A DNA stretch of 64,000 nt, taken from positions 93,874,654 to 93,938,653 of the forward strand of contig NC_133971.1 in NCBI RefSeq assembly GCF_031877795.1. The letters are read 5' to 3'. Below the pieces are notes generated by a model. The model saw only the letters and a list, made by a program, of their open reading frames with translations. It had not been told where the DNA came from and did not search any database. Positions 1 to 64,000 of the stretch are shown here, one piece after another; the first letter of the stretch is position 1, and every line of letters starts with the position of its first letter. The stretch comes from Strix aluco. Taxonomy: Eukaryota; Chordata; Aves; Strigiformes; Strigidae. The position numbers were made by a program, and so were the translations under genes.

Positions 1-333
1 GCCCCCCCCAAAAAAAGCAGAAGGGCTAATTCTACACAGCCACTGCAGGTATCGACTGTGTAATTCAAGGTTGATGAGGAAGTGTCAATCTCTCACTAAA
101 AGAACAGTGACACAGAACTAAATTTTAGGACACAGGAGCAGGCTAAAGGATCCCCCTGCCATCTTGGGGCTGAAACAGTCAACCAGGGGCACTCAACTGC
201 AGAATTAGAAATCGCTTTCGTCAGGAGACACGGCTGACAGCCAAAGGTGGCTCAGTGAGACAAATACACTGACAATAAATTTGGAGAACCTCAGAGGTGA
301 CACTTTCATAACCCAAGGCTTTGACGTACTCAC
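1..333 (-). other. ACAA2: ACAA2 intron 6 (partial)
   Basis: This is intron sequence downstream of exon 6, cut by the window edge. It opens with a C and A homopolymer run on the plus strand. No exon, repeat or regulatory site was recognised. Confidence 0.85.
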
Positions 334-509
334 TGAAGCATTCCCAGCAGTGACCGTTCCATCCTTTTTAAAGATAGATGGGAGTTTTGCCAATTGTTCC
401 AGAGTGGTCTGGGGTTTTGGATGCTCGTCCTTTTGCATAGTTTCTTTCCCCTTTTTCGTTTTCACTTCAATTGGTGCCATCTCAGCATTAAAGTAACCAG
501 CATCATGAG
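334..509 (-). CDS. ACAA2: ACAA2 coding exon 6
   Basis: The 176-bp exon encodes residues 193-251, from AHDAGYFNAEMAPIEVK through KKDGTVTAGNAS. It covers the loop domain and the conserved TVTAGNAS at its end. The acceptor is ggttgcag and the donor a full-consensus GTGAGT. The next exon, expected to begin with Gly-Val/Ile-x-Asp-Gly-Ala, lies off the left edge. Confidence 0.96.
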
Positions 510-3500
510 CTGCAACCACAAAAAGGAAAATAAAAGGACTCTGATAAAAATATCAAGATGATTGCACAGCATGACCAATAATGCTATTTTCATGTGCACA
601 CAACTTTTGCTCTATTTTAACCAAGAGTTCCAGGAAAGTACTATTTATGCTTTACTTTGTTTAAATAGGCTGGCTGGTGTTTTATTGTTTGGGTTTTTTT
701 TTTCAGAAACTGGGCAAAAACTCTACAAATACATTCTCAAACTTCTCCAAAGAAAGTCTCAAATACTAAAGTGTTATTTCAGCTTTAAATAACTGAACTC
801 TTTTTTTTAATCATTATTTTTGGTACACATCCCCGTGCATTGTTGCTTTATTCTACAGTTCTGTCACTTATCAGAGCACCAAGAAGCTGTAAATCTCACT
901 AAGAGAGGAACATGGAAAAGGATTCTGAGCCACGTTTTCTCTGTTGATAACCAGCATAAGCTACCATATATAAATTAAAATCCTGCCCAAGGTGTTCCTC
1001 CACGGGTCTCACAGTCATGATCTTAGAACAAGATTCACCTGCCTAAACAACCTGAGGCAATTCAAGACATTGTGGGTATCGAAGATGCCCATAAGAGCAT
1101 CCAGCCACATCACCTAAGATGACTTCAGATGTCAATATTCAGGCAACTAAACGCTACCTTTTGTGTCCACAATGTCGATATGAACACACAAATTTAAAAC
1201 CAAAACTCCTGTCTCCCAAAACTGAACTCCTAGCCACTTCAAATCATTCCACAAATGCAACTCTAAGGGATTTAAAACTAAGGCACTGAAATTGCCATAT
1301 CTGCTGTTGTTTAGCTACCTCTGAACTTTCCAAATAAAGTCTACAAAACCTTCTTCTCTCGTGATTAGCCACAGGACTCTGTCTTTAGTGTGGAATAAGA
1401 TGAACTGTGTTTAAACACAGGTCCTGAACAAATATCCCCCTCTTCAGATTCCATCTGCTCTAACTGCTCATGGGCTGTAGAATAGCATATGATTTGCAAA
1501 AGAAATAAAATGGATTTTTATCAATTATAGCACATGCTGGCAATGCAAGAAGGGTGTGGGTTGCTGTGGGAGAGGACGGCTCTGCAGTGGAGAGGAAAGA
1601 AAGGAAGGGAGTCAGGCATGCAGGAGGTGACATGTGACAGGCCAACAGCATTCACTGCTCAAACGGCTATTGAATGTCCACAAGGAAGACACAGCAAGCC
1701 AGTGGAAAGGGGCTCGTTACTTAAGCTGCTGGTAGGCATAACACCTGACTCAGTATATTGAAAGTCAAACCCCCTAGGAGTGGGCTACTTGTATCCCAGG
1801 GGAAAAAAAAACGTGAAATACAGTATTGGCAAATCAAAAGACAAATTACACCAAGATGCACCAGCTACACAAAACTTAAGAATACTTTGAATCGATGTTA
1901 AAACTAACTAGATTTGAAACTAGTATCATATAAACACGTCCATTCCTAAATTTACTAACCAGCTTTGCACCTCTGTTGCGTTTTGAAAGCGTATCGGTCA
2001 CAGTCCTCTCGCGTGATGTTGTATTTTGCAGCCAGATTTTCAGCTGTAACTGCCATAGGTATTTTAACATGCGTATCTGTTAGACCTTCCCACAACGTGT
2101 CTTCCAACTGCATGGAACATTATGAAAAGAAAAATCATAGAGCACAGCAATATTAACATGTATTATTGACAGTTTCTAATGATTCAGCAGCCTCTTGGAA
2201 ACTAGTGTCTCTTGTAAAATTAACTCAGGTTACCTACAGATACTTTATTACACTGCAAACCAGTATGCAATTTCTTGTGTGTTATTTTAGTTAATCTACA
2301 CTGTGCTCTAGTGTGGTTCTTTCCAATCACATGTGGCCCTGAGAGGTTTGGGAAAAGCCTATGATTCTTAGCATTTCAGCGTATTTCACTGCTGCAGGAA
2401 TTATTTACTCAAGACCTATGAGAAAACACACCTGTCTTTCTGGTTACCAAGAAGGAAAGGTGAGGAACTGCGAAAAGGCACAGCAACATACTGATTCTCT
2501 GGCTTGTTCTCTAGTGTTAGGTGAAAACACCTTACTTCAGTCAAAATTTTCTGAGGGTAAAACATCTCAGGTGAGAAAATACGCAACACTAGCTTCACTT
2601 AACCTGATAAAGGCAAGCCCAGTCAGTCCAGATGGGTTCTGTCATCTCTGTCACCAGTAAAGTGCTGCAAGATAAATCACTCATTCACCTGCAACTGAGT
2701 AATTCTCTTCACGAGAAGAACCCAGTGGCACCTGTGGAAACTTGGTGTATCAGCAACCTCCACATACAAGGTGTTCTCTGTAGGAACTGAGGCTCAGTCA
2801 CAGTGCCACACAGATTCACAGAACAGAGTCAAGTATACTTCACATTCACCACCTTCATACTGGGAAAATGGTGTACAAAAAACAAAGGGCTGAAACACTG
2901 AAATATCCTAATTTAGCATTTTGATGTTGGTTATGATCGAGTGAATGGTAATTATCAGAGCAGAACTGGATCCTGCTGCAAATTTCCCGCAGTATTCACT
3001 AAGGATTTATCTTCAGAAGAAAATGTAAAAATAACTTATCTGTCAATGGATTTAACTTCAAGTTTTAGAACTGAGAGATGCTTACAACTTGGAGATATAC
3101 ATGTTCTTTACCAGTCTATCTACCCATTGCTAGCCTTACTAGCTTTACCTGAACTGTGTATGCCTCTATTTCACAGCCTCTGAAAAGTTTTTATATTACA
3201 TACAGTACTTCGATGGGATGTACCAAGTGAACTAAGCTTTGTGTCTAAGAGTTTATTGATATGTTTAACAGGGAACAGTAATTCAAATACAGTTTTGGAA
3301 AAGCTAGAAAACTGGCATGCTTAACGAAATTGCCTGAACCTTATACTGGATAAATGCTTCGAACAACTAAATCTGGATCTCCAATAATTCCATTTGCAAG
3401 GATACTGTGTCTACAGGCCTGACACTTTACATTGCTCTGTAAACATGCCTTTATTCAGAGGAAAAAAAAAAAGTAAAAGAGTACTAGACCTTGAGCTCTG

Positions 3501-6500
3501 CTCCTAATCTGGTTCCAAATCGAATGTTTCGAACTGCATAAGGAGCCTGGCTCATGTTTTCAGCTCCACCACACAGAACAACTTCTGAGTCATTAAGGCA
3601 AATTTCCTGTTAACAGAAAAACAAAACAGATCTAGTATTTACTCTGCTGGTTTTGCAAGACAATAACAACCATTTTAGAACCTCCTCACCTACAAAGCCA
3701 CACAAAGAAAATGAATTCAAGCTTAGCCATGTGTATATTTATGAAGGCTTTACCCTTCTATTAAGATTGGGTCTGTCTCTTTCATTACGTGTTCCTTCTT
3801 CCTCCTTTCAGCAAGGAATGATTGTATCAGTGAGGGAGGAAGAGAATATGGGTGTACATGTATGACAGGACAGAGGGCAAAGCCATTAAGCATCTTCATG
3901 CTTGTGTGGTTAGGTTCACACATGGTTGAGCTTGGTTGGTTTTTTTTTAGCTCCTGATCTTCTGAACAGGAACACAAATTAAACCTCAAAGCTTGAAATG
4001 AGACCTTACGACTCTAAAAAAAATGGGAAATCATTTTAGAAAACATTAGTCAGGTAAGTTGCCAAAAGAAACCCCCAAAATGCACTATTTTGTCATTGGC
4101 AAAGCTCACAGAACCTAAAAGCCCCAATTCCTAAATTCTTGAAGTGATTCACTCAGTTGGACAGTTAAGGTTATTTATGTACTGGAATGGAAGCAGATTA
4201 AATTACATTGATATGCATTTGAGATGACTAGTTAATAATTAGTGTGACTGATTTGTAGTAATATGTGCTGAGATGCTTTCTATAATTACAAAAAACTTTG
4301 TGCACATTTAAGCAGCCCAGAACAGAAGCTGCAGCTTTGTTGTGTGCCAGAGAAATGTAGGAACATTAGCTGATGAAATGGCATCTTTGGAAAAGACCTC
4401 AAAACCACACTTCTGAGGTGAGTGGTCAAATTCTCCAACACATTTTTTCAGTGTAGGCCAACGTATGTGTAGCCTTTGCAGAAAGCAGAAAAAACAGCCA
4501 GACAGATATTACTGTAAATATGTAACCTTAACTCTACACTGTCTTCTACATTTTTTCCTCTAGAGGATCAGACCTAAAATAATTCTCTAGCCAATGGCAA
4601 CTTTTTCTTTAAAAAAAAAAAACAAAACACAACTATGTGGTTGCTGAAATATTCATAAAATACCCTTTAATTTTCTAAAGTCTAGACCACTGGTCTGTAT
4701 GAACAAATGAAATAAAAATCACTGTACCATCTTAGTGGTTTTGGCCAACCGCTCAAAGAGAAGTTGACTTTCTTCTATTTTAAAAGAAGTGACGCTATAA
4801 ATTATCTAACCCATAAGAGGGTTTGGATCTTTGAACAAAAACACACTTAAAAAGCACAGGTTGCTGCTTACATAGCCAGCTAGGTGAGAATATAAACAAT
4901 GATCAGAAGATGAAAGCCTCCTGTTGTGGTTCTGATGCCCAGTAATCACCGTTTGTACAGACAGGATCACAAAATGCAACTACTGCACAGCTGAGCTCTA
5001 TTTCACTGGGTAACACTCATTGCATTCCTTATATTAAACTCAAAATAGCTACAACGATGATTTTTAAAACCAGCCACAAAATATGGCACTGTGAAGGCTG
5101 ACTTCCTGCACATAACCATGCAGGACAACAGGAAGTCTCTACCAGTGGTAGCTAAAAATCCATGCTAAGACTCATCCCAAACATGAAATACACGTTTCTA
5201 CGCACATCTTTTCTCTCATGTTAACAGCCTGATAAAAGTTACAGCTAATACAGAAAGAAAGGAAAAAAAAAAAAAAAAAGTGCTTTGTACCTGACATCCA
5301 CTGGCAATAGACTGGAAACCAGAGCCGCAAAGTCTGTTGACAGTGAGGGCTGGAACTGGAACAGGAACTCCCACACGTAAACCAACATGTCTTGCAATAT
5401 AAATGGCATCTGAGGAGCTCTGCAGACATAACAAACAGGAGGTTTTGTTACACTCCAATTTCTTTGGAAAGTAAAAGTCTTGAAAATGGTGTAATTGCAT
5501 CACTGACAGAGGATAATTTATGTTCAACAGAAACCCTACTAGTCATAAGAAGCACTTTGATTCACTTCAAAGAACCACCATCCCGTATGATCAAAAAGGG
5601 CCAATGTCTTAATATGCATTTTAAAGAAACTCTGTGTCATAAAAGCTAGACATCAGGCCAAAAACGGTACTACAGATGTGAAGACTGAAGTCAGCATCTT
5701 AATAGTCTTCCCTTTTCCCTTAACTCTTATTTTCAAAGCAGCATACACACAACAGACTGACATAAGACCAGATCCTGACTGGTAAGCAGTAATTATTTCA
5801 AGCTAAATTAAAATTGCTCAGACTAACAGGGGAAGGCCCCCCAAAACCAGACAGTGTGGAAAATGCAGAGATGCCATTGCTGCTTCCTATCCACTTTGCA
5901 AAATTTTGTAACTCCGATGTTCTAGCTGGACACTGGCCTCTTCAAACAATAAAATCTCATTCCTCCAAACTTTTCAAAGATGGTTATATCAGACTTCTAT
6001 TTGAAAAGCAAAGTACTGCACACAGAGCAGTTTGCTTCAGAACCTGCTCCTTTAATAAACCAGGCTCCCACATGAGATGAAACAAAAATGATTAGGCTTC
6101 TGCATTTCAACTACTGAGTCAGCAGATGATGGCAAGCACAGGTACAGAATAAAAAACCGTAACAGCACCGCTTAAGGTTTGTAATGGATCTTTTCCAAAC
6201 AGAGAGAACACTTATGCTCTTGGGGATCACGCCCTAAGCTAGTATGTACGATAAAGACAAAGTTTTGTACACAACACTACTTGACAATGCAAGTTCAGAA
6301 AATACATATTAATCAAGACAATTCTGCTGAAGAAGGAGAGCTTAAAATGGTCATACATTCATAGTTATTTAAACTTAATCATATAATACTTAAGTATATA
6401 TGTATATATAATACTTATATACATATTATACACATATAATATTAAGTATTTAAAAGGAATCCAGGACTAAAAAAATCTACTGGGACGGGGAAGTATGATG

Positions 6501-9500
6501 CAAAGGAAAAGAAAAGTAATTTCAACATGAAAAGACTTAAGCTTCTCTTTTGGTTGAAAATCCTTAAGAAGGAATACTGCACATTTGTTCACTTATCATG
6601 AAAGTTCTTGGGTATTTGTTTCTTCTGCACCCTTGAAACACTCAATGCAAAATAAGACTGCCTACCTTTAATAAAGGTGAAGCCAGAATACAAAACAAAA
6701 CCAAACCAGAAATGCTCTTTTCTGTCTTGCCTAAAACAGATCCTAATCTAGGTATGCGGATACTGCAGTTTTGCAATGCTGGTGCCCTGCATGTAATAGC
6801 ACCTACATCACAAGAGCTCTGGAAAAGGTAAGATTGTCCAAATGTCTCTGCCAGTTGAGGCATGCATCCCTTCGTCTGAAAGTAAACTCATATTCACTCA
6901 AAAAAATTCTATCTAGAAACCTCAAGTGAAGTGGGCTCAAATCAGTTACAGTCTCCAGAAAGAAAGGGATTTATACAATCAGTGAAAACTCACCGATCAT
7001 TGAGTTCCACAGCTCAAGTCATTAAAACAGGAAAAAATATACCAGAGATTAGCAACTAACCCTTTAATGAATCCACAATTCTTTTCAGAAAATCAGTTTG
7101 TCCTAGGTTAAACTACTTTTGGTACTTAAAAAAGAAAGCTAAGCCTTGCCCCCAGTAGTATCACAAATCATGCAGGGTATGTCCCTTAAACACGAACAGG
7201 AAACTCTACACTATAAACACTACTTACCCATTTCATTTCCACCCCTTTCGTTTATTCTTGGCTGCAAAACAGAGGTAACTCACTATAAGACCACACTGAA
7301 GGAGACAACTGAAATCATCACTGACCAGTCAATTCTCCATGCCACCAACCTGCATGACACTGCCGACGATGACACTGTCAATGATCTCAGGAGAGACCTT
7401 GCCAGCAGCCAGCGCTGCTCGAGCGGCATGTTCTGTCAGATCGGTGGCTGTGAAGTCCTTCAGCAAACCTCCATAGGTCCCGAAAGGAGTTCGCTTTGCT
7501 GCAACAACGAATACACCTGCAACAGAAGCAAAAATTATCCAGATGTACAGAATCAAACAAACAGAAAGTCATCAAGTCAGCCTCAACTGCGTAACATCCT
7601 AAACTCACAAGGTTTGTAAATACAGGCAATGTGAACTCACGCAGTACACGATAAATGAGATATAGAAGCACTTTAGATAGAGAAGGTATGCAGAATTAAT
7701 GGTCAGAGAGAAAAGCTGGAAAGATTCCAGAAATACGTCTTTTCCACAAAGAGTTTTGAAATAAAAAAACCAAAACCCAACAGTTTTTTAGGATACCAGA
7801 CAGACAGAGAAGGCTGCCACATCACATCAGATATTAGTGCTAGCGCACTAGAAGTGTGAAAATAATATCCATGAAATCCCACAGTGGACACCTGTGAAAT
7901 AGTCAGATGAGGAACAGTTCTTCTAAAAAAACAAAGAGGCCATTACCTCATCCTAGAAAAATCAGCAGATTTTTGGCTTACACTCTGAAACAGTTTTCAC
8001 AAAGAATAAAAAAAAAAAAAGCAAAACCAAAAACTTTCTATATGTTTTAAGCTTTCACTTAAGAGGAAAACCATTCCTTAACCAAAATTATTTCCAGAAT
8101 TATATAAGACATCTAAACTGCATTAGCATCAGGCTTCTAGTTTCTGAGAAAGAAAATTCAGTTTTCAACTGACAGGAAAGTGTTTACAAGCGCGTGTGTA
8201 CAAATGCATCGGCCAGAAGGAGTCTATATGAATTTCAGCTTGGGAGAAGCTGTCTCTGAACACCTATCCAGTGCTCGTCTCTGCCTCTCCGTGCAGAAAC
8301 AAGTGGGAGGCAGTCTGTGAACTTTCCCCCAGTTAAACAACAGAGCTCACATAGCTCTTTCGTACAGCTGCCATGAGGCATCCACAGTTATTTTAGGTAA
8401 CACTGGAAGGATATATACAGATCTAAGAATGAAGGCAAATGAAAATGCCTGTTCTTTAAGCTACCTGTGAACACTTTTTGGGCCTTCTGTTAGAGGCCGT
8501 GTGATCCATATTCCTCGGCTGGTTTGTCAGAGAGAGGGTGCTCCTCTCTCTCTCTCATGTATTTGCATCCCGGGCTGCACCGTTTATAGAAAACGACCTT
8601 CCCAACTGGTGAAGGTCAAGCTTGCTCCACTGACAAGGAATTGAACACAATGTTGAGATCCGAAACAGGCAATAACTACGCTCAGAAGATCACCTGGGAA
8701 ATACCCTGAAGCAGACTAAGCAAGAATTACAGCTTCAAGGACAGGGATGATGAATGTAAAAAACAACATGGCTTTCAAAACCATGAAGATAGAGAAACAG
8801 ACTAACCCCCTCCCACCCTGATGCTGCCCATGGACTACTTTCTGGGCTACCCAGAAGACCTTAGAAGGAAGCCTCTGCTAAGCACACTACTGCTGCTCCC
8901 TTAAAATGTAGTGCTGACACAATAACTACCCAAAAACTGTGAGAAGCAAAACTTACTTCCTCAAAGGAATAAATAGCTGCTAACTATTATACATCCAGCA
9001 AGCTCACACTTCAGGTTTTTTAAGCGTAGAAGGAACAGTCATTAAAAATATATATCTCGAGAGGCCTCTGAATATTCAGGTCTGAAAAGTACCAAAGCTG
9101 GTGCTGTGGGGAAGGTCCTGTACCCAGGCTTGGAACAAACGTTCAGAACTGACCCCTTGTATACATGAAGTGTATGCTATATCCATCATCATTTTTCACT
9201 CTTCATTTAATCATCCTTCAGTTGATACCAGCGAGTAATTCAATTTAACCTGAAACAATTCCTAATCCACTGACTGAACCTTTTTTACTTTGGTTGTATC
9301 CATTTTTTCAAAAAAAGCTGAAAACTACTAACAGACACAAGGTGTGAAGCCCTAGAAGTTTTTTTAACAACGGTGAGGATGCTTTAGTTGATTTCTGCTT
9401 ATCAAAACCAGGCGTGTTCAATACAGTCACTGCAGAATTAGTCCCTGGACTAAGTATTCAAGTGACAGACTTCAATTTAGACTAGTAGTTTTCATTTAAC

Positions 9501-11658
9501 TATCCAAAATGTATTGTATTAACAATAACTTATGGAATGTTGTTTTAGTCTTCGTTAAATGTTAACAACACCTGCAAAAAAAAAGACCCTTCACTCTTTT
9601 AAGGGTGATCTCATGTTCCCTGCAGCAAAGCAGGCCTTGACACTCGTTTGCCACCACTCTTCCTGCCCCCTGATTCCCGTCCGTTTCCTCCAAAATTGTG
9701 CCAACAACAGCTGATTACAAGGCTTAGCTGCAGACTAGCTCACGGACCTGACCTAGCTAAAAGAACTTGTTCTCCTCCCTTTTGGCCAGGTTGTTGGCTT
9801 TCCACATTATTTGCTGAATCACATACACCCTATTGCCCTACAAACAAACAGTCTGGGGGCAAGGACAGAACTTTGCCCTTAAACTTTCCTGTCGCAATAA
9901 CGTTTCTCTTGTTCTTTCACTGAGGCTGCTCACTGCTGCCCACTCCCTCACAACAGCACTGCAGGGCCAAAGCTGTGGTATAGCTGGAGACTATCCCAGA
10001 GTCAGTGGAAAACGAGGGGCTAATTTTCATTTCGATCAGTTCTGTGACTGAGTTCACCTTCTGGCTGCTCAATAAAACATAATTCCAGACTAAGAGAGAA
10101 GGCTGGACTGAACCAGCAAGGGAAGAAGGTGAAGCACAACCTTTCCAAGCAGCGATGTCATGCTGAATTAAACTGACCACAGAGCCGCTCCCCTAAGGGT
10201 GTTATTACTCCACAGACTACTGAATTTTGCTAGATTGGAGAGACATCTACAAATGCTACTCCCTCCACAAAACTCTGGGAGGGGCAACAAGGGGTGTCTG
10301 AAGCCTGAGAAAGGACTCTGTAGACTTTGAGAGCTCTTCCTAAGTCTCCATTAATTAGTACCGTCCTACACTACCAGGGCAAGACTTCCAGAGTCTCTGC
10401 AATTTTCCAAGGTGATAAACACCAGATAAGAGCAGAATACTACCAAACGCATAGGGATCCAGAAAGTTTTGGGGCTGGAAAACGAAGGTCACTCTGAGTC
10501 CTTACCAAATACTCAAACCATCTTTTAAACTGGTTTTGGGGATCTGCAATTATAGGTCTGAAACATTCTCTCACCCTCCAACATTTCTGAAACGCAGCTG
10601 GTATGAAAATATTTGTTCATCAGATCCTATTTTGAAGGCCTAAAAAACCAATCATTAACCTCAAAAAAATTCAAGGAGCAAGAACAGTGCATGAAAAACA
10701 CTGTGGCAAGAGATGAGAGAAGATCCTGAAACAGGCAAAGCTGCTCTCTGCATTATCCAGCTCAGCAGAAAAATATGGAAATACTGCAACACTGACTAGA
10801 CACGCTTCTGGCACTGAAACCTCAAACCATGACTTACACGTATGTTATTTAAGTACACTCTGTTAAGTAGCAAAGCACTGTCAAATAGATAAAGAGCCCT
10901 ATTTCAACAAATTTCAGTTTTGTTCTTCAACAAGATCAGGTATTAAAGTGCTAATGATCTCATTTTTAAGAGACACAAAATTTAAGCCTCCTAAAGTACT
11001 TCTTTACATAAAACACTTGCAGGAACCGCACAGAGTTTGTCCTGCGCTCTTAGTGCTAACACAGGCAGGGGCTGGATATGACAAACTTCCAGTCACTGAC
11101 ACTTCAAGTGTCACTTCTAGTCACCGCACACACCCATGGCTAGTTTTTGGACATATATACGCACCTTTCGCTATAGGTTTGTTTGCACCATAAGCACGGC
11201 TGGAAGACAGACACTATTATTGTTTCATAAAACAGTGCTCAGAACAGAGAAGATTGCGACCGACACCGCGTGCCCCTTCTCCACCCTCTGCACCTTCACG
11301 CAGATCAGTGCTTTTTTTGAAAAGCCGCGGGTTTTTTCAGCTGTTTACCGCGCGGATGCTGACAACGGCACGGACCAGAGAGCGGGGAGGAAAAACCCCC
11401 CCGGAGAAAGAGGAACGGCTTCACAGGCTCCACTGCGGATTTTCCGACGGGTATCACGCGCTCCCAGCCGGGACAAGGGCCGCAGGGCCGCGCACCTTCC
11501 CCTCAGACCCGGCCCAGCCTCCCCGCCCGCACGGAGCCGCCCTGCTCCCCCTCAGGGACCGGCGGGCACACCACGCCCCGCGGAGGGGCCCCGCTGCCCC
11601 TCACACGGCGCCCGCCCCGCCGCGGGCTGACAGAGGCCTCACCCCGCAGGAGCGCCAT
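334..11658 (-). CDS. ACAA2: ACAA2, mitochondrial 3-ketoacyl-CoA thiolase, exons 1-6 (5' part of gene)
   Basis: Acetyl-CoA acyltransferase 2 carries out the last, thiolytic step of mitochondrial fatty-acid beta-oxidation, splitting 3-ketoacyl-CoA with CoA to give acetyl-CoA. Six minus-strand exons join without a frame break (16+167+129+117+148+176 nt = 251 codons) at 11643-11658, 7350-7516, 5291-5419, 3490-3606, 1960-2107 and 334-509. The translation follows mammalian ACAA2 almost without gaps, starting MALLRG and holding the thiolase nucleophile in NRLCGSGFQS at residue 92. The usual protein has 397 residues, so about 146 C-terminal residues, including the His and second Cys active-site motifs, lie beyond the left edge. 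The enzyme uses an uncleaved N-terminal mitochondrial signal. The start lies in a CpG island with a guide-RNA gene on the other strand. All introns seen are GT-AG. Confidence 0.97.
510..1959 (-). other. ACAA2: ACAA2 intron 5
   Basis: AT-rich intron of about 1.45 kb between exons 5 and 6. I see short T and A runs only, and no recognisable repeat or extra exon. Confidence 0.85.
1960..2107 (-). CDS. ACAA2: ACAA2 coding exon 5
   Basis: The 148-bp exon encodes residues 144-192 plus the first base of residue 193, with LWEGLTDTHVKIPMAVTAEN and the ITREDCDRYA segment typical of the thiolase loop domain. The acceptor is ccatgcag and the donor GTTAGT. Phase 0 start and phase 1 end fit exons 4 and 6. 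Confidence 0.95.
2108..3489 (-). other. ACAA2: ACAA2 intron 4
   Basis: Intron of about 1.4 kb. Small open frames on both strands here resemble no known protein. Nothing else was seen. Confidence 0.85.
3490..3606 (-). CDS. ACAA2: ACAA2 coding exon 4
   Basis: The 117-bp exon encodes 39 residues (105-143) containing EVVLCGGAENMSQAPY, the conserved thiolase segment with the GGxExMS motif near the CoA pocket. The acceptor is gttaacag and the donor is GTCTAG, a fair rather than strong match. Both ends fall on codon boundaries. Confidence 0.95.
3607..5290 (-). other. ACAA2: ACAA2 intron 3
   Basis: Intron of about 1.7 kb, AT-rich, ending (in transcript direction, near exon 3) beside an A17 run on the plus strand at 5263-5279. 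No repeat family was recognised. Confidence 0.85.
5291..5419 (-). CDS. ACAA2: ACAA2 coding exon 3 (catalytic Cys92)
   Basis: The 129-bp exon encodes residues 62-104 and contains NRLCGSGFQS, the thiolase active-site motif whose Cys (residue 92) is acylated during catalysis. It starts after ctgcag and ends CAG before GTACAAAG. Where mammals have IPKETPAL the bird reads VPVPVPAL, a small Pro-Val repeat from a repeated GTTCC-type codon pair on a surface loop. The acceptor's upstream neighbour and the donor both fit the consensus. Confidence 0.96.
5420..7349 (-). other. ACAA2: ACAA2 intron 2
   Basis: Intron of about 1.9 kb. It holds an AT-rich, partly palindromic stretch at 6375-6452, listed separately. 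Nothing else was recognised. Confidence 0.85.
6375..6452. repeat. AT-rich (TA)n tract with palindromes
   Basis: Almost pure A/T sequence with repeated TATATA and ATAC units. It contains a perfect 12-bp palindrome, ATACTTAAGTAT, at 6386-6397, and 8-bp inverted arms at 6385-6392 and 6443-6450. It is a low-complexity or cruciform-prone intronic repeat. Confidence 0.75.
7350..7516 (-). CDS. ACAA2: ACAA2 coding exon 2
   Basis: This exon encodes residues 6-61, including VFVVAAKRTPFG and the segment LLKDFTATDL of the thiolase N-terminal domain. It is bounded by the acceptor ttgcag and by CAG followed by the donor GTTGGT. The 167 bp begin in phase 1, completing the Gly codon from exon 1, and end on a codon boundary. 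An open frame on the opposite strand covers this exon and is only its shadow. Confidence 0.96.
7517..11642 (-). other. ACAA2: ACAA2 intron 1
   Basis: First intron, about 4.1 kb. The part next to exon 1 (from about 11250) is GC-rich and belongs to the CpG island; the rest is AT-rich. A short CT run lies near 8545. No transposon or further exon was recognised. Open frames at 11136-11808 are a by-product of high GC content. Confidence 0.85.
11643..11658 (-). CDS. ACAA2: ACAA2 coding exon 1 (start codon)
   Basis: The minus strand reads ATG GCG CTC CTG CGG G followed by the donor GTGAGG. This gives MALLR plus the first base of Gly6, matching the conserved N-terminus of the enzyme. The exon is too short to appear as an open frame and was placed from that peptide and from the phase of exon 2. 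The start has G at -3 and +4 (strong Kozak context). The 5' UTR continues to the right inside the CpG island; the transcription start cannot be fixed from sequence. Confidence 0.93.
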
Positions 11659-11762
11659 GGCCGCGCCGCTCCCCCTCAGCCGCGCCTCACCCGCCGCACA
11701 TTCGCCACGCTGCGGGCGGAGGGGGCGGGCACACCCAGACAGCGCTTTTTAATCCATTTAAA

Positions 11763-11783
11763 TTTTTTTTTTTTTTTTTTTTT
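11763..11783. repeat. T21 homopolymer in the promoter region
   Basis: Uninterrupted run of 21 T on the plus strand (A21 on the ACAA2 strand), between the ACAA2 start codon and the guide RNA. It could be a nucleosome-excluding dA:dT tract or a retroposon remnant; the sequence alone does not decide. Confidence 0.85.
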
Positions 11784-11997
11784 CCCACTTCACTTCTACT
11801 TGATTTGATTTGTCCCTCTTCGCCATCCCCCCACCCCTCGCCTGCAAAGGGCGGCGCGGGCTTTGGCGAATCGGCGAGCGGGCGGCGCGGCGTTGCCGTA
11901 GCAATGGCGGCCCCGGGCGGCGGCGGTAGGCCCCGGGCGGCGGCGGCGGGCCAAGCGGGCCCGCTGCGGCCTCTGCCCGTCTCCGGGGCCTCCTCGC

Positions 11998-12086
11998 CGC
12001 GGTCCATGATGAGTAGCCACTGCGCAAGCCGAGTTCCGCGGGAGCGGTGAGGACCCTTGCGCCGGGTAAAGCACCTGAGACCCGCG
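11998..12086 (+). ncRNA. SCARNA17: C/D-box guide RNA for U4 snRNA C8, scaRNA17/U91-like
   Basis: The elements occur in order: 5' terminal stem 11998-12004, C box ATGATGA 12006-12012, guide GCCACTGCGCAA 12016-12027, D' box CCGA 12029-12032 (one change from CTGA), C'-like TGAGGAC 12048-12054, D box CTGA 12075-12078, and 3' stem 12079-12086 pairing with the 5' stem through one bulge. The guide is perfectly complementary to U4 snRNA nucleotides 5-16. The base opposite U4 C8 is exactly the fifth upstream of D', the rule for box C/D 2'-O-methylation. Human scaRNA17 (U91) guides U4 Cm8 and lies just upstream of ACAA2 on the opposite strand, as here. The second guide expected for U12 G22 is not visible. 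The gene was identified from sequence and synteny without a search. Confidence 0.78.
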
Positions 12087-13442
12087 AGCGGCGGCCCGGG
12101 GAGGCCTGAGGGCAGCTCCCCTCCCTCACGACGAGAAGTCACGCCCCCCCTTCCACACCCCCCCACCCGCTCCGGACGCCGCCTCGGGGGTTTTAATGGC
12201 GGTTTGTTGGCCCAGCGCTGCCCCCGATTCCAAGTTTCGGCGTTTCTGGGCTTGGATGAAGAGTAGGACTTGCCTCGTGGTCTTCTTCATGTCGCCTCTC
12301 CCTTGCAACCTCCCAGTTGGGCGTAGGGGAGGCATAGAAAGAGCCCGTCACAGTTCTGGTGGTTGAAAATTCATGTTGAAGTATGATTTATGTGCATAAA
12401 AACTTTAGGGGAACCGTTCAGACGGTCTGGCAGAAGGTGGGAGGATCAGGACAGTAATAAAAAAATAAAAATTTTTGTGTCCAGATAAAAGTTGCCATAT
12501 GTCTTCATTGATGCAGTCTAGGTTTTATAACTTTTATAGAAGAAAAAAATGTTTTCCGGCGAGCAATCCCATTTTTGATTAAAAAAAAATAAAATCAACT
12601 GCTTTCCCTATGTAATTCCAATGATTTCATGAATCTAGAGATCAGTGAATGTACAGCAATATGCAACTTTGTCTTTAAAAAAAAGCAGAGGGTTTTACTG
12701 TATTTTCTTTCTCTGCCACTGACTAAATCTTATTTAAGCCCATGCACAAGGGCTGGCACCGCATCCCGTCCTCTCCATTCATTTGCAACCGCCTTCATGG
12801 ACGTAAGGTACCCCACGCGGTTTCTAATTAGCTCACAATATTTAAGCACCTCTGAAATTAAGTTATAACTTCTAAAACTTTAAAATTCTTAAGTAAAAGC
12901 TTTGAGACTGTTCATTTGTGTTTGCAAAGTCCTTTTTAATTTTAAAATAGAAATGTTTCCAATACATAGAAGTAAACATTGAAAGGTTTATTTTTTAACA
13001 TCCCCATTTTTGACCAAAAGTCACAATTTCTTCAAAAGTGTTTATTTCACAATTTTTTTATCCACAGCTGAATATTACAGTGACTATTACAAGCATTCTC
13101 CTAAAAAGGTGTAGTTTACAGATTTGTTCAAAATGGAAAAATACTTTATAAGCAGTAGTATTTCATCTTGAGTATTCACTCCTGTCTATCATTCAGCTTC
13201 TTTGAGAGCATACATAGCTTCTGCTTGTTAACGTAATGAGACTTCACAAAACCCTCAAACAAACAGACGTTGCACTGTAGTAGCACATTTTTTGATAATT
13301 TGGTGTTTCATCTAATTTCAACTTAATTTGAAAGTTTTTGTTAACTGGCATTTACATTTTGAAATCAATTGTGTACTCGTTGGAGAATATGTCCTCCGGA
13401 TTGTTTTGCTTAACATCTACATTGCTAGAACTTCTTCCAGGC

Positions 13443-13461
13443 AAAAAAAAAAAAAAAAAAA
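13443..13461. repeat. A19 homopolymer
   Basis: Nineteen A on the plus strand between ACAA2 and MYO5B. It could be the tail of an old plus-strand retroposed sequence, but no target-site duplication or recognisable body was seen. Confidence 0.7.
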
Positions 13462-16400
13462 TCAATTTATAACTGTAATACATATGTGAATCAATAAAGT
13501 TGGAGGAAGAAGGTTCATGGCAGTTCATGAAATTAACTTTAATTAATCATATTTATATGCAATGACAGAATGCTAATTTTCAGTTAAATATGGTCTGAAA
13601 GAATAGGTTTGCACAGTTTTGTTCATTTACTATTGAAAATGGAGGAGAATGACCTGTTCTTTCAAGTGCATCTTTTGCACTTGTATCTTTTCCAAATCAC
13701 ACAAATGGAGGGTCATACCTTGCAAAGACTTTAGGTGGTGGTGTGATTTCAGCGTTTAAGTTGCAGTATCAGGAAAGGCAGCCACTATGCTTAAACTCTG
13801 AAACACGCCCACATGTTACTGTTTCGCTCATACTTTTAGATACAACGGAATAAATCGCATGAGCAAAAAATGCTTATGATGTAAGATTGTATTAATTCAG
13901 TCTTGAGGTCTAACGTTGTTTTCTACAGTCAACTACTACAACAGTTTTACAAGCTGAAAGATAAGCAACCTCAGCTACAAAATGCCAATGAAAGAAAAAA
14001 GAAAAAAAAAAAACCAAAGCAAGTTTTTGGTGAAAATGAAGCACATACATTGTTCTGGATGTTTCTTGTAGACCAGATGGCAGATGCGTGAACTTGCCTT
14101 TGAAGAGTTGGTTTTGTAGTGATGGTGTCTTGTGTGATTTGGTTTTTTAGGTGTTTGTTGTTTTTTTCTTTTTATCCCCAATAGTACTTTTCTGAGCTAC
14201 ATTATACATACAAAAATCAGTAAGAGTCAGTATTGTTTTTTTCCTAGAACTTCAAAGTGTTTTTGCAGACCTCCTCAGAGTGAGATTTTATAAGCAGACC
14301 TAAAAATCCACAGACAAATTTTTATGACAGAACAATAAAATATTCCCACATTTTAACACTTGTTTCAGAGGAAAAACGGTTGAAAAGTCAGTTACCTTAG
14401 TAACAGCTAAAGGCACACAGTGGGAAAATGCTCAACTTAATAATCAATATTTTAAAATAAAGACAGGACTGGAAAACAACCAGCTTTCTCAAAGCCACAT
14501 TTTGTGTTAAATTTGCTTTTTAAGTAAGTGCCAATCTGAGGAAAGGCATGCTTGAGCATAGCAATTTAACAAAATTAACATTTAGAAACAAACTTTAAAA
14601 ATTGCTAACAGAAAAGGTAACATATATTAAAGATATTTCATACAGAGTCCTCTTCCAGATGGATTTTAATGGATAAACTACGTTATCACAGATCAATACA
14701 TTAAACCCCAGTTCCCATCTATACATACCTAGAGTTTTTAAGAAAGTCTCTTCATTGTACATGTAAATTGTGATCCTGAAAATGCCAGTGAAGGACCATT
14801 ATCCCCTAAAAGGCCGTAAACCACATTTTATAATTGAGATCAGCAAAGAAATCATTGCAGAGCAACCTGTCATTTAGTCTGAACGATAAGCATTGGTTTA
14901 ATCAATCTGCTGGGAATTGTACTCTGAATAGTTTACATCAGAGAGAGGTAGAGACCTGAAGAGCCTGAGAGGAAACTGCTGGCCTAAGATGAATTCTGAG
15001 AAATAGCTCCATCTTAAAACCGCCTTACAGAAAGACCAAATTCTGCTTTGTCTTTTTTTTTTTATTTTTAACCTGTGATGACTACCGTAGCATGGAAAAA
15101 AAGGGACAAGATACAATTAAAAAATTAAATTCAGAGCACTGCAAAAACATTCACTTGCAAAACGTGAAAAGAGGTAGGTATAATAAATAATATTGTAGCT
15201 GAGCAAGTGAGAGAAGAGTGTGGGCTTGCTGGGCACAGACAGCAAAATGGTGGTGTTACCCTTGTTGTGCATGAAGGGGAGATGAAGGCACTACTGAATA
15301 TATGCCGTAGATGCAAGTGCTCAAGGACTGGAGTTTGGAGGTAGTGCTGGTACTACAAGCAGTAAATTTTCTTTTAGAATTAGTTGGGTGATGCTTAGGA
15401 GAAAAGAACTTCTTCCTAGGGAACGGCCTTAAATTTGTCCTTCACTGGTAACAGCTGTACTAAACCATAGTCCACTTGGAACAAGGTATTTACCTAGCGG
15501 CATAGACCAATGTAATTCTTCACAGCACGCAACTTTTTCTTTAAAAATGTGCTTTTGGGATAGTAATATACATATATAGTACATACAGGACTATTACAGC
15601 TTGTATCTACATAGATTATATACATGATGTCTAAATCAAAATGTACTCCTTGTCTAAAACAGTGACTGCAGCATGGTGGAATTTAGTGTATCTTTAAAAG
15701 ACTTCACATTCTGTTTTATCCTCTGAGCAGACAGGTCACCTGGTCATAAATTTGCTGTTTGGGTATGATTTACACCAACTAAACATGGTCAAGGGCAGAG
15801 AGGCGTTTTTTTGAAAGCTCTTGACGATTGCGGAATTGCTGAGACTTCAGGAACCGCAACCACAAAAGCAGGTTAAGTTCAGATCTGCTTGGACAAGACC
15901 AAACGGAAGGGAGTGGCAGTGGCAAGGGAGAAACGCTCACAGTGCTGGGATGAGCAGGGCTTTTGCTGGCTAATGCCAGTCATCCTCGCTGCACTTTGGC
16001 AAAGCATGGCTCCACAGAAACTGGGGATTCCACATGGCACGGTAAGTACGAAGCAAAATCAGTGACTGCTTTTGTGAGTAGCTGGCCCCTTTCAGCATCT
16101 ACCTGGCGAGGTCAGAGGGTTGGTTTGTTTTATTTTGCAAGTTAGGTAAAAAAAAAAATCCTAACAGAATTTGAATTGACTGCAATTATTCGTTTAAGGT
16201 TGTTGTAGACAAGGAGTTCATGTTCACTCTTAAAGAAACAGACTAACACACTATCTTACAGGTTTTTTGTGTTAAAACATTTCATTGCTCATCCATTCCC
16301 TCTTGGTTTAAAACTTTTTTTTTTTTTTTATTAGTATTCTTCATCACAATAGGTAACATTTCGGATGGCTACTGCACTGAATAGATTTTTCCATGGACTG

Positions 16401-17255
16401 CTATGGCTAGGACTAACCCACTGAACAGAAGTAGGACTGGAGACCTGATGATTAAACTGGGCTGCTTTAGCATGTCTGATATACGCATGAGATTCTGATA
16501 CAAGCCATGTAAGAGGTCTAAGAGTCTTGATAGCCACTGGATGAAATTTTTGGCTTTGCAAAGCACAGGAAAGCCAACAGTAGGGATCAGGAGGATCCCT
16601 GTCTATACTAGAAGCAGAAGGCCTAAGGCAGTCCCTTGCCTTGAGATTATTTCACTAGGACAAAACCTTTGCAAGTGACTAATGTAAATTTGGTAATGGA
16701 AGAAAGTCCAAACCACCAATTTATTTGAATTTCCATGAAGCAGATGTACTGGATGCAGTTAGGAGGAGCAACAGCATTTCTCAAACACAGAATTTGTGAC
16801 AAATTCCATGCCAGTGGAAACAAGCAGCATCTAAGCCCATTACCTTAATACATACTTGTGCCTTCTGCAATTTACTTTCTCAACTCACTATCGTGATACA
16901 GTTACTAGCAAGAACAGGAGGCAGAATTGCATGTCCCGTTATTAATACATACAAAACCACCTAGCTATTAGACAAATTACATGTCCTTCAAGGCAGCATA
17001 AGTGTCTCAGATTTTGTTTTTTATTTAACTGTCATTTCTTCATTGACACCTATGAGATCAAAGTAACTTGTCTCCCACTCACACTTCTTTTTTGTTAGTG
17101 GTTTTGGAGATGATTATGGGCTTTGAACTATGTCAACATAAAATCAAGCAGTAAAAAATAAGTCTACATTTCAAGTATCCTTATGCCAAGTTGCAAATTA
17201 CCCAGAAAAATCACATATAGATCAGTCTCTTTCTTACTGTATGGTTTAGCATCCA

Positions 17256-17261
17256 TTTATT
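17256..17261 (-). terminator. MYO5B: Candidate MYO5B poly(A) signal (proximal)
   Basis: AATAAA on the minus strand 128 bp after the stop codon. A second copy lies at 17020-17025 (about 365 bp after the stop). Mammalian MYO5B has a much longer 3' UTR, so a distal site further left is also likely. The choice is inferred from the motif only. Confidence 0.4.
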
Positions 17262-17388
17262 ACTGTGTATTGGTTCTTCCATAAGCCTGTTTGGTCCATA
17301 TTTAAAGAGCTCCTTAAATCTGTTTAATGATTTTTCTGTCTTTGCTGGGGGTCTCTGGGTAGGAGAGGTGGGCTTAATTAGACTTTCT

Positions 17389-63788
<46,400 letters not shown>

Positions 63789-64000
63789 CTACAAAACATG
63801 GGCAGAAATGGGACAATCAAGGGAGAAAAGTCACCTGTAAAGGTAGCAGCAGTCCTGGTTTGCCTGCAACATGGCACTCCACACTTTCTACTCTGCCTTC
63901 AAAAGGGCTTCTCCTCCAAGCAGGAGTGTCCTGCTAGGAGCAGGGGGCGATGGCTGGAGATAGAGGCTGCATCCTCTTTCATAGACAGGAAGGGGTACTT
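63789..64000 (-). other. MYO5B: MYO5B intron (partial)
   Basis: Sequence upstream of the IQ5-6 exon, cut by the right edge. No exon seen in it. Confidence 0.85.

Follow-up and report, generated by a model that had tools for sequence, protein, structure and literature searches.

A predicted U4 C8 guide RNA resembling the mgU4-8 domain of scaRNA17 lies head to head with ACAA2

The ACAA2 neighbourhood and its box C/D domain

The window, by which we mean the whole 64-kb stretch of DNA that was analysed, carries exons 1 and 2 of ACAA2 on its minus strand. The coding part of exon 1 (11643-11658) reads MALLR plus one base and is followed by a GT donor, while exon 2 (7350-7516), delimited by AG and GT splice sites and by its reading frame, encodes an N-terminal part of the thiolase. 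The best PDB match of exon 2 is mitochondrial 3-ketoacyl-CoA thiolase (4c2j, E = 3e-25), and the exon also matches PF00108, as does a further frame at 5216-5539. At the right end of the window, a minus-strand frame with IQ motifs matches class V myosins (myosin-5A, E = 7.8e-27) and fits MYO5B by synteny, MYO5B being the paralog that we take it to represent. In human, ACAA2 and SCARNA17 stand in one table row, beside the row of MYO5B, in the accessible part of PMC2965662. The ACAA2 start codon lies at 11658, and a guide RNA begins 340 bases upstream of it in divergent (head-to-head) orientation. The earlier note had placed this RNA beside ACAA2 and human scaRNA17/U91 on the strand opposite to that gene. 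Here, the two minus-strand exons bear out the opposite orientation, which we assume for human SCARNA17 as well.

The guide RNA occupies 11998-12086 (+) as a complete, U4-directed box C/D domain of 89 nt, which its boxes and its match to the Rfam family RF00283 mark as very probably the mgU4-8 (U91-like) domain of a scaRNA17 ortholog. The 5' strand of the terminal stem (CGCGGTC, 11998-12004), whose inner GGTC pairs with GACC, is followed by the C box ATGATGA (12006-12012) and by a 12-nt guide, GCCACTGCGCAA (12016-12027), which is the reverse complement of U4 5-16 and sets G12024 opposite C8. A single spacer base separates the guide from the D' box CCGA (12029-12032), one base off CTGA. Then come the C'-like box GTGAGGA (12047-12053), one base off RTGATGA, the D box CTGA (12075-12078) and the 3' strand of the terminal stem, GACCCGCG (12079-12086), in which C12083 is bulged; read by eye, the stem has 7 bp with this bulge. 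Hence, C, D', C' and D follow one another within a closing stem in the order expected of a box C/D guide RNA, D' and C' each being one base off. The plus-strand elements listed in the earlier note are thus all present where it put them and in the right order within 89 nt; its D' and C' boxes are correctly positioned, and neither has the consensus sequence. Minimum-energy folds also place a small hairpin (CCGC-GGGA-GCGG, 12036-12047) between D' and C', with a GNRA-type loop and adjoining the C' box.

GC content at the locus is 0.67-0.72, with a peak of 0.72. Scans for promoter elements gave no clear support for an independent capped Pol II transcript: neither an octamer nor a 3' box was found near the locus, and STAF-like matches with two mismatches numbered 16 against 10.1 expected, 3 of 100 shuffles giving as many. 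Two of these 16 lie near the locus, at 11826 (+) and at 11999 (-), the latter over the C box. Between ACAA2 and the guide RNA, the promoter contains a run of 21 T (11763-11783).

Guide register and likeness to human scaRNA17

Using what we take to be the 5'-end sequence of U4, we found that the guide forms 12 pairs in register and that the base opposite C8 is the fifth nucleotide upstream of D', the target position of a box C/D guide. The full complementarity to U4 5-16 reported before, with C8 five nucleotides from D', is therefore confirmed. On both strands of the window, this is the sole site with an RTGATGA box and at least 9 Watson-Crick pairs to U4 in the C8 register. The stability of the computed fold is unremarkable (z = 0.67 for 111 nt and z = -0.92 for 89 nt). 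We noticed that a part of the guide, GCGCAAG (12022-12028), is complementary to CTTGCGC (12056-12062), which resembles U4 and lies in the RNA's 3' half; because these two pair, the computed fold hides the guide.

Then, we compared the domain with the human mgU4-8 pieces printed in the accessible parts of the literature. First, the 5' half aligned with 29 of 36 columns identical, a result that none of 1000 simulations equalled, and the printed 23-nt 3' piece aligned at chance (961 of 1000 simulations did as well); a U4 C8 guide is thus accompanied by homology to human in the 5' half only. Second, the C box, the guide core CCACTGCGCAA, the U4 C8 register, GAGTT at and after the D' start, the D box, the terminal stem and the place beside ACAA2 are all shared with human. 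In the stem, GGCC/GGCC of the human pieces corresponds to GGTC/GACC here; since this C-G to U-A change occurs on both sides, the stem is kept through compensation. Third, the guide duplex is one pair longer than in human (12 versus 11), D' is CCGA instead of CTGA, and the human 3' element that is said to pair with SNORD16, which lies within the printed reverse primer and which we take to read CTGAGAACAG, is absent. This human 3' loop has no counterpart; the closest stretch, at two mismatches, falls on the D box and its stem. The pairing with SNORD16 is described in the accessible part of PMC5612246, which also presents human scaRNA17 as an independent Pol II gene that yields a stable, nucleolus-enriched mgU4-8 fragment. 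The guide core CTGCGCAA, unchanged here, is also said to contact SNORD94 (PMC6124571, accessible part).

The covariance model RF00283 matched the domain over its full length (model 1-83 of 83) with 28.6 bits, at E = 0.024 in the 64-kb window and E = 0.00041 when the search was limited to 1.1 kb; the alignment display is without the model's middle. When 4227 families were run on the whole window, it was the better of two matches with E up to 1. The score is lower than the gathering score of 40 bits, and cmscan at gathering thresholds returned 0 matches in 64 kb: a scan based on the curated cut-off misses the guide RNA because 28.6 bits falls below it. Checking the scaRNA17/U91 model, as proposed earlier, thus gave an end-to-end match below the gathering score, and the gene can be called "unannotated" only insofar as a scan at the gathering threshold does not report it. 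More generally, diverged scaRNAs that lie in GC-rich promoters can escape notice when a curated score limit is applied. Rfam 15 gives RF00283 the label SCARNA18; what is shown of its consensus nevertheless differs by few letters from the primers and probe printed for human scaRNA17 mgU4-8 in the accessible parts of PMC6124571 and PMC7648615. Other weak Rfam matches around the locus, all below their own cut-offs, were dismissed as noise: besides RF00283, the 1.1-kb search gave eight, another scan three and the window scan CLRN1-AS1.

The U12-22 domain

Human scaRNA17 is listed as a guide for both U4 Cm8 and U12 Gm22 in the accessible part of PMC7960923. Its 5' mgU12-22 domain, which carries the U12 G22 guide and is not mentioned in the earlier note, has no recognisable equivalent upstream of the domain described here, be it by near-exact match, by register scan or by local alignment. 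The 46 D-like boxes in 11000-12005 (+) gave a longest in-register duplex of 6 pairs, G-U allowed, whereas a printed piece of the human 5' domain, scanned as positive control, gave 12; the U12 sequence used is the one that we assume to be correct. Two pieces of the human 5' region also aligned at chance (858 and 982 of 1000 simulations did as well). Outside the guide, this negative carries little weight, as human mgU4-8 itself has a 3' piece that fails to align above chance. A conserved guide would be expected were the U12 site still guided from here. The absence of the domain may reflect loss, relocation or divergence. Downstream, at 12713 (+), lies the site with a D-like box that pairs best in register on the plus strand around the locus. 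It was rejected as a U12 site: it needs a G-U at the target and does not surpass others elsewhere in the window.

These observations raise the possibility, which we put forward tentatively and consider less probable than its opposite, that scaRNA17 of this lineage is a single-domain U4 C8 guide, its U12 G22 domain having been lost or moved. U12 Gm22 would then be missing or guided from elsewhere, and the SNORD16-directed role would not exist here. In line with such a reading, none of the 83 chicken guide RNAs in Table 1, in the accessible part of PMC2653536, is a C/D guide for U12, although U12 was one of the survey's targets; a gap in the old chicken assembly would also explain this. The single-domain reading is nonetheless the part worth following: in other birds, crocodilians and turtles, whether or not a TATTTTCCTTA-like guide stands upstream would date a loss. 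The constraint on scaRNA17 can also be compared directly, the U4 guide being constrained while the human U12 guide and the SNORD16-pairing element are not recognisable here.

A probable scaRNA17 ortholog and its alternatives

In our view, 11998-12086 very likely represents the mgU4-8 (U91) domain of an orthologous scaRNA17 gene and would guide U4 Cm8. The full-length RF00283 match, the exact register, the 29/36 identity, the compensatory stem change, the ACAA2 and myosin neighbours and the 0/45 background given below all argue for it. The sub-threshold score, the off-consensus D' and C', the 3' piece at chance, the guide paired in the computed fold and the lack of an octamer or 3' box count against it. 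Judging from its sequence, the gene is real and probably functional. Transcription would run along the plus strand from a CpG-rich promoter possibly shared with ACAA2, a common CpG-island promoter being our guess. The RNA would then form C/D and C'/D' motifs; in this class of RNA, such motifs are bound by the core C/D proteins and fibrillarin. The 12-nt guide, in the register read from its sequence, would pair with U4 5-16, and fibrillarin would methylate the ribose of C8, five nucleotides from D'. The locus would thus provide a predicted U4 C8 methylation guide at the human-equivalent place in an apparent bird.

According to the accessible part of PMC2653536, a chicken survey predicts two U4-C8 guides, GGgCD77 (RFWD2 intron 11) and GGgCD3 (RPL23A intron 3). 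ACAA2 is not mentioned in that text and, because its Table 1 places no U4-C8 guide there, the gene described here is absent from the chicken list. As listed, these two share the predicted U4 C8 target with our RNA and differ in their intronic loci elsewhere; birds may well have a second, intronic U4-C8 guide. Together with the off-consensus D' and C' and the unrecognisable 5' domain, the two chicken guides would suit a decaying or silent relic of scaRNA17, whose boxes survive although it gives no stable RNA, U4 C8 being guided from another locus. We find this improbable, given the intact main C and D boxes, the guide duplex that exceeds the human one (12 versus 11 pairs) and the compensatory change in the stem. 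As for earlier descriptions, none of the papers listed in our literature searches describes a bird scaRNA17 gene at ACAA2; vertebrate mgU12-22/U4-8 alignments cited in the accessible part of PMC4041459 may include a bird.

It is more improbable still that a U4-C8 guide arrived here independently, as a mobile C/D copy, instead of descending from scaRNA17. The lack of a recognised upstream U12-22 domain would fit such an arrival; however, the neighbour is the same as in human (the human strand being assumed), and identity extends beyond the boxes and the guide, as in GAGTT after the D' start.

Finally, we asked how often such an arrangement arises by chance. In 400 first-order simulated windows with the same dinucleotide make-up (51.2 Mb of strand), there was one site with at least 9 pairs and none with 11, and 20,000 simulations of a CpG-rich 1 kb gave no site with at least 9 pairs. 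The C box followed by the 11-nt guide core at a spacing of 3-7 occurred in 42 stretches of a prokaryote genome collection (257 billion bases) and in 3 of a viral collection; a phage search gave no match and was uninformative. Not one of the 45 matches combined these elements with the remaining three, namely a D'-like box (3 of 4 letters), a suitably spaced D box and a 4-pair stem. The window site has all three. Thus, despite the GC of 0.67-0.72 and an RF00283 score under the gathering cut-off, which would suit a chance resemblance in a GC-rich promoter, the simulations, the collection background and the location beside ACAA2 make a chance origin of the box and guide arrangement negligible, and we rejected it.

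Elsewhere in the window, 11 bases at 22190 (+) match the complement of the 5' end of U4, without a C box in register. The frames 21673-22235 and 39278-40054 (-), of which the former gave no Pfam match over 21673-22206, presumably represent ends resembling CR1 LINE reverse transcriptase.
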